From an uncultured Pirellulaceae bacterium (GTDB lineage Bacteria; Planctomycetota; Planctomycetia; Pirellulales; Pirellulaceae), in the NCBI GenBank assembly GCA_938010615.1, contig CALLUY010000177.1, forward strand, positions 1 through 46,802: 46,802 nucleotides of DNA, read 5' to 3'. The notes beneath the pieces were generated by a model. It was not told the origin of the DNA and searched no databases. It worked only from the letters and a program-made list of their open reading frames with translations. This document shows positions 1 to 46,802 of this stretch, piece by piece; the stretch's first letter is position 1; each line of letters opens with the position of its first letter. A program made the position numbers and the translations under genes.

Positions 1-189
1 GATCTTGCTGAGCGGAACTTGGGAGGCGACTTACATCGCAAGTTTGAAAAACAATATTCCGTCAATCCGACCTTACGAGAAAAACGCTACAATCGATCGG
101 AAAAACGCCGCGTAAACGACACCTCAGCGAGACTACACCCATTTGCAACTAGTAGGATTCCTTGGGTACAATCGCCAATTGTTTTGTAG
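1..189 (+). CDS. possible 3' end of a truncated gene, unknown
   Basis: Frame 1 is open from the first base for 62 codons and ends in TAG at 187-189. The translation is rich in Arg, Lys and Asn and matches no family I recognise. It could be the C terminus of a gene cut by the window edge, but an open run of this length can also occur by chance. The stretch between this stop and the channel gene shows nothing else. Confidence 0.25.
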   Translation, partial: DLAERNLGGDLHRKFEKQYSVNPTLREKRYNRSEKRRVNDTSARLHPFATSRIPWVQSPIVL

Positions 190-232
190 ACGATGCAACG
201 CTTGAATACGCAACCCATCTTCAGAGTGACCA

Positions 233-796
233 GTGAATCATAAAACGAGAACGAATATTTGGGAGCAGCCTTGGTGGAACGACCTAAAATGCATCGATGA
301 GAAGCGGAGGAAACGCGATTTAGCAGGTTGGCTAACGGTTCTTGTAGGTTTAGTTTCGTGCGTGTGGCTTTGGGGGACCGGCTGGTCGTTGATTGGGCTG
401 TCCATCTATTATGTGGGATTTTTCTTTAGGTACTCTACGCTTTCAGGGCGCGGCAATCCTGGTTGGCTTTACTTGGTATTTGCAATTTTTTTAGTTCAGT
501 TTTCAATTTTAACGTTCGCACATATTTACGGAGAAAAGGGGCTTATCATCAATGGTAAGTTTACCCTTCCGGAGATAGGGACGAGTTATTATTTTAGCGG
601 CATTACTTGGACGACTATCGGCTATGGAGACATAACTCCGTCAGTTGCGGCTAGGCCGTTTGCTGTATGTGAAGCGACGTTTGGATACTTCGCAATGTCG
701 TTGATTTTCATTGTGTTTCTAAGATATTTTAGAATCGTCGAACACTTGGAAAACCAAGAAGAGGAAGTCTTGGAAAAGATTAAAGACCCCAATTGA
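233..796 (+). CDS. two-pore-helix type ion channel protein (Ion_trans_2-like)
   Basis: Small inner-membrane cation channel subunit, probably potassium selective. The 187-residue protein has hydrophobic segments at about residues 31-50, 52-66 and 78-96, then a re-entrant pore with the signature TTIGYGDITP near residue 128, followed by a last helix at about 145-165 and a charged C-terminal tail. TIGYGD is the canonical K+ selectivity filter, so the family call is strong although the cognate signal is unknown. No regulatory RCK or cyclic-nucleotide domain is present; the tail is only about 20 residues. The start is GTG at 233; no ATG lies upstream in frame. It stands alone on the plus strand and faces a minus-strand cluster of orphan genes. 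Confidence 0.85.
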   Translation: MNHKTRTNIWEQPWWNDLKCIDEKRRKRDLAGWLTVLVGLVSCVWLWGTGWSLIGLSIYYVGFFFRYSTLSGRGNPGWLYLVFAIFLVQFSILTFAHIYGEKGLIINGKFTLPEIGTSYYFSGITWTTIGYGDITPSVAARPFAVCEATFGYFAMSLIFIVFLRYFRIVEHLENQEEEVLEKIKDPN

Positions 797-876
797 ATGT
801 CCGCGGGGCAAAAGTCGGTCATTCACATTTTCTGGACGACGGTTTGTCGCATGTCAATAGTTTTAAGCGCAGCCCA

Positions 877-1341
877 TTACTGCGAAGACCTTCGTGAAGC
901 CGCTCTGATGTTCTTATTTAGATCAACCATGGCATCGGACTTGTTCATTTTAATGAGATTGGAGAAGTAGTCCTTCAATGCGATGTCAATGAGCTCAAGT
1001 CTTTGCCTGTGCCGTGCTGCTTTCATGACTTGGCTTCGGCGATGCTCGTTGCAAGCATTTTCCTTCATTTCAGAGCATGTCTCTGGGCCAATCTTGTGTC
1101 TGGTATTAAGTCGGTCTGCCTGCCATAGCTTGTATTCCAGCCCCCATAGGTGCAGTGTGAATCCGTAATGCGCTAAGAATACAGATACCGCAATCAGAAC
1201 AAAAGCTGCTCCCGCTGCCACCCAGTTTCCCGGGGCGACATACCAAAAAGACACTAGACTAAATACTGATGAGATCGCTACACAAATTGTGGGATGGCCA
1301 GTTAAGACCGCAGCAGAAATGCTAAGGATTAATCTCATCAT
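877..1341 (-). CDS. hypothetical membrane protein, two helices plus cytosolic tail
   Basis: The 154-residue protein has two hydrophobic segments (about residues 3-33 and 40-60) and then a charged, helical C-terminal half rich in Arg, Lys and His. I do not recognise a family. It begins with tandem ATG codons and overlaps the end of the upstream gene (1322-2512) by 20 bases, so the two are probably co-transcribed and translationally coupled. Both proteins of the pair carry two membrane helices, suggesting they work in the same membrane compartment; this is inference from context only. Confidence 0.6.
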   Translation of the reverse strand: MMRLILSISAAVLTGHPTICVAISSVFSLVSFWYVAPGNWVAAGAAFVLIAVSVFLAHYGFTLHLWGLEYKLWQADRLNTRHKIGPETCSEMKENACNEHRRSQVMKAARHRQRLELIDIALKDYFSNLIKMNKSDAMVDLNKNIRAASRRSSQ

Positions 1342-2512
1342 CTAGGAACTCATGAAGGCTTGGGCGTCTACTTAAGGGAAATGGTGGATCCTCTAGGATA
1401 AATTTATCATTCCTTGGTGACAACCCTGCATATGAGAAAAGAAAAATAGCGGCAACGATACCAATGACAGCTCCAGTTAGGAAACATTCTGCCGAATTTC
1501 CAAAAGTCGCTGCTGATATCGTCCCGCAAGTAGCAGATACAAGCATCGACATCGAAGCATACGAGGCAAAATCGTAAGAGCGTTTTGATCGCTTGAAAAA
1601 TCGTTTTCTGCTACTGCTGTATGCCTGTCGCGTCGCCACTGCGGATTCGGCAGCAGGGATATTTAGAATTCGACGTGGGGATGGGCTAGTAGCTTCCGGA
1701 GGAACATCCAAAGACGTTGTATTATTGTCTAGTGTTTGCTCGAGATTAGCTTTTCCCAATCTTGGACCCACGGCATCAGATTCTTTTGATCCGTCTTTAC
1801 TGTCAGTTAGCGACGTTTCCCCATATTCAAAGTTTGCTTCAAACTCAATAACCGAATCTTCGCTGCTGTCGGCAATGTCCCGCAAAGTAATCGACTCGTC
1901 TGGAAACTCTTTTTTGGCAGTTTCACAAAGCTCACGTGAAACAGGCACTCCGACCGCTCCACGGTTATTACTTTGCTCGGAGCAAAGGAAATTCGCGATA
2001 TCAGCCATTCTTTCTTCGACAGCATTGCGTTCAAACTCGCTTATGGCAGCCAGTGCATGCGTAAAGCAAATGATGCAACGTTTCGAAGTCCTAAGAATGT
2101 CGCCGTTTGATTCTCTTGGTTTTTGCCTTAGCGAGAATAAGTGACTAATTGTTTGGACGCAAAACAACGCTGCGTTGCAAATGAGAGCATCTCTTTTCCC
2201 CAGCGGATTTTCGATGTCGATCATCATGTCGAAACTGTAAGCATCGAGATGATCGAGCAGACTACGAAGATATTCGGATGTCTCAGCAGCGTCGCAAGTC
2301 TCTGCGTTTTGGGAAAAAGATAATGCGAACTCAAACGCCTCGTTAGCGCGCGACTTGCTCAACAGTGTCGCTTGATTCTCGGACCAACGCTGGATCCGAT
2401 TGCTATCGTCGATCCTGCCAAGCAAAAGAGCCGAGCGAAAACCATCAAGTCCGGAAATGGATTTGACTGTCGAAGGTTTGAGCTTTTGCTCAGGAGAGGA
2501 AATTGTAATCAT
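1322..2512 (-). CDS. hypothetical protein with C-terminal membrane anchor
   Basis: The protein has about 396 residues and no family I recognise. The N-terminal 200 residues look globular and mostly helical with several Cys residues (for example around the segment KRCIICFTHAL). Residues about 205-300 are acidic, Ser/Asp-rich and low in complexity, followed by a basic patch (RKRFFKRSKRS) and two hydrophobic helices near residues 320-365. The arrangement suggests a cytoplasmic domain tethered to the inner membrane by a C-terminal hairpin. ATG at 2512-2510 is preferred over TTG at 2515; this ATG overlaps the stop of a short upstream reading frame as TGATG, a typical reinitiation arrangement. It overlaps the next gene by 20 bases. 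Confidence 0.6.
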   Translation of the reverse strand: MITISSPEQKLKPSTVKSISGLDGFRSALLLGRIDDSNRIQRWSENQATLLSKSRANEAFEFALSFSQNAETCDAAETSEYLRSLLDHLDAYSFDMMIDIENPLGKRDALICNAALFCVQTISHLFSLRQKPRESNGDILRTSKRCIICFTHALAAISEFERNAVEERMADIANFLCSEQSNNRGAVGVPVSRELCETAKKEFPDESITLRDIADSSEDSVIEFEANFEYGETSLTDSKDGSKESDAVGPRLGKANLEQTLDNNTTSLDVPPEATSPSPRRILNIPAAESAVATRQAYSSSRKRFFKRSKRSYDFASYASMSMLVSATCGTISAATFGNSAECFLTGAVIGIVAAIFLFSYAGLSPRNDKFILEDPPFPLSRRPSLHEFLDDEINP

Positions 2513-2715
2513 CAAAAGTAACTCTGTTGAGTTCGCCTTGATTGTTTACCAACGAGTCCGCACGAACATATCGCCAAGGCGGTGGCGGTCAATACATCAT
2601 CTCTCGTCAACACGATATTGTAGTTGTTCTTCATCGGCATTTCAAAGACCAATGGAATTAAAGTTTTCCCCAAAAAAATGACTTTCAGACGCATTTTTGC
2701 TCGTTTTGCAAACAT
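2512..2715 (-). CDS. possible short upstream gene, unknown
   Basis: A 67-codon frame ends in TGA at 2514-2512, overlapping the ATG of the next gene as TGATG. A second in-frame start lies at the internal MPMKNNYN segment, which would give a protein of about 42 residues. No family is recognised and no clear ribosome-binding site was seen. The stop/start overlap is the main support; it may equally be an untranslated leader. Confidence 0.3.
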   Translation of the reverse strand: MFAKRAKMRLKVIFLGKTLIPLVFEMPMKNNYNIVLTRDDVLTATALAICSCGLVGKQSRRTQQSYF

Positions 2716-2901
2716 CCCTCAACTTTTCCATATTTGACTCAAGTAATGCGGAATTTGCGGGCGTAAGCAACGAAAGTCTGGGCTGAATGGGGCCGATAGC
2801 CAAGGACCCGTCTTACTTACACGATAAAGGATCGGCGCACCCGGATTCCGAATTTCAACTCGGCCGATGATCAATAGTTGGATAGTTCGTTTCATGATGC
2901 T

Positions 2902-3360
2902 TTATCTATTGGGCTTCGATGGGGACAGCATTTCGGCAATCCCCTGAAGATCTCCCTCCAACCGCGAAAGATTAGCAATCAATTCTTCTCGTTGGTCATT
3001 AGTGATATCTTTCACATAGTCTAAATGAAGTGCTGCGGAAGCGGCTCGCCTTAACTTGACGATGAACTCATTGCGTGTTGTAAGTAACTCACCAGACTTT
3101 CCAAAACCAGATGCGTCAAGATGTTTTGCGACCTGCCCAACAAGAGTCTCGTATTCATGCCCGGCAGCCCTTGGAATTTCACCTGCCTGAAATGCTTTAA
3201 CCATCTCTGTAAGACAATTTGCCATTCGACGGAAATGCGACGCAACTGACTCACGTTCTTCAACGCGACGCTCTTGATAGAACTCTCGTAGCATCTTGTT
3301 GATCACCGCCGCGGCCCCAATGGCTGCGGCAATAGCTCCAATCCACTCAACTATCATCAT
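2902..3360 (-). CDS. hypothetical membrane-anchored helical protein
   Basis: The 152-residue protein starts with a short hydrophobic, Ala/Ile-rich helix (about residues 3-22) and continues as a charged, amphipathic helical domain with a Glu/Arg-rich stretch (QERRVEERES) that could form a coiled coil. No catalytic motif or family is recognised. Start is the first of two tandem ATGs at 3360. It lies 10 bases downstream of the 73-residue gene, so the two are probably one transcript. Confidence 0.6.
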   Translation of the reverse strand: MMIVEWIGAIAAAIGAAAVINKMLREFYQERRVEERESVASHFRRMANCLTEMVKAFQAGEIPRAAGHEYETLVGQVAKHLDASGFGKSGELLTTRNEFIVKLRRAASAALHLDYVKDITNDQREELIANLSRLEGDLQGIAEMLSPSKPNR

Positions 3361-3370
3361 AAATCCCTGC

Positions 3371-3592
3371 TTAGGTGAAATGCTGCGAAGGGCAAAAAAG
3401 ATCGGCGTTCACGGCAATAAGCCAATCGCCATGTTCAAAATAGAAGATCAGACCATCATAACCGGTGACCGTCCGATCAATGAACCGTAACTCCCTGCGG
3501 GTGACGTGCTGCCGAAGCTTTCCATTGTTTGCCATATCGCGAATATCAACGCGAGTGCCGACTGGGATTGTGTAGCGTGGTTTCCGTTCCAT
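3371..3592 (-). CDS. hypothetical 73-residue protein (intact member of a local duplicate pair)
   Basis: A small, mainly beta-type protein with the distinctive core GKLRQHVTRREL followed by IFYFEHGDWLIAVN. No family is recognised. A decayed copy of the same core lies at 6113-6280, which supports this being a real gene. The upstream 129 bases (3593-3721) hold no convincing frame. The product has no signal peptide or membrane segment. It precedes the membrane-anchored gene at 2902-3360 by 10 bases. Confidence 0.6.
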   Translation of the reverse strand: MERKPRYTIPVGTRVDIRDMANNGKLRQHVTRRELRFIDRTVTGYDGLIFYFEHGDWLIAVNADLFCPSQHFT

Positions 3593-3721
3593 GCCGTGAC
3601 AATGGCGATGTGCAAAGACACGTTTGGTCCACTGTCATCCTCTTTCACTGACGTCCACGCAACGCTGCAGCCTCGCTGTCGGGAAAAGAGCCGCTGCCAA
3701 GAAATAAAAAGCTTTTCATTA

Positions 3722-4774
3722 CTACCTTCTCCATAAACCACGCCGCTTTTCCTTCGCTTCCGCCTCCAAAGATTTCATCTTCGGGTCAGCGTTGCTATTC
3801 GCTGCTGCGTAGCCAGAAACGACCATCTTGTAGTTCAGACTGTGAGTTGGTTTGCGTTGTGGCTTCATTTCACTTTCGTCCCACTCTTCAACATACTCTT
3901 CTTCAGTCAACTTTGAGATTTCGTGGACTTCAGGCGTCGGGGGATCAAACGGATTGACGTCACTTTCACATTTACTCGGTTGTTCCGTGGTTTGCAGCTC
4001 CACCAAAGCAATGAACTCACCTTTGTCATTGCGCTTGCGAGCGAAGACCGAAACAGTTTTCCCCATGCAAAGTTTTGCAAGACGCTCACGCGACTTTTTA
4101 GCCAGCTTTTGATTCGGTGGCAAATGAATCCCCCAAAGTTTCACGTTGAAATCTTGGTCGTCAAATTGGACAACAATCGCATCGCCGCGATAGACATTGA
4201 CGACTTTCCCTTTTATCCGGAAGGTTTGAGCAGAATCTAAATTCTCGCGTTTGATCGCACAGATGTAGTCATCTCTGACCTTTTTAGCTATGGCCCACGG
4301 CTTTGCATCATGCTTCATGCCAGGCAGATAAAATCGCACAGTATCATAGTTAAAAGTCCGAGCGACATTCACGAGAGTCGTACGATCCACAAGAACATTG
4401 ATAAACAGCATCACTTTGCAATTCCCATCTTCATCAATGCCATGGAATTTGAAATCAATTGCAACGTCTGGCCATTTTGATGTTGGCTTGGGCGGCTCCA
4501 TTGGTGGCAATCTGCTCGGCGGCTTAGTCCGAGCTTCTGTGCGCGGCATCCTGTTGACATCCATTCGAATGTCAAAATCGTAAGACCGAGAGGGAGGGGC
4601 ATAACGTGGCCGCGTACGTGCGGGCGGCGTGTACCGTGCAGCTGACGAACGCGAGGAGAATCCGCCATTGTGGTAATGATAGCCCGACGAACTGTTGTGT
4701 CCTCCTGAGCTATCAGTCCTTCCACCATGAAACGCAAAAAACAAAGTGAATAACGTCAGTATCGCAAGCTTCAT
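3722..4774 (-). CDS. secreted YHYH-motif protein with SNase-like domain
   Basis: The 350-residue protein has an N-terminal signal peptide (residues 1-18, hydrophobic LTLFTLFFAF), then a HGGRTDSSGGHN/GYHYHNGG motif at about 16-38, as found in many secreted proteins that pair a YHYH motif with a nuclease domain. A Pro/Ser/Arg-rich linker spans about 40-100. Residues about 185-260 and 315-350 resemble the staphylococcal nuclease fold: RIKGKVVNVYRGDAIVV, VKLWGIHLPP, and a C-terminal GYAAAN...EAKEKRRGLWRR. The first acidic residue (RGDAI) is kept, but the usual Arg of the RLxGIDxPE segment is Lys, the Glu is absent, and the second Arg region reads NDKGEFIAL, so nuclease activity may be lost. It lies 4 bases downstream of the DUF350 gene. 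Confidence 0.7.
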   Translation of the reverse strand: MKLAILTLFTLFFAFHGGRTDSSGGHNSSSGYHYHNGGFSSRSSAARYTPPARTRPRYAPPSRSYDFDIRMDVNRMPRTEARTKPPSRLPPMEPPKPTSKWPDVAIDFKFHGIDEDGNCKVMLFINVLVDRTTLVNVARTFNYDTVRFYLPGMKHDAKPWAIAKKVRDDYICAIKRENLDSAQTFRIKGKVVNVYRGDAIVVQFDDQDFNVKLWGIHLPPNQKLAKKSRERLAKLCMGKTVSVFARKRNDKGEFIALVELQTTEQPSKCESDVNPFDPPTPEVHEISKLTEEEYVEEWDESEMKPQRKPTHSLNYKMVVSGYAAANSNADPKMKSLEAEAKEKRRGLWRR

Positions 4775-4778
4775 GGAG

Positions 4779-5003
4779 TTAGCTCGGGTTGATTATTGAG
4801 GCAACCACGATACCAAGAGCGATGATAACTGAGGACATGATGATGGCGATTGGCATATTGCCATCTTTCACCAATTGCCATTCGTCAACATCGCGAGTGG
4901 AGAGTGTAAATAGCTTTAGGGTCAGGACGATCCCGAGCCCCATCGAGAGCGAGCCAACAATTGCCCAGCCGAGGGTTACGAGATACGCATAAAAAATGTT
5001 CAT
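4779..5003 (-). CDS. DUF350 family membrane protein
   Basis: A 74-residue protein with two membrane helices (about residues 4-33 and 50-71) linked by a polar segment reading VDEWQLVKDGNMPIAI, close to the D-E...GN.A.A. pattern of the DUF350/UPF0719 family. Standard family members often contain two such repeats, so this is a single-repeat form. Function is unknown. The stop is 4 bases before the start of the secreted YHYH protein, so both are likely to be co-transcribed. Confidence 0.65.
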   Translation of the reverse strand: MNIFYAYLVTLGWAIVGSLSMGLGIVLTLKLFTLSTRDVDEWQLVKDGNMPIAIIMSSVIIALGIVVASIINPS

Positions 5004-5093
5004 GTAAGAGTTTCTGAAAGTTGGAGGAAGGCAACGTGGAAGGATGTGCTGACCAGTTTGTGAAACACGAACCTAAATGCAAGTCAGCGATAG

Positions 5094-5381
5094 TTAGTCG
5101 TTGGGGACTTGAAGTACGCGCCGAACCGACTTGCCACCGCAAACCACAAAGCCAGTTGGCCCAACCGATCCAGTGTTATTTACACCAGTCTGAACCTTGC
5201 ATCCCGGGTGATCGGACTGCGTGAGCGTTGAGTAGACCGCATCGGGAAAGTTTGGTTCTTCATCGAGCTCCTGAACCGCATTGCCGACGAATTGCCCCCA
5301 TGCATCTTGGTCCATGATCGGCGGCTCCTTCTCAATCTCAGTTGACTTCAAATTTTCATTTTCGTCTTTTGCGTTCTTCAT
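5094..5381 (-). CDS. hypothetical acidic 95-residue protein
   Basis: The N-terminal third is highly charged (Lys/Glu/Asn) and the remainder contains WGQFVGNAVQELDEEP and a Gly/Val-rich end with two Cys. No family, signal peptide or membrane segment is recognised. The ATG at 5381 is preceded by GAGGAA with a spacing of about 7 bases, a good ribosome-binding site, which supports translation. The gene is followed after 90 bases by the DUF350 gene on the same strand. Confidence 0.55.
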   Translation of the reverse strand: MKNAKDENENLKSTEIEKEPPIMDQDAWGQFVGNAVQELDEEPNFPDAVYSTLTQSDHPGCKVQTGVNNTGSVGPTGFVVCGGKSVRRVLQVPND

Positions 5382-5475
5382 CGTCTATTTCCTCGGCTAA
5401 CGGGGCTATTGATTGGACCAGACACTACTCATCACTCGCAGATTATGGACCAATCGCCTACGAAGTCACACTGCC

Positions 5476-5649
5476 TTATCGTCCGGAATTCAATCGCCCA
5501 AGTCTCGTCCGAACCGTCAAAATAAAACCTAGTAGATTTCGCCCTCGCCACTTTCTCGGATCGGCAGCCCTCTCGTTGCTCTTTCCAAGACCGATGCCCC
5601 AGATGACATCGCGGCCAGCTTCTTCAACTAGGAATGTCTCGCCGATACA
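5476..5649 (-). pseudogene. relic of a NADAR (YbiA-like, DUF1768) gene, C-terminal part
   Basis: On the minus strand the frame 5649-5476 reads ETFLVEEAGRDVIWGIGLG, then DPRKWRGRNLLGFILTVRTRL, ending in TAA at 5478-5476. This is the conserved C-terminal half of the NADAR domain (pattern D.iWGiGl ... p.kWrGkNlLG..L..vR..L). The frame is closed upstream by TAG at 5652-5650 and has no start codon, and the N-terminal part is not recognisable beyond this point. NADAR proteins hydrolyse N-glycosidic bonds in ADP-ribosyl or riboflavin-pathway substrates and some act as antitoxins; this copy cannot be functional. The rest of the 5382-5761 gap shows nothing else. Confidence 0.6.
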
Positions 5650-5761
5650 CTATTTCCGATAGAATTGCGTTTATGTCGCATCGGTGTTTGCTTTTCTACA
5701 CTCAATATTGAAGCCAAAATCGTGACATCAATGCCTTTCACGCCCATGCCTTGAGTAGATC

Positions 5762-6112
5762 ATGACAGACGGTCAAGCGCTAACCGAGTTCCTCAATAGG
5801 CTCTCCGAGGATCGCGTTGAAGCTGAACACCCGTACACGGATCGGAAGAATCGAGACCTTGTTGCAGAAGGTGAACGACCGTGCCCAATTTGCGGCGAGA
5901 GAATGTCTACCGATCGTTCGTTTGAAATTGCCCTCGATGTTTGCGACGCGCATGGGGTTTGGTTTGATCGAGACGAAATTCAATTCTTATTGAAGAATCC
6001 GCCAGGCTCCGATTTCCGAAAACGGATAAAACGGATCCGTGAAGTTACTGAATCGGAGAAGACGTTTCTCGATTTGATTTCGAACAAATTGAGCGTTTTT
6101 TCGCCGCGTTAA
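5762..6112 (+). CDS. zinc-ribbon protein (zf-TFIIB-like)
   Basis: The 116-residue protein contains CPICGERM at about residues 41-48 and VCDAHGVWFDRDEI at about 67-80. This is the layout of the TFIIB-type zinc-ribbon family (CPxC...M...C..C.G.WLD.GEL), with the last Cys replaced by His, which can still bind zinc. The C-terminal 30 residues are basic and helical. The family's function is generally unknown. ATG at 5762 has no strong ribosome-binding site. Its 3' end abuts the minus-strand decayed duplicate at 6113-6280. Confidence 0.7.
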   Translation: MTDGQALTEFLNRLSEDRVEAEHPYTDRKNRDLVAEGERPCPICGERMSTDRSFEIALDVCDAHGVWFDRDEIQFLLKNPPGSDFRKRIKRIREVTESEKTFLDLISNKLSVFSPR

Positions 6113-6280
6113 AAGATCGTCATTCACGGCAATGAGCCAATCGCCATGAGTGAAATAGAAGATTTGGCCATTTTATCCCGTGTTCGCGCAGTCAGTGAAC
6201 CGCAACTCCTTTCGGGTGACGTGTTGCCGAAGCTTTCCAACCCAATCGCGGGCGATCTCAAGGTTATGAGCCTTAGCCAT
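6113..6280 (-). pseudogene. decayed duplicate of the 73-residue gene, with in-frame stop
   Basis: Reading from ATG at 6280-6278 the frame gives GKLRQHVTRKELRF, then TG, an in-frame TAA, and continues in the same frame with NGQIFYFTHGDWLIAVNDDL. The intact gene at 3371-3592 has TGYDGLIFYFEHGDWLIAVN at the same place, so the Tyr codon has become a stop. The homology ends at about 6113, where the convergent zinc-ribbon gene ends, so the 3' end is also lost. The ATG overlaps the stop of the upstream membrane gene as TAATG. Confidence 0.7.
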
Positions 6281-6552
6281 TAGTCTGATTTCTGGCTGAG
6301 TAAGTCCCGCAACTCTTTGGCGTGATCTTCCATGTCAATCATCCAATCGATTGCGTTTCTGAAGAACACCAAGCCGACGACGACCAGAAACAACACTGCG
6401 AGGTTTAGCAAAAGCATACCAGTGGCCAATGGAAACGCCTCCCAAATAGCGTCAGGTTCGTCGCGTGAGGCCGCGACTGCGAGGCTGCTGACGCCGATTA
6501 ATGTACTCGCGATTCCGTACAAGATGATGAGTACGATGCAAACGGCGATCAC
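6280..6552 (-). CDS. hypothetical membrane protein, N terminus uncertain
   Basis: From GTG at 6552 the frame encodes 90 residues with two hydrophobic helices (about 1-27 and 43-66) and a charged tail. The same frame is open upstream to 6776 and there encodes a convincing charged helical stretch (AEDRERKQQERLHRSEIAYQ, then VRQERIQANRG and FKPSPYYGFDFQKG), so the true protein is longer. No ATG, GTG or TTG exists in that extension. A start ATG with a plausible N terminus (MSENGTVPNLQYAR) sits at 6761 in another frame, which suggests a single-base frameshift near 6720-6727. Family unknown. Confidence 0.5.
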   Translation of the reverse strand: MIAVCIVLIILYGIASTLIGVSSLAVAASRDEPDAIWEAFPLATGMLLLNLAVLFLVVVGLVFFRNAIDWMIDMEDHAKELRDLLSQKSD

Positions 6553-6767
6553 GCCTTTCTGGAAATCGAATCCGTAGTACGGGGATGGCTTGAAGTTGCC
6601 GAAGATCTTCTGGATAAAGGTTCCCCGATTCGCTTGAATCCGCTCCTGTCGAACTTGATATGCGATTTCTGATCGGTGCAGACGTTCCTGCTGCTTTCGC
6701 TCGCGATCCTCTGCAACCTCCGCGCATATTGCAGATTCGGTACTGTACCGTTTTCGCTCATTACCAA
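6553..6767 (-). other. frame-disturbed 5' part of the membrane protein gene
   Basis: Two overlapping minus-strand frames compete here. One (6767-6549, 72 codons, TTG/ATG start) begins sensibly but becomes Ser/Arg-rich and ends in a GTGA overlap with the GTG at 6552. The other has no start codon but encodes the natural-looking extension of the downstream membrane protein. A one-base indel joining them is the simplest reading. Just upstream, 6778-6794 carries a 7-base inverted repeat (CTACCGA/TCGGTAG) with a 3-base loop. Confidence 0.4.
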
Positions 6768-6842
6768 ACGGGCATTACTACCGAATATCGGTAGGTTATC
6801 TGTCGCCAGATCTTTCGCTTTTCATCGTGTGAACTTAAGAAG

Positions 6843-6926
6843 TGCGGATGAGAGGATTTGAACCTCCACGGGGTTGCCCCCACTGGCACCTGAAGCCAGC
6901 GCGTCTGCCAATTCCGCCACATCCGC
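6843..6926 (-). tRNA. tRNA-Leu (anticodon CAG)
   Basis: The minus strand folds as a class II tRNA: acceptor stem GCGGATG/CATCCGC with discriminator A, anticodon stem CTGGC/GCCAG around the loop TTCAGGT (anticodon CAG), a long variable arm with GGGG/CCCC, and a T-loop GTTCAAATC. CCA is not encoded. The 3' end points towards the accessory block at lower coordinates. Confidence 0.95.
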
Positions 6927-7037
6927 AGGCAGTTTGTGAGCCGAAATGCTCACCGAACGAGTCGAAATGATACGGAATAACAGGCTTATCCGCAACGGGC
7001 ACAATTGTGGTTTTCCCGAGGGGATAATCGCCGTTCT

Positions 7038-7433
7038 TCAATACCTTGGAACTTCCGAATCAACCTCTTGGCTCCAGACGTCAATCCCGCCGGTCATGTT
7101 TTGAGCCGTGTCGAACCCGTGGTTTCGTAACCAGTTCACAACACGGAGACTTCGGCCACCATGATGGCAATGAACGACAATTCGCTCTTGTCGATGCGGC
7201 TCCAATTCGGCGACTCGATCTACAAGCTCATCCATCGGAATCAAAATCGACCCTTCAATCTGACAGATCGAATGTTCTCTTGGTTCGCGGCAGTCAATCA
7301 ATATCACAGATGTATCGGATTCGAGGAGACTTTTCGTGTCATGCACGCTAATCTCTGAATCCAGCCTCGCTGAGCGATCCGCATTCCCATCTTCGATCGG
7401 CGCAGTGGAGTCTTGATGAGGGTCAGTTGGCAT
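7038..7433 (-). CDS. rhodanese-like domain protein
   Basis: The 131-residue cytoplasmic protein is a single rhodanese domain preceded by about 30 polar residues. Key features are DCREPREH, IPMDEL, the active-site loop CHHGGRS with the catalytic Cys, and the end GGIDVWSQEVDSEVPRY, which resembles rhodanese domains fused to MoeB/ThiF proteins. It probably transfers sulfane sulfur; the partner is not in the window. A longer frame reaches 7514, but ATG at 7433, with GAGAG about 8 bases upstream, fits the domain better because the extra N-terminal residues look non-coding. Confidence 0.85.
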   Translation of the reverse strand: MPTDPHQDSTAPIEDGNADRSARLDSEISVHDTKSLLESDTSVILIDCREPREHSICQIEGSILIPMDELVDRVAELEPHRQERIVVHCHHGGRSLRVVNWLRNHGFDTAQNMTGGIDVWSQEVDSEVPRY

Positions 7434-7623
7434 AAGTCGCTCTCTGTTAGCGATTGTCGCCGAAAAAGATTCGCAGGTAGAATGTTGCGAACATCGGCAT
7501 TGAATCAGAATCATGTGGGTGGCTCGTTAGCATACCTACTTTGAGGAAGTTCGAGCTGTTCCATTTTGAAAAAAAATACAGAGCTGTAATGTTGGGATCG
7601 CTAACTCGTTTTGTGGAGTAACC

Positions 7624-8850
7624 ATGACACCCCGCCAATGGGCTGTAAGAATCGTTAACCAACTCCAGAAAGCTGGTTTTCAGACGCTGTGGGCGGGCGG
7701 TTGCGTGCGCGATGCTCTACTGGGCATTGAACCAAAAGACTACGACGTTGCGACGTCGGCGACTCCCGATGAAGTGCAGCAGCTGTTCGGAATCAAGAAA
7801 ACGTTGGCGATCGGAAAATCGTTTGGCGTCATCACGGTGCTTGGCCCCAAGTCGGCCGGTCATATCGAAGTCGCCACGTTTCGTCGCGACGGAGGCTACA
7901 GCGACGGACGCCGTCCGGACTCCGTTGAGTTCACTGATGCTAAAGAAGATGCACTTCGACGAGACTACACGATCAACGGAATGTTCTTTGATCCGATCAC
8001 GGAAGAAGTGATCGACTATGTCGGCGGCCAAGAAGACATCCAACGCAAGCTGATCCGTGCGATTGGTGATGCAGACCAGCGTATTGAAGAAGATAAGCTG
8101 CGAATGTTGCGAGGCGTTCGGTTTGCGGCGACGTATGGTTTTGAGATCGAACCGAAGACGATGGTCGCAATTCAAAACAAAGCTTGTGAAATTAGCGCCG
8201 TTAGTCCGGAGAGGATTGGAACCGAACTGCGACGCATGCTTGGCCACTCTGGAAAGGCTCGCGCTCTGAGGTTGTTGATCGAGGGGCGACTTTGGGAGCA
8301 GGTGTTGCCGTCAGACATCGCAAGCGATTTTGACTGGAGCGACAAAGTTGGACTGCTTCAGGAACTTGATTCGGATTTCCCGACATTGCTCGCCGCAATC
8401 TTGTCTGGTTCGATGGTAACCGCATCAACACTGCAGGATTCGTGGCGACTAAAAAACGATGAAGTCGTACAAGCGGATTGGATTTTGGCCAATGAAGAAA
8501 AGTTGGCGCAGGCGATCGAATTGCCTTGGTCTCAGTTGCAGCCACTTTTGGTCAGTCCGCACGCATCGAAGACCGTTGACTTTCTGCAAGCCAAATTGGA
8601 TTCAGGCTCAGTCGCGGATTCGAAACGTTTGGCGAATTCAATTGCGCTTTGTCGTGAGAAGCTTGCTCTGGACGAAGCTGCTCTGAATCCGTCGCCACTT
8701 CTTCGAGGCGAAGATTTGAAAGAGCTTGGCATCGCGCCGGGGCCGCAGTTTAAGTCGATCCTTGACACAGTGAGGAATAAGCAGCTTGACGGAGAATTGA
8801 ACTCGTCAGAACAGGCTCGGAATTGGATCATTGATTCGAAGCAGCGATGA
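7624..8850 (+). CDS. cca: CCA tRNA nucleotidyltransferase / poly(A) polymerase family
   Basis: The 408-residue class II nucleotidyltransferase adds or repairs the 3' CCA of tRNAs. Residues about 22-45 carry GGCVRDALLG and the metal-binding DYDVAT; ALRRDYTINGM follows near 108-120, and the nucleotide-selecting head and neck motifs (DKLRMLRGVRFAATYGF, SPERIGTELRRML) near 155-205. The C-terminal body and tail are divergent, and no HD phosphohydrolase domain is visible. The family also includes poly(A) polymerases, which cannot be told apart by sequence alone. Activity in the window is consistent with CCA not being encoded in the nearby tRNA-Leu. Confidence 0.9.
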   Translation: MTPRQWAVRIVNQLQKAGFQTLWAGGCVRDALLGIEPKDYDVATSATPDEVQQLFGIKKTLAIGKSFGVITVLGPKSAGHIEVATFRRDGGYSDGRRPDSVEFTDAKEDALRRDYTINGMFFDPITEEVIDYVGGQEDIQRKLIRAIGDADQRIEEDKLRMLRGVRFAATYGFEIEPKTMVAIQNKACEISAVSPERIGTELRRMLGHSGKARALRLLIEGRLWEQVLPSDIASDFDWSDKVGLLQELDSDFPTLLAAILSGSMVTASTLQDSWRLKNDEVVQADWILANEEKLAQAIELPWSQLQPLLVSPHASKTVDFLQAKLDSGSVADSKRLANSIALCREKLALDEAALNPSPLLRGEDLKELGIAPGPQFKSILDTVRNKQLDGELNSSEQARNWIIDSKQR

Positions 8851-9024
8851 ATTCATCTGGTTTGGTTCGTGTGTTGAGGGAGACTTGCAAAAACGGCACA
8901 AACGGAACGACCAGTCCTCTTGCGTGGAAAACAGTGCTGTGAATATCGTTCAAGCGTCACCATCGATCGGCGCGAACCTAAAGTTTCACCAACCTGCCAG
9001 TGACTGTTTTTGAAAGAGCTTTTT

Positions 9025-9582
9025 GTGACTACCGATACCGAATTCGTTGACCATTACGAGACCCTTGAAGCCAGCTGCAACGCCAGTTTTGAAACGATCG
9101 AAAGTGTTTTTCGCTTCCTCGCCAAGCGGTACCATCCCGATTGCAGTGAGACTGGCGATAAGCAGCGGTTCTCGAAAATTGTGGAAGCCTACGAAACGCT
9201 TCGTGATCCGGAGCGGCGGGCTGCTTACGACAAGAATTTTGAGGCAGAGAAAGCTGAGCGGAGTGCGATTGTGCGGGAAGCTGGTCACGCCGCAAGCGAT
9301 ACCGCGGATCGTCATCATATCCTGACGCTATTCTACGCGCAGCGTCGTCGAGACATGAAAAAACCAGGTATCGGAATTTCGACGCTGGAACACATGTTGG
9401 ACATTGACCCGGAAGTAGTCGGATTTCATATCTGGTACTTCAAGGAAAGAGGTTGGATCACTCGTGAAGAGAGTGGCGTTCTGTCGATCACTGCAGATGG
9501 CGTTGACAAAATTGAATCCACTGTTGAAAAACAGGAGTCAGCATCGCTGATCCGAATTGCAGAAGCGAAAAGTCAAACTTAG
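9025..9582 (+). CDS. J-domain protein with C-terminal winged-helix-like region
   Basis: A protein of 185 residues. The N-terminal 60 residues form a J domain (DHYETLEASCNAS, the HPD signature in RYHPDC, and KIVEAYETLRDPERRAAYD), which would stimulate the ATPase of a DnaK partner. Residues about 95-165 read like a compact winged-helix fold (LTLFYAQRRRDMKKPGIGIS, EHMLDI, FKERGWITREESG, ITADGVDKIE). The Gly/Phe region, zinc fingers and substrate domain of DnaJ are missing. GTG at 9025 is preferred over TTG at 9010 because AAAGAG lies about 7 bases before it. No chaperone gene is adjacent. Confidence 0.8.
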   Translation: MTTDTEFVDHYETLEASCNASFETIESVFRFLAKRYHPDCSETGDKQRFSKIVEAYETLRDPERRAAYDKNFEAEKAERSAIVREAGHAASDTADRHHILTLFYAQRRRDMKKPGIGISTLEHMLDIDPEVVGFHIWYFKERGWITREESGVLSITADGVDKIESTVEKQESASLIRIAEAKSQT

Positions 9583-9653
9583 TTGGAGACGAGCTCGTTC
9601 TAACGAACAGGCTAACGAGTAATTGAACCTGCTAACTTAATCGCGTTTCGATG

Positions 9654-10448
9654 TTAGCTGAACAGGTTGGACAAGTATTCGAGCCCTTGAGCGCATTGTG
9701 GTACGGGATTCGATTCGGCATCGCGATCGATCGTGATGTATCCAGCGTAATTCTTCTGTTCGAGATTTCCCAATAGCGCGGCCCAGTCGATGCTGCCACG
9801 GCCGAGCTCCACTTCGACGCCGCGGCCGAGCGAAAAGTCTCGAACTGCATCACGGGCTCGGAAATTGACAACGTGTTCGGCCAGCAGTTTCATCGCGTCA
9901 ACAGGCGAATGTTCCGCCAACAGGAAACTGGCTGGATCGAAATCGACAAACAGTGATTGAACGGGCAAGAAGTCGATCAATTCTTTCATCCGCGAACCGT
10001 CTCCCGAATTCGCCGATGTCTTCGCCGCGAGCCATGCTCCACAGCGTTGGCCGTGGTGGCCGATATCCGAAAGAGCCTCCGTTAGCGTTTGCCAAGCTTG
10101 TGATTCGCGATCTTCTGGAATGGGTCCGACGTCATTGACGACGACGTTGCAGCCGAGTTCGTAGGCCATCGTCATGGCCGCTTTGGTGCCTTCGATTTTT
10201 TGTTCGAGCATTTCCAGCGTCGAGTACCCTGCCCTTGTGGGGAAGTTGACGGCCGAGATTTTCAGCTGATAGTCGCCCAGCATTTTTCGCAAATGCCGAA
10301 CGGCAGTTCGCGACATGTCCTTCGGTTTGACTTCGGTGCGGCCGTTGACTTCGATCGCTTCGGCGCCAATCTGTGCGGCGGTTTCGAGGGCTTGGCGAAA
10401 GGGCTGCCGCAGGCATTCGAGACGGAGTCCTTTTTTTAGTTGAAGCAT
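9654..10448 (-). CDS. sugar phosphate isomerase/epimerase-like TIM-barrel protein
   Basis: The 264-residue protein resembles the xylose isomerase-like TIM-barrel (AP endonuclease family 2) group: an N-terminal GAEAIEVNGRTE strand, an internal GCNVVVNDVGPIPED strand, FVDFDPASFLL and a final GRGSIDWAALLGNLEQ plus YITIDRDAE. Such proteins isomerise or epimerise sugars or polyols; the substrate cannot be predicted. An upstream extension to 10706 is a translation of tandem 7-bp repeats, so ATG at 10448 (MLQLKKGLRLEC) is the real start. It diverges from the MFS transporter gene, and the two share the 208-base interval that carries inverted heptamer arrays. Confidence 0.8.
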   Translation of the reverse strand: MLQLKKGLRLECLRQPFRQALETAAQIGAEAIEVNGRTEVKPKDMSRTAVRHLRKMLGDYQLKISAVNFPTRAGYSTLEMLEQKIEGTKAAMTMAYELGCNVVVNDVGPIPEDRESQAWQTLTEALSDIGHHGQRCGAWLAAKTSANSGDGSRMKELIDFLPVQSLFVDFDPASFLLAEHSPVDAMKLLAEHVVNFRARDAVRDFSLGRGVEVELGRGSIDWAALLGNLEQKNYAGYITIDRDAESNPVPQCAQGLEYLSNLFS

Positions 10449-10450
10449 TG

Positions 10451-10534
10451 TGGTTTTCGGTTTTCGGTGTGCGGTGTGCGGTGTTCGGTGTTCGGTGTTC
10501 GGTACTCGGTACTCGGTACTCGGTACTCGGTACT
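10451..10534 (+). repeat. tandem heptamer array A (12 units)
   Basis: Twelve contiguous 7-bp units: TGGTTTT, CGGTTTT, CGGTGTG twice, CGGTGTT three times and CGGTACT five times. Read on the minus strand towards the isomerase start they run GTACCGA, ACACCGA, AAACCGA and end two bases before the ATG. The first 21 bases recur inverted in array B with one mismatch. Confidence 0.95.
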
Positions 10535-10620
10535 CAATTTCGCGTTTCCAGTCGCCCATTGGGCATCCGCGTCTCGTTTCCGCTTCCGGTCGCGGATCGT
10601 GTAGTCTACGCTTGCGACCA

Positions 10621-10650
10621 CACACCGAAAACCGCAAACCAAAAACCGCA
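10621..10650 (+). repeat. tandem heptamer array B, inverted relative to array A
   Basis: Units CACACCG, AAAACCG, CAAACCA, AAAACCG and a partial unit end 6 bases before the MFS start codon. Bases 10621-10641 are the reverse complement of 10451-10471 at 20 of 21 positions, so the interval between the isomerase and MFS genes is bracketed by inverted repeats. Confidence 0.9.
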
Positions 10651-10656
10651 CTCTCA

Positions 10657-11925
10657 ATGCTTCCAAAATCGGAAACGTCTCCCAGTAGTTCCAGCACTAA
10701 CTTCATTCGGTTGGCGCTCTACCAGATCGCATTGCGAATCGGTTGGATCTTCAAAACCGAAAGCGTCATCATGCCGGCGTTTTTGGACATCATTGGAGGC
10801 AGCGGTTGGTTGCGAGGCTGCCTGCCGATGTTGAATCGATTCGGTCAGAGTATTCCACCACTGCTCGTTTCGCAGCAAGTCAGCAACCTGCCGCAAAAGA
10901 AATATGCTCTGGCAGCAACCACGTTTTGCATGGGCGCCTCGTTTTTGGTCCTGTCGCAGCTGTGGTATTGGACGGAAGGGAACTTTCGGGCGATGCCTTT
11001 CGTGTTCCTGGTGATCTACGCGTTCTTTTTTGTTTCGACTGGGATTACGCAGCTATTGGTCAACACGCTGATTGGGAAACTGGTCGCGACCACCGTCCGC
11101 GGTCGACTGGCGGCGGCCGGCAGTATCGTTGGCGGCATCATTGCAGTGGCTTGTGCCTGGTTCCTGCTGCGGAACTGGTTGAGTGCTGAAACGGGAATGT
11201 TTGAGTGGGTGTTTGGGTTCACGGGAATTGCATTTGTTCTGGCAAGCGTCATTTCGTTGACTCTGGTTGAAAAGAAAGACACTGAAGTCAAGGTTGTCGA
11301 AAAATCCTTGCCGTTACTAAAGTCATCTTTGCGGACGGTGCTGCATGATCGAAACTTTCGTCGGCTGATGATTGTGGCTTCGATGTTTGGAATGTGCGTT
11401 GTGCTGACGCCACATTATCAAACGTTGGCTCGGGAACGACTGGAAGTCAATTTCCGATCGTTGATTCCGTGGGTGATTGCTCAACACATCGGTGCTTCGT
11501 TGATTACCGTTCCGATGGGTTGGCTGGCGGACAAATATGGCAATCGAATCGTTTTGAAGATTCTGATGTTGGCGTTGTGCGCGACGCCGGTGCTGGGTTT
11601 GGTGTTCAGCTGGTCCGGTGAGTTTGGCCGAACGATGTTTCCGCTGGTATTCTTTTTGCTTGGTCTGACTCCGATCACCGTTCGCTTTCTGACGAACTAC
11701 ACGTTGGAAGTGACTGACCGCGCGAAGCACCCGCTCTATTTGAGTACGCTGGGAATGTTCATCTCGCTACCAGTGATAGCGACTTCGTTGGTTTTTGGTG
11801 CCTTGGTGGATATTGCCGGATTCGAGACCGTGTTCTGTATCGTGCTTGGCTTTTTGTTGGTCGGGTTGGCGATGACCTTTCGCCTCGAAGAGCCGCGGAC
11901 GCAGTCTGACGAGGTTTTCCCTTGA
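10657..11925 (+). CDS. MFS transporter
   Basis: A 422-residue inner-membrane protein with about 12 hydrophobic segments and the major-facilitator layout: an N-terminal six-helix bundle, a cytosolic loop with charged residues (EKKDTEVKVVEKS near residue 207), and a C-terminal bundle containing MGWLADKYGNRIVLK, the classic intracellular loop motif (D-x-x-G-x-R/K). It probably imports or exports a small solute, but substrate is unknown. The reading frame is open far upstream to 10450, but that part translates the heptamer repeats; ATG at 10657 directly follows array B. The gene diverges from an isomerase gene and may be co-regulated with it. Confidence 0.85.
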   Translation: MLPKSETSPSSSSTNFIRLALYQIALRIGWIFKTESVIMPAFLDIIGGSGWLRGCLPMLNRFGQSIPPLLVSQQVSNLPQKKYALAATTFCMGASFLVLSQLWYWTEGNFRAMPFVFLVIYAFFFVSTGITQLLVNTLIGKLVATTVRGRLAAAGSIVGGIIAVACAWFLLRNWLSAETGMFEWVFGFTGIAFVLASVISLTLVEKKDTEVKVVEKSLPLLKSSLRTVLHDRNFRRLMIVASMFGMCVVLTPHYQTLARERLEVNFRSLIPWVIAQHIGASLITVPMGWLADKYGNRIVLKILMLALCATPVLGLVFSWSGEFGRTMFPLVFFLLGLTPITVRFLTNYTLEVTDRAKHPLYLSTLGMFISLPVIATSLVFGALVDIAGFETVFCIVLGFLLVGLAMTFRLEEPRTQSDEVFP

Positions 11926-11986
11926 CATCTCGGACTTGTGCGATGGACAATGTCTGCTCTTACGAAACAAACATTGAAGGATAGTC

Positions 11987-12799
11987 ATGTTCAGAAAATC
12001 TCTTGCGGCAGCTTTGCTCGTTGCCATTTCATTCGCTGGTGCTGTCGAAGCTCAGCAACTACCAGAAGGCACCAAATGTATTGTGGCCGGTAAACCTGCG
12101 AAAGTTGAGGCTGCTGCTGACTATCGTGGCGGCAAAGTCTATCTGTGTTGCAAGAATTGCGTGGCGACGTTCGACAAGGACTCCACCAAATTTGCGACGT
12201 TGGCAAATCATCAACTAGTGACCACTGGTCAGTTCGAGCAAACCGGATGCCCAATTTCTGGCGGCGACGTTGATGCTGAGCAAGTCTGCGAAGTTGGCGG
12301 TGTGAAAGTTGCGATGTGCTGCGAGAAGTGTAAAGCCAAAGTTGACGCGGCTGAGACCGAAGAAGAGAAAATCGAGCTCGTGTTCGCGGATGCTGCATTC
12401 GAGAGGTCATTCGCCAAGAAGGCTTCGTATGATTTGACTGGCGTCAAGTGTTTCATGATGCCAAAGAGAGATGTCAAGGAAGCGAAGTCAGTCGATCATC
12501 GAGGTGGCAAAGTGTTCTTTTGCTGTCCGGGTTGCGTGAAGAAGTGGAACAAGAGCCCGGCGAAGTTTGAAGCTCAAGCGAATCTTCACTTGGTCAAGAC
12601 GGGGCAATTCAAGCAGACTGCTTGCCCGATCTCTGGCGGCGATATTGACGAAGAGCAGTTCAGCGAAGTCGACGGTGTGAAGGTTTTCTTTTGCTGCAAG
12701 AATTGCAAAGCGAAAGTTGATGCCGCGTCGACAGATGATGCCAAACGAGACCTTGTTTTCGGCAAAGATCTGTTCGAGAAGGGTTTCGCTGCGAAGTAG
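11987..12799 (+). CDS. secreted protein with four cysteine-rich (TRASH/YHS-like) repeats
   Basis: The 270-residue protein begins with a signal peptide (MFRKSLAAALLVAISFAGAV, cleavage after about AEA-Q). The mature part contains four metal-binding-like repeats, each with a hydrophobic strand and a CCxxC centre: VYLCCKNC, VAMCCEKC, VFFCCPGC and VFFCCKNC. Repeats 1+2 and 3+4 form two tandem halves, each with a CPISGGD segment. The pattern matches YHS/TRASH domains, which bind copper or other soft metals; a role in the periplasm or at the cell surface is inferred. A strong terminator follows at 12826. Confidence 0.75.
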   Translation: MFRKSLAAALLVAISFAGAVEAQQLPEGTKCIVAGKPAKVEAAADYRGGKVYLCCKNCVATFDKDSTKFATLANHQLVTTGQFEQTGCPISGGDVDAEQVCEVGGVKVAMCCEKCKAKVDAAETEEEKIELVFADAAFERSFAKKASYDLTGVKCFMMPKRDVKEAKSVDHRGGKVFFCCPGCVKKWNKSPAKFEAQANLHLVKTGQFKQTACPISGGDIDEEQFSEVDGVKVFFCCKNCKAKVDAASTDDAKRDLVFGKDLFEKGFAAK

Positions 12800-12825
12800 C
12801 GAAGCGGAAAATTGAGAACGAATTG

Positions 12826-12863
12826 AAAGCTCCGGCGCCGTCGACACGTGCCGGAGCTTTTTT
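12826..12863 (+). terminator. intrinsic terminator after the cysteine-rich protein gene
   Basis: An 11-bp perfect stem (AAAGCTCCGGC / GCCGGAGCTTT) with a 13-base loop is followed by further T residues. It lies 26 bases after the stop codon at 12799. Confidence 0.9.
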
Positions 12864-12900
12864 CGTTTAGATGTGCATTTTGGATTGATCGTTTAACACG

Positions 12901-13051
12901 GCAATGCCGTTCAATGAAGGTGATGTCACCCCTCGTTTTGGCTTTTCAGTAGGGTCGTTGCAGATGAGGAGGTGGCATAAGCCTCTGGCTTGTGGACATG
13001 CAGAACACAGGCCTATGCCACCGAGCCTTTGGCTTCATTGAACGGTATTGC
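12901..13051. repeat. nested intergenic inverted repeats
   Basis: Outer arms at 12901-12919 (GCAATGCCGTTCAATGAAG) and 13033-13051 are inverted copies with 18 of 19 matches. Inside, 12971-12987 and 13006-13022 form a second inverted pair around GGTGGCATAAGCC (15 of 17 matches). The inner sequence recurs alone at 17834-17857. The 12800-13272 gap otherwise holds only the terminator and the GGCAGGC/GCCTGCC palindrome at 13176-13192; the frame open across it ahead of lpxB is not convincing coding. Confidence 0.85.
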
Positions 13052-13175
13052 GTTTAACGGCAAGCCGAAGGCGACTGTGTGTATGTGTAGGTCATGCTGT
13101 GCATGACGACGCATCAAGAGATAGCGATGCGATCAGTGAAAATTGCGGCAATTCAATGCTTCAACGCGAATTGAT

Positions 13176-13192
13176 GGCAGGCACAGCCTGCC
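13176..13192. repeat. short palindrome GGCAGGC-aca-GCCTGCC
   Basis: A perfect 7-bp inverted repeat with a 3-base loop, 80 bases upstream of lpxB. Its form resembles interspersed palindromes common in planctomycete intergenic DNA. Confidence 0.75.
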
Positions 13193-13272
13193 CTACTGTC
13201 AAAAAACTCGCGTTCCAGATTCTGCCCATTCCGGTCATAATTCAGCCTTCACGGATGAATGAACGGAACACG

Positions 13273-14496
13273 ATGCGAATCTTTTTCTCAGTTGGCGAAC
13301 CCAGCGGCGACTTGCACGGATCAAATTTGATTCGCCATTTGCAGGATGCCAATCCGGACTTTGAGTTCGTCGGTTTCGGTGGGCCGAAGATGAAGGCTGC
13401 TGGTTGCGAACTGATTTACGATTTGACGCAATTGGCCGTGATGTTCCTCAGCAAGGTCATCGCCAACTTGCGATTCTTCTTTGGGCTCGTCGATCAGGCA
13501 GATGAGTACTTCGCCAACAATAAAGTTGATGCCGTCGTGCTGATTGACTATCCAGGGTTCAATTGGCACATTGCCAAAAAAGCGAAGGCTCGTGGCATTC
13601 CGGTTTACTACTACGGCGTGCCGCAGATGTGGGCATGGGCGCCGTGGCGAGTTCGCAAAATTCGCAAGTACGTTGACCACGTTTTGTGCAAGTTGCCTTT
13701 CGAGAAAAAATGGTTTGAAGATCGAAACTGCAAAGCGACTTACGTTGGTCATCCTTACTTTGATCAGCTCGCGACGCAAACGTATGACGAAGATTTCTTG
13801 CGGCAAGCCAGCGATCAGATGGGTTTGTCGGAAAACAAGCTAGTCCTTCTCTTGCCCGGTTCGCGTGACCAGGAAGTCGAAAACAACTTGCCGATTTTGA
13901 TCGAGACCGCCGACCGTGTTGCTGCGGAACGTTCGGAGGTAGCGTTCGCGATCGCTTGCTACAAAGAAGAACACTTGGCCGTCGCCCAAGAAATGTTGGA
14001 CCAGAGAACCGACGGAGCTGAGATAAAGCTCTATTGTGAACGAACGCCAGAACTCATGAAATCGGCAACGGTTTGTATGGCGTGCAGCGGATCGGTTTCA
14101 CTTGAGTTGCTTCATCATCGCAAGCCAACGGTGGTCGTTTACAAGCTGAAATGGCCTTACATGATTGCTCAATCGATCGTGATTCGAACACAGTTCATCA
14201 CGTTGACGAATTTGATGGCGGCAGACGACATTCGCAAGAAGACCTGGCGACCGTCAAATCCGGACGTGGACGATGTCGTGATGCCTGAGTACCTGACGAC
14301 TGGTTCACCGTCGAAAAGGATGGCCGCGAACGTGGTGCAATGGTTGTCTGATCCCAAGGAGCTTGCGAAGAACGAGCAGCGGTTGGATCAGCTGGCGAAA
14401 CAGTACGCCAAACCGGGAGCCACGAAACGTGCGGCGGCATACCTGTTGGAAACCTTGGGCGTGAAAGTCGGCGCTACGAATCGCAAGGTGGCGTAG
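13273..14496 (+). CDS. lpxB: lipid-A-disaccharide synthase
   Basis: The 407-residue glycosyltransferase (GT19) condenses UDP-diacylglucosamine with lipid X to make the lipid A disaccharide at the inner membrane. Signatures are SVGEPSGDLHG at residues 5-15, GFGGPKM near 35, LIDYPGFNW near 90, PVYYYGVPQMWAWAPWRVRKI near 112-132, YVGHPYFDQ near 158, LLPGSRDQEV near 195 and the ACSGSVSLELL donor-site segment near 274. The start MRIFF at 13273, preceded by GGAA, fits the family; an ATG at 13255 is possible. Its presence indicates an outer membrane with lipid A. No other lpx genes are in the window. Confidence 0.9.
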   Translation: MRIFFSVGEPSGDLHGSNLIRHLQDANPDFEFVGFGGPKMKAAGCELIYDLTQLAVMFLSKVIANLRFFFGLVDQADEYFANNKVDAVVLIDYPGFNWHIAKKAKARGIPVYYYGVPQMWAWAPWRVRKIRKYVDHVLCKLPFEKKWFEDRNCKATYVGHPYFDQLATQTYDEDFLRQASDQMGLSENKLVLLLPGSRDQEVENNLPILIETADRVAAERSEVAFAIACYKEEHLAVAQEMLDQRTDGAEIKLYCERTPELMKSATVCMACSGSVSLELLHHRKPTVVVYKLKWPYMIAQSIVIRTQFITLTNLMAADDIRKKTWRPSNPDVDDVVMPEYLTTGSPSKRMAANVVQWLSDPKELAKNEQRLDQLAKQYAKPGATKRAAAYLLETLGVKVGATNRKVA

Positions 14497-14584
14497 GAGT
14501 GTCGCTCGGTTCTCCGAACCGATAGCGTGCGGATTGAGACGTCGAACAATAGCGAGACTGCGTTTGATAGAAAGCGTGTTTCCT

Positions 14585-14679
14585 CGGCTCGCTACCAGCT
14601 CGGAGAGCTGGCCGACATTCAGTTTAACGGATGGAAAACCATGTTCTCAGCGCGCTATCAGCTAGGAAAGCTGAGCGAC
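14585..14679. repeat. two diverged copies of an intergenic repeat
   Basis: Copies at 14585-14616 (containing GCTACCAGCTCGGAGAGCTG) and 14649-14679 (GCTATCAGCTAGGAAAGCTG) are direct repeats of about 31 bases, each with an internal AGCT...AGCT dyad. They lie between lpxB and the binding-protein gene. Confidence 0.7.
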
Positions 14680-14728
14680 TCTGGATATGATCTCTTTCAA
14701 GTTTCCTGAAGACGTTTTGAAAGAAGAT

Positions 14729-15727
14729 ATGTCAACTCAATTTGTTGGATCGCGATTCGGTCTGTTCGTCGTCGCCATTCTCGTCGTTTCTGTTCAGTTC
14801 GGTTGCGACGCGAAAGAAGGCGGAACCAAAGTTGCCGGAGGAAAAAAGTTCGTCACTGTCGGAACGGCTCCCGCCGGAGGAGCATTTGCTCCCGTTGGAA
14901 ACGCGATCGCCGGGGTCGTCGACGCCAATAAAGGTGACTTGAATTGGACCGTCACGCCGCAAGGAACCAAGGGTACGCAAGAAAATATCCGTCGCCTTGA
15001 AGCGGGTGAACTTGAATTCGGCATGGCCAACGCGGCGATCTCCTACTTCGCCACCAAAGGCGAAGGTGCCTGGGAGAAACCGCATGACATTCGCGCCGTG
15101 ACCACGATTGCTCCTAATGTCGGAATTTTTGTAACGACAAAGTCGACTGGAATATATTCGATCAGTGGACTCAAAGGGAAGCGTGTCGTGCTTGGGCCGG
15201 CGGGTGCAGGATTCGACTATTTCCTCAAACCGCTGTTGGAAGCCCATGGAGTAACCTACGAAGACATGACGGTTCTCAACGGGAACTATATTTCTGCGGT
15301 CGACATGATCGCCGACGGAAAAGCAGACGCGGCTTTCATGGGCGGAGCGATTCCGATCCCGGCGGTCGTACAGCTCTGTGCTTCGCAAGATGTTGTCTTT
15401 CTTGAGCTCGATGCCAACGTTGGCGACAAGCTGAAGCAATATCCTTTCTACTTTCCGGTGCCAGTCAAAGCAGACGCCTATTCGGATCTGGACAAAGACA
15501 TCGTTGGCATGAATGTTGGCAACATGCAGTTGCTGACTCACGCGAAAGTCGACGAAGACATCGTCTATAACTTCACCAAACTGATGTACGAAAATCGAGA
15601 GTCGATTGTCGAGAAGCATCCGGCCGGAAGAGCGATCAATCCCAAAAATGCCATTCGCGATACGGGAACTCCGTTTCATCCCGGTGCCATCAAGTTCTAT
15701 AAAGAAGCTGGTATTTGGACAGAGTAA
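14729..15727 (+). CDS. TAXI-family TRAP transporter solute-binding lipoprotein
   Basis: The 332-residue periplasmic binding lipoprotein starts with a hydrophobic signal and a lipobox ending in QFGC at residue 25. The mature part has the TAXI family pattern: FVTVGTAPAGGAFAPVGNAIA, RRLEAGELEFGMANA, LKGKRVVLGPAGAGFDYF and ADGKADAAFMGGAIPIPAV. It captures an organic anion, possibly glutamate or another carboxylate, for the adjacent permease. ATG at 14729 with AAAGAAG upstream is better than the longer frame from 14687. It is followed after 28 bases by the fused permease, so the pair forms a complete transporter operon. Confidence 0.85.
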   Translation: MSTQFVGSRFGLFVVAILVVSVQFGCDAKEGGTKVAGGKKFVTVGTAPAGGAFAPVGNAIAGVVDANKGDLNWTVTPQGTKGTQENIRRLEAGELEFGMANAAISYFATKGEGAWEKPHDIRAVTTIAPNVGIFVTTKSTGIYSISGLKGKRVVLGPAGAGFDYFLKPLLEAHGVTYEDMTVLNGNYISAVDMIADGKADAAFMGGAIPIPAVVQLCASQDVVFLELDANVGDKLKQYPFYFPVPVKADAYSDLDKDIVGMNVGNMQLLTHAKVDEDIVYNFTKLMYENRESIVEKHPAGRAINPKNAIRDTGTPFHPGAIKFYKEAGIWTE

Positions 15728-15755
15728 CGTTCCGTTTTGGAAATGAGGAAACGGG

Positions 15756-17759
15756 ATGAAGTCCGATACGAATCAGGCGAGTAGCATTAGAAGCAAGTTA
15801 TACATCGCGTTGTCAGTAGTGCTGTGCGTGTTTGTGCTGGTTGCCGTAAACACGAATCTTTTCGACGCCCAGCCAAACCTGGCGATGTTTGGAATGCTGG
15901 GTTTGATACTCGTTTTCCTGAACACTCCCGCGTGCAAGTGGTGTCCAGAGAATCGAATTCTCAAAGCGGTTGATATCGTTTTGATCATCGCCACGATTGT
16001 CTCGTTCGGCTACGTTTTCATTCAGAGCGAACGGCTGACGGAAGCTTTCTGGGTCGATGGAGCGGTCTTGGGAGATCGCGCTGGCAACGAAACGACGATG
16101 GATTTTGTAATCGCCGCGGTTGGTTTGCTGCTAGTGCTCGAAGCGACTCGTCGCGCGATCGGTTGGACGCTGCCGATTCTCTGTGTTGTTTTCATTCTTT
16201 ACGCGCTCAACGGCCAGAGCATGCCAGATTGGTTGTTTCCTCATCGTGGAGCATCTTGGCAACAAGTCGCGCAGTCTTCGTTTTTGCAAGCCGGAGGAGT
16301 TTTTGGAATTGCGCTGCGCGTCATGTTCTATTACGTATTCCTGTTTGTACTTTTCGGGACGTTGTTGGAGCAGACCGGCGCCACGTCGTACGTGATCAAT
16401 TTCGCTAGGCGTTTGTTTGATCGCATCCCTGGCGGTCCGGCATTGGTTTCTGTCGTCAGCAGCGCCATGATGGGATCGCTCTCAGGAAGCGCCGTCGCAA
16501 ACACAGCGACCACTGGAACGATGACGATTCCGTTGATGAAAAGTTCCGGGGTCAGGTACGAATCGGCGGCTGGAGTCGAAGCGGCAGCAAGTTCCGGTGG
16601 CGCATTGATGCCACCGATCATGGGCGCGGGAGCATTCATGATGCTCGAGATGGTCGAGCCCGCGGTGACCTATCCGCAGATCATCAAAGCCGCCATCATT
16701 CCGGCATTGCTCTATTACACCGCGCTGCTGTTGACCGTTTACTTCTACGCGCGGCGGATTGATGCCGGGGCGGAAGCAGGGGCAACCGACGGCAAACCGA
16801 ATCGAACTGGAAGCCTGTTTCAAGGCATCGTTTTCTTTGGTTCGTTTCTGGTCCTGATTGTAATGTTAGTGCCGCCGATCAGTTTCACGCCGTTTCGTGC
16901 CGTCAGTTTTGGACTGATCGCGATTCTGGTTCTGAGCGTCTTCAGTAAACACACCTGGATCGGTTCGCAGACGCTCAAAGATCTGGATACGAATGCGGTG
17001 GCGAAAGTCATAGCGCGATATTTCGCGGGCGTCGTCGAAGCGATGGTGAAAGCGACTCGCGGTGGCGTCGCTCTGGTCGTTGCCTCATGTTGTGTTGGCG
17101 TCATTCTGGCGATCGTGGACTTGACTGGAATCGGTGCCACACTGCCATCGAAAGTTTTGGCACTGTCCGGCGAGAGTCCGATTTTGGCTTTGTTACTACT
17201 GATGGTCTCGACGATTATTCTTGGCATGGGATTGCCGTCGGCTGTTTGCTACTTATTGATGGCGATCCTTGTTGGCACCGTGTTGACTCAGCTCGATACC
17301 GCTCCGCTGGCGGCTCACTTGTTCATCTTCTACTTCGGCATGATGTCGATGGTCACGCCGCCAGTCGCGCTAGCTGCTTACGCGGGAGCCGCGATTGCCA
17401 AAGCGGATGTGATGAAGAGCGCCTTCGCTGCGTTTCGGTTTGCGTTGGTTGGCTTCGCCCTGCCCTTCGCATTCGTGCTCAGCCCCGAACTGATTTTGCT
17501 GACTCCTGACAACCAGCCAGCCAGTATCGTGACGGTGGTTTCCAGTGTTGGTTTGACGTTGGTTGCGATCCTTGGGCTGGCGGCGGGCATCGCCGGGTTT
17601 GCCTTCACTCGATTGGGTGAGATGACGCGAGCGGTTTTGGTTTGTGTCAGTTTGGTGGTTTTCTTCTGTCGGCTTCAGGGCATTGAGCTGTTGATTCAAT
17701 CCGGGGCTGTGATTGCGATTGCGGCGATTGTTGCGGTGAATTTTAGAAGTAAGCGCTGA
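15756..17759 (+). CDS. TRAP transporter fused permease (4TM plus 12TM)
   Basis: A 667-residue integral membrane protein with about 17 hydrophobic segments. The N-terminal four helices correspond to the small DctQ-like subunit, and the rest to the DctM-like large subunit, as in TAXI-type systems. Conserved segments include GGPALVSVVSSAMMGSLSGSA near residue 228, ASSGGALMPPIMGAGAFMM near 280 and GMGLPSAVCYLLMAILVG near 490. It uses a sodium or proton gradient to import the solute delivered by the lipoprotein at 14729-15727. The C-terminal 120 residues form extra helices of less certain role. Confidence 0.9.
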   Translation: MKSDTNQASSIRSKLYIALSVVLCVFVLVAVNTNLFDAQPNLAMFGMLGLILVFLNTPACKWCPENRILKAVDIVLIIATIVSFGYVFIQSERLTEAFWVDGAVLGDRAGNETTMDFVIAAVGLLLVLEATRRAIGWTLPILCVVFILYALNGQSMPDWLFPHRGASWQQVAQSSFLQAGGVFGIALRVMFYYVFLFVLFGTLLEQTGATSYVINFARRLFDRIPGGPALVSVVSSAMMGSLSGSAVANTATTGTMTIPLMKSSGVRYESAAGVEAAASSGGALMPPIMGAGAFMMLEMVEPAVTYPQIIKAAIIPALLYYTALLLTVYFYARRIDAGAEAGATDGKPNRTGSLFQGIVFFGSFLVLIVMLVPPISFTPFRAVSFGLIAILVLSVFSKHTWIGSQTLKDLDTNAVAKVIARYFAGVVEAMVKATRGGVALVVASCCVGVILAIVDLTGIGATLPSKVLALSGESPILALLLLMVSTIILGMGLPSAVCYLLMAILVGTVLTQLDTAPLAAHLFIFYFGMMSMVTPPVALAAYAGAAIAKADVMKSAFAAFRFALVGFALPFAFVLSPELILLTPDNQPASIVTVVSSVGLTLVAILGLAAGIAGFAFTRLGEMTRAVLVCVSLVVFFCRLQGIELLIQSGAVIAIAAIVAVNFRSKR

Positions 17760-17788
17760 ATCCCAACCCGATGCGCTTTGAAGTTGCA

Positions 17789-17893
17789 GTGTTTCGTGCT
17801 GAAAGCACGGCATGCGTTAGCCATTCGAGCTGAGGTGGCATAAGCCTCTGGCTTGTGATCGTGTTTAGTGCGCAAAGCACGGCATGTATTAGC
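17789..17893. repeat. intergenic repeat pair with an inserted second repeat
   Basis: Two direct copies of an element containing AAAGCACGGCATG and ending TTAGC lie at 17789-17822 and 17861-17893. Between them is a copy (17834-17857) of the GGTGGCATAAGCCTCTGG element also found at 12971. A small hairpin ATGGAC/GTCCGT follows. Confidence 0.75.
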
Positions 17894-17995
17894 ATGGACG
17901 CAAGTCCGTGGAATCGTTTTCTAAGCTTACGCGTCGGGTTTGGTTTGCGTCGGGATTTGACTTTCCGAATGGCGGATTTTTATCATGGCGATGCG

Positions 17996-18240
17996 AACGA
18001 CCACTCGCTTGCGCTTCGGGCTTGTATTTTTCAAGAACGACCACTCGCTTGCGCTTTTTGATGTTGCGCGTTTTTCAAGATTGGTAGTCATTTCCATGGC
18101 AAATGATTTGTGAAAGTCGCAATTTCAAACTTAACCAGATAGTCGCCTTTCGCTCCGCGAAAGTGTGTCAAACGCTACTTTCGCGGAGCGAAAGGCGACA
18201 ATGGCGCAACATCAAAACTTGCGCTTCGGGCTTGTACTTT
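17996..18240. repeat. mosaic of intergenic palindromic repeats
   Basis: Direct copies of GAACGACCACTCGCTTGCGC start at 17996 and 18036. A 23-bp perfect inverted repeat at 18142-18164 / 18177-18199 (core CTTTCGCTCCGCGAAAG) has a 12-base loop and is enclosed by a further 14-bp inverted pair, TTTTGATGTTGCGC at 18056-18069 and its complement at 18205-18218. A GCGCTTCGGGCTTGTA element follows to 18240. The 17760-18297 gap shows no coding. Confidence 0.9.
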
Positions 18241-18297
18241 TCGATCTCAAGTCGAGTATGATAGCGGTTGCCCTGCTGACGATTTAGCGAGTCTTCC

Positions 18298-19752
18298 ATG
18301 AAGAAGAACTTCTGCAACCGAACAAGACGCGAATTTCTCTGGCAAGCCGGAGGCGGTTTTACCGGTCTGGCGATGGCTGGAATGCTCGACCAGAAATTCC
18401 TCGCGGCGCAAACTCAAAAAGCAGACGGAGTCACCGACTGGGAGAATCCACTGCGGGCGAAAGCTCCCCACTTCACTCCCAAGGCCAAGTCGGTCATCTT
18501 TCTTTATATGTACGGCGGCCCCAGCCACATCGATACGTTTGACTACAAACCAAAGATGTACGGCATGGACAACAAAACGATCGACGTAAAAACGTTTGGT
18601 CGCGGCGGTCACAAAAACAAAGGTCGCATCGTTGAGCCACGTTGGAAATTCAAGCAGTACGGTCAGTGCGGCAAATACGTTTCTGACCTGTTTCCGCATC
18701 TTGGAAATCAAGTCGACGACATCGCGTTCGTGCACTCGATGGTTGCCGATTCGCCGATTCACGGGTCGGCAATGTTGCAGATGAACACGGGGAAGATTCA
18801 ATCAGGAAGTCCCTGTCTTGGGTCGTGGGTCAACTACGGGCTTGGAACGGTCAACGAAGACTTGCCAGGCTTTGTTGTGATGCTGGATCATCACGGCGGA
18901 CCAATCTCGGGCCCCAAGAACTGGCAAAGCGGCTACATGCCGGCGACATATCAGGGTGTCGTCGTTCGAAGCAAAGGTGCTCCGATTCTTGACTTGAATC
19001 GTCCGGATCACATCAGCGACAAAGTCCAGCGCAGGATGTTGGACTCGCTGCGAGACTACAACCAGGATCATGCTGATGCGAATCCTGGTAACTCGGAACT
19101 TGCCGCTCGAATCGCCAGCTACGAACTTGCGTATCGCATGCAGTCAACTGCTCCGGAAGCCGTCGACATCAACGATGAATCGAAAGCAACGCATGAGCTA
19201 TACGGTCTCAACGACAAACGTACCGAGTACTTTGGTAGACAGTGTTTGATGGCTCGTCGGTTGGTTGAACGCGGCGTGCGTTTCATTCAAGTTTACTCCG
19301 GCGGAGCACACAACGATCACAATTGGGACGCTCACGGTGACTTGGTCAAGAACCACAACCTGCACGCTGGAGCCACCGACAAACCGATCGCAGGATTGCT
19401 TCAGGATCTGAAACGACGTGGAATGCTCGAGGACACGTTAATCGTTTGGGGTGGCGAATTCGGGCGCCAGCCAACCGCCGAATACGAAAGCGGAACCGGT
19501 CGCGACCACAACGCTTACGGATTCACGATGTGGCTGGCGGGCGGTGGAATCAAAGGCGGCGTGAGCTTCGGGAAGACCGATGAGCTTGGTGCTGCGGCGG
19601 TCGAAAATCGAATGCATGTGAAGCGAGTTCACGCCACGATTCTGCAGCAGTTGGGACTCGATCCGAATCGATTGAGCTACTTTTATGGCGGGCTCGATCA
19701 GCGGCTGGTTGGCGTCGAAGGTGCGAAGCCGATCGAAGAATTGATTGCCTAG
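18298..19752 (+). CDS. DUF1501 domain protein with Tat signal
   Basis: The 484-residue protein starts with a twin-arginine signal (RTRREFLWQAGGG, then a hydrophobic GLAMAGML), so it is exported folded. The body is the DUF1501 family of the alkaline phosphatase-like superfamily, abundant in planctomycetes: IFLYMYGGPSHIDTFDYKP near residue 64, FVHSMVADSPIHGSAML near 142, GGAHNDHNWDAHGDL near 338, WGGEFGRQPTAE near 382 and GRDHNAYGFT near 400. The His/Asp residues in these segments resemble metal ligands. In many planctomycetes it pairs with a DUF1549/DUF1553 cytochrome-type gene; no such partner is adjacent here. The natural substrate is unknown, possibly sulfated or phosphorylated organics. 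Confidence 0.9.
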   Translation: MKKNFCNRTRREFLWQAGGGFTGLAMAGMLDQKFLAAQTQKADGVTDWENPLRAKAPHFTPKAKSVIFLYMYGGPSHIDTFDYKPKMYGMDNKTIDVKTFGRGGHKNKGRIVEPRWKFKQYGQCGKYVSDLFPHLGNQVDDIAFVHSMVADSPIHGSAMLQMNTGKIQSGSPCLGSWVNYGLGTVNEDLPGFVVMLDHHGGPISGPKNWQSGYMPATYQGVVVRSKGAPILDLNRPDHISDKVQRRMLDSLRDYNQDHADANPGNSELAARIASYELAYRMQSTAPEAVDINDESKATHELYGLNDKRTEYFGRQCLMARRLVERGVRFIQVYSGGAHNDHNWDAHGDLVKNHNLHAGATDKPIAGLLQDLKRRGMLEDTLIVWGGEFGRQPTAEYESGTGRDHNAYGFTMWLAGGGIKGGVSFGKTDELGAAAVENRMHVKRVHATILQQLGLDPNRLSYFYGGLDQRLVGVEGAKPIEELIA

Positions 19753-19772
19753 GTGCGTAGTTTCTTGTTCGC

Positions 19773-19846
19773 AATACAAGCCCGAAGCGCAAGCGAGTGG
19801 TTTCCAGCATGCAAAAAACCACTCGCTTGCGCTTCGGGCTCGTATT
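19773..19846. repeat. 31-bp intergenic palindrome (CCCGAAGCGCAAGCGAG family)
   Basis: Arms at 19773-19803 and 19816-19846 match as inverted repeats at 30 of 31 positions with a 12-base loop. The core CCCGAAGCGCAAGCGAG is shared with partial copies at 18001-18029 and 18221-18240 and a variant at 27679-27748. It could act as a bidirectional terminator or mRNA-stabilising hairpin after the DUF1501 gene. Confidence 0.9.
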
Positions 19847-19926
19847 TGCACTGTTTTCCCCGAACCTTTCCGCACATATCCTCTCCGAGTCTATCAATTT
19901 AACAGAGAGGCAAATAAACTCACGGA

Positions 19927-22584
19927 ATGAATGAAAGAAAGAATATCCAGCAGATGGTGCTGGATGTCGTCCTGAACGACAATTATCAACCGCTCAAAAT
20001 TCGAGCGATCGCTAAAAAACTTGACCTGCTCGATGAAGAGCGAGAAGTCAAACGGGCCATCAAGCGACTCATTCGCGATGGCAAACTCAAATGGGGTGAC
20101 AAGCACCTCGTCATGAAGCCCAAAAAGGGCAAGCGTCCCGACAAAGTAAAAGATAAATCCGGGAAGAAGCTGAAACAGAAAGACAATGAAATCATCGGCA
20201 CGTTTCGAAAAACGTCCGGAGGATTTGGATTCGTCACGCCGGAAAACTCAATCGTCACCGACCGCAGCGAAGACATCTTCGTGCCCAAGGCTCGCACTGG
20301 TGACGCGGCGCACATGGACAAAGTGCTGGTCAAGATTCCCAAGAAAAAGAATGACGATCCGCGCCGCAAGAAACGTGGCAAATTCGATGGCAGTACAGCC
20401 GGTCGAATCGTTCGTGTCATCGAACGCTACACGCATCGCTTCGTCGGAACGTATCGCGAATCAGGTGAGCTTGGGATTGTGATCGTCGATGGCGATACGT
20501 TTGAGCTAGGGATTCTAGTCGGCGATGCGGGTGCGAAAGCTTGCAAGCCAGGCGACAAAGTCGTCATTGAAATGGCGAACTTTCCTTCGGCTCATACTCC
20601 CGGCGAAGGCGTGATCGTTGAAGTGCTTGGCGATCGAGGCCAGCCTGGTGTCGACACGCGAATGATCGTTGCCGAATATGGATTGCCGGAAGAGTTTCCC
20701 GAAGCGGTCCTCGAAGATGCTCGTCGCCAAGCGGAAGCTTTCGACGAAGCCATCGGTGATCGAACCGACTTTACGGAGAAGACCGTCGTTACAATCGACC
20801 CGAAAACGGCTCGTGACTTTGACGATGCGATTTCGCTTGAACAAATCGAAAACGGCCACTGGTTGCTCGGCGTTCACATCGCCGACGTTTCGCACTTCGT
20901 TCCGTATCGAAGTGCACTCGATGCCGAAGCCTATGATCGCTCAACCAGCGTTTACTTGCCGGACAAAGTAATTCCGATGCTTCCGGAAGTGATCTCGAAC
21001 AACTTGGCCAGTTTGCAACCGGATCGAGTCCGCTATTGCATGACGGCAGTCATCGAGTTCACCGATGAAGGTGTTCCGATCGGAACGGAACTGCATCGCG
21101 GTGCGATCAAGAGTGCTCATCGATTCAACTACGAAGAGATCGACGACTATCTCGAAAACGACAGGCCTTGGAAAAAGAAGCTGACTCCGGAAGTGTTCCA
21201 GATTGTTCGCGATATGCACACGCTGGCGATGAAGCTGCGATCACGTCGAATGGATCGAGGAGCCATCAACCTCGTGTTGCCGGAAATTCAAATCGAGCTC
21301 GACGACGACGGAAAAGTTTCTGGTGCTCATACTTCTGAGAACACCGAAAGCCATCAAGTCATTGAAGAGTTCATGTTGGCGGCCAACGAAGCGGTTGCTC
21401 AGCGGCTTGAAGATGAAAAGCTATTCATGATTCGCCGAATTCACGAATCGCCAACCGAAAAGAAATTGCAGGATCTAACTCACTTCGTGCAGAGCCTCGG
21501 CATCGATTGTACGAGCCTGAAAGATCGATTTGAACTCAAACGAGTCGTCGAAGCGTCTGAGGAAATGAAAGAGCAACACGCGATTCATTTTGCGGTTTTG
21601 CGAACGATGCAAAAAGCGGTCTACAGTCCGCTGGAGATTGGGCACTACGCATTGGCGAGTCCTGCTTATTGTCACTTCACGTCTCCGATCCGTCGCTATC
21701 CTGACCTTGTGATCCACCGCATGATCGGTGATCTGGTTGACGGCAAACGACCGAAGAGCAATTTTGATTCATTGGCTTCATTGGGTAAGCACTGCAGTAA
21801 TCTCGAAAAACGTGCTGCCGATGCCGAACGCGAATTGAAGAAGCTGAAATTGCTCAGCTTCATGAGCGACAAGATTGGCGAAACGCTTTCAGGGATCATC
21901 ACCGGCGTCGAGTCGTTCGGAATCTTCGTTCAAGGCGTCGAAATTCCAGCAGAAGGCATGGTGCCGATCGAAAGTTTGCCATCGGACAATTATTCCTATG
22001 AGCGATCTTCGCGAACGCTTAGTGGAGCCCGGAAGAACAATCAGTTCCGTTTGGGGGACGAGGTTGAAGTTGAAGTCGCGATTGTCGATTTGGACAAACG
22101 CGTTTTGGAGTTTCGTTTGGCCGGCGTCAAGCCTGGCAACAGTCGCCGTGCGAGCAAGAATCAAAAGCGATTCAAAGAGAAAACCGGTCGTGCGGAACCG
22201 TCAGCAAAAAAGGGACGGGATTCTAATGAGGACGCTCCACGCGAATGGAAGCCTCGCGAAAAAATCATTGGCGACAAGTCAAGAATAAAACCGAAGCGCA
22301 AAAGCAAAGGCAAGGGTAAAGGTAAAGACGACGAATTCGAGGATTTTGTTTGGGAAGAAGTACGCCGCAGCGGGAAGACTCGCAAGCAACGCGAGGCGGA
22401 GAAAGATAAAAAGTACAAACCCAAGAAGACAACCAAGTCCAAGAAGAGCAAGAAAGTTCAGGCTCAGAAGAAGAAGTCCAAGGATGCTGCCAAGAAGGCT
22501 GAACGCAAACGCAAGGTCACCAAAGCCAAGAAGAAGCAGAAGAAAAAAGGCAACAAGCGAAAGAAGAAGTCTCAGGGCGAATAG
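19927..22584 (+). CDS. rnr: ribonuclease R
   Basis: The 885-residue RNB-family 3'-5' exoribonuclease degrades structured RNA. The N-terminal 65 residues form a helix-turn-helix-like region, followed by cold-shock domains (GTFRKTSGGFGFVTPE near residue 97). The RNB domain starts with the catalytic segment TIDPKTARDFDDAIS near residue 288-302 and includes YCHFTSPIRRYPDLVIHR near 580. An S1 domain follows (GETLSGIITGVESFGIF near 655). The last about 150 residues are an extreme Lys-rich tail, longer than that of E. coli RNase R, likely to bind RNA or ribosomes. It ends 27 bases before the convergent operon's last gene. Confidence 0.95.
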   Translation: MNERKNIQQMVLDVVLNDNYQPLKIRAIAKKLDLLDEEREVKRAIKRLIRDGKLKWGDKHLVMKPKKGKRPDKVKDKSGKKLKQKDNEIIGTFRKTSGGFGFVTPENSIVTDRSEDIFVPKARTGDAAHMDKVLVKIPKKKNDDPRRKKRGKFDGSTAGRIVRVIERYTHRFVGTYRESGELGIVIVDGDTFELGILVGDAGAKACKPGDKVVIEMANFPSAHTPGEGVIVEVLGDRGQPGVDTRMIVAEYGLPEEFPEAVLEDARRQAEAFDEAIGDRTDFTEKTVVTIDPKTARDFDDAISLEQIENGHWLLGVHIADVSHFVPYRSALDAEAYDRSTSVYLPDKVIPMLPEVISNNLASLQPDRVRYCMTAVIEFTDEGVPIGTELHRGAIKSAHRFNYEEIDDYLENDRPWKKKLTPEVFQIVRDMHTLAMKLRSRRMDRGAINLVLPEIQIELDDDGKVSGAHTSENTESHQVIEEFMLAANEAVAQRLEDEKLFMIRRIHESPTEKKLQDLTHFVQSLGIDCTSLKDRFELKRVVEASEEMKEQHAIHFAVLRTMQKAVYSPLEIGHYALASPAYCHFTSPIRRYPDLVIHRMIGDLVDGKRPKSNFDSLASLGKHCSNLEKRAADAERELKKLKLLSFMSDKIGETLSGIITGVESFGIFVQGVEIPAEGMVPIESLPSDNYSYERSSRTLSGARKNNQFRLGDEVEVEVAIVDLDKRVLEFRLAGVKPGNSRRASKNQKRFKEKTGRAEPSAKKGRDSNEDAPREWKPREKIIGDKSRIKPKRKSKGKGKGKDDEFEDFVWEEVRRSGKTRKQREAEKDKKYKPKKTTKSKKSKKVQAQKKKSKDAAKKAERKRKVTKAKKKQKKKGNKRKKKSQGE

Positions 22585-22611
22585 ATTGTCGATACCGCCC
22601 GTGTTTGGGCA

Positions 22612-22890
22612 TCAGACTTCAACGCATTGGATGCGACGGACAGCATCCTGAAGCGCGGTCCAGATTGCGACGGATGTTGCCGCGTTTGGATCACCAACTA
22701 CGAAGTCGCGACATTCTTGCAGGAATGCCGTGCCGTTTTCGTAGTCATCGTCAATGTTTGCGTCAAACATCCAATTGTGCAATGCGATCCCAAGTGCTTC
22801 GATTGCTTCAGATTCGGTTTTGCCATTCCCGATTATTGGCTCAAACTCGCCAAGGCCATTGTCACATGTTGTTTCGGCGCGGAAGCTCAT
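22612..22890 (-). CDS. hypothetical 92-residue protein
   Basis: The acidic 92-residue protein contains GKTESEAIEALGIALHNWM, a helix reminiscent of HicB-type or DUF1902-like small alpha/beta proteins, but the likeness is weak and no toxin partner is present. It starts 16 bases after the tspO stop on the same strand and is probably the third gene of that operon. It has no signal or membrane segment. The short distance to convergent rnr leaves little room for another gene. Confidence 0.5.
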   Translation of the reverse strand: MSFRAETTCDNGLGEFEPIIGNGKTESEAIEALGIALHNWMFDANIDDDYENGTAFLQECRDFVVGDPNAATSVAIWTALQDAVRRIQCVEV

Positions 22891-22905
22891 CGGTGTTTTC
22901 TGTTG

Positions 22906-23424
22906 TTAGTTCAAACGCCAGATCGTGTAGTTCAAAAACGTTGCGAAGCTGACCCACATCAAATACGGAACCAATAATCCTGCCGCCAATTTTGAATGTT
23001 GGTAGAACATGAAAATCGTCGCCGCGATCGACAGCCACAAAACCACGATCTCAATGCATGCCATGCCCATTTGTTGCATGCCAAAAAACAATACGGACCA
23101 CAGCACGTTGAGCACCAAGTGAAACAGGAACCAACTGAGTTCAAGTTTCGCGTTCTTGAATCCTGATTTCTTCCAAACCAACCAGGCGGCAACGCCCATC
23201 ATCAAAAACAGCGTTGTCCAAACGGGTCCGAAGATCCAGTTGGGTGGATTCCAGGTTGGTTTGTTGACTTCAGCAAACCATCCGTTAACGCTGGATGTCG
23301 TGGCAAGTGATCCCACAGCAGCCGCGAGAAAACAGACTCCAATCCAAGCCGCCAACCCGATCATAAGAGCCACGGTTGACTTCGGTGATTGCTGGCCGAC
23401 TTCAGATTGTTGAATTGATGACAT
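22906..23424 (-). CDS. tspO: TspO/MBR family tryptophan-rich sensory protein
   Basis: The 172-residue membrane protein has five hydrophobic helices. The family hallmarks are present: the loop NKPTWNPPNWIFGPVWT after helix 1, WSWFLFH-type helix 3 (LELSWFLFHLVLNVLWS) and the C-terminal YLMWVSFATFLNYTIWRLN. TspO proteins bind and help degrade or transport porphyrins and respond to light or oxidative stress. The first about 18 residues are a polar extension. It begins 3 bases after the stop of the old yellow enzyme gene and is co-transcribed with it. Confidence 0.9.
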   Translation of the reverse strand: MSSIQQSEVGQQSPKSTVALMIGLAAWIGVCFLAAAVGSLATTSSVNGWFAEVNKPTWNPPNWIFGPVWTTLFLMMGVAAWLVWKKSGFKNAKLELSWFLFHLVLNVLWSVLFFGMQQMGMACIEIVVLWLSIAATIFMFYQHSKLAAGLLVPYLMWVSFATFLNYTIWRLN

Positions 23425-23427
23425 CGG

Positions 23428-24534
23428 CTACGCTTTTCCGTGAGCTGGAAAGGTCGTGTATCCTTCGGCTTCGTGGGAATACCACAGTTCCGGGCTCCCG
23501 GGATCGGTTAGCGGCCAGCCGTTTTGGAAACGTTCGACCAGGTCCGGGTTGCTGATGTAAGGTCGACCGAAGGCGATCATGTCGGCGTCGCCGTTTGAAA
23601 TCGCGGCCTCTGCCGACTGCTGGTTATAGCCACAGTTTCCCATCAACGGTCCGGCAAACAGTTTGCGGAAGTCAGACAGAACCATTGCCTCGCCCTGTTC
23701 GTGAAAGCCGAATTCGAGGCCGTCGACTACGTGTAGATATGCAAGGCGATAGTTGTCCAATTGCTCCGCCGCGTAAGAGAATTGTTCGCGGTAGTCCGAC
23801 GATCCCATGTCGTTGAAAATTCCGTTGGGCGACAAACGTACTCCAACTCGTTTCGCTGGGAACACGCTGGTCACGGCGTCGACGACTTCGCCCAGAAAGC
23901 GATAACGCTTCTCAATGCTGCCGCCGTATTCGTCATCGCGTTGATTTGTTTTCGACTGTAAGAATTGGTCGATCAGATATCCGTTGGCGCCGTGAATTTC
24001 AACGCCGTCGAAACCAGCCGACAACGCATTCTCCGCGGCAGTACGATACTGTTGAACGATGCCTGGGATCTCTTTCGATTCGAGAGCTCGTGGAATTTCG
24101 ACGGGTTGCTTTCCGTTGGGAGTCCGAATTGGCTCTCCGTTGTCGATCGCGATTGCCGACGGAGCGACTGCCGGTTGCCCGTCATGAAAATCGCTGTGGG
24201 ATGCTCGGCCCATATGCCAAAGCTGCAAGAACATTTTTCCGCCCGCTTGATGGACTGAATCGACAACTTTCTTCCAGCCCTGAACCATTTCATCAGTGTA
24301 GATGCCGGGAGATTGAACCCAACCGTTTGCCTGTGGAGAAATCGTGGTCGCCTCGGCGATGATCAAACCTGCTGATGCTCGCTGAGTGTAATACTCGGCC
24401 ATCAAGTCGTTTGGAATTCGTGACTCACCGGACCTCGACCGCGTCAACGGAGCCATGATGACTCGATTGTTTAGCGTGAGGTCACGCAGCTGGAATGATT
24501 CGAGCAAGCTGCCGCTGGATGTTTCTGAAGACAT
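23428..24534 (-). CDS. nemA: alkene reductase, old yellow enzyme family (NemA-like)
   Basis: The 368-residue FMN-dependent NADPH oxidoreductase reduces activated alkenes, N-ethylmaleimide-like electrophiles and nitroesters. Visible signatures are NRVIMAPLTRSRSG near residue 23, LQLWHMGRASHSDFH near 98, GFDGVEIHGANGYLIDQFLQ near 180 with the His-Asn substrate pair, and GNCGYNQQSAEAAI near 305. The start ATG at 24534 (MSSETSSGS) gives the family's usual length; an upstream frame to 24612 lacks support. It leads a likely three-gene operon with tspO and a small protein. The pairing suggests detoxification of electrophiles together with tetrapyrrole stress; this is inference. Confidence 0.85.
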   Translation of the reverse strand: MSSETSSGSLLESFQLRDLTLNNRVIMAPLTRSRSGESRIPNDLMAEYYTQRASAGLIIAEATTISPQANGWVQSPGIYTDEMVQGWKKVVDSVHQAGGKMFLQLWHMGRASHSDFHDGQPAVAPSAIAIDNGEPIRTPNGKQPVEIPRALESKEIPGIVQQYRTAAENALSAGFDGVEIHGANGYLIDQFLQSKTNQRDDEYGGSIEKRYRFLGEVVDAVTSVFPAKRVGVRLSPNGIFNDMGSSDYREQFSYAAEQLDNYRLAYLHVVDGLEFGFHEQGEAMVLSDFRKLFAGPLMGNCGYNQQSAEAAISNGDADMIAFGRPYISNPDLVERFQNGWPLTDPGSPELWYSHEAEGYTTFPAHGKA

Positions 24535-24678
24535 GTTGAGATTCTGATTAGCGAGAAAAGTAAATGCGCCTGATTTTGTAGCAGAATCGTGCGCCTGCCG
24601 TAATGGACGCACCGTTAATACCGAAGAGGTTGTGAAGAGCCAACAGCAAACGTAAGCGGAATGGGCACAAGTATATGG

Positions 24679-25077
24679 TTACGCCCGAAAAACTTGCGGC
24701 CCGTAGACCAGCAGCAATGTGGTGAAGAAGCTGATCAGCGTCATCGCATAGATCCCAACCAAGTTCAGCACGGCCCAGCCGAATCCGCGAAAGCCTCTTG
24801 TCCAAATCAGATAAATCGGAACGAAAAGCATCCAGATCATCAACAATAGCTGCAGTGCAATTCTTGGGATCGGGTGTTTCCGGTGTATTGCGTCCAGCTG
24901 AACCCAATGAATTGCGGACAGTCCCACGCAACATGCAACTGTCCAGACCACGCTGGGGTTTGGTTCAAAGCACTGAACGATACCGTTAACGATCGACGCG
25001 AGATAAAGCATCACGATCGGAAACCTTCGGTATCTGGAATTCTTCTGTTTTAGTTTGTCGATCGGTTCCTTTTTCAA
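24679..25077 (-). CDS. hypothetical membrane protein, four helices
   Basis: The protein has 132 residues with four hydrophobic segments (about residues 20-36, 43-59, 72-92 and 100-125). I recognise no family. The start is TTG at 25077 or the internal ATG at MLYLASIV, which would begin inside the first helix; TTG keeps the basic N terminus (KKEPIDKLKQKNSRYRR), consistent with an inside-facing tail. The gene lies 144 bases upstream of the old yellow enzyme gene on the same strand and may or may not share its transcript. Confidence 0.6.
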   Translation of the reverse strand: MKKEPIDKLKQKNSRYRRFPIVMLYLASIVNGIVQCFEPNPSVVWTVACCVGLSAIHWVQLDAIHRKHPIPRIALQLLLMIWMLFVPIYLIWTRGFRGFGWAVLNLVGIYAMTLISFFTTLLLVYGPQVFRA

Positions 25078-25272
25078 AAGAGTGTCTTATTGGCTCCAGC
25101 GGAACGAATTGAAAAAAACAGGCTACATGTCTCGTGCAAATGAATTTAGATAACCTCAAGTCGATTTGCAATCAAAAGTTGCCTTGATTCCCAAGCCATC
25201 GAGGGGGCTTTGCTCAACGCCGTGAAGGGTTTGGGCGTGGTAAAAACGAGGTCGGCATTTCTGGTAGGGGTC

Positions 25273-25349
25273 ACCCGAGGCCTTACGGCCAACGGCTCAC
25301 TTGCTTGTCTCTAATCGATGAGTGAGCCGAGGCGCGTAAGCGTCCGGGT
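25273..25349. repeat. imperfect intergenic palindrome
   Basis: Arms at 25273-25301 and 25321-25349 form an imperfect inverted repeat around GGCTCACT / AGTGAGCC, with mismatches in the middle. The right arm (GAGGCGCGTAAGCGTCCGGG) is the better preserved form. The 25078-25527 gap shows nothing else. Confidence 0.8.
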
Positions 25350-25527
25350 TTCGCTTGGCAGAGAGCGATGCCTCCGATGAAATCTGGCATTTGAAAAAAT
25401 GCTTTCACGTCGTTGGGCTTTTCCCTGTCGATTAATGTTTCAAAAAAATTGAAATTTCCTTGCATGCTGACTTTGAATTTCTTCAAATGGATTTCAGGAA
25501 ACCTGCTTGTCCGAGGAAGGACCAAAT

Positions 25528-25824
25528 ATGATTCATTATTCTTGCGATCGATGTAATAAGTCTATCAACGCACGCGAAGAGATTCGCTACGTCGTTCGAA
25601 TCGAAGTTCAACTTGCCGTTGGAGAGCGAGAGAACGGAGAGCTCGACGATGTCAGCCTCGAAGAGCTGGAGCAGATGCTTGGCGAGTTTGAGGACAGCGT
25701 CGACGAAGGCTTGGACGAAGCTGCAAGCGAAAAGACGTTCGATCTATGCAGCAGATGCTACAGCGAATACATCGACAATCCGCTGGCGATCGAGACGATG
25801 GGAATCGGATTCAGTAAGAACTGA
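25528..25824 (+). CDS. hypothetical protein with two CxxC pairs
   Basis: The 98-residue acidic cytoplasmic protein has YSCDRCNKSI at residues 4-13 and DLCSRCYSEYI near 75-85, a split zinc-ribbon layout, with a Glu/Asp-rich helix between (LEELEQMLGEFEDSVDEGLD). Zinc binding is inferred. ATG at 25528 follows AGGAAGG at a 7-base spacing, a strong ribosome-binding site, and is better than the upstream frame start at 25507. It converges on purF. Function unknown. Confidence 0.75.
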   Translation: MIHYSCDRCNKSINAREEIRYVVRIEVQLAVGERENGELDDVSLEELEQMLGEFEDSVDEGLDEAASEKTFDLCSRCYSEYIDNPLAIETMGIGFSKN

Positions 25825-25851
25825 TCACTCGCGTTAGGGCGACAGACTCGC

Positions 25852-27471
25852 CTACTTCGAAGCGTTCGCATCAAAGGCGCGACCCGAAAAGATACTGACC
25901 TCTTCCCGATTGTTCAGGAAATTGTCTTTGTCGATCTGATAGAGCCTTTGTCCCGTCGGCGTCGGATATTCGCTCGTCAAACACGCTTGGCACAGTCCGT
26001 CAGCTGGAATGCCAATCGCACGAGCAATCGACTCGATCGGCAAATAACGCAGCGAATCACAGCCCAGCTTGGCCGCCATTTCGTCCTGCATCGCATCAGT
26101 GACTTCTTCACCCGGCGGGCAAAACTTCGGCGCGAACAATTGACGAATCGTTGACATGTCGATGCCGTAATAACACGGCGCCATGATCGGCGGACACGCC
26201 ACACGAACGTGAATTTCTTTTGCTCCGCCTTCATCACGGATACGCTGCAGCAGTGCTTTCATGGTTGTTGAACGCACGATCGAATCTTCGACCAGCACAA
26301 CGCGTTTGCCTTCCATGACTTCACGCAGTGGCGTGTACTTGATCTTGGCTTTGTGAGCACGAGTTTCCTGTGACGATTCAATGAACGTTCGGCCGCTGTA
26401 TCGATTGCGGATCAATCCTTCGCGGGATGGAATTTGCATGTGGAAAGCCATTGAGTCCGCGGCGGCTTTCGAAGTATCAGGAACGGGGACGACGATGGTG
26501 TCATCATCGACTTCGAACAGCTTCCACTTTTCACGTTCCAGATCAGCCAGTTCGCGGCCGAGTTCCGTGCGTGTCAGATAGACGCCACGATCATCAAGCC
26601 GACTGGCGACGTTAGCGAAATAGATCCACTCGAAGAAGCAGTGAGCCTGTCCAGGATTTTCTGCGAATTGCGTGACCTTAATTTTTCCGTCAACGATCGT
26701 GATCGCATGTCCGGGCTTGAGCGATTCAATTTCGCTGCGGTCAAACCCAAGGTTCACCAATGCGACGCTTTCGCTGGCAGCCGCAAACAGTGAACCTTTC
26801 ACGGCGTAGCACATGGGTTTGATGCCCAGCGGGTCGCGAGCGATCAACATTTCGCCTTTGGCGTTCACGTAAGCCAACGACCAAGCGCCATCGAGCCGTT
26901 TCGAAACGTTTGCGATCATGTCGACCAGCGAAATCTGCGAATCATCCATCAGCTGCTTGGAAAACTCGTGCATCAGGACTTCGGTGTCAGAATTGCGAAC
27001 CAGATGGTTGTCAGGTTCCTTCAGCAGTTCGTCTGCAAGTTCGTTGTAATTCGCCAGCTGGCCGTTGAAAGCAAAAGAAAACCAACGGCGTTGGTTAAAG
27101 TTGTGATTTTCGAATGGCTGCGCGTAACTTTTGTCGTCGGCTCCGCAGGTTGCGTATCGCACGTGCCCAATCGCCACCGGACCGCCGTATTTGCTCATTA
27201 AGTTTTGAGCTTTCGCTTTGTGGGACAGTCGAAAGACTTCTTGGACGCTGCCAATGTCGCGGTAGGTGTCCAGCAATTGGCGGTTTTCAGCCTGCGTGTT
27301 GAATCGAGTAATCCCTGCCGAAAGCTGGCCTCGATTCTGCATATCAAGCAGCATCCTAACGATCAGCGACGACGCTTGATCGGGGTTCGCACCCGGGCAA
27401 AGCTCACTGGCTTCGCTGCCGGGCAAATGATAAATCGCCGCAACGCCACATTCGTGGAAAAGTTCACTCAT
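25852..27471 (-). CDS. purF: amidophosphoribosyltransferase
   Basis: The 539-residue enzyme makes 5-phosphoribosylamine from PRPP and glutamine, the first step of purine synthesis. The N-terminal glutaminase domain starts with ECGVAAIYH; Cys8 would be the nucleophile after removal of a short propeptide. GHVRYATCG, FNGQLANYNELADEL and ARDPLGIKPMCYA are conserved. The phosphoribosyltransferase domain has EDSIVRSTT near residue 398 for PRPP. Cys residues at PPIMAPCYYGID and CQACLTSEYP match the Fe-S-type enzymes. The protein is longer than typical PurF (about 470-505) because of insertions in the glutaminase half. A possible attenuator hairpin lies in its leader. Confidence 0.9.
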   Translation of the reverse strand: MSELFHECGVAAIYHLPGSEASELCPGANPDQASSLIVRMLLDMQNRGQLSAGITRFNTQAENRQLLDTYRDIGSVQEVFRLSHKAKAQNLMSKYGGPVAIGHVRYATCGADDKSYAQPFENHNFNQRRWFSFAFNGQLANYNELADELLKEPDNHLVRNSDTEVLMHEFSKQLMDDSQISLVDMIANVSKRLDGAWSLAYVNAKGEMLIARDPLGIKPMCYAVKGSLFAAASESVALVNLGFDRSEIESLKPGHAITIVDGKIKVTQFAENPGQAHCFFEWIYFANVASRLDDRGVYLTRTELGRELADLEREKWKLFEVDDDTIVVPVPDTSKAAADSMAFHMQIPSREGLIRNRYSGRTFIESSQETRAHKAKIKYTPLREVMEGKRVVLVEDSIVRSTTMKALLQRIRDEGGAKEIHVRVACPPIMAPCYYGIDMSTIRQLFAPKFCPPGEEVTDAMQDEMAAKLGCDSLRYLPIESIARAIGIPADGLCQACLTSEYPTPTGQRLYQIDKDNFLNNREEVSIFSGRAFDANASK

Positions 27472-27514
27472 TGACTCTTTGTCCCGGATTGTTCACGAGG
27501 CGCCAAACATTGAT

Positions 27515-27537
27515 AAAAAACCCCCGAATAATTGGGG
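27515..27537 (-). terminator. weak hairpin with T-run in the purF leader
   Basis: On the minus strand CCCC and GGGG, separated by 8 bases, are followed by GTTTTTT, 44 bases upstream of the purF start. No minus-strand gene lies just upstream, so if transcribed it would be a leader terminator (attenuator). The stem has only four strong pairs. Confidence 0.25.
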
Positions 27538-27678
27538 CTCGATCTCGAGAGGCCGCATCATAAAGTGGCTCTGCAAAACCCTCAACCGGAAGAATGGTGA
27601 TCGAGACAGATAAGTCAAATTTGCGGCGCGACAGTGCCGTGGTGGCGCGGGCGAAATTTTCGTAGCATGAATCGGAGG

Positions 27679-27748
27679 AATCACAACCCGAAGCGTGAGC
27701 GAGGTGCCAAAAGTAGCCCGTACCTCGCTTACGCTTCGGGTTGTGATT
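27679..27748. repeat. 27-bp intergenic palindrome (CCCGAAGCG-AGCGAGG family)
   Basis: Arms at 27679-27705 and 27722-27748 match as inverted repeats at 26 of 27 positions around a 16-base loop. It is a variant of the palindrome at 19773-19846. It lies between the divergent purF and aminotransferase genes; the rest of the 27472-27795 gap shows only the hairpin noted at 27515. Confidence 0.9.
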
Positions 27749-27795
27749 GTTATCACTAACAGAAGACTTTCATCAACCCTATCGACAGAACCATC

Positions 27796-28917
27796 ATGAG
27801 CGAATTTGATCAATGGATCGCCGATCGCACCCGCAACTTTGACTCCAGCGGCATTCGCAAGATGTTCGACCTAGCGGCCAAGCTGGAAGATCCGATCAAC
27901 CTTTCGATTGGCCAACCGGACTTCGACGTGCCGCCTCCGATCAAAGAAGCGTTGGTCAAAGCGATTCAGGATGGCAAGAACGGCTACACGCTCACGCAAG
28001 GCATCACTCCGCTACGTGAGAAAATTCAAGGCATCGTCGATGACGAACACGGCCATTCGGATCGGCAGGCTTTTGTCTGTTCGGGAACCAGCGGCGGTTT
28101 GATGCTGTCGATCATGGCGACCGTCAATCCAGGCGACGAAGTGATCTACTTCGATCCTTTCTTCGTGATGTATCCCGCGATCATCGAGCTTGCTCAGGGC
28201 AAATCCGTTCCGGTCAGTATCTATCCTGATTTCAAAATCGACATCGAGAAAGTCCGCGCTGCGATTACGGATAAAACAAAGCTGATCATTCTTAACAGTC
28301 CTTCGAACCCGACGGGCGTCTGTTTCTCGGAAGAAGAAATCAAAGCTGTCGCGGAGCTTGCCGCTGAAAAAGGCATTTGCCTCGTATCAGATGAGATCTA
28401 CAGCAAGTTCGTTTACGACGAGCCTTATGTTTCGGCTGCGAAATACAATCCAGACGCGATCGTGATCGATGGGTTTTCGAAGACTTACGCGATGACGGGA
28501 TTGCGACTGGGATTCGTTCATGCTCCCAAGGCTTTAGTGGAAACGATGCTGAAGATTCAGCAGTACACTTTCGTTTGTGCTCCGGCGTGTGCGCAGTGGG
28601 CAGGTGTTGTGGCGTTGGACTACGACATGACTCCGTACGTTGATGCCTACCGCGCGAAACGAGACCGCATCATTGAAGGCATCGGTGACAAGTACGAGAT
28701 CGTTAAACCTGGCGGCGCGTTCTACGTCTATCCAAAGTTGCCTTGGGGCGACGGCGGGAGCTTCGTGGAGAAAGCCATCGAAAACAACTTGATGGTGATT
28801 CCTGGCAACATCTTCAGCGGGCAGGACACTCACTTCCGGATTTCATATGCTGCCAGTGCGGAGAAGCTGGAAGCGGGAATCGAAGTGCTCAATCGTCTGG
28901 CAGATGAGAAAAATTAG
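27796..28917 (+). CDS. class I/II pyridoxal-phosphate aminotransferase
   Basis: The 373-residue fold-type I enzyme transfers an amino group, probably between an amino acid and 2-oxoglutarate. Visible sites are LSIGQPDFDVPPPIKEA near residue 36, GYTLTQGITPLRE near 63, NSPSNPTGVCFSEEEI near 165, SDEIYSKFVY near 197, and SKTYAMTGLRLGF near 228 with the Schiff-base Lys. RISYAAS near 350 carries the Arg that binds the substrate carboxylate. Substrate specificity cannot be read from sequence. The stop codon TAG lies inside the first AATTAGG heptamer of the array that flanks the next gene. Confidence 0.9.
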   Translation: MSEFDQWIADRTRNFDSSGIRKMFDLAAKLEDPINLSIGQPDFDVPPPIKEALVKAIQDGKNGYTLTQGITPLREKIQGIVDDEHGHSDRQAFVCSGTSGGLMLSIMATVNPGDEVIYFDPFFVMYPAIIELAQGKSVPVSIYPDFKIDIEKVRAAITDKTKLIILNSPSNPTGVCFSEEEIKAVAELAAEKGICLVSDEIYSKFVYDEPYVSAAKYNPDAIVIDGFSKTYAMTGLRLGFVHAPKALVETMLKIQQYTFVCAPACAQWAGVVALDYDMTPYVDAYRAKRDRIIEGIGDKYEIVKPGGAFYVYPKLPWGDGGSFVEKAIENNLMVIPGNIFSGQDTHFRISYAASAEKLEAGIEVLNRLADEKN

Positions 28918-28939
28918 GAATTACGAATTGAGAATTAGG
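28912..28939 (+). repeat. heptamer array D (left arm of the four-helix-bundle cassette)
   Basis: Four units AATTAGG, AATTACG, AATTGAG and AATTAGG. Bases 28917-28939 match the reverse complement of 29344-29366 at 21 of 23 positions. The stop codon of the aminotransferase lies in the first unit. Confidence 0.9.
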
Positions 28940-28953
28940 AGTTTTTGGTTGCG

Positions 28954-29310
28954 ATGAAAGAGGACAATGTCGTCCAGAAAAAGAGTTATGCCTTCGCGGT
29001 GAGAATTGTGAAAGTTTATCAGCACTTGGCTGAATCCAAGCGAGAGTACGTGTTGAGCAAGCAGCTATTGCGGAGCGGAACTTCGATCGGAGCCAATGTT
29101 GAAGAAGCGATTGGTGGCCAGTCCGGCAAGGATTTTTATGCAAAACTGAATATTTCCTACAAAGAGGCTCGCGAGTCTCACTACTGGATTCGACTTCTTC
29201 GCGACACCGAATACCTCACAAAAAATCAATCTGATTCACTTTTGCAAGACGCAGAGGAGCTGTTGAAGATCATTGGGAGCATCCTCAAAACACTTCGAGA
29301 GAAAGATTAG
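28954..29310 (+). CDS. four helix bundle protein (S23/23S rRNA IVP family)
   Basis: The 118-residue protein matches the four-helix-bundle family first described from 23S rRNA intervening sequences (PF05635/TIGR02436): SYAFAVRIVKVYQHL, LSKQLLRSGTSIGANVEEA near residue 37, KLNISYKEARESHYWIRLL near 66, and a final helix. The same fold is used by Avd proteins of diversity-generating retroelements, but no reverse transcriptase is present. ATG at 28954 is preferred to TTG at 28945. It is bracketed by inverted heptamer arrays, its stop codon lies inside the right-hand array, and it is not inside an rRNA gene. Biochemical role unknown, probably nucleic-acid binding. Confidence 0.85.
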   Translation: MKEDNVVQKKSYAFAVRIVKVYQHLAESKREYVLSKQLLRSGTSIGANVEEAIGGQSGKDFYAKLNISYKEARESHYWIRLLRDTEYLTKNQSDSLLQDAEELLKIIGSILKTLREKD

Positions 29311-29371
29311 GAATTGGAAATTGAGAATATGGCATGTCAAATACCTAATTCATAATTCGTAATTCCAAATT
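29305..29371 (+). repeat. heptamer array E (right arm of the cassette)
   Basis: First a forward part, GATTAGG, AATTGGA, AATTGAG, AATATGG, which supplies the TAG stop of the four-helix gene; then an inverted part, CCTAATT, CATAATT, CGTAATT, CCAAATT, ending 6 bases before the prmC start. The two parts themselves form an inverted pair around an 11-base spacer. Confidence 0.9.
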
Positions 29372-29377
29372 CCACCT

Positions 29378-30262
29378 ATGTCTGAACAAGCAACCAATCA
29401 ATGGACCCTTCAGCGTTTGCTGGAATGGACGACCACTCACTTCAATGAGGCCGGTTCTGATTCGTCGCGACTTGATGCGGAAGTATTGTTGGCTGAGGCG
29501 CTGCAGTGCCAGCGAATTGAACTCTACACTCGCTTCGCCGAAGTTCCCCCTGCTGAGCCGTTGCAGAAGTTTCGCGATTGGGTGAAGCGTCGAGCTGCCG
29601 GCGAGCCGGTGGCGTATCTGGTTGGGCACAAAGAATTCTATTCGCTGAAATTCAAAGTCACTTCGGCGACGCTGATTCCGCGTCCGGAAACGGAACACCT
29701 GATCGTGGCGGCGCTTGAGGTTTGCAAAGGATACGAAAAACCGATTCGCATCATCGACGTTGGCACTGGAAGCGGCTGCATCGCCGTGACGATGGCGACT
29801 CAACTGGACAAAGACTACGTCATTGCGGCGACCGACATTTCGCTAGATGCACTGGCAGTCGCACGTGAAAACGCGGAAGCTCACGAAGTCGATTCGAGGA
29901 TTCGATTCTATGAAGGTGATTTGCTGGATGCGCTTCCCGAAGGAAGCAAGCCGGTTCACTTGATCGTCAGCAATCCTCCGTACATCGGGCGATGTGAGGT
30001 GGATACGGTCGAAGCAACCGTGAAGGATTTCGAACCCGACGCAGCACTTTTCGCTGGCGAACAGGGGACGGAAATCATCGAACGTTTGATTCCTCAAGCA
30101 GAAAAGATGTTGCTGCCCGGAGGCCATTTGATTTTCGAAGCCAGTGACTCGACGATGGACCGGTGTGTTGAACTGGTGAACCAGTCGGCACTGGAGTTTG
30201 TCGAAGTCATCAATGACTACGCGGGTTTGAAACGAATCTTGGTCGCAAAACAGAAAGCTTGA
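29378..30262 (+). CDS. prmC: release factor glutamine methyltransferase
   Basis: The 294-residue SAM-dependent enzyme methylates the Gln of the GGQ motif in peptide release factors. The N-terminal helical domain (RLLEWTTTHFNEAGSDSSRL, DAEVLLAEAL) precedes the methyltransferase fold with IIDVGTGSGCIAV near residue 126 and the catalytic SNPPYIGRCE near 197. The context is a plus-strand run of genes, but prfA is not adjacent. The 5' flank is the heptamer array, so the usual ribosome-binding site is replaced by CCACCT directly before the ATG. Confidence 0.9.
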   Translation: MSEQATNQWTLQRLLEWTTTHFNEAGSDSSRLDAEVLLAEALQCQRIELYTRFAEVPPAEPLQKFRDWVKRRAAGEPVAYLVGHKEFYSLKFKVTSATLIPRPETEHLIVAALEVCKGYEKPIRIIDVGTGSGCIAVTMATQLDKDYVIAATDISLDALAVARENAEAHEVDSRIRFYEGDLLDALPEGSKPVHLIVSNPPYIGRCEVDTVEATVKDFEPDAALFAGEQGTEIIERLIPQAEKMLLPGGHLIFEASDSTMDRCVELVNQSALEFVEVINDYAGLKRILVAKQKA

Positions 30263-30272
30263 GAGACTCGCT

Positions 30273-30791
30273 ATGGCTGATGTTGATTTGGAAGACGACT
30301 ACGACGAAGGTTTTGAAAAACGCGATGTGCAGAAAATGTTGCTCAAGAGCTTCATGGTTGTCGTCTTTTGCTACACGCTGTTCATGACCGGCATGGCGGT
30401 GATCCTGTGCACCGTATTTTATGAATTTGCTCAAGCCGCGACGCTCGTTGAAGACGAATTTGTTCGCGAGCTCAATGAAAACTCTGCTGAGCTATTCAAG
30501 CGCAGTCGATATTTGCCGTTTGTTGCTTTGTCATCGCTGTTCAGTTTTGGTTTGGGTTGGTTGGTCGTTCGGTTGGCTCCATTTTCAAAAATGGTGCATG
30601 CCGCGGCTTTGGTATTGCTCGTGGCGGCAACGATGTTCGTGTTCGCGACGGGTGAAAAAACGCCTGCCGAACTGCAGCGTGTGGCGATGATCATGGTCGC
30701 TGCCGGACCGATTTCGTTGCTGATTGCTGCTCGGTTGGCCAATGGCGGCGGATCAGGAACGAGTGAAGAAGAATCGAGTACTGAGTACTGA
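30273..30791 (+). CDS. hypothetical membrane protein
   Basis: The 172-residue protein has an acidic N terminus (ADVDLEDDYDEGFEKRD) and four hydrophobic segments at about residues 28-56, 80-100, 106-125 and 135-153. I recognise no family. It begins 10 bases after prmC. The last codons, encoding SSTEY, and the TGA stop are supplied by the GAGTACT heptamer array, so the C terminus has been altered by the repeat and the ancestral end is unknown. Confidence 0.65.
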   Translation: MADVDLEDDYDEGFEKRDVQKMLLKSFMVVVFCYTLFMTGMAVILCTVFYEFAQAATLVEDEFVRELNENSAELFKRSRYLPFVALSSLFSFGLGWLVVRLAPFSKMVHAAALVLLVAATMFVFATGEKTPAELQRVAMIMVAAGPISLLIAARLANGGGSGTSEEESSTEY

Positions 30792-30852
30792 GTACTGGGT
30801 ACTGGGTATCGCACTGCACACTGAAAACTGCACACTGAAAACTTCACACTAA
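30776..30852 (+). repeat. tandem heptamer array C
   Basis: Units GAGTACT three times, GGGTACT, GGGTATC, then a 5-base remnant and ACACTGA, AAACTGC, ACACTGA, AAACTTC, ACACTAA. The array starts inside the end of the upstream gene and is followed by eight C residues and the trkH ATG at 30861. The unit order GTACTGA, ACACTGA, AAACTGC parallels arrays A and B with T in place of C. Confidence 0.9.
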
Positions 30853-30860
30853 CCCCCCCC

Positions 30861-32744
30861 ATGAACGTCAAGCTACTTTGTCGACTCCTTGGAATTCTCG
30901 CGTCGTTGATCGGCAGCGTGATGCTACTGAGCCTGATTTGGGCCAGTCCTGCGATCGGCTTTCACACGGACGCGATCGTCGAACACACCGCTTGGGAAAC
31001 GACCGGCATTCGCGGACTTGTCTTGAGTTCGATCATTTCGTGGGCCGTCGGTGGACTGTTGATGTGGTTCGGTCGTGGCGCCGACAAGAAACTGTTTCGC
31101 AAGGAAGCCATGGCGGTTGTTGGCCTCAGTTGGATTCTTGCGACCGTGCTCGGTGCCCTGCCCTATGTGCTTTCCGGAACCAGCCGCGGACCTTCGTTGC
31201 GGTACTTTGATCGCGGCGAACAAGTTGAACCGTTATTGTTGTTGAGTAATCATCGGGCGAACTTTTGGAGTGCGTGGAGCGATTCGGATGGCCATTCGCG
31301 ATCAGAATACAAAGTGCTTGAAGCTTTATGCGGATCGTCGGCCAGAGGGCTTTCGCGCAAGGAGCTGATTGCAGAAACTGGCTTGAGCAATGCGCCTGAG
31401 ATTTTTGGTCTATTGAAAACGAATCTCGATTTGGGAAAATTCCTGATTGGGCCAGGTGACATTCAAAATGCGCCGTCGGATCGAGCCTCTCACTTTCGGC
31501 AGCGATGGGTGAAGATGGGTTTGGTCGATTCGATGTTTGAATCGCAATCGGGATTCAGCACCACCGGCGCGACGGTGCTGAACGATCTCGAAGACCCCCA
31601 CCTCGTCCCGCATTGCATTCTGTTCTGGCGATCAAGCACGCACTTTCTTGGCGGGCTGGGCATCATTGCATTGTTTGTGGTTCTATTGGGTCAAGGCTCT
31701 GCCGGCAAATCGCTCATGCGAGCAGAAATGCCAGGTCCAACGCAAGAGAGTCATAACTCCAAGATGCAGCATACGGCGTGGCTGTTCGCTGCGACGTATG
31801 CGGTTTTGAACGTTGTGTTGGCGATCATTTTGTTCTTCCTGGGCATGAGTGTTTTCGACGCGATCTGCCACGCCTTCGCAACGATGGCGACTGGCGGGTT
31901 TAGTACTTACAACGCAAGCCTTGGCCATTTTGTAAAGGACGGCGTCAATGGACGGACGATCGAATACGTGGTGATGCTGTTCATGATGCTGGCCGGCACG
32001 AACTTTACGTTGCTGCTGATTTCGGTGATGGGCAATCCGTGGCAGCTGCTGAAAGATGTCGAATTCAAAACTTATGTTGGGATCATTTTTGGTGTTGCGA
32101 TCGCGATCATTTCGCTGGGGATGATCAAGGGCGATGCGGGATTCGGCGGAATCGAAGAAGCGTTTCGTAACGGCCTGTTTCAAGTGATCACGATCATCAC
32201 GACAACGGGATTCGGAACGGCGGACTTTGATCAATGGAATCACTTCAGTCGAGGAGTCCTGTTTGTGCTGATGTTTGTCGGCGGTTGTGCCGGCAGCACC
32301 GGTGGTGGCATGAAGGTGATTCGCTACGTGCTGTTTGCGAAAATTTTACGGATTGAAATCGAAGAGGCTTACCATCCAAAGATTGTCCGGCAGTTGCGGA
32401 TCGGCGACAAGCCGCTCGAAGATCAAAGTTTGCGTCGATCGATCATGGTCTACTTCAGTTTGATCGCGGCGTTGTTTGCGTTTGGGTTTCTGTTCGTGGT
32501 CTTCGTTGAACCAGATTTGACTTGGGGAGCCAACGCGGACAACAAGCTGATCGATTCGGCGAGTGCGGTCGCTTCCACGTTAAACAACATTGGTCCAGGA
32601 TTGGGCTTGGTTGGTCCGACGCAGAACTATTCCTGTTTTGGCGCGATCAACAAAGTTCTATTTATCGGTTTGATGATGCTGGGCCGATTGGAAATCTTTC
32701 CGATCATCGTTTTGTTTGCTCCTCGATTCTGGCGTGATCAATGA
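30861..32744 (+). CDS. trkH: TrkH-type potassium uptake protein with a large insertion
   Basis: The 627-residue membrane protein has the four pore segments of the TrkH/KtrB family: SGFSTTGATV near residue 230, MATGGFSTYNA near 342, TTTGFGTADFD near 448 and NNIGPGLGL near 575, each with the selectivity-filter Gly. TrkH proteins are usually about 480 residues; here about 110 residues (roughly 108-219) are inserted between the first helix of domain 1 and the first pore loop. Part of the insert (residues 140-195, YKVLEALCGSSARGLSRKEL) reads like a winged-helix fold. The cytosolic partner TrkA is not in the window. The stop overlaps the next start as ATGA. Confidence 0.85.
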   Translation: MNVKLLCRLLGILASLIGSVMLLSLIWASPAIGFHTDAIVEHTAWETTGIRGLVLSSIISWAVGGLLMWFGRGADKKLFRKEAMAVVGLSWILATVLGALPYVLSGTSRGPSLRYFDRGEQVEPLLLLSNHRANFWSAWSDSDGHSRSEYKVLEALCGSSARGLSRKELIAETGLSNAPEIFGLLKTNLDLGKFLIGPGDIQNAPSDRASHFRQRWVKMGLVDSMFESQSGFSTTGATVLNDLEDPHLVPHCILFWRSSTHFLGGLGIIALFVVLLGQGSAGKSLMRAEMPGPTQESHNSKMQHTAWLFAATYAVLNVVLAIILFFLGMSVFDAICHAFATMATGGFSTYNASLGHFVKDGVNGRTIEYVVMLFMMLAGTNFTLLLISVMGNPWQLLKDVEFKTYVGIIFGVAIAIISLGMIKGDAGFGGIEEAFRNGLFQVITIITTTGFGTADFDQWNHFSRGVLFVLMFVGGCAGSTGGGMKVIRYVLFAKILRIEIEEAYHPKIVRQLRIGDKPLEDQSLRRSIMVYFSLIAALFAFGFLFVVFVEPDLTWGANADNKLIDSASAVASTLNNIGPGLGLVGPTQNYSCFGAINKVLFIGLMMLGRLEIFPIIVLFAPRFWRDQ

Positions 32745-33220
32745 TGAGCGAATCGATCGAGCAAACCGATGCGGCGTCCCATTTTTGGGAGTACTATCGG
32801 ATCAACTTCAAGCTACATGTTGTATTCCTATTGATGTCCGCGGCCGTGCTGCTGTGTTCGGTGTTGATGACTTCTCATGGCGAGTCCACGGTCCGTGTTC
32901 CGGGCGTTGCGTTTCAAATGCCGGAGACCTGCATGTCGCGACGTGTTTGGGGGATTGACTGCCCGGGCTGTGGATTGACGCGTTCGTTTATCTCGATGAG
33001 CCACGGACAATTCGGTCGCGCGTTTTCATTTAATCCGGCTGGGCCGATCGTCTACTTGTTTGTGTTGGTTCAAATTCCTTGGCACCTATATCAAATGTTT
33101 CGGCTGTGGAAATTCCGACGACCGGTTGAGTCCGTTTGGTTGTATTCAGGGCTGTTTCTAATCAGCGGCGCGGTTTTGATTCAATGGCTGTGGCGATTTT
33201 CGCAAGGAGATTTGTTTTGA
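32741..33220 (+). CDS. DUF2752 membrane protein
   Basis: The 159-residue protein has three hydrophobic segments and the DUF2752 hallmark GIDCPGCGLTRSFISMSHGQ near residue 72, with two Cys that may bind a metal or form a redox pair; a further Cys precedes at MPETCMSRR. The family's function is unknown. It overlaps trkH by 4 bases (ATGA) and the hydrolase by 4 bases (TTGA), so the three are translationally coupled. Confidence 0.85.
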   Translation: MMSESIEQTDAASHFWEYYRINFKLHVVFLLMSAAVLLCSVLMTSHGESTVRVPGVAFQMPETCMSRRVWGIDCPGCGLTRSFISMSHGQFGRAFSFNPAGPIVYLFVLVQIPWHLYQMFRLWKFRRPVESVWLYSGLFLISGAVLIQWLWRFSQGDLF

Positions 33221-34017
33221 AATCGATTCAATTGGCCGACGGTAGAAAGATGAGCTTTCTGCATCACGTTTGCGAAAAAGAGGATGTGCCGACGATCGTT
33301 TTTGTACACGGCTTTCCACTGGATCATTCGATGTGGATGGGGCAAATGCCGCTGCTGGAACAGGCTTCATTGCTGATGCCGGACTTGTTTGGATTCGGAG
33401 CCAGCGATCCTATCGCAGAAGGTGCCTCCATGAGTAGCATGGCCGATGATGTGGCGGGCTTGTTGGAGAGGCTTGGCATTGAGAAAGTCATCTGGTGTGG
33501 GCTTTCGATGGGCGGCTATATCGGCTGGGAGTTCGTGAGGAATCATGAAAGGAAGCTGGAAGGATTGATCTGCTGTAATACGCGCGCTTCCGCAGATGAC
33601 GAATCGACTGCACGGGCACGTCGGTTCGCGGCATCGCAAGTGATGAAGACGGGAGCCGGGCCAGTCGCGGAAGTGATGCGAGGCAAGCTCTTTTCAGATT
33701 CGACGATCATGGAAAAGCCCGAAGTCGTCGATTCGATCATCAAGGTCATATGCAATTCGGCACCTGAGACAATCGCGGCAGCTCAGATTGCGATGTCACA
33801 GCGAAATGACTTTTTAGGACTGCTTTCTGAGATCAATATCCGAACCCTTGTTATCGCCGGGTCTGAAGACCCGATCACTACCGCAAGCGAAATGCAGCGG
33901 ATGTCGTTCGAAATACGGGGAGCTACGTTCGTGGAGTTGTCAAAGGCTGGGCACATGTCGCCGCTTGAGCAACCGTTGCTTTTTAACCGTGCTCTGATTC
34001 ATTGGCTCAATTTCTAG
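33217..34017 (+). CDS. alpha/beta hydrolase
   Basis: The 266-residue cytoplasmic hydrolase has the alpha/beta fold: the oxyanion strand TIVFVHGFPLDHSMWMGQM near residue 26, the nucleophile elbow CGLSMGGYIG near 90, an acidic strand VIAGSEDPIT near 213 and the catalytic His in KAGHMSPLEQP near 247. Substrate is unknown; it resembles haloperoxidase- or esterase-type family members. The start is TTG at 33217, supported by AAGGAGA 7 bases upstream and by a TTGA overlap with the DUF2752 stop; the longer frame from 33136 lies inside the previous gene. Confidence 0.85.
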   Translation: MKSIQLADGRKMSFLHHVCEKEDVPTIVFVHGFPLDHSMWMGQMPLLEQASLLMPDLFGFGASDPIAEGASMSSMADDVAGLLERLGIEKVIWCGLSMGGYIGWEFVRNHERKLEGLICCNTRASADDESTARARRFAASQVMKTGAGPVAEVMRGKLFSDSTIMEKPEVVDSIIKVICNSAPETIAAAQIAMSQRNDFLGLLSEINIRTLVIAGSEDPITTASEMQRMSFEIRGATFVELSKAGHMSPLEQPLLFNRALIHWLNF

Positions 34018-34233
34018 AGCCCGAATGCCTTGTGTTGCTGCTTGCCGATTTGGCTTTTGTGAGATGGATTACCGCCACGAGGAAAAGTCAATTCCGAAGG
34101 TAGGAATGCTCACGGTAGAGACACTCTTTTCAATAACGGGTTGAGCACACGCCGAAAAGGCAAGTACTGTATTCGTTCATTCATCCCACTGCAGCAAGAT
34201 TGCTGCTGCCCCATCACAACAGGAAAAAAAACC

Positions 34234-35037
34234 ATGAAGAAACTATTTTTTGCAATCTGCGCGATTGCTGTTGCTTTCACTGCCTGCGAAGCTCAAGCTC
34301 AAACCAGCTTCCGAGTAGAAGTTACCAATGGCACAAACACTGATTTCTTTGCAACTCCAGTATGGTTTGGATTGCACAACGGTGGATTTGACTTCTTCGA
34401 CGTTGGCTCAGCTGCCTCGAATCAACTCGAAACTATCGCCGAGCTTGGAGATGCGGCTCCACTTGTTAGTCAATTTGAAGATGACCCTTCTTCGCCTGGC
34501 AACATTAACGACGTAATTTTCGGTGGTGCCACTGGCGTTCCTCCGATTGCTCCAGGCGAAACAGCCTCTGGCTCGTTTACCCCAATCAATCCGGCAAACT
34601 ATCAATACTTCAGCTACGCATCGATGGTTGTTCCAACGAACGACACCTTCATTGGTAATGATGATGCAATGGCTCACCAGATTTTTGATAGCTCTGGAAA
34701 CTTCCTTGGTACAAACGGTGTTTTTGAAATCTTGGTCACAAACATCTATGACGCGGGAACTGAAGTTAATGATGCAGGTGTTGACGGTGGTGCCGCATTC
34801 GCTGCAGGTCGCGTCGGAACGGAAGGTGCTACTGAGGGCGGGCTAATTAGTGACGCTGGCGATCTATCACTGTTCCAGGGATTGAATACTCCTAACGGCT
34901 TCGCCATCAACGACACGACGCTGGGTGCTGGCGAAGCATTCGCAACTATCCGAATCGTCGCCGTTCCAGAGCCGACAAGCCTCGGATTCCTTAGCCTTGG
35001 TCTTGGTGGTTTGTTCCTGCGTCGCCGCAGAAGCTAG
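34234..35037 (+). CDS. secreted spondin-domain protein with PEP-CTERM sorting signal
   Basis: The 267-residue protein has a signal peptide (MKKLFFAICAIAVAFTACEA), a spondin-type domain covering most of its length ([59 protein letters not shown]) and a C-terminal PEP-CTERM tail: VPEPTSLGFLS, a hydrophobic stretch and RRRRS. It would be exported and processed by an exosortase, then anchored to or released at the surface. Spondin domains occur in matrix and adhesion proteins. ATG at 34234 follows AGGA; the upstream frame is not coding. The same domain recurs in the large protein at 38000. Confidence 0.85.
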   Translation: MKKLFFAICAIAVAFTACEAQAQTSFRVEVTNGTNTDFFATPVWFGLHNGGFDFFDVGSAASNQLETIAELGDAAPLVSQFEDDPSSPGNINDVIFGGATGVPPIAPGETASGSFTPINPANYQYFSYASMVVPTNDTFIGNDDAMAHQIFDSSGNFLGTNGVFEILVTNIYDAGTEVNDAGVDGGAAFAAGRVGTEGATEGGLISDAGDLSLFQGLNTPNGFAINDTTLGAGEAFATIRIVAVPEPTSLGFLSLGLGGLFLRRRRS

Positions 35038-35078
35038 ACGTAGAAGAACCTCGTTTATCTCCGACGAGACTTGGATTT

Positions 35079-35127
35079 AACGCAGTTGCTTGATCAATCG
35101 ACTTGGTCAAGGAGCTGCGTTTTTTTG
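35079..35127 (+). terminator. intrinsic terminator after the spondin PEP-CTERM gene
   Basis: A stem of AACGCAG/CTGCGTT plus an inner CTTGATCAA/TTGGTCAAG with a 5-base loop is followed by seven T. It lies 41 bases after the stop codon and also separates the gene from the convergent DUF1559 gene. Confidence 0.85.
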
Positions 35128-35160
35128 TGCTTAGACTGATGCTGAGACTGCAGTCGCCAA

Positions 35161-36102
35161 CTACTGAACTTCACCGTTGTTGATCGTAGAAAGTGCTTGA
35201 TACGCTGGCATTTCAATCGCCTCGTAGATGAATGAAACGTGGCCATCACCGTATGCGAAATTGGCTCCGCCGGGATGCGAGCTGGCGAAAGCACCGTTGC
35301 GGAGTTCAACAACGATCCCGTCGCCCGGAACAGTGTTAAGAGGATTAGTTGTTGTTCTTAGGCAATCGCTGTTTGCGATCGCATAGCTCCAGACGTTTGA
35401 TGATTCGTGAGTGTCTGGCCGGACAACTTCGCCTGCCAAGAATGTGTTCGAGAGCCCATCTCGTATGTCCGCCAATCTGATCTGCGTGTGATAGAAGAAG
35501 GCTCCATCGTTTTTGTACTTGGTCACGTGAACAGGATTGTCGGGTCCAAGTGAACCGCTTGAAAACGCGTACGACGAAGCTGCCGCGATTATTGGTCGAT
35601 AAACGTCGCTTTCTTTCTTGCCGTTTTCAGATGGGCACCAATAGACAGGTAAAAATTCCTGAACGCCGGAACGCTTTCTTGGAAAGTTTTGCCACCATTC
35701 AAGATCGTCCACATCCCGATTCCAGAGTCCACCATTCTCCAAATCCAATTGTTGGCTCAGGTTGTTCAGCTCAAGCTGTGGCAGAATTGATACAAAGCCG
35801 CTGGCTCCATTTTTTTCTTCCGATGTGAGCCCTGCGTGGCATTGAGAAACCGACATTTGTTCTCCAATGTCGTCGCATCCGACTCTGCCCGGAGGAAGCT
35901 TCATGTTTGCGGATTCGTAATTTAGTACTGCCAACCCGATTTGTCGCATGTTGTTCATGCATGTGACTCGCCTTGCAGCCTCCCTAACGGACTGTACGGC
36001 CGGAAGGAGCATGCCGATTAGAACGCCAATAATTGCGATTACGACAAGGAGTTCGACGAGTGTGAATGCGTTCCTGGTTGCGCTTTTTTGCGATCTGGAC
36101 AT
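35161..36102 (-). CDS. DUF1559 protein with type IV pilin-like N terminus
   Basis: The 313-residue protein has the prepilin cleavage/methylation motif AFTLVELLVVIAIIGVL near residue 13-30, followed by LLPAVQSVREAARRVTCMNN, the typical DUF1559 boundary, and ends with HPGGANFAYGDGHVSFI, the family's C-terminal H-x-G-DG motif. Planctomycetes carry dozens of such proteins; they are likely to be pseudopilins at the cell envelope, and their function is not settled. It faces away from the sigma-factor gene across 108 bases, so a shared control region is possible. Confidence 0.9.
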   Translation of the reverse strand: MSRSQKSATRNAFTLVELLVVIAIIGVLIGMLLPAVQSVREAARRVTCMNNMRQIGLAVLNYESANMKLPPGRVGCDDIGEQMSVSQCHAGLTSEEKNGASGFVSILPQLELNNLSQQLDLENGGLWNRDVDDLEWWQNFPRKRSGVQEFLPVYWCPSENGKKESDVYRPIIAAASSYAFSSGSLGPDNPVHVTKYKNDGAFFYHTQIRLADIRDGLSNTFLAGEVVRPDTHESSNVWSYAIANSDCLRTTTNPLNTVPGDGIVVELRNGAFASSHPGGANFAYGDGHVSFIYEAIEMPAYQALSTINNGEVQ

Positions 36103-36210
36103 GATTCCGTTTGTGTAGTTTGTGCTTCAATTGGAGGTAATGAATACGGGTTAAATTCGTCTAAAATCCAAATCACTGAAAGGATTTTCGCGTTTCAGGA
36201 CATTGGTTCT

Positions 36211-36828
36211 TTGTATGACGCATCATTAGCCTACTCGTTTACCAGTGAAAAGTTCAGAATTTCGGACACTCAATTGCAGCAGCGAAAGCTCCAATCCACG
36301 CGTCAGTTTGCAATCGCTTGCAGCAATGCGCAGTCGCGGTTGATCTGCATTGCGTTCGGAATTACCGGGAATCGCGAGGATGCGGAAGACGTTGTCCAGC
36401 AGGCGATCACGATTGCGATTGAGAAAAACCAATCGTTCGATTCGGAATTTGGGTTCATCGGTTGGTTGTCAGGAATCGTTCGGAATTGTGCATTGAATCA
36501 CAGAAGGAAACTGATTCGCCGAAAAACTCGAGCGACGGATCCCGTTAGTTTGGTTGCTGTGGAGGGCGAGTTGCCGATGACGAGCCCAATCGATCATGGA
36601 ACGGGCGAGATTTTGGCGAACCAACAATCGTTCGATGATGAGGTGCATTCGGCGCTGGGGCAAATTTCCCCACAGGCGAGAAGTTGTTTGATGCTGAGGA
36701 CGATCGAGGGGATGAGCTACAGGGATATCTCGAAGCTGATGGATATTCCTGAGGGAACGGCGATGAACATGGTTCACCGTAGCAAGAAAAAGCTGAGAGA
36801 GATTTTGACTTCGGAGTGTGACTCATGA
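36211..36828 (+). CDS. ECF-type RNA polymerase sigma factor
   Basis: The 205-residue protein carries region 2 (FAIACSNAQSRLICIAFGITGNREDAEDVVQQAI near residues 34-67, including the DAEDVVQ segment) and region 4 (LGQISPQARSCLMLRTIEG, MSYRDISKLMDIPEGTAMNMVHRSKKKLR) of ECF sigma factors. It would direct transcription from a specialised promoter set. The start is uncertain: TTG at 36211, with AGGA about 10 bases upstream, gives a normal N terminus, whereas the frame open from 36088 extends into the divergent gene. It overlaps the GTG alternative of the next gene, which is probably its anti-sigma regulator. Confidence 0.85.
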   Translation: MYDASLAYSFTSEKFRISDTQLQQRKLQSTRQFAIACSNAQSRLICIAFGITGNREDAEDVVQQAITIAIEKNQSFDSEFGFIGWLSGIVRNCALNHRRKLIRRKTRATDPVSLVAVEGELPMTSPIDHGTGEILANQQSFDDEVHSALGQISPQARSCLMLRTIEGMSYRDISKLMDIPEGTAMNMVHRSKKKLREILTSECDS

Positions 36829-36865
36829 ACCAGAATTCATTCAGCAGTTTAAGGGGAGTCGAAAA

Positions 36866-37633
36866 ATGAGTTCAGACGAATCAAACGACTTTCAGTTGGA
36901 CCAATATCTTGATGGGCTTATGTCTCCTCAAGACAGCGCTGATTTTCTGCGAACAGTCGACAGTGGCTCGCTGGAAACGACGAAGAGTTTCCAGCGTCGG
37001 ATTGATGATTCGTTGAGGCGACTCGTTGCAACTGAACCTTTGAATGAAGTTGACATCGAACGACGATTCGTCGAGGCTCACAATGCGACGCAAACTGTAG
37101 AGCCTGCTAAAAAGGTGGCGACAGGCTTGTTGAGTCAGTCTTGGGTTCGGGTGGCGGTTGCTGCTGCGGTTTTGTTGGCTGCGAGTCTTGGGATTTGGCT
37201 TGGTTCTGGCCCCAATATTATCGAGCCGGACTTCAAGCCGCGTTCGCTGGCATCGATTTATACCGAAACGGTTGACCGCGGATTCAGGCCTTACTATTTC
37301 TGTGACGACGATGTGCGGTTTGCAGAAACGTTCCAAACGCGTTTGGGACAAGCGTTGGCGCTTGCGGAATTGCCAGCCAATTCGGAGATGTTGGGCATCT
37401 CCTATCTTGGCGGAATCAGTCGCAAAGCGACGGCGATGTTATGCAGAGTCGACGGACAGAATGTGTTGATTGTCGTAGCTCGCGCTGGGGAACCTGGTGA
37501 AGCTGTGGCGACTGCTGATGTGGATGGTGATGGCCTGAATATCTTCGTTGCGGAAAAGAACGGTTTGGTTTTCTGTGAAGTGACGCCATTGGAATCGTCG
37601 CAAATGATTGAGCACTTCAGGTTCATTGATTGA
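36866..37633 (+). CDS. probable membrane-bound anti-sigma factor
   Basis: The 255-residue protein has an acidic N-terminal helical domain (about residues 1-80), one membrane helix (RVAVAAAVLLAASLGIWLGS, about 92-111) and a C-terminal periplasmic domain. This is the layout of anti-sigma factors, and the gene follows an ECF sigma gene, but there is no HxxxCxxC zinc motif. The periplasmic part contains a Cys-bearing YYFCDDDVRF and FCEVTPLES. ATG at 36866 follows AAGGGGAGT at 6 bases, better than GTG at 36818, which overlaps the sigma gene. Function is inferred from context. Confidence 0.65.
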   Translation: MSSDESNDFQLDQYLDGLMSPQDSADFLRTVDSGSLETTKSFQRRIDDSLRRLVATEPLNEVDIERRFVEAHNATQTVEPAKKVATGLLSQSWVRVAVAAAVLLAASLGIWLGSGPNIIEPDFKPRSLASIYTETVDRGFRPYYFCDDDVRFAETFQTRLGQALALAELPANSEMLGISYLGGISRKATAMLCRVDGQNVLIVVARAGEPGEAVATADVDGDGLNIFVAEKNGLVFCEVTPLESSQMIEHFRFID

Positions 37634-37999
37634 TGGGCTCCTTTCTCAGTTCACTTTTGTGCAAGCCTTCACACCCAAGGATGCGATTCGCTGTTGATGC
37701 AAGAAAAAGTGGTGCCGGCGACATTCTTTGAATGAGTTCACTCTCGAACGAGCTCATCGCAGGAAACATCAAGCCTGACATCCAGAACTGCGAGGGGGCG
37801 CTTTCCAATGAAGTCATTCGTGGAGAGCGTCCCGTTTTCTTGAAGCTTCACTGTCATGAATCACACAGAACGAAACGGATTCGAATAGAGGTGCAATCGA
37901 TTTGGCAGGTTACGACATTGGCTTGATGAGAACCGAGCCCAGCTCCTTCGGGACTCACAACTCTCACACGACAACACAATAGAAATAAGGTGTACAACA
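37634..37999 (+). other. 366-base intergenic region ahead of the large surface protein gene
   Basis: No convincing gene is seen. Short frames on both strands overlap one another and lack ribosome-binding sites. The region should hold the promoter for the large protein gene, but I could not identify one with confidence. AAGG at 37987-37990 is the likely ribosome-binding site for the ATG at 38000. Confidence 0.4.
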
Positions 38000-40900
38000 A
38001 TGAAGAACACTCAATGGATTTCAAGCATCATGCGATCGCTGGTTCCAACAAAGTCGCGTAAGACGCGACGAACGATCAAGGCAAACGGACTCACGATTGC
38101 ATCTTTGGAGCAGCGGAACTTGCTTGCTTCAGTCAGTTTTGACGCAGGGGCTGGAGTCATCTCATTCACAGCCGATGCTGGCCAGGCAGATATCGTTTCC
38201 GTTAGTTCTCCTGCGACGGACTCGTTGCAGATTCAGGTTGGAGCCGGCGATTCGTTGGTGCTGCAAGGCGACGCCGGTGGCAACGCAGACTTTGTTCTTG
38301 GCCAGACAACCACTGCGGACGATACGCTGACAATTGATCTTTCCAACATCATGGTAAGCGAGCTGAATTTTGATCTGATGGATCTTGATGACGTGTTTAG
38401 TGTTACAGGAACTGCAGGCATTGAGAGTTTGACGGTTGTTGGCGGCGCAGGGGATGATGTTCTTGATGCTTCCGCGATTGCGACGGGAGTCAGCTTCTTT
38501 GGTAACGGTGGTGGTGACACGCTGACCGGCGGCTCCGGAAACGATGTGCTCGCTGGTGGTGGCGGAACGGATGTCATCGATGGTGGCGAAGGCAACGATA
38601 CCAACTCGTTCCAAGGAATCGGCGTCGGAGTGGTTGCGACCGTTAACGCGGACGGAACCGGTACGGCCAGTTACGCTTCGGTTTCTGAAACGTTTACTGG
38701 AATTGAAAACCTGACAGGATCCGAAAACAACGATGTGTTGATCGCGACAGGTGCAGCGGCCAACATTCTTCTGGGGCAAGGCGGCGATGATGTTCTTGCT
38801 GGCGGCGGCGGAACGGATGTGATCGACGGTGGCGAGGGGACGGATACGAATTCATTTGCAGGCATCGGGCTGGGAGTAACGGCAACGATCAATGCTGACG
38901 GAACAGGAACAGCAGCCTACGGTCCAGTGACGGAATCGTTCGTCAACATTGAAAACCTGACGGGTTCAGATCAAGCCGACAACTTGACTGGAAACGATTC
39001 GGTCAACGTGATCGATGGCGGCCTTGGTGATGATACGATCGCTGGCCTTGGCGGCGACGACTTGCTGTTTGGTGGTTCGGGCGACGACACGATTTTTGGC
39101 GGCGATGGTGATGACCGAGTCGTTGGCGGTTTTGGTGATGACAACATTCAAGGCAACGATGGCAATGACTCGTTGATTGGAAGTGGCCAGATCGAAATTC
39201 GCGTCACCAATCTTGCTGGAGTTGATGGAAGCTTGCTGACTCCAGTCGTTGTTGCGACTCAAAACGGAATCTATGACCAATTTGATGTCGGCAGCGCGGC
39301 TTCGGAGAATATTGAGCGTCTTGCGGAAGATGGAACGACTGGGCCACGAATCGCAGCAGCACTTAACAGCGGAGGAGTTGGCGAAGCTCAAGCAACGGCT
39401 GGCGGACCGCTCGCTCCAGGTGAAAGTCGCGTGTTGACTTTCTTCGCGGATCCGTCAGATCCGTTGACTCAGTATTTGAGCTACGCATCGATGGTGATTC
39501 CAAGCAACGATGCGTTCATCGGCAATGATGATCCGTTGCAGCTGGACTTGTTCGACGAAAACGGAAGTTTGATTCGCCGCGTCGGAGAGAGTGCCTTCAT
39601 CGTTAGTGGCGATGATGTGTACGACGCTGGAACGGAAGTCAACGATGAGATTCCAGAGAACACAGCGGCATTGGCTCAGGCGGCTCCAAATACAGGTGTG
39701 ACTGAAAATGGTGTCATCCGACAGCACGAAGGATTTCAGGGTTCGGAAAGACTTGGTGGGGACGTTGGCAACATTCTGACGGCTCGACCAGGAAGTGACT
39801 TTACTGTCGCCGGTGCACAGATCCTGTCAATCGAAGTTGATTCAGCGGCACAGGAGGCTGGATTTGCTCTCGAGCTGACGGATCAGCCTTTGGTTTCGTT
39901 GACGACGAGTCAATCATCTTCTGAGTTGGTTGACGAAGCGGTGGCTGGAAACTTGTACTTCAATGTTCACACGAATGAATTCAACGGTGGCGAAATTCGC
40001 GGACAGTTGGAACTTCAGTCGGACTCCGTTGTCGATGGCGTTCGCGTTCTGACGCTTTCTGCATCGCTTGATGGTGCACAAGAGCCAGATGGTGCGTCGG
40101 ATTCCACAGCCACCGGAGAGGCACGCGTTACGATTACCGTTGATGGTTCGACCGTTACGTATTCGGCGACTCTGTCGGTCGATGGCATTTCAGTTGCTGA
40201 CTTGCTGCCAGTCGCAGGCGTCAGTTCGATCCACATTCATAACGCTCCAGCAGGAGTCAACGGTTCCGTGATCGTGGACGTGGTTCAAGGAGCCGGCGGT
40301 GATGTTAATGGCAATGCTGTGAATGCTCTGTTTGATACCGGTGACGGAAACGTCTTTGTGGAATCGTTCGAGTCCGACAACGATATTCTCGACGGCGGAA
40401 ACGGAGACGATACGCTCAGCGGCGGAATCGGTGACGACATTCTGCGTGGTGGAAACGGAGACGATACGGCTTTTGGCGGCGCAGGAAACGATGCTCTCAA
40501 CGGCGGTGCGGGCAACGATACGCTCAGCGGCGGAGCGGGCGATGACTTCTTCGTGGGGATCGGCGGAACGGACTCGATCGATGGTGGATCCGGCAATGAC
40601 ACGAACTCATTTCAAGGAATCGGGCTGGGCGTGACTGCGACCATCACTGCTGACGGAAGCGGAACGGCCACTTACGGTGCAGTCAACGAAACGTTTACTG
40701 GAATTGAAAACTTGACTGGTTCAGACAACGACGATGTGCTTAGCGTTGTTGGCAGCTTTGATGCCGTGTTGCGTGGACTTGGTGGAAACGACACGCTTAC
40801 TGGTGGCAGCGGCGACGACTTGCTGGTTGGAAACGATGGCGATGACATCTTGCGTGGCAGAAACGGAAACGATTCGGCGCAAGGTGGCGAAGGCAACGAC

Positions 40901-41593
40901 AGCCTCAATGGTGGAGCTGGAAACGACTATCTTTCTGGTCAAGGCGGAAACGATTTCTTCGTCGGCATCGGTGGAACAGACACGATCAACGGAGGCGTCG
41001 GATTCGATACTAACTCTTTCCAGGGAATCGCAGCAGGAGTTACGGCTCGCATCAATGACGATGGATCGGGAACGGCAACTTATGGTTCTGTATTTGAAGC
41101 CTTCACCGGAATCGACTTGCTTGTCGGTTCAGAAGCTGACGACGTTCTGGTCGTGACGGGAAGTCGAGGCACACAGCTGCTTGGGCTTGGCGGTGACGAC
41201 TTGCTTATCGGCGGATTCGGTGATGACGTTCTCATCGGAGGCGAAGGCAACGATACGTTGAATGCTCGGGCAGGCAATGACTTAATTTTCGCTGGCGCAG
41301 GAAACGACATCATCAACGCTGGCGACGGCGATGACTTTGCTCGTGGCGACGAAGGTGATGATTCGATCGCAGGTGGAGCTGGCAACGATCGGATCACCGG
41401 AAGTGCGGGCAACGATGTTTTGTTCGGGAATGAAGGTATCGATTTTCTGTTCGGCGACATTGGCTTCGACAGTCTCTTCGGTGGCGATGACGACGATGAA
41501 CTCCGCGGTGGCGACGACGATGATATTCTCATCGGTGGAGCCGGACTTGACACGCTCCTAGGTGGGGAAGGAGACGACAACGAGATTCAGTAG
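38000..41593 (+). CDS. large surface protein: calcium-binding (RTX) repeats with spondin and CHRD domains
   Basis: The 1197-residue protein starts with a basic leader and [10 protein letters not shown] near residue 35-44, matching the LEPR-XLL motif of large planctomycete surface proteins; there is no classical signal peptide. It contains blocks of GGxGxDxLxG calcium-binding nonapeptides near residues 165-205, 250-275, 325-395, 790-860, 930-990 and 1050-1195. Residues about 395-610 are a spondin domain ([31 protein letters not shown]), followed by CHRD-like segments ([16 protein letters not shown], then a fuller copy ending [14 protein letters not shown]). Four copies of a 60-residue module lie between. 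It is likely to be extracellular and adhesive or structural. No type I secretion genes are nearby. Confidence 0.85.
38553..41152 (+). repeat. four copies of a ~60-residue module inside the large protein
   Basis: The module with NSFQGIG-GV-A-I-ADGTGTA-Y and ENLTGS occurs at about 38553-38739, 38801-38986, 40556-40740 and 40963-41152. Two copies precede the spondin/CHRD core and two follow it, suggesting symmetric duplication around an inserted core. Confidence 0.8.
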
Positions 41594-41613
41594 ATGTTGT
41601 TGTCGTGGAGTGG

Positions 41614-41646
41614 AAAGGCTGGAGCAACGTGTTTCAGCCTTTTCTT
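41614..41646 (+). terminator. intrinsic terminator after the large surface protein gene
   Basis: AAAGGCTG at 41614-41621 pairs with CAGCCTTT at 41635-41642 around a 13-base loop, followed by TCTT. It lies 20 bases after the stop codon. Confidence 0.7.
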
Positions 41647-41794
41647 ATTGCCGTACGTGTTGGAAGTTTGTGGTTGCGGCCGTCGATGATGCGATGCAAA
41701 TTGGGCAGTTCTTTTCAATTTTCGAAAAAGAGAACGAAGCCAAGATTCAATAGTGCCCCTGCCCTGCCCCGCTTCTGATCGTTATCATGTTGGA

Positions 41795-43297
41795 ATGGGA
41801 AAAGATGCGAAAACAGAAGACAAGTCGATCGAAAAGGCGAGTAGCTCGAGCGGAAAAGCGAGCAGCGGCTCGCTAAATGTTCTGCTTGTCGACAACGACA
41901 AAGACCACGCGAAGGCGATGACTGAAAGCCTCGAGCGAATTGGGCTCGATTGCACCACCGCGACGGCTGGGCCGGACGGCGCGAAACTGTTGGCAGAAAA
42001 TATCTACGATATCGTCGTCACGGACTTGATGATGAACGATGTCGACGGCATGGCGATTCTGCGTCAAGCCAAAGAGACGCAACCCGAATGCGAAGTCGTG
42101 ATGGTGACGGGGCACGCGTCGGTGCCACTGGCGGTTGAGGCGATGAAAGAAGGCGCTTTCAACTTTCTGGAAAAACCAATCACGCCAAAACGACTGCAAG
42201 CGATCGTCGCCAGAGCCACCGATTCGGTGCGACTTCGGAAACAAAACAAGCAACTTCATCAGCGGCTCGATGAACGGTTTGGTTTTGAGAATCTAATCTA
42301 CGCCAGCGACAGTATGAAAGGAGTCGTGCAGCGACTTCAGCGGATTGCACCAACCGACGCGGGCGTTCTGATCACTGGCGAAACCGGATCTGGGAAAGAC
42401 GTCATTGCCCAAGCGATTCATCAAAACAGTCCTCGAAAGAAAAAGCCTTTCGTTGCCATCAACACCGCTGCGGTGGCCGAGCATCTGGTCGAAAGCGAAT
42501 TGTTCGGGCACGTAAAAGGTGCGTTCACCGATGCGATTTCTGATCGCGAAGGCAAATTCGAATACGCCAACGGCGGCACGCTGTTCCTAGACGAAGTCGG
42601 CGACATGCCGATGGCGACTCAAATTAAATTACTGCGAGTCCTAGAGGAACGCGAGATCACGAGGGTTGGTGACAACAAGCCAATTCCCGTCAACGTTCGT
42701 GTGCTGGCGGCGACGAACAAGGATCTGGAAAAGGAAATCGATGAAGGTCGCTTTCGCAGTGACCTGTTCTTTCGACTGAAAATCGTCACCGTTCATTTGG
42801 ATCCGCTCTCCAAACGTCGCGAAGACATTCTGCCGTTGGCCGACTTCTTTCGCAAACAGGCCAACAAGAAGAACGGCCGCAACGTGAAAGGGTTCTCGCA
42901 AGATCTTCGTCGCTGGTTGCTTGACGAGCAATGGAAGGGCAACGTTCGTCAATTGAAAAACGTGGTTGAAAGCCTTGTCGTGATGGACATCGACGATCAT
43001 CTTGATATGGACGATCTGTCGCCCGACTTGCTGGATGAGAAAACTGCCGCTGAGCTAAGCAAAAAATCGGGATCGCCTGCGAGTTCGAATCCTTCCACGG
43101 CAGACCTTCTCGAGTCTGAGCCGGGAGACGATGCGGCTAGTTCAAGTTTGGTTGGCAAGTCGCTAAAAGAGATTGAACGCTGGGCGATTGAGCACACGTT
43201 GACTTTGGCGAATCACAATCGGGAGGAAACGGCTAGGATTCTGGGGATCAGTGAACGAAACCTGTATCGAAAACTTAACGACTACGGACTGCGGTAA
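41795..43297 (+). CDS. NtrC-family sigma-54-dependent response regulator
   Basis: The 500-residue protein has a receiver domain ([16 protein letters not shown], phosphorylatable Asp in VVTDLMMND, then VTGH and the K of FLEKPI), a sigma-54 activator AAA+ domain with Walker A GETGSGKD and Walker [12 protein letters not shown], and a Fis-type helix-turn-helix at the end ([20 protein letters not shown]). The loop that touches sigma-54 reads GAFTDA rather than GAFTGA. The N-terminal about 35 residues are Ser/Lys-rich. No sensor kinase is adjacent. ATG at 41795 is chosen over GTG at 41753. The mutL start follows its stop by 4 bases. Confidence 0.9.
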
Positions 43298-43301
43298 ACC
43301 A

Positions 43302-45182
43302 ATGGCGATTCGAAAGCTCTCTGAGAGCGTTATCAACAAGATCGCGGCTGGCGAAGTCATCGAACGTCCGGCCAGCGTTGTCAAAGAGTTACTGGAAAAC
43401 TCGATTGACGCCGGTGCGACTCAGGTCGAAGTCACGATCGAGCAAGGCGGAATTGAGATGATCCGCATCACGGACAATGGATGCGGCATCGCGAAAGAAG
43501 ACCTTCCGCTGGCGGTGACCAGTCACGCGACCAGCAAAATCGTTGACGCGGATGACTTGTTCAAAGTCGGCACGTTTGGATTCCGCGGAGAAGCGTTGGC
43601 TTCGATCACCGAAATCTCACAAGCCATGATTCGCTCCCGAACGGCCGACAGCGATTGTGGATACGAACTGCTCATCAATGGCGGCCACGCTGAGCCGATT
43701 GAGCCTTGTGGTTGTCCCGTTGGAACGACGATCGAAGTGCGGCAGCTGTTTTACAATACGCCCGTTCGCCAAAAGTTTCTGCGAACTCCACAAACTGAGA
43801 AAAGTCACATCGCCGAAGCGTTTGCTCGGGTGGCGTTGGCGAATCCGCAAGTTCAAATGACGCTGATGAACAATCAGTCGACCGTGCATCAATTGGCGGC
43901 GACGGAATCATGGCGCGAACGCATCTCTGCATTCTACGGACCAGAGATTGCTGACAATCTGATCCCCGTTCACAGCACCGAAGGGGAAATATCGCTCAAC
44001 GGATTCGTTGTCGATCCGTCGATCAGTCGGTCGAACAAGCGGATGCAATATCTGTTTTTGAATCGTCGCTACATTCGCGATCATTCGCTGCAGCATGCGT
44101 TGAGTGAAGCTTATCGCGGGCTGTTGATGGTCGGGCGATACCCGTTGGCGTTTTTGCGGCTGGACATGCCGCCGAACATGGTCGACGTGAATGTGCATCC
44201 GGCCAAGCTGGAAGTTCGCTTTCAAAATGGAGGCCAGATTTACAAACAGCTGCTCGCTACAATTCGGACTCAGTTCCTTTCGACGGATTTGACTGCCAAA
44301 GGTCAGCTTTCGCGACGCGATGGCGGGCAAGTTGCGGCCGAAGCGTCGACTCCGCACACGGCGGACGCGGTTGCCGTCGCTGCTTCTGTCGTACAAGACC
44401 AGATCGCTTTTGCCAGACCGACCAGCAATGTCGATTGGACTGCGGCTCCGGGATCCAGTGGTTTGCCATCAAGTGGATCTGCTGAATCATTTCGCCCGTT
44501 CCCTCCATTGCCATCGGGGAATGTTGGAGGCGATGGGTTTTCGATGCCTTCATCGCCCGACACAACGCAGACCTTCGCTCAGGAATCTGCTCCGGCGCCG
44601 GCGCCAACTCAGACGCGTACCGCACTGCAGGTCTACAACACGTACTTGATTTCGGAAACCGCTGAAGGCATGGTGATCATCGATCAGCATGCGTTGCACG
44701 AACGAGTCATCTACGAACAGCTTCGTGAGAAAGTCCTCGCCGGGAAATTGGAATCGCAAAAACTGCTCGTCCCTGAGCCAGTCAGCCTTCCGCCTGCCGA
44801 AGCGGCAGCCGTTTTGGAGCAGGCTGAACTGTTGACGCAAATCGGTGTCACGGTTGAGCCCTTTGGTGGTGACACGGTTTTGGTTTCCTCATACCCGGCG
44901 ATGTTGGCCAACCATAATCCCGCTGAGATGCTCAAAAGCGTTATTGATAAATTGATGAGTGAGGCCAAGAACCTTGATCGGCGTGACGTGCTTGATGAGT
45001 TGCTCCACATGATTTCGTGCAAGGCAGCCGTTAAAGCAGGAGACAAACTGTCCCCGGAAGAAATTACGGCGTTGCTTGAGCACGGCGATCTTTGTCAGGA
45101 TTCTCATCATTGTCCGCACGGACGACCTACTGCTTTGACGTTTTCTCGTGAAGAACTCGACAAAAAGTTCAAACGGATTTGA
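43302..45182 (+). CDS. mutL: DNA mismatch repair protein MutL, endonuclease type
   Basis: The 626-residue protein couples mismatch recognition by MutS to strand removal. The N-terminal GHKL ATPase has INKIAAGEVIERPASVVKEL, ELLENSIDAGATQ, DNGCGI and TFGFRGEALASI. A linker of about 90 Ala/Ser/Pro-rich residues (around 345-445) joins the C-terminal dimerisation domain, which contains the endonuclease motif DQHALHERVIYE and the zinc-site motif CPHGRPT, so this is a nicking MutL as in bacteria lacking MutH. ATG at 43302 lies 4 bases after the regulator's stop; the frame reaching back to 43251 overlaps that gene. No mutS is in the window. Confidence 0.95.
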   Translation: MAIRKLSESVINKIAAGEVIERPASVVKELLENSIDAGATQVEVTIEQGGIEMIRITDNGCGIAKEDLPLAVTSHATSKIVDADDLFKVGTFGFRGEALASITEISQAMIRSRTADSDCGYELLINGGHAEPIEPCGCPVGTTIEVRQLFYNTPVRQKFLRTPQTEKSHIAEAFARVALANPQVQMTLMNNQSTVHQLAATESWRERISAFYGPEIADNLIPVHSTEGEISLNGFVVDPSISRSNKRMQYLFLNRRYIRDHSLQHALSEAYRGLLMVGRYPLAFLRLDMPPNMVDVNVHPAKLEVRFQNGGQIYKQLLATIRTQFLSTDLTAKGQLSRRDGGQVAAEASTPHTADAVAVAASVVQDQIAFARPTSNVDWTAAPGSSGLPSSGSAESFRPFPPLPSGNVGGDGFSMPSSPDTTQTFAQESAPAPAPTQTRTALQVYNTYLISETAEGMVIIDQHALHERVIYEQLREKVLAGKLESQKLLVPEPVSLPPAEAAAVLEQAELLTQIGVTVEPFGGDTVLVSSYPAMLANHNPAEMLKSVIDKLMSEAKNLDRRDVLDELLHMISCKAAVKAGDKLSPEEITALLEHGDLCQDSHHCPHGRPTALTFSREELDKKFKRI

Positions 45183-45286
45183 AAATGGTCGATTTCGGTC
45201 CAGAATGGCCGTATCAGGAAGTATTCGATTCAGGCTAAGTCCGTTCGGATTAATTCCAGAGTTAACTCCTACCTTCTAGGTTCCCA

Positions 45287-46777
45287 ATGATTTGCGTTAG
45301 TGTTGGTCGCGGCCGCCACAAAATGATGATGGCAGAGCACAAGCATCTTGCTGAGCAAGGTGCTGAACTGGTTGAGTTGCGAGTGGACTACATCCGTCGC
45401 CCCGTCGATTTGAAGCGACTGCTTAAGGATCGTCCCTGCCCTGTTGTGGTGACATGCCGTCGTCCAGAGCATGGTGGCAAATGGATGCGAAGCGAATCTG
45501 ACCGCGTCATGGTGCTGCGTACTGCGATCGCTGATGGGGCCGATTACGTTGATCTCGAGATGGACATCGCAGAGCAGATTCCGCGATACAAAAGCACTCA
45601 GCGGATCATCAGTTATCACAACTTCGATGAAACGCCATCGAATCTTGAAGAGATCCACCATCAGATGACGGAGCTGGATCCGGACATCATCAAGATCGCA
45701 ACGATGGCCAACAATCCGATGGACAACGTGACCGCGCTAAGGCTGTGTCGCGACTCGGAAATTCCAACCGTCGCGTTTTGCATGGGGGAAATGGGAGTCA
45801 CCTCGCGTTTGCTGTGCGGAAAATTTGGGGCTCCATTCACTTACGCCACGTTTAGCAGTGATCGCAAGTTAGCGCCTGGGATGCTGAGCTTTGAAGAAAT
45901 GCGAGACTACTACCAGTACGATTCGATCACCAAAGACACAAAGATCCTTGGCGTGATCGCCGACCCGGTCGCGCACAGCTTGAGTCCGGTGGTCCACAAC
46001 GCTTGCCTTCGCAAGGCAGGATTGGATTTCTTGTACCTTCCGTTCCGAGTGCCGCGTGAATACCTGGAGCAATTCGTCAGCGTCTGTGCGGAACTCGACA
46101 TCCGCGGCTTGAGCGTCACGATCCCGCATAAGGAAAACGTGATCAAGCACATCAATGCATTGGATGATAACGTGGCGGGAATTCGCGCCGCAAACACATT
46201 GGTCTTCAAGACTCCCAATATTTACGGCTACAACACGGATTGTTCGGCGGCCGTTGAAAGTATCGCCAACACGTTGAAGGATCAGAAGCCAGATGCCGTT
46301 CGCGAGTTGGCAGGAGCCAGAGTTCTGATTCTTGGTTCCGGCGGCGTGGCCCGAGCGATTGCGTTTGGGCTCAAGCGTGCCAAAGCCAATGTCACGATTT
46401 GTGCTCGCGATTTCCGTAAAGCCGATGCGTTGTCGACGGCATTGGATTGCGAGCCAGTTGATTGGCCAAGCCGTTCAAATTTTGAATGCGACGTGTTAGT
46501 TAATTGTACTCCGGTCGGAATGTATCCGGAGATGGACGTAACGCCGTTTGAAGCGGAATGGTTTGACAAAAAGTGCGTCGTTTTCGATACGGTTTACAAC
46601 CCCGAGCAAACGTTGTTCATCAAGCAAGCGAGAGCTGCTGAGTGCACGACGATCACCGGCATCGACATGTTCGTCCGACAAGCCGCGAAGCAATTCAAAC
46701 TTTTCACTGGTAAGGCTCCAGACTTGAAATTGATTCGGTACGAGGTCAAACGTGCGATCAGCGCGGCAAAGTATTAG
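45287..46777 (+). CDS. aroDE: bifunctional 3-dehydroquinate dehydratase / shikimate dehydrogenase
   Basis: The 496-residue fusion catalyses steps 3 and 4 of the shikimate pathway for aromatic amino acids. Residues about 1-215 are type I dehydroquinase: AELVELRVDYI, IISYHNFDETP with the catalytic His, and IIKIATMANN with the Schiff-base Lys. Residues about 220-496 are shikimate dehydrogenase: ADPVAHSLSPVVHNA, VTIPHKENVIKHI with the catalytic Lys, YGYNTDCSAAV and the NADP site ILGSGGVARAIAFGL. Such fusions occur in plants and in planctomycetes/chlamydiae. It is followed by a TGCGGCT/AGCCGCA palindrome at 46785. Confidence 0.93.
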   Translation: MICVSVGRGRHKMMMAEHKHLAEQGAELVELRVDYIRRPVDLKRLLKDRPCPVVVTCRRPEHGGKWMRSESDRVMVLRTAIADGADYVDLEMDIAEQIPRYKSTQRIISYHNFDETPSNLEEIHHQMTELDPDIIKIATMANNPMDNVTALRLCRDSEIPTVAFCMGEMGVTSRLLCGKFGAPFTYATFSSDRKLAPGMLSFEEMRDYYQYDSITKDTKILGVIADPVAHSLSPVVHNACLRKAGLDFLYLPFRVPREYLEQFVSVCAELDIRGLSVTIPHKENVIKHINALDDNVAGIRAANTLVFKTPNIYGYNTDCSAAVESIANTLKDQKPDAVRELAGARVLILGSGGVARAIAFGLKRAKANVTICARDFRKADALSTALDCEPVDWPSRSNFECDVLVNCTPVGMYPEMDVTPFEAEWFDKKCVVFDTVYNPEQTLFIKQARAAECTTITGIDMFVRQAAKQFKLFTGKAPDLKLIRYEVKRAISAAKY

Positions 46778-46784
46778 GCGTGGT

Positions 46785-46801
46785 TGCGGCTTCCAGCCGC
46801 A
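46785..46801. repeat. palindrome TGCGGCT-tcc-AGCCGCA
   Basis: A 7-bp perfect inverted repeat with a 3-base loop, 8 bases after the aroDE stop at the window edge. It may be the beginning of a longer interspersed repeat. Confidence 0.6.
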
Positions 46802-46802
46802 G

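What the first reader, a model, noticed from the sequence alone, without database searches (positions are those of the whole stretch)
28912..29377. Four-helix-bundle gene packaged between inverted heptamer arrays: a possible mini mobile cassette
Seen directly: 28917-28939 and 29344-29366 are inverted copies with 21 of 23 matches, built from 7-bp units (AATTAGG, AATTACG, AATTGAG/AATTATG). The roughly 450-bp segment between them holds one complete gene of the PF05635 four-helix-bundle family. The upstream gene's stop codon lies in the left array and the cassette gene's own stop lies in the right array, as if the unit had been inserted between aminotransferase and prmC. Known: this family was first found as an insertion inside 23S rRNA genes, and related Avd proteins work with reverse transcriptases. 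Inference: the arrays may be recognition sites for the protein or ends of a non-autonomous element.
Basis: partly seen in the sequence, partly recalled or inferred. Interest (0 to 1): 0.75.

Follow-up and report, generated by a model that had tools for sequence, protein, structure and literature searches.

The report
Tiny gene cassette with matched ends
A 0.46-kb cassette carrying one small protein gene, bounded by mirrored short-repeat arrays, sits between two ordinary genes; the same layout, with repeats that change along with the protein, recurs in many bacterial groups and looks like a barely described kind of selfish element related to the insertions known from ribosomal RNA genes.

Summary
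Window 28912-29371 holds a PF05635 gene between inverted heptamer arrays (21 of 23 matches; 389 random placements reach at most 16). Of 141 PF05635 genes from this genus and phylum, 104 have an inverted left-right match of score 30 or more, against 0 of 423 displaced windows and 8 of 699 permuted partners. Of the 80 best relatives of the window protein, with titles from at least 15 phylum-level groups, 72 have AATT chains at 7-bp spacing on both sides. Other subfamilies carry other 6-9-bp units; array similarity rises with protein identity. Relatives show unoccupied sites: aminotransferase|prmC, argG|permease, and cas1|cas2 on plasmids, where the cassette replaced target sequence. Arrays without a gene are dispersed; one type occurs in all 7 genus genomes with the cognate protein and in 3 of the other 21, but AATT arrays also occur in genomes without the window-type protein. 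No transposase domain and no target duplication was found, so the mobility mechanism is inferred. Closest known: 23S rRNA intervening sequences. Ten literature searches found no description of the general pattern.

The parts
28912..28944 (+). left array, AATTAGG AATTACG AATTGAG AATTAGG; overlaps the aminotransferase stop codon; contains AGGAG ahead of the cassette ATG
28945..29310 (+). PF05635 (23S rRNA-intervening sequence / S23 / four-helix bundle) protein gene, TTG start or ATG at 28954
   Evidence: E 6.4e-29; predicted four helices, pLDDT 95.6; PDB 2rld
29299..29328 (+). degenerate direct copy of the left array over the cassette stop codon
   Evidence: 87% direct repeat
29339..29371 (-). 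right array, inverted copy of the left one; ends 6 nt before the prmC ATG
27796..28917 (+). upstream host gene, class I/II aminotransferase
29378..30262 (+). downstream host gene, prmC
30777..30850 (.). gene-less arrays (GTACTGR units, then CACACTGAAAACT-type units) at a later junction; absent at the same junction in G040
10502..10534 (.). gene-less GTACTCG array

Best explanation
The segment is one copy of a family of very small selfish cassettes: a PF05635 gene bounded by inverted arrays of a short unit (mostly 7 bp) that belongs to that protein subfamily. Shown: the architecture, its recurrence, array-protein covariation, unoccupied sites, replacement of target sequence at cas1|cas2, and dispersed gene-less arrays of which one type co-occurs with its protein. 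Inferred: the protein forms a pentameric ring like its solved relatives and binds the arrays, about one unit per subunit (median arm 32 nt, about 4-5 units), bringing the two ends together in DNA or in the transcript, where they can pair as in rRNA intervening sequences; a host activity does the cutting and joining. Copies survive where little is interrupted, at gene junctions, mostly downstream of a co-directional gene whose transcript they can ride.
For: Inverted left-right score >=30 in 104 of 141 PF05635 genes vs 8 of 699 permuted partners and 0 of 423 displaced windows; lag-7 match 0.36 vs 0.25. Window subfamily: AATT chains on both sides in 72 of 80 loci, median length 438 bp; oriented units on both sides in 54 of 80, 49 of these + before and - after the gene. 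Array similarity against protein identity, among the 128 of 166 loci with score >=30: median 0.14-0.16 below 50% identity, 0.49 at 60-70%, 0.64 at 80-90%. Unoccupied sites: G040 at aminotransferase|prmC; argG|permease gap 442-594 bp in six occupied genomes, 24-383 nt in fifteen without the gene; cas1|cas2 2 nt apart or overlapping by 1 on two plasmids, cassette on two others. GTACT arrays in 10 of 28 genus genomes, cognate protein in 7, all among the 10 (p = 1e-4). Upstream neighbour co-directional 59 of 62 vs 144 of 190 baseline (p = 4e-4). Fold: 2rld TM about 0.9, Avd 4dwl TM up to 0.77. RNA of 28905-29380 pairs the two arrays, z = -3.2.
Against: No movement was observed; no target-site duplication; PF05635 is the only family match of the protein, so nothing in the cassette is known to cut or join DNA. 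Some sites are old and vertically kept (argG|permease in six genus genomes; a shared junction in several Flavobacteriaceae). 37 of 141 genes fall below score 30 and 24 below 24, seven of the latter from the GTACT subfamily, of which two pass 30 with a longer right flank; G040's member (L092) shows no arrays at all. AATT arrays occur in 12 of 28 genus genomes, but a window-type protein (79% or more identical) only in G000 and G006. At the window site the empty site is not nucleotide-clean and gain versus loss is not polarised. The co-occurrence p-value ignores shared ancestry.
Confidence: 0.65

Rival explanations
1. RNA-level module, not a mobile element: the arrays pair in the transcript (or bind the protein) so that the small mRNA is cut out of host operons and regulates itself; the unit spreads only by ordinary gene transfer.
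For: Complementary arms with the gene in the loop and predicted pairing; co-directional upstream genes; the Coxiella 23S counterpart is excised by RNase III (PMC4990558); arms at one orthologous site diverged together: own partner is the row maximum in 4 of 6 species.
Against: Relatives of the protein with the same kind of unit lie at many different junctions in many phyla, the cas1|cas2 cassettes are antisense to the host operon, and gene-less arrays are dispersed.
Confidence: 0.22
2. The arrays are independent dispersed repeats (REP-like or simple-repeat hot spots) into which PF05635 genes tend to fall.
For: Most listed arrays in the genus lie away from PF05635 genes; AATT arrays occur in genomes without a window-type protein.
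Against: The unit depends on the protein subfamily, arrays stand on both sides in mirrored orientation (49 of 54 loci with both signs scored), and GTACT arrays are found in all 7 genomes with the cognate protein and 3 of 21 others.
Confidence: 0.08
3. A conventional DNA transposon remnant whose transposase acts in trans.
For: Terminal inverted repeats; no known nuclease inside.
Against: No target duplication, target sequence lost at cas1|cas2, and the ends change with the PF05635 protein. Transposase families were not searched for.
Confidence: 0.05

Closest known systems
23S rRNA intervening sequence (IVS) elements encoding S23 protein (Coxiella, Leptospira and others)
   Same: PF05635/S23 protein, about 0.43 kb, complementary ends, patchy distribution; tandem heptamers before the ORF described in Coxiella (PMC4990558: abstract, introduction, discussion and passages read)
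   Different: Here the cassette lies between protein genes, not in a 23S helix; inverted arrays of subfamily-specific units and dispersed gene-less arrays are not described in the parts read
REP elements and RAYT transposases
   Same: One gene, matched flanking repeats, many gene-less copies, cognate pairing (recalled; only a search listing with the start of the abstract of PMC3733652 seen)
   Different: Protein is PF05635, not a tyrosine transposase; ends are tandem 6-9-bp arrays
Avd, accessory protein of diversity-generating retroelements
   Same: Four-helix bundle fold, TM up to 0.77; PF05635 likened to Avd (PMC10053308, passages)
   Different: No RVT_1 match on the window contig; template and variable repeats not looked for
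Paired opposite-strand tandem hepta/octanucleotide sites of Geobacter metallireducens
   Same: Paired arrays of 3-5 short units on opposite strands, multicopy (PMC2700814, passages)
   Different: Read there as binding sites of unidentified global regulators or IHF/HU; no link to PF05635 in the passages seen; not tested here

Membership tests
PF05635 (23S rRNA-intervening sequence protein) | profile match over the curated cut-off | tested here: met
   100.7 bits vs 33.8; fold matches 2rld and 2gsc
23S rRNA IVS element | insertion in a 23S (or 16S) rRNA helix | tested here: not met
   lies between aminotransferase and prmC; no Rfam match at E<=1 in 28600-29700
23S rRNA IVS element | complementary termini forming a stem | tested here: met
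23S rRNA IVS element | excision by RNase III | not testable with these tools
   needs RNA work
REP/RAYT (REPtron) | tyrosine transposase gene (feature recalled) | tested here: not met
   only Pfam match of the protein is PF05635
REP/RAYT (REPtron) | gene-less copies tied to genomes with the cognate gene (feature recalled) | tested here: inconclusive
   GTACT type: 7 of 10 array genomes have the gene, 0 of 18 others; AATT type: arrays in 12 of 28 genomes, window-type protein in 2
DNA transposon / IS | target-site duplication | tested here: not met
   72 loci, direct matches at chance for k = 2-8
Diversity-generating retroelement (Avd) | adjacent reverse transcriptase | tested here: not met
   five RVT_1 matches in G000, none on contig C177

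The most novel reading that the evidence does not exclude
A previously unrecognised class of mobile element with a single non-enzymatic ring protein: the pentamer reads its own repeat arrays, one unit per subunit, and movement goes through the RNA, with reverse transcription supplied in trans (Avd, its structural relative, works with a reverse transcriptase). rRNA intervening sequences would be the special case that landed in rRNA, and part of the dispersed heptamer repeats of bacterial genomes would be its gene-less offspring. Weak hint only: 12 of 15 genus genomes with PF05635 have an RVT_1 match vs 5 of 13 without (one-sided p = 0.03, two-sided 0.05).
Probability: 0.27. Interest if true: 0.95.

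Novelty: new variant of a known kind. Interest (0 to 1): 0.84.

Why it matters
PF05635 proteins are annotated in many bacteria as 'four helix bundle protein' with no function, and short tandem heptamers as unexplained repeats or regulator sites. The arrays tie the two together: protein subfamilies come with their own repeat unit. That makes an old question (what rRNA intervening sequences and their S23 proteins are, and whether they move) directly testable with small proteins, two solved structures and defined candidate binding sites.

Tried and rejected
Chance inverted repeat: rejected. AATTAGG arrays as a mark of all PF05635 genes: rejected; the other three PF05635 genes of the genome have none but have arrays of other units. 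Insertion with target duplication: not found. Host complementarity continuing beyond the arrays: at chance. Known RNA family: none at E<=1. Reverse transcriptase on the window contig: none. Nucleotide-level relatives of the cassette on plasmids: none; protein relatives in 25 plasmid records, 11 named Nostoc, of which I looked at two. Phages: two records, not followed. Downstream-neighbour orientation: 47 of 57, not different from baseline. A formal test of AATT arrays against the window-type protein was not run; the listing goes against confinement. Literature: ten searches gave no paper that reports arrays as a general feature of PF05635 genes; the library lacks most subscription papers and preprints, so this is no proof of novelty.

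Full report
What is in the window. Between a class I/II aminotransferase gene (27796-28917) and prmC (29378-30262) lies one PF05635 gene (28945-29310) bounded by inverted heptamer arrays at 28912-28944 and 29339-29371. The reported 23-nt inverted match is 21 of 23, against a maximum of 16 in 389 random placements. The left array supplies the aminotransferase stop codon and an AGGAG ahead of the cassette ATG; the right array ends 6 nt before the prmC start. A third, degenerate direct copy lies over the cassette stop codon. The genome is a 4.7-Mb draft of 221 contigs, 84% complete. The same-genus contig G006:C372 and the record titled uncultured Pirellulaceae (L244) both have 18,393 bases and a relative 79% identical to the window protein, so the genus is most likely an uncultured Pirellulaceae genus (inference).

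Arrays go with the gene family. The other three PF05635 genes of this genome have no AATT arrays, but a period-7 scan showed arrays of other units beside many PF05635 genes of the genus. The test used 141 PF05635 genes with at least 150 nt on both sides (31 genus, 110 phylum). The left 200 nt matched the reverse complement of the right 200 nt with score >=30 in 104 of 141 (18 of 31 genus, 86 of 110 phylum), direct orientation in 27 of 141, permuted partners in 8 of 699, displaced windows of the same loci in 0 of 423. Match at lag 7 was 0.358 and 0.357 in the flanks, 0.253 in controls; the best period was 7 in 56 flanks, 8 in 14, 9 in 9 and 6 in 2 of 282, while only 6 control flanks passed. Of the 24 genes below score 24, seven belong to one subfamily with a longer C-terminus; with a 330-nt right flank two of the seven pass 30 (L002 from 14 to 48, L097 from 23 to 38), five do not, and L092 shows no arrays.

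The unit belongs to the protein subfamily. AATT chains at 7-bp spacing stand on both sides in 72 of 80 (75 left, 74 right); between the outermost AATT the cassettes are 393-648 bp, median 438. With a stricter, oriented unit, 54 of 80 have both sides, 16 one side, 10 none; 49 of the 54 are + before and - after the gene. Of 77 with enough flank, 64 score >=30 inverted, displaced windows 1 of 231; permuted partners also score high (206 of 383) because the unit is shared between loci. Among 128 of 166 loci of all subfamilies with score >=30, array similarity rises with protein identity: median 0.14-0.16 below 50%, 0.20 at 50-60%, 0.49 at 60-70%, 0.58 at 70-80%, 0.64 at 80-90%, 0.67 above 90%. Some close pairs are orthologous insertions, which inflates the top bins.

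Sites with and without the cassette. The closest relative found, G040, keeps purF, aminotransferase, prmC and the next gene in order; in place of the cassette it has a spacer of about 216 nt without arrays or gene. The two spacers cannot be aligned, so this shows unoccupied versus occupied, not a clean insertion. At argG|permease in the genus, six genomes carry a PF05635 cassette (gap 442-594 bp; one copy broken by a stop; one, G001, seen on a separate contig end), while fifteen genomes with both genes in view have none: 24 nt in three, 87-144 nt in ten, 201 and 383 nt in one each, the 201-nt one with what look like decayed arms; five loci do not show the junction. The cleanest case is on plasmids: Nostoc sp. 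TCL26-01 and Anabaena cylindrica carry a cassette, antisense, between cas1 and cas2, whereas Nostoc sp. UHCC 0870 and N. edaphicum have the two genes 2 nt apart or overlapping by 1; these four are the records, of nine matched, that cover both genes. In the occupied plasmids the last residues of Cas1 are encoded by the array, and the other array ends a few nucleotides before the cas2 ATG: target sequence was replaced. The two occupied plasmids may descend from one insertion.

Where cassettes sit. In the 72 bounded loci there is no target duplication and no continuing complementarity outside. The left boundary lies within 10 nt of, or overlaps, a same-strand stop in 48 of 64, the right boundary within 10 nt of a same-strand start in 28 of 62 (ORFs are mechanical). 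The upstream neighbour is co-directional in 59 of 62, baseline 144 of 190 (p = 4e-4); downstream 47 of 57 is not different. Survival of harmless insertions would give the junction placement, but not the upstream bias by itself.

Arrays without a gene. GTACTNR arrays, the unit of the C30 cassette, match 81 times in this genome and 0 times reversed, in 14 clusters, one of them with the gene. Across 28 genus genomes such arrays occur in 10; the cognate protein (71% or more identical, next best 35%) occurs in 7, all among the 10 (p = 1e-4, relatedness ignored). The three without it are 71-87% complete drafts. Against this, AATT arrays occur in 12 of 28 genomes, while a window-type protein (79% or more) was found in G000 and G006 only; that pattern is of low complexity and partly self-complementary. 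Gene-less GTACT and CACACTGAAAACT arrays lie in the window at 30777-30850, where G040 has none. AATT arrays without a gene form inverted pairs at C83 and C153.

How it may work. The protein is a confident four-helix model (pLDDT 95.6), 53% identical in the structural alignment to 2rld, and similar to 2gsc and to Avd 4dwl and 8ub7. Both PF05635 entries have five chains; a pentameric toroid is reported for the Xanthomonas protein (PMC4990558, introduction). Median arm length is 32 nt, interquartile 28-39, close to five 7-nt units. That each subunit holds one unit is inference. In RNA the window's arrays pair with the gene in the loop (z -3.2, 0 of 100 shuffles as good), as in rRNA intervening sequences. 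At argG|permease, arms picked by eye have diverged between species while staying paired within them: own partner is the best in its row for 4 of 6 species, not for G040 and G020. Nothing found in the cassette cuts or joins DNA; five reverse transcriptase matches exist in this genome, none on this contig, and the presence correlation is borderline.

What is known. Intervening sequences of 23S rRNA have complementary ends, patchy distribution and in some cases an S23 ORF, and were suggested to be mobile; in Coxiella burnetii three tandem GACAGAT heptamers precede the ORF and RNase III excises the element (PMC4990558: abstract, introduction, discussion, passages). Other 23S insertions are ordinary transposase elements or short sequences without ORFs (PMC2672173, passages). 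PF05635 has been likened to Avd (PMC10053308, passages). Paired opposite-strand arrays of short units in Geobacter metallireducens were read as regulator sites (PMC2700814, passages). Four helix bundle genes were listed among strain-unique genes of an Arthrospira, best matches in Chloroflexi (PMC8700078, passages), and inside a predicted phage region of Flavobacterium columnare (PMC5524665, passages). None of ten searches returned a paper describing matched arrays as a general feature of these genes.

Verdict. It is not in rRNA and has no transposase domain, so it is neither an IVS in the strict sense nor a REPtron, but it resembles both in layout: a new variant of a known kind, with a chance of being a distinct class.

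Noticed in passing
window 30777-30850: Gene-less GTACTGR array followed by CACACTGAAAACT-type units between two genes; units resemble those of other PF05635 cassettes of this genome; absent in G040.
   Followed up: partly
window 10502-10534: Gene-less GTACTCG heptamer array.
   Followed up: no
L008 about 1500-1605 (G000:C153): Inverted AATTAGG array pair without a PF05635 gene among what look like tRNA genes (not run through the tRNA finder).
   Followed up: partly
L350/L351: PF05635 cassette between cas1 and cas2 replaces the Cas1 C-terminus on two cyanobacterial plasmids; effect on CRISPR adaptation unknown.
   Followed up: partly
L127, L128: PF05635 genes with what look like 6-bp units instead of 7.
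   Followed up: no
L326 (G015 argG|permease): 201-nt spacer that looks like decayed arms after loss of the gene.
   Followed up: no
L261, L291, L301: Array sign before the gene is flipped relative to most loci, as if the gene had inverted between its arms.
   Followed up: no
L189, G108:C1:594893-595645: Two PF05635 genes close together in tandem.
   Followed up: no
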